7,525 nt of DNA from Deltaproteobacteria bacterium RIFOXYA12_FULL_61_11. Its GTDB lineage: Bacteria; Bdellovibrionota_F; JAHFAK01; YA12-FULL-61-11. The translations under genes were made by a program, and so were the position numbers. The stretch covers positions 1-7,525 of the forward strand of contig MGSU01000062.1 in NCBI GenBank assembly GCA_001799195.1. Direction: 5' to 3'. Positions 1 through 7,525 of the stretch are shown one piece after another. The notes under the pieces are model-generated. The model searched no databases, had not been told where the DNA came from, and saw only the letters and a program-made list of their open reading frames with translations. Each line of letters starts with the position of its first letter. The first letter of the stretch is position 1.

Positions 1-1175
1 CGCAACGGCTGTCTATCGGCTTCGGCTGCAGCTCGCAGTTCCAGGAGGGCCTTGCCCAGGACCGTGGAACGGCGTAACGGAGGTCCCGCCGCCTCGCCTT
101 CGTAGTCGACCTCACTCCTTGCGAGCACCAAGGCCGCAGGGAGGTTGGTCCCCCCAGGCTCTCGCCAGATCGGCGTGAAGCGCGTCGCTTGCAACCAAGC
201 CGAACCGTCGTAACGCACTTCGAGACCGATCGTCCGGGGCAAGGCCAGTCGCAGCGAGTAGAGTCGTCCCACGACCGAACCGTCCGGCAGAGTCTCCTGC
301 AAAGGAGCATAGCCAGGGTGCTCACCTTTTCCCGGCAAGGGGGAGAGCGGGAAGCAGATCGGAGCAGCGGGACAGCCGTCGAAGCGGAGATGCATGCAGC
401 CCTCGGTGCGGACCTCCCCGGGTCGCAGGAGCGGACGGATCGAGACTTCCAGATAACCGGCTTCCACGGGGAGCTCGGCCCGTGCCGAAGCTCCCCATTG
501 ACCATACCAACCGCTCCCCGGGGGTATTTCCGAGAAGGGTCTGAGGAGGTCCTCGCGTTCGAAGGCTTGAGCCGGGAACCGTTCGCCGACCAAGACGGCG
601 AGGATCCTGCCGAGGGGTCCGTCCAGGGCGGTCTCGAGATGCAGGGGCTTCCGCTGCAGGACGCCGTCGACGGGTTGGAGTTCCTCGAGCACGAGCCCGT
701 GGCCCATCGACCGTGGCCGAACCTGACCGAGGGTCTGTTCTATGAGCCGGCGCCTACTCTCTTCTTCCCGTATTCCCCGGAGCAGGCATCCGGACAACGG
801 CTCCTCCGAGAACAACATCGTCCAACGGGTCCCGAGCGCTGTCCGGAAACGCAATCTCCCGTCGCGCAACCGGCCCAGGGGCCGGGACAACCAGGCTCGG
901 CGGCCCGAGGGAACATCGGCAAGGCGAAGTTCACCCCCGCCTTCGGCGCACGTGAGGAGATAGTCCCCGTAGAGCAGAGGCCGGAAAGCCAGGGCCATAC
1001 CAACAGGCAGGTCGAGAGGTTCGAGGTCGTCCTCCTCCTCGAACAGGCTCACGGTCCGACCGGTCGAAAGCTCCATGACCGCGATCGGCGCTACCGGCCG
1101 CGGGTGAGCACCGGAGGCAAAAAGGGCAGGACCGCAGACCAGTCCCAGGAGCAGCACGTACCGAGGCGCTTTCAT
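1..1175 (-). CDS. Secreted protein of unknown function (3' partial)
   Basis: Reading left from ATG 1175-1173, the frame has no stop through 391 codons to the window edge; I checked every codon. The start overlaps the previous stop as ATGA (1175-1172), and TGAGG at 1187-1183 gives a Shine-Dalgarno site 7 nt upstream. The N-terminus is a good Sec signal peptide: MKAPRY, then a hydrophobic core (VLLLGLVCGPALFA), with cleavage likely after SGA at residue 23. The mature part appears to be mixed beta-strand and loop and I do not recognise a domain. An acidic patch (EEEDD, 46-50) lies near the N-terminus, and a cysteine-rich stretch at 260-274 (C260, C268, C274) could form disulfides. Further cysteines lie at 76 and 130. 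Its position as the last visible gene suggests an extracytoplasmic accessory of the same pathway. The C-terminus lies beyond the left edge, so total length is unknown. Confidence 0.8.
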   Translation of the reverse strand, partial: MKAPRYVLLLGLVCGPALFASGAHPRPVAPIAVMELSTGRTVSLFEEEDDLEPLDLPVGMALAFRPLLYGDYLLTCAEGGGELRLADVPSGRRAWLSRPLGRLRDGRLRFRTALGTRWTMLFSEEPLSGCLLRGIREEESRRRLIEQTLGQVRPRSMGHGLVLEELQPVDGVLQRKPLHLETALDGPLGRILAVLVGERFPAQAFEREDLLRPFSEIPPGSGWYGQWGASARAELPVEAGYLEVSIRPLLRPGEVRTEGCMHLRFDGCPAAPICFPLSPLPGKGEHPGYAPLQETLPDGSVVGRLYSLRLALPRTIGLEVRYDGSAWLQATRFTPIWREPGGTNLPAALVLARSEVDYEGEAAGPPLRRSTVLGKALLELRAAAEADRQPL

Positions 1176-2173
1176 CGAGGTGCCTCAGGTGGTTTGACCG
1201 GGTTCTGGGGGTGCAAGGGTTCGGCCGGTCCTGCCGCGAGCGTCCTCAATGCCTCCGCGAATGGTCTTCGGAACAGGGTGTCTTCGATCAAGCGAGAACG
1301 CACCGTCGGACTCATCTCCACGTGGAGGAAACGTCCGCTTCGCGCTCTGATGGCCCGTCCCTGGACATTGGTGAGGCCCCCGAGCTTGGGTTGGCCTGGG
1401 CCATAGACGGCCACGACGAGTTTTTCGGGCTGCCAGGACGCCAGCATGGCCGGCGCCATGATTTGGCCATCCGGCCGGCCGTCGCTGAGCAGGACGTCAA
1501 GGCCGCGATTGGCCGCCTCGAAGCCGTGCAACTGCACGAAAAGGCTACGGGGTGCTGCTTCGAGGATGCCCACGGTCACGGCTTGATAGAGCGAAGCATC
1601 GTTGTGCGCCACATCTGCCGGATGCTCCGCGTCGTTGGGCGTTTCGCCCTTCCTGCTTTTGTACCGGTGCAGGGTGTTCAGCATGAGCACGCGCGCTTCC
1701 AGGTCGCGGAACAACTCCCGGCCGAGCCGGCCGGTCTTGAGGTCGAAGAAGCTGTGCGGGGCCTGGACAATGACGTCCGTGGCTTGCCCGCAACGCCAGA
1801 GGTACACGCCCCGACCCTGGTGAATGCCAGGCACTTCGCGCAGCAACCAGAAGGACGTGGTCCCATCTTGATGGAGCTGCAGCTCCATGCCGAGACCGCG
1901 CAGCATACTCTCTGCCTCAGCGGCGACCGCACGATCGCAACTCGGGGCCGCGAGGGTGAGCTTCCTGGCCACCTCGCGCAGGGTTTGCCACATCGGCTCG
2001 GGCGGAGAATGATAGAAGACGGTCGCGCCCCCGTTTCGCCTGGCGGCTTCGAGCTTCTCCCCCAGGGTCGCGGGGGTTTTCTTCGTGGCCTCGTTCTTCG
2101 GTGCGCACCTTGCGCTACCTGTCAGGACAAGAAAGGCCACCACCATGCAGGCACAGAGAGTTCTCATCATCAT
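1172..2173 (-). CDS. Secreted putative metal-dependent amidohydrolase/carboxypeptidase-like protein (possible poly-gamma-glutamate hydrolase)
   Basis: The 333-residue frame opens with three consecutive ATGs; the third (2167) lies 6 nt after GAGAGG and is the likely start, giving 331 residues. Numbering here is from the first Met. A short Sec signal peptide follows (MRTLCACMVVAFLVLTGSA), with cleavage likely after A21; Cys23 is not in a convincing lipobox. The body has motifs expected of a zinc hydrolase: QAPHSFFD (H140, D144), LNTLHRYKS (H169, R170), DVAHND (H190), VQLHGFE (H216), then LTNVQGR (N269, R273) and FLHVEMSPTVR (E286). First His plus acid, a later His and a C-terminal Glu are typical of the carboxypeptidase/N-formylglutamate amidohydrolase/phage gamma-PGA hydrolase group, but I cannot assign the exact family. 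The proline-rich tail (311-333) looks disordered. It follows the 866-residue gene by 4 nt. A role in trimming or releasing a polymer made by the PgsC-like complex is inference. Confidence 0.85.
   Translation of the reverse strand: MMMRTLCACMVVAFLVLTGSARCAPKNEATKKTPATLGEKLEAARRNGGATVFYHSPPEPMWQTLREVARKLTLAAPSCDRAVAAEAESMLRGLGMELQLHQDGTTSFWLLREVPGIHQGRGVYLWRCGQATDVIVQAPHSFFDLKTGRLGRELFRDLEARVLMLNTLHRYKSRKGETPNDAEHPADVAHNDASLYQAVTVGILEAAPRSLFVQLHGFEAANRGLDVLLSDGRPDGQIMAPAMLASWQPEKLVVAVYGPGQPKLGGLTNVQGRAIRARSGRFLHVEMSPTVRSRLIEDTLFRRPFAEALRTLAAGPAEPLHPQNPVKPPEAPR
1183..1187 (-). promoter_or_regulatory. Shine-Dalgarno site (TGAGG) inside the end of the hydrolase-like gene
   Basis: TGAGG is embedded in the last codons of the hydrolase-like gene and lies 7 nt before the ATG at 1175, whose first bases form an ATGA overlap with that gene's stop. 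It supports the chosen start of the last gene and coupled translation. Confidence 0.6.
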
Positions 2174-2179
2174 CCTCTC
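2174..2179 (-). promoter_or_regulatory. Shine-Dalgarno site (GAGAGG) before a triple ATG
   Basis: GAGAGG touches the first of three tandem ATG codons (2173, 2170, 2167). Only the third has a normal spacing (6 nt), so translation of the hydrolase-like gene probably starts at 2167. The site overlaps the TGA stop of the 866-residue gene (2180-2178), which implies coupled translation. Confidence 0.65.
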
Positions 2180-4778
2180 AGCGATCGAATCGGCGCAGTC
2201 TGATCGCGTCGCTCGCGACCGTCCGGCCGGGTCGGTAGAACACCCGCAACCAGACCTCTTGGTCCCCTCGGTTGCGCACCACCAACCGGTGCCACCCCGG
2301 GGTGAGCTCGGTCTTCACGGGATAGGTGGCCAGTTCGGCGACGAGAGGCGCGGTGAAGGGATGATAACGGGGGAGGAAACAGCGCGGCCTAGCCTGGTCG
2401 AGGGCGAGCTCGAGACGTTCCACGGGCGAGGTGAAGGCCTCGAGCACCGATTGGCGTTTGCGCCTCGGCTTGCCCCCGTCGATGGTCACCTCGAGTTTGA
2501 CCGTCCCGGTCGCGGCATAGGCGGCGAGGTTGAGGAAGAAGGGTTCTCTCCCCAGCACGTGGAAGCCGAAACGCCGGAGCTCACCCGGCCCTATCCTGAC
2601 GACCTCGAAGGCCCGCATGATACCGCCTCGGCAGAGCGTGCCCACCTCGCCCGGTTCGAGTTTGACGTAGAGCAAGGGGTCACCGCCGAGAAAGGTATGC
2701 CGGAAGGTCAAGCGCCCCTCTCGCGGCCGGAGCCCCTCCAGGAGCAGGGTTTCGTTGCGCAACCGAGGTCTGCGGCGCTCCAAGGGGGTGCCGTCCATCA
2801 CCAGCTCGTACTCGCCGCCGAGGCTGACCTCGGCCGGCAACGAGAAGATCAGGGACAGTTGCCCGCGGCGACCCGAACGACTGTCCGGCGGCAGGAGCAC
2901 CCGCCGGGCCTGTTCCCGCTGCAACCGGCACCACACTCCACCGAGCACCTTGCCCCGGGTTTCCTCTGCCGTTAAGGGCATGAGCAGGATCTGTTCCTGC
3001 CCTTGGTCGAGGATGGTCCCCGAGGCCCAGTCACCCTCGGTCTCGTGTCCCGTACCCTCGCCCACGGTCTCTCCATCGGGCAGCTCGAGACGGACTTGGG
3101 CCAGCAACGTAGCAAGCCGGTTCTGCTCCGTGATGAGGGGCAGGTCCCGAGGACTCATCAACTGCCAATGGTCCGAACGCTGGCGCGGATAGCGCCACAC
3201 CCGGCCGAGCAGATCCCGGGGGTAGACCTCTTCGTCCGCGGGATGGAGCAAGGTCTCGGAGAAACAGCGGACCGCCAGGATCCGCTCGGCCTCGAGTTCG
3301 ATCCAGCGCGCTCCGAGGGGCGAGCGCACGTAGAGGGTGTGCGGTTCTGAGACCCAGCTCTGGTCGTTCTCCGGCAACAACGCCGTCAAGGTTTCGAACC
3401 TGCTGAGTCTGCTCACGAGCGTACGTTCGACCGCTTGCAGCTTCCGGCCCTGATCGTCGAGGAAACCGAGGCGCAGGACGAAGGGCTGGGGTTGTTCCCC
3501 CGGTTGCAGGTATTCGCGAACGTCCAGACGATACATGGCGTTGAAATTACTTCCCAACGTGGAGAAACCGAGGGTGCCGCCCGGTCCTGGCACTACGAGA
3601 TGGGTCTCTAACCGAGCGAGCTCGGGGGTCAGGTAATGCACCCCGGGATCGACCTGGTCCGGGATGAGATTACTGTAACCGACGGGCTCGAGGCGATCCT
3701 CTCGTACGCTGAACTGGACGAAGACCTCCAGGGGTTCTGGATTGTGCAGTACGACGCTGCGCACCCCGCCCGGCAACTTCACCCACTCGAGTGTGCCGGG
3801 GCGCAACTCCAGCGGTCCTGCCGGCAGATCCCGTTCTTCTCCGGCACGATGCGCCAGGGAACTCACTTCCAGCACGACCGGGCGTTCCGGACTGAGCAAG
3901 GCCAAACCGAGTTCCCCTTCCCCCCGGACATTGACCACCTTGCTGCGCCCCGGGGGAATGGCCACGGTCACATCCTCGCTCTGCCCACCCTGGTCGTAGA
4001 GACCGGAAAAATAGATACGCTTGGTAGGAACGACCGTATTCTGGTCCGTGAAGGCTTCGATCCTGCCCCATTTGGTCGGGAACAGCTTGCGTTCCTCGTC
4101 GAAGGACAGCTCGTCGAGGGTCTGCAACCCCATTTTGCGGGCCAACTCTTGCCGTTCGTCGTTCCGGCTCTGCCGGAGCATCTCTTCCCGCTCCGGGAGG
4201 GTGCGTTCCTCGAGGCGATGGATGCGGAGCAGGACTGGGAAGGAGGACTCGAGGAGAGTCACCCTGATCCTGCCCCCCCGCGGGAAGTAGCCGAGCACCG
4301 GGAGCGACGATACGCGCGCATCGGTCAACTCGCCCTCTCCGGGTTTGAGGAACGCATTCTCGATGTGTCCCCCCACTTCCAGGGGAATCTTGCTCTGCCT
4401 CGTGCGGATGTAGAAGGTCTGTTCGTGCGTGACGGTATTGGACTGATCGATCAGCTCGGTTCTGAGCGAGTAATCGACCACACTGTAGGGATTCAGAGCC
4501 TGGTTCGGGGGCAGGAAGCAATGCGAGACCAGGAAGAACTTCCGGTCATCGATGGAGACGTTGAAGTACAAACGTTGGTCCGGTTCGAGCATGTAGAGCA
4601 GCATGGTTGCGGCCTGCTCCTTCTTGTACTCGAACTCGCCTCCGCTGCGACGATCACCTGTCAGGAGCATCAAGGCCAGGACCCCGGCCACGAGACCGCC
4701 GCCCACCAGGACCGAGACGAAACGAGAAACACTCGCCGTTCGCCACAGTTCCTCGATGTCTCCATACCCTCTGTACAT
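2178..4778 (-). CDS. Large membrane-anchored, beta-rich extracytoplasmic protein of unknown family
   Basis: I do not recognise the family of this 866-residue protein. It starts with a short cytoplasmic stretch, then one hydrophobic segment (about 20-40, SVLVGGGLVAGVLALMLL) followed by GDRR. No signal peptidase site is evident, so it is probably a signal anchor with the body outside the cytoplasm. Most of the rest reads as successive beta-strand segments with many Pro-Gly turns. One exception is a charged, probably helical stretch at about 186-232 rich in Glu and Arg. The C-terminal 45 residues (TPGWHRLVVRNRGDQEVWLR) look like a beta-sandwich edge. Cysteines are few. The ATG at 4778 is supported by GAGG five bases upstream, overlapping the stop of the PgsC-like gene; the gap is 7 nt. 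This placement suggests a periplasmic partner of the PgsC-like protein, such as a scaffold or polymer-handling subunit. No PgsA/CapA-type motif is apparent. Confidence 0.85.
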   Translation of the reverse strand: MYRGYGDIEELWRTASVSRFVSVLVGGGLVAGVLALMLLTGDRRSGGEFEYKKEQAATMLLYMLEPDQRLYFNVSIDDRKFFLVSHCFLPPNQALNPYSVVDYSLRTELIDQSNTVTHEQTFYIRTRQSKIPLEVGGHIENAFLKPGEGELTDARVSSLPVLGYFPRGGRIRVTLLESSFPVLLRIHRLEERTLPEREEMLRQSRNDERQELARKMGLQTLDELSFDEERKLFPTKWGRIEAFTDQNTVVPTKRIYFSGLYDQGGQSEDVTVAIPPGRSKVVNVRGEGELGLALLSPERPVVLEVSSLAHRAGEERDLPAGPLELRPGTLEWVKLPGGVRSVVLHNPEPLEVFVQFSVREDRLEPVGYSNLIPDQVDPGVHYLTPELARLETHLVVPGPGGTLGFSTLGSNFNAMYRLDVREYLQPGEQPQPFVLRLGFLDDQGRKLQAVERTLVSRLSRFETLTALLPENDQSWVSEPHTLYVRSPLGARWIELEAERILAVRCFSETLLHPADEEVYPRDLLGRVWRYPRQRSDHWQLMSPRDLPLITEQNRLATLLAQVRLELPDGETVGEGTGHETEGDWASGTILDQGQEQILLMPLTAEETRGKVLGGVWCRLQREQARRVLLPPDSRSGRRGQLSLIFSLPAEVSLGGEYELVMDGTPLERRRPRLRNETLLLEGLRPREGRLTFRHTFLGGDPLLYVKLEPGEVGTLCRGGIMRAFEVVRIGPGELRRFGFHVLGREPFFLNLAAYAATGTVKLEVTIDGGKPRRKRQSVLEAFTSPVERLELALDQARPRCFLPRYHPFTAPLVAELATYPVKTELTPGWHRLVVRNRGDQEVWLRVFYRPGRTVASDAIRLRRFDR

Positions 4779-4783
4779 TCCGA

Positions 4784-4788
4784 CCTCA
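4784..4788 (-). promoter_or_regulatory. Shine-Dalgarno site (TGAGG) of the 866-residue gene, overlapping the upstream stop
   Basis: On the minus strand TGAGG includes the TGA stop of the PgsC-like gene, and its GAGG lies 5 nt before the ATG at 4778. It fixes the start of the 866-residue gene and suggests translational coupling. Confidence 0.7.
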
Positions 4789-7525
4789 GAAACGCACGCA
4801 ACTGTCTTGGAACACGGGATGCTTCAACGTGAATTCGGAGGCCAGACGGTGCAGGTCAAAAGCCCCCTCCCCGACCGTGACTGCGCAACGGGCCCAATCG
4901 TCCTCGGCCACGAGGTGGATGCGCGTGGCGCGCAGGTCGACCACGGCCCGGATCGAGACCTTGCGCTCGAGGAGAGTTTCGAGCGCCCGCAGGTTGGAAC
5001 TGACCGCGAAATCCTCGAGGTAGGTCTTGAGCATGCGGAGGGAACTCAGGTGAGCTCCCCGGCCGGCCCGGCGGGGGTTGCGGCCCGGTTGGTTGAGCAC
5101 CTCGACCAAGCTGGAGAGGTAGCCGCTCTCCTCGGGAATCCGCAGATAGCGGAAGAGCAATAACATCCGCTCCAGCCGGGAACCTTCCATGATCGAACGG
5201 CGCAGCTCGTCCCCGATCCACAGGATGGCGAAATGTCCGGGCAGGAGGTTCTTGACCAGGTTGCCGATGGGGTTGCTCTCGCCGTGCAGCCCATAATCTT
5301 GATGGGAGCCGCGGTAATGGGTCGCTTGGGTCCCCTCGGCGCGGATCAGCTCGAGGAGCTGTCGACCCATGGTCGGCACGTTGTTCTCGTCAAGGGCTTC
5401 CTCGCCGAGGCTGAGCACCACCGGGGACTGCATCCGCCAGCCCTGACCGCCTCGGACCAGGGCGACCAGGAGGTCATCGGCCTCACCATACTCCTGCAGG
5501 AAGTGCCGCACAACCACGTGAGCCAGAGAGCGCGGGGCGTTCTCGCGCAGGATGTCGCTGCGCCCCCAGGGATCGGCCATAGCAGAACTCCCTGGAATAA
5601 ATAAGGCTCTCGCCCTGAAACTCTCAAACCACCTCGCTGCTAAACCGAGAGTCCCGCTCTCGGCCAGAGGTCGGGGTGGAATGAGCAACCAGGGCTTCGC
5701 CTCGCCGAGTCGGAAGACATAGGTGCCCCAGCCTTTGTTCTGCTCGTCGTCGCGGAGTTCCCGCAGAATGATGAAGGTATCGTCGTTTTTCTCGTCGCTG
5801 AACCAGATGAACTGGTACCCGAGGAAGTAGGCCGAGAGTTGCAGGGAGCGGAGCTGTTCTTCGAAGCGGGGGGTGCCGAGCAAGGGCCCGAGGGAGGGGA
5901 TGCGGTGCAGCAATTCGGTGCGGAAGTACAACAGTTCGTGCCATTGCGGTACGACATACCTGCCAGTGCCGGCGCGATGGATGAAGTACTTCTGCTCGAG
6001 GACCCAACGTTCGATCAGACCGGTCACGGTCTCGAAGTGGGCGAGGCGTTTGAGGTCTCCGGTGAACTTGTAGCGCGGTGATACCTCGGCCACCGTACTA
6101 CGCGGCAGGTACAACACGCTGAAGTTGGCCTCCGAGGACGTCCACTGGTAGAGCCCCGGTTCAGGGTTGTGCCACGAGAACTCGAGGTTCGGAAAATCGC
6201 CGCGCAAGCGATCGAGGTAGACATTGCGGGGGAGATTGTAGCGCACGTGCCAGGCCGAGCGTTCCTGCTCGGGCACCCGTACCTGGATCACGTCGTGCCC
6301 CCGCAGAGCGCTGTAGACGAGGTTGAACAGGTCGTCGCCGCTCTTGGCGGCATCGGCCCAGGCTTCCCCCCGCGTGGGTTCGTCGATCCCGGCGATGAAG
6401 ACGGCTCTGGCCTGGGTCGACTTGAGCAGGACATAGGCTCCTTCCAGGGCCAGGGGTTCCCGCAGGGGATGAACCACCTGCAGCACCGGACCGGGAGCGC
6501 CCGGTCGGAGCAGGTACACCCCCAACCCACTGCGCTGCATCAGGGAAGCGAGGTCCTCGTGGATCACCAAGTACGAGCCGAGTTCGGGATCGACATGGTG
6601 CCGGCAGGCCAAGGTACGTTCCCCCGGTATACGGGTTTCCCGTTCGATCATCCGACAGATGGCCAAACCATCGTCCATCTCCAGGGCACGGGTCAGGGCC
6701 CTGCGGTACCGCGTGGACACGGTCGGCCGCAGATGTTGCTCGCGCGCGAACCCTTGGGTCAGGACGAAGGCCTTGGAGAGGATGAGGTCTTTGAAGAGGA
6801 AACCCGGGCTGCTCTCATGCTGGGGGTTGGCGGCGGTCAGCGTTCGCGCCGATACCTCGTTCCAGACTTCCTCACCGGTGTGCAAGACGAAGCCGAGCAG
6901 ACTGCCGAGGGTGAAACCGTAGGCCGCGGTGAGCATGGTCGGCATCAGCACCCTCGGCACGCTGTGCTTGTCCAAGATCTTGATCGCCAGCAACGCCGGT
7001 AGGAGATACCCGAACCCGAACAGATCGTTCAGCTTCATCCTGGGCAGTTCGGGGAAGAAGATCGCGGTGACCCACTTGATGACGAAGGTCAGGAAGAAGA
7101 TCAGGGTGATACGCCGGCCACCCCCGACATTGATGGAGCGCAACCCGGGTAGGCGCAGGCACAGTTTGAAGGCGACGAGGGCCAGGAAGACTTCGCCGAG
7201 GGTGCTGAGGACCTTCTCGGGGATGAAGAACACGGCCGAGATCAGGGCCGGCACCATGATGCCGTTGAAATCCCAGCCATAACGCATGTTGAAGCGGGAG
7301 GCCAACATGGCCGTGGCCACGATGATCACGTAGATCTTCGGCGCGGCCAGGAAGTTGACGACGAGGTCCTCGTAGGTGAGTTGGAACTTGCCCAGATTGA
7401 GGTTGGTGGTCGGGATGAGGACATAGGCCAGGACGAGGTAGGTCAGTCCGGTCACCGTGGACTTTTCGAAGAGCCCTCTGGCAAGGCCGCTCTTCCAAAA
7501 AGAATTTGCCAGTAAGGGGACCAGG
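4786..7525 (-). CDS. PgsC/CapC-like polytopic membrane protein with long C-terminal region holding two degenerate hydrolase-like domains (5' partial)
   Basis: The frame ends at TGA 4788-4786 and has no stop up to the right edge. The GTG at 7455 has no Shine-Dalgarno site and is probably internal. Residues below count from that GTG. The codons upstream of it read LVPLLANSFWKSGL, which resembles the C-terminal IVPGLIANTIQKQGL element of Bacillus PgsC as I remember it, so a first PgsC-like unit is cut by the window. A second unit follows at about 35-192: hydrophobic segments near 35-51, 64-79, 83-101, 115-134, 146-161 and 168-191, a GIMVPAL motif at 65-71, GGGRR at 111-115 and LLPALLA at 151-157. 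PgsC/CapC proteins are membrane subunits of poly-gamma-glutamate capsule synthases and are usually only about 150 residues long. The remaining 690 or so residues are soluble. They contain two diverged copies (about 265-460 and 525-765) of the domain encoded by the gene at 1172-2173. The last 120 residues are unassigned. PgsC membership is fairly secure; the function of the soluble part is inferred. Confidence 0.85.
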   Translation of the reverse strand, partial: LVPLLANSFWKSGLARGLFEKSTVTGLTYLVLAYVLIPTTNLNLGKFQLTYEDLVVNFLAAPKIYVIIVATAMLASRFNMRYGWDFNGIMVPALISAVFFIPEKVLSTLGEVFLALVAFKLCLRLPGLRSINVGGGRRITLIFFLTFVIKWVTAIFFPELPRMKLNDLFGFGYLLPALLAIKILDKHSVPRVLMPTMLTAAYGFTLGSLLGFVLHTGEEVWNEVSARTLTAANPQHESSPGFLFKDLILSKAFVLTQGFAREQHLRPTVSTRYRRALTRALEMDDGLAICRMIERETRIPGERTLACRHHVDPELGSYLVIHEDLASLMQRSGLGVYLLRPGAPGPVLQVVHPLREPLALEGAYVLLKSTQARAVFIAGIDEPTRGEAWADAAKSGDDLFNLVYSALRGHDVIQVRVPEQERSAWHVRYNLPRNVYLDRLRGDFPNLEFSWHNPEPGLYQWTSSEANFSVLYLPRSTVAEVSPRYKFTGDLKRLAHFETVTGLIERWVLEQKYFIHRAGTGRYVVPQWHELLYFRTELLHRIPSLGPLLGTPRFEEQLRSLQLSAYFLGYQFIWFSDEKNDDTFIILRELRDDEQNKGWGTYVFRLGEAKPWLLIPPRPLAESGTLGLAARWFESFRARALFIPGSSAMADPWGRSDILRENAPRSLAHVVVRHFLQEYGEADDLLVALVRGGQGWRMQSPVVLSLGEEALDENNVPTMGRQLLELIRAEGTQATHYRGSHQDYGLHGESNPIGNLVKNLLPGHFAILWIGDELRRSIMEGSRLERMLLLFRYLRIPEESGYLSSLVEVLNQPGRNPRRAGRGAHLSSLRMLKTYLEDFAVSSNLRALETLLERKVSIRAVVDLRATRIHLVAEDDWARCAVTVGEGAFDLHRLASEFTLKHPVFQDSCVRF

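Follow-up and report, generated by a model that had tools for sequence, protein, structure and literature searches.

The 7,525-bp stretch of DNA analyzed here (hereafter the window) encodes a 333 aa protein that is probably a zinc amidohydrolase, exported and cutting the gamma-glutamyl-type polymer that its own operon produces. The protein would belong to the carboxypeptidase clan, as a divergent sister to the PghP and PghL gamma-PGA hydrolases. For the operon as a whole, we see an even chance that it constitutes undescribed Gram-negative machinery for making and exporting a polyglutamate-like polymer, with its own trimming hydrolase, two dead CapC-borne polymer-handling domains and an outer-membrane exporter replacing CapA. 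A literature search of papers available without subscription returned no published description of such a CapC fusion or operon. The features discussed below are collected in Table 1.

Table 1. Genes, domains and site codons in the window (window coordinates; all features on the minus strand).
Feature	Position	Strand	Remarks
Predicted secreted metallohydrolase, 333 aa	1172..2173	-	ATG start
H140 codon	1754..1756	-	predicted Zn ligand (PghP H40); profile alignment, conservation
D144 codon	1742..1744	-	predicted acidic Zn ligand (replaces PghP E45); conservation, putative role
H190 codon	1604..1606	-	profile-aligned with PghP H78; Arg in 3/17
H216 codon	1526..1528	-	predicted Zn ligand (PghP H103); profile alignment, conservation
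E286 codon	1316..1318	-	predicted catalytic Glu (PghP E165); profile alignment, conservation
R292 codon	1298..1300	-	predicted substrate-carboxylate anchor (PghP/PghL R171, also at E+6)
CapC/PgsC fusion, 1053 aa	4786..7524 (to 7947 on contig)	-	two CapC and two degenerate hydrolase domains
Degenerate hydrolase copy 1, aa about 440-650	5998..6630	-	weak here, strong in the Massilia ortholog
Degenerate hydrolase copy 2, aa about 655-935	5143..5985	-	E286 to W, H216 to R, R292 position kept
866-aa protein	2178..4778	-	N-terminal hydrophobic segment; no known family; operon position conserved
391-aa N-terminal part of a gene truncated by the contig end	3..1175	-	equivalent to the 1300-2000-aa barrel-like protein by position only

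The sequence GAGAGG precedes the hydrolase gene, which begins 4 nt past the stop codon of the gene for the 866-aa protein and whose own stop codon overlaps the start of the next gene as ATGA; this spacing places the gene inside an operon. Its N-terminus, judged by eye, resembles a Sec signal (MMMRTLCACMVVAFLVLTGSARCA), and several relatives carry T9SS sorting tails, so the family appears to be typically secreted. Searches of the protein against Pfam, NCBIfam and PHROGs profiles gave no match at E≤1, and nothing meaningful was found among PDB sequences. The first-pass annotation had assigned the gene to a PgsC operon, and the neighbor at 4786-7524 is indeed a CapC/PgsC protein (Pfam, 56.5 bits). 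At position 7525 the window ends within this CapC fusion gene, in a stretch of undetermined bases translated as X, and the contig continues beyond it.

The same annotation had proposed an active site formed by H140, D144, H216 and E286 together with an N269/R273 pair, and all six residues are found exactly where it put them. Among 28 relatives of the hydrolase, P139, H140, D144, R170, D187, H190, H216, L264, F282, H284 and E286 are invariant, and H140, D144, R170, D187, H216, H284 and E286 remain so once more divergent relatives are added. All 17 operon-type hydrolases possess H140, D/E144, R170, D187, H216, N269, H284, E286 and R292, with R273, H169 and H190 variable in the same set. Conservation thus bears out H140, D144, H216, E286 and N269; the pair as such fails because R273 is not conserved, N269 alone being kept in every operon-type copy. 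R170, D187, H284 and R292, which the initial list lacked, are conserved as well. The metal motif takes the form HxxxD (H140-S-F-F-D144) and is invariant in relatives. H169 had been considered as the counterpart of PghP H78 and was dropped, H190 being preferred in the profile alignment and H169 being variable. A second paralog of the hydrolase, with Glu replacing Asp at position 144, occurs beside a long PgsB on the opposite strand at another locus (L111, 18200-19399, minus strand).

An AlphaFold2 model of the hydrolase based on the family alignment (pLDDT 82.7, pTM 0.83) shows the zinc carboxypeptidase-clan fold in VIA-align matches, in agreement with the zinc carboxypeptidase-type site suggested at the outset. 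Foldseek alone was weak, with two matches at E≤0.001, and the VIA comparison was clearer. The top VIA-align matches were the N-formylglutamate amidohydrolase (FGase)-like proteins 2odf (Z 13.5) and 2q7s (Z 11.7); the gamma-PGA hydrolases 5onj, 21dc and 3a9l, a set comprising PghL, PghP and the phage PM1 hydrolase, scored Z 11.6, 11.5 and 11.3, with rmsd 3.4-3.6 over 173-175 residues. M14 zinc carboxypeptidases share the clan fold and the arrangement of a His/acid/His metal site with a distal Glu, but the hydrolase lacks their HxxE motif and matches their fold with a lower Z (about 10.6).

Profile comparison distinguishes among these candidates. The first-pass annotation had proposed a comparison with PF05908, and hhalign of the hydrolase family against a set of 13 PF05908 proteins, including phiNIT1 PghP, gave a score of 31.1 (P 7.5e-4; 1.5e-5 in global mode), above every one of 150 column shuffles (maximum 24.3) and the reversed control (12.6). 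The alignment pairs H140, H190, H216, E286 and R292 with the PghP residues listed in Table 1. The corresponding comparison with 12 FGase proteins scored 19.5 (P 0.066), about the shuffle level (maximum 18.9). Because hhalign beats the shuffles for PF05908 and not for FGase, the sequence relationship of the family, as read from its profiles, is to the gamma-PGA hydrolases, from which fold likeness alone cannot separate FGase. Single hydrolase sequences scored near noise against the PF05908 HMM, and in the Pfam search the window hydrolase had no PF05908 match at E≤1 and its closest operon relative reached 14.9 bits, under the gathering cut-off of 22; the hydrolases are therefore regarded as a distant sister family. 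The likeness to N-formylglutamate amidohydrolases noticed initially accordingly holds for the fold, where PF05013-type proteins (2odf, 2q7s) give the top Z scores, and not for the profile. An enzyme of FGase or desuccinylase type with a small-molecule substrate would fit the leading structural match, but the motifs differ, there is no Pfam match, the profile similarity stays at the level of the shuffles, and the signal-like N-terminus and operon context point to an exported, operon-linked protein, leaving this explanation very improbable.

With PghP and PghL (PF05908, MEROPS M86), in turn, the hydrolase shares the fold, the order His-acid-His-His-Glu-Arg, the catalytic Glu with Arg at E+6, a conserved Asn ahead of the Glu strand and a gamma-glutamyl polymer as candidate substrate. 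In PghL, zinc is held by H41, E46 and H102, E165 is catalytic, and R171 anchors the substrate carboxylate, the R171S substitution abolishing activity (PMC6506827). R171 is invariant in the collected PF05908 set, as is its equivalent R292 in the operon copies (17/17). Substrate binding in PghP involves a His-x-Thr-Ser element (H78, T80, S81), and the profile places H190 opposite H78. The hydrolase departs from PghP in its HxxxD motif, PghP having HxxxxE with a bidentate Glu ligand, in being encoded within a synthesis operon and in having no Pfam match above cut-off; relative to PghP and PghL it adds an N-terminal domain, the invariant R170, D187 and H284, and the signal-like N-terminus. The low Pfam scores, the near-noise scores of single sequences, the HxxxD motif and the replacement of H190 by Arg in three of the 17 operon-type proteins count against the preferred reading as a polymer-cutting amidohydrolase. 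Under that reading, H140, D144 and H216 would bind a single zinc ion, E286 would activate water at the amide or attack it directly, and R292 would hold the substrate alpha-carboxylate in the manner of PghL R171.

The neighboring CapC fusion, with PF14102 domains scoring 72.9 and 60.0 bits, carries further members of the family. When compared with the hydrolase profile, the Massilia CapC fusion matched at aa 406-544 (E 7e-16) and aa 651-808 (E 1e-11), and the window protein at aa 698-786 (E 3e-12) in addition to a weak first copy; the best of 900 control shuffles reached E 0.63. The fused copies mostly have Arg at the H216 position, copy 2 mostly has Trp or Tyr at that of E286, and H140 is usually lost, with R292 retained in most copy-2 domains; the letters of copy 1 are unreliable owing to its poor alignment in several of the proteins. 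A model of copy 2 (pLDDT 81, pTM 0.84) adopts the hydrolase fold, with Z 11.0 to PghL and 10.7 to PghP, and provides weak independent support because its alignment consisted mostly of hydrolase sequences. The operon thus tolerates catalytically inactive versions of this fold, which lends some plausibility to a non-catalytic, polymer-binding or structural role for the stand-alone protein as well, its metal site being kept for stability. The stand-alone copies nevertheless hold the full site in 17 of 17 cases, including the predicted catalytic Glu, and it is the fused copies that lose it, which makes a purely structural role quite improbable.

The hydrolase forms part of a recurrent operon type composed of a CHASE2 sensor, the CapC fusion, a protein of ~850 aa, the hydrolase, a large barrel-like protein and a HEAT-PgsB ligase. 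The window contig shows the order GspE-like ATPase, response-regulator-GGDEF, Hpt, CHASE2 sensor, CapC fusion (1053 aa), 866-aa protein, hydrolase and a protein of 391+ aa. In Massilia glaciei, a CHASE2 protein, a CapC fusion (1046 aa), an 820-aa protein, the hydrolase, a large protein and a long PgsB-like ligase follow one another on one strand, and a Myxococcales MAG has a CapC fusion, a protein of 661 to 761 aa (start uncertain) and the hydrolase. Genes upstream of the operon (L005, 10668-15299) encode a GspE-like ATPase that has GAF and MshEN domains, a response regulator-GAF-GGDEF protein and a stand-alone Hpt, and control of the operon by cyclic-di-GMP is possible.

The long ligase of the window genome lies on another contig, where its open reading frame runs off the end, as expected if that contig adjoins the window contig. 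It shares 45% identity with the Massilia ligase and 42% with that of the Myxococcales MAG, and scores 198.5 bits against TIGR04012, 24 bits under the equivalog cut-off of 222.7; this shortfall and the location on another contig also count against the preferred explanation. In Massilia and the Myxococcota relatives the long ligase sits on the same contig and strand as the operon, and two genomes having the hydrolase family only contain no relative of it. Searches with three long ligases as queries found the gene in 3 of 392 genomes from Massilia's family and, at no less than 450 bits (long type), in 37 of 377 Myxococcota genomes, the others scoring about 148-220 bits (ordinary PgsB). Of twenty regions taken, 15 had sufficient length. 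In 13 of these the hydrolase gene precedes the ligase gene, both on one strand, and 12 of the 13 also encode a CapC fusion still further upstream. One of the other two regions has a divergent CapC fusion and no hydrolase, and one has neither. Three of the 13 regions are mutually close relatives, so the independent cases are fewer.

Between hydrolase and ligase these loci encode a protein of 1300-2000 aa that is homologous among them, especially at the C-terminus, and that looks strand-rich and outer-membrane-barrel-like. Profile searches with it returned just one weak TPR match, in one locus, so that its export role is one we infer, and the 391-aa open reading frame of the window has no convincing sequence match to it. 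In the mechanism we propose, the PgsB-like ligase and the CapC fusion would make the polymer and pass it over the inner membrane, the CapC fusion's two dead hydrolase domains would probably hold or guide the chain, the large barrel-like protein would probably export it, and the live hydrolase would trim, release or clear chains in the periplasm. BcsZ and AlgL, encoded beside their polysaccharide synthases, offer comparable cases. As the ligase is just PgsB-like, the polymer could hold another amino acid.

Compared with the Bacillus PgsBCA/CapBCA polyglutamate synthase, the operon likewise combines a PgsB-like ligase with CapC domains, but CapC is present twice and joined to a pair of degenerate hydrolase domains, the ligase is of the long type (one relative has HEAT repeats), and CapA/PgsA is missing from the operon, the large barrel-like protein, the 850-aa protein and the CHASE2 sensor standing in its place. 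A search for CapA (PF09587) in 10 operon genomes gave no match in three (G127, G224 and G660); matches in the other seven were on other contigs or distant, except for one in G672, located on the same contig as the ligase and about 16-18 kb away.

Beyond this operon type, a protein search initially yielded three remote relatives of the hydrolase, and the family is now seen to be spread over many phyla, with 33 loci in named genomes (e.g., Myxococcales, Flavobacteriia, Ignavibacteria, Alpha- and Betaproteobacteria) and members on six plasmids of Streptomyces, Chroococcidiopsis and Corynebacterium. Several of these loci are linked to canonical pgs genes: the homolog lies directly downstream of pgsB-pgsC in Chroococcidiopsis, follows pgsB-pgsC at two Ignavibacteria loci (L022, L035), adjoins capA with pgsB two genes off in Streptomyces finlayi, and adjoins a capA homolog with a pgsB homolog nearby in S. 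clavuligerus; at a third Ignavibacteria locus (L026) pgsBC is on the opposite strand at a distance of a few kb. These loci belong to unrelated genomes. Alternatively, a metallo-amidohydrolase of this clan might target the cell wall or some other peptide (peptidoglycan gamma-D-Glu bonds, for instance) and not a secreted polymer, which would accord with the many amide substrates of carboxypeptidase-clan folds and with the many family members in genomes without pgs genes (a CapC match is missing in 19 of the 29 genomes searched). Against it stand the repeated independent linkage to pgsB/pgsC and to the long PgsB operon, the conservation of R292 at E+6 as in PghL, and the dead hydrolase copies fused to CapC itself, and we consider it unlikely. 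On genome context, a gamma-glutamyl polymer, which had been named from the outset as the natural substrate, remains the best candidate for the hydrolase. Among non-Bacillales species, an earlier survey saw PghP-type genes accompanied by pgsB in just 13% (PMC4497714). The new family is the opposite of those surveyed genes in being often operon-linked.

Polyglutamate capsules are known mainly from Gram-positive bacteria, and the corresponding hydrolases there come from phages or from other parts of the genome. Here, a conserved Gram-negative-type operon appears to have its own hydrolase, and two degenerate copies of this enzyme have become part of the membrane subunit. This provides a testable hypothesis for polymer handling over a double membrane and for the product of the myxobacterial and Massilia loci, and characterizes a widespread family of putatively secreted enzymes without a Pfam entry.

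A phage origin of the hydrolase was considered and is unsupported, with no homolog in viral contigs or phage records. On a Corynebacterium plasmid, a family member forms part of a larger protein within a phage-tail gene block (L045, 3834-6050; cf. phage PghP). In UBP7-type bacteria, the hydrolase domain lies N-terminal to a long domain that by eye is prolyl oligopeptidase-like (L023, 20-2866; L024, 7665-10769), and on a Delftia plasmid a PF05908 gamma-PGA hydrolase gene immediately precedes Qat anti-phage genes (L063, 286-891).

Follow-up and report, generated by a model that had tools for sequence, protein, structure and literature searches.

Two hydrolase-like domains of a PgsC-like protein are related to the neighbouring secreted hydrolase

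The PgsC-like protein encoded in the window (the whole stretch of DNA analysed, the first 7525 bases of the 15,480-base contig C62, locus L011) contains two hydrolase-like domains that are related to the neighbouring hydrolase. The three domains share a common origin, with significant family profiles and clean controls. As the initial annotation had proposed, homology, residue loss and conservation support one apparently active secreted enzyme alongside two pseudoenzyme copies that are tethered to the membrane. In the favoured explanation, with a probability of roughly 55%, the PgsC-like protein would serve double-membraned bacteria as the membrane subunit of a polyglutamate-type polymer synthase. 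The two pseudo-hydrolase domains would lie in the periplasm and, instead of cutting the nascent anionic polymer, would bind it and pass it towards the outer envelope; the separate secreted hydrolase would trim the polymer or release it. The common origin, the loss of zinc and catalytic residues, the conserved replacements and the clustering with the hydrolase and a PgsB-type ligase were computed. From the positive-inside rule we infer a periplasmic location; gamma-linked glutamate would be the polymer, and binding and direction of transport are equally conditional.

Gene layout and the PgsC-like protein

All cluster genes in the window are encoded on the minus strand. The features are as follows.

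3..1175, minus strand: next cluster protein, N-terminal 391 aa, cut by the contig end (position only)
1172..2173, minus strand: stand-alone secreted hydrolase, 333 aa (invariant columns in 54 relatives and fold match)
2178..4778, minus strand: 866-aa protein with one N-terminal hydrophobic segment (conserved neighbour, same place in most clusters)
4789..5133, minus strand: C-terminal tail that follows copy 2, with helices and three strands (AlphaFold2 model)
5146..5943, minus strand: pseudo-hydrolase copy 2, P0001 residues 528-793 (profile P, VIA-align and residue columns)
5200..5202, minus strand: Arg retained in copy 2, at the hydrolase R292 column, equivalent to PghL Arg171 (column alignment, PMC6506827)
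5452..5454, minus strand: Arg at zinc-ligand column H216, copy 2 (residue columns)
6028..6714, minus strand: pseudo-hydrolase copy 1, P0001 residues 271-499 (profile P and secondary-structure order)
6277..6279, minus strand: Arg at zinc-ligand column H216, copy 1 (residue columns)
6850..7524, minus strand: second CapC domain (membrane part) of the PgsC-like protein, PF14102; the first CapC lies outside the window

The PgsC-like gene (7947-4786, minus strand, 1053 aa) starts outside the window. A short run of N (L011 about 7525-7545) lies inside it beyond the window edge, and the translation contains six X. Downstream are the 866-aa protein, the 333-aa hydrolase, and the start of another large protein. 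Pfam searches found no family for the 866-aa protein or for the protein at 3..1175. The latter occupies the same cluster place as L064:15814-20901 and L109:7069-11526, and by synteny it would be the large cluster protein of 1500-1900 aa. Judged from the sequences at those two loci, that protein looks like repeats followed by a putative outer-membrane barrel, a reading for which no Pfam family was found in support. Directly upstream of the PgsC-like gene is a CHASE2-PAS protein with a histidine-kinase-like C-terminus (L011:7947-10649, minus strand), and in Nitratifractor a kinase-like gene (L047:10260-10985) is also located just upstream; these genes suggest signal input into the cluster. Further upstream on the same strand are a response-regulator/GAF/GGDEF protein (L011:11007-12413, minus strand) and a GAF-MshEN-T2SSE ATPase (L011:12675-15299, minus strand).

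The full 1053-aa protein matched PF14102 (Caps_synth_CapC) with 115.7 bits against a gathering score of 27 (E=2.2e-33), in two stretches that represent two CapC domains. The NCBIfam model for PgsC, TIGR04011, gave 53.1 bits (E=4e-14), below the equivalog cut-off of 96.45. By these sequence scores, the protein is related to PgsC and is not the equivalog. A PgsB-type ligase was found in three genomes (G000, G297, and G397), with TIGR04012 scores of 198-213 bits (E 1e-58 or better), under the equivalog cut-off of 222.7. This divergent PgsB lies inside the cluster in G297, G397, and further loci. In the window genome it is on a separate small contig, C266, so the window's cluster was probably split by assembly. 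PgsB has a long N-terminal extension (about 600 aa, no Pfam match) at L063:4018-6381, L053:7349-11470, and L110:14194-18390; in CSSED10-310 this extension is a separate gene.

The protein thus resembles PgsC/CapC (PF14102, TIGR04011) in the CapC domains of its membrane part and in the PgsB-type ligase of the same cluster or genome. It differs in having a tandem CapC pair and a 650-aa extension bearing the two pseudo-hydrolase domains. PgsA of the poly-gamma-glutamate synthase was not seen among the cluster genes examined here. The topology was read from hydropathy and charge (positive-inside rule, 54 proteins), with membrane spans counted partly by eye; it puts both the N-terminus and the long C-terminal half on the non-cytoplasmic side, in the same predicted compartment as the exported hydrolase. 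The 7TM-transglutaminases are membrane proteins fused to an inactive transglutaminase. They would be similar in their amide-ligase neighbourhood and in having a multi-helix membrane protein that bears a catalytically dead domain, whereas both the enzyme fold and the ligase would be different from those described here.

Common origin and fold of the three domains

The initial annotation had aligned three segments by their motif order, and every quoted motif was located at its position. Two-sequence BLASTP of the window proteins gave E=0.005 for copy 2 and the hydrolase, and nothing useful for copy 1. At this E value, the window by itself is no proof of resemblance, and relatives were therefore sought for family profiles. 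The hydrolase profile comprised 61 stand-alone hydrolases, 60 of them from other genomes, and was free of fused copies. Its match to the window's PgsC-like protein had E=3.4e-8, and of the 80 related proteins of this type it recognised 60 at E<1e-3; among 396 shuffled or reversed controls, none matched at E<=10. Within the window protein, copy 2 alone reached 5e-6. Copy 1 alone gave 2.9, which is not significant, and its identification derives from the family profile. The hydrolase alignment leaves the C-terminal third of copy 1 uncovered.

Profile comparison among the three segments, the check proposed at the outset, was significant for all pairs: P=7e-19 for copy 1 and the hydrolase, P=4.6e-20 for copy 2 and the hydrolase, and P=5e-30 for the two copies. 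Control profiles of three unrelated cluster proteins or domains gave P values of 0.36-0.74. Fourteen sphingomonad-type proteins missed by the HMM showed profile matches to both copies (2.8e-12 and 1.2e-17).

The AlphaFold2 models, built on family alignments, were confident (mean pLDDT 86.5 for the hydrolase and 83.8 for the C-terminal half of the PgsC-like protein). Their helices and strands run in identical order in all three segments (two helices, two strand pairs, then helix, strand, helix, strand, etc.). Structure-library searches with VIA-align matched the hydrolase model to the N-formylglutamate amidohydrolase-type proteins 2odf (Z 14.5, rmsd 3.0 over 183) and 2q7s (Z 12.6), and to the gamma-PGA hydrolases 5onj (Z 11.9, rmsd 4.1 over 177), 3a9l (11.8), and 21dc (11.8). 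The model of the C-terminal half matched 2q7s (Z 10.3), 3a9l and 21dc (8.6), and 5onj (8.1); these matches came through copy 2, and none was resolved separately for copy 1. The top fold match of both models is thus N-formylglutamate amidohydrolase (PF05013; 2odf, 2q7s), at low identity (12-16%). Profile comparison of the hydrolase with a handful of sequences of this family gave P 0.0096, which is not convincing. The PGA-hydrolase fold is not specific, since it is common to other zinc carboxypeptidase-like enzymes.

Active-site columns of the hydrolase and the fused copies

As a single sequence, the window's hydrolase found nothing in Pfam, NCBIfam, or PDB. Searching PDB sequences with a profile yielded no true relative, and a search of phages with the window's hydrolase gave no match. 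PF05908 (PGA hydrolase) had no match at E<=0.1 in any of 54 hydrolase relatives, nor did a Pfam search of the window hydrolase and its relatives find PF05013. Ten columns are invariant in the 54 relatives: H140, D144, R170, D187, Q214, H216, N269, H284, E286, and R292. The stand-alone hydrolase therefore keeps the zinc-hydrolase residues, with H140, D144, and H216 as putative zinc ligands, E286 as the predicted distal Glu, and R292 as the likely PGA-anchoring Arg. PghL binds its zinc through His41, Glu46, and His102; its Arg171, located six residues past Glu165, anchors a gamma-PGA carboxylate, and R171S abolishes cleavage (PMC6506827). The spacing of E286 and R292 is also six. Profile alignment with 17 PghP-type proteins was collinear over the motifs, with borderline P values (3.8e-4 local, 8.8e-6 global). 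The PghL/PghP family (PF05908; 5onj, 3a9l, 21dc) is alike in fold, with Z about 12 for the stand-alone enzyme and 8-9 for copy 2, and in the residue order H, acidic, H, N, E, R. It differs in the first motif, HxxxxE instead of HxxxD, and the stand-alone hydrolase has an additional N-terminal region of about 120 residues. The fused copies, unlike PghL/PghP, are without both zinc histidines and without the catalytic Glu.

Several hydrolase homologues have other contexts. Two adjacent secreted homologues in G093 (L012:7768-9105 and 9223-12420, minus strand) have intact motifs and carry sorting tails for type IX secretion; they are not linked to PgsC, and the second bears a long repeat-like region. 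At L106:12160-16902 and L100:6501-8348, a longer frame ends with the hydrolase domain, which may be fused there to the 866-aa-type protein.

Residues of the fused copies were counted in 54 sequences. The H140 column is Ala in copy 1 (31/54) and Arg in copy 2 (46/54); the H216 column is Arg in both (48/54 and 53/54); and the E286 column of copy 2 is Trp (51/54). The D144 column remains acidic, with Glu in 44 copy-1 and 46 copy-2 sequences. D187 is mostly kept (37/54 in copy 1, 49/54 in copy 2), and R292 is kept in 52/54 copy-2 sequences. Copy 1 retains fewer binding-site residues than copy 2, which has its own conserved motif, AHPxANxDGSAD. The window's own copies match the family replacements, except for a His at column 140 in copy 1. 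This His was considered as a sign of a live site and ruled out, as only 2/54 relatives share it.

The earlier view that the catalytic residues are mostly lost holds for the H140, H216, and E286 columns, but not for D144, which is still Glu in both copies. The replacement of H216 by R393 in copy 1 was correct; in copy 2, however, the residue is also Arg, at 668, rather than V667. The change of E286 to W746 in copy 2 proved to be family-wide. Retention of H140 in copy 1 alone is true of the window, but it is an exception in the family, where Ala is the rule.

With the zinc histidines and the Glu replaced, catalysis in the fused copies should be gone. The conserved acidic column, the anchoring Arg, and the new positive charges are as expected where the site still meets an anionic chain. 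The copies might instead be enzymes of another chemistry, with metal-independent transfer or a new metal site formed by the acidic column, Asp187, and AHPxANxDGSAD. Conservation of column 144 and D187 in the copies, and the motif of copy 2, are consistent with this; it is nevertheless quite improbable, as almost every copy has other residues in place of the two zinc histidines and the distal catalytic Glu. That the copies are functionless, decaying relics of a fused hydrolase is barely credible: the catalytic residues are gone, but the copies persist in many phyla with conserved replacements, 60/80 being recognised directly and 14 of sphingomonad type by profile. The initial annotation had offered either polymer binding or holding of the hydrolase. 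The conserved Arg, Arg, and Trp together with the substrate-anchoring Arg of copy 2 favour polymer binding over mere tethering.

Distribution and proposed function

The window genome's phylum has just two members within the searched genome set. Hydrolase homologues exist in other genomes. A first scan of genome contigs with the window protein alone found no relatives, and no plasmid record matched a relative. A CapC search identified two further genomes in which a long frame encodes tandem CapC domains; the gene order in both is that of the window. An alignment of the three long PgsC-like proteins then retrieved 80 loci, one genome per species, and 115 relatives in total. The loci span gamma-, beta-, and alpha-proteobacteria, Desulfobacterota, Campylobacterota, and Planctomycetota, and include Nitrospirae, Verrucomicrobia, Riflebacteria, candidate division CSSED10-310, and others. 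The recurring order is the PgsC-like protein, an 800-870-aa protein, the hydrolase, and a 1500-1900-aa protein. In the assemblies at L090:3751-7130 and L116:9986-13253, the PgsC-like gene is broken by a stop or frameshift in its C-terminal half.

A stand-alone hydrolase is present in 63/80 loci, on the same strand in 61 of these 63; it was not seen in 17/80, most of which end early. This co-occurrence speaks for the chief rival explanation, in which the secreted hydrolase is recruited or regulated by the pseudo-domains: these would pair at the membrane, either with the active enzyme or among themselves, and so gate trimming. Pairing is plausible because the domains are homologous. However, L087 and L138 have the fused copies and no hydrolase in the 8-10 kb downstream, although a distant gene is possible, and the conserved changes are in active-site columns, not on a surface. 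Recruitment is rated as an unlikely alternative.

A tree was calculated from 61 enzymes, 54 copy-1 domains, and 54 copy-2 domains. The fused copies all form one clade (support 1.0) and the enzymes all cluster together (0.94); the separation of copy 1 and copy 2 is weakly resolved. The fused copies, as one clade apart from the enzymes, are thus ancient, selected pseudoenzyme domains. The suggested domain duplication stands as far as the tandem copies are concerned, but they did not arise by recent duplication of the neighbouring hydrolase gene. The simplest reading is a single fusion and a single tandem duplication early, before the family spread. CSSED10-310 proteins are shorter, with one recognisable copy.

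Matches of the hydrolase and copy 2 to solved gamma-PGA hydrolases weigh in favour of the polymer-binding synthase explanation. The sub-equivalog PgsB, the absence of a PGA-hydrolase Pfam match, and the borderline PghP profile match weigh against it. The cluster might make another carboxylate-rich amide polymer, or modify a peptide, instead of producing gamma-polyglutamate. Both PgsB and PgsC diverge from their equivalogs, and the nearest folds include N-formylglutamate amidohydrolase and succinylglutamate desuccinylase; on the other hand, both core synthase subunits co-occur with a PGA-hydrolase-like enzyme, and this alternative is considered rather improbable. Within the polymer-binding explanation, it is tentatively suggested, at a little under even odds, that the pseudoenzyme pair on PgsC conveys the growing polymer through the periplasm to the large protein as an outer-membrane exporter, and that this would be a widespread diderm machine.

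PgsB/PgsC homologues are widespread, being found in 250 species (PMC4497714), and PGA systems occur in most phyla (PMC5542703). In the open-access literature searched, neither the tandem CapC nor the pseudo-hydrolase fusion nor the cluster was found to be mentioned. No description was found there of how polyglutamate would cross two membranes, and the cluster offers a concrete, testable parts list. Its carriers include bacteria that can be cultured, among them Marinobacter, Desulfobacter, and Erythrobacter. The family also provides a clear case in which a degrading enzyme has become a likely polymer-handling domain, with its zinc histidines swapped for arginines.
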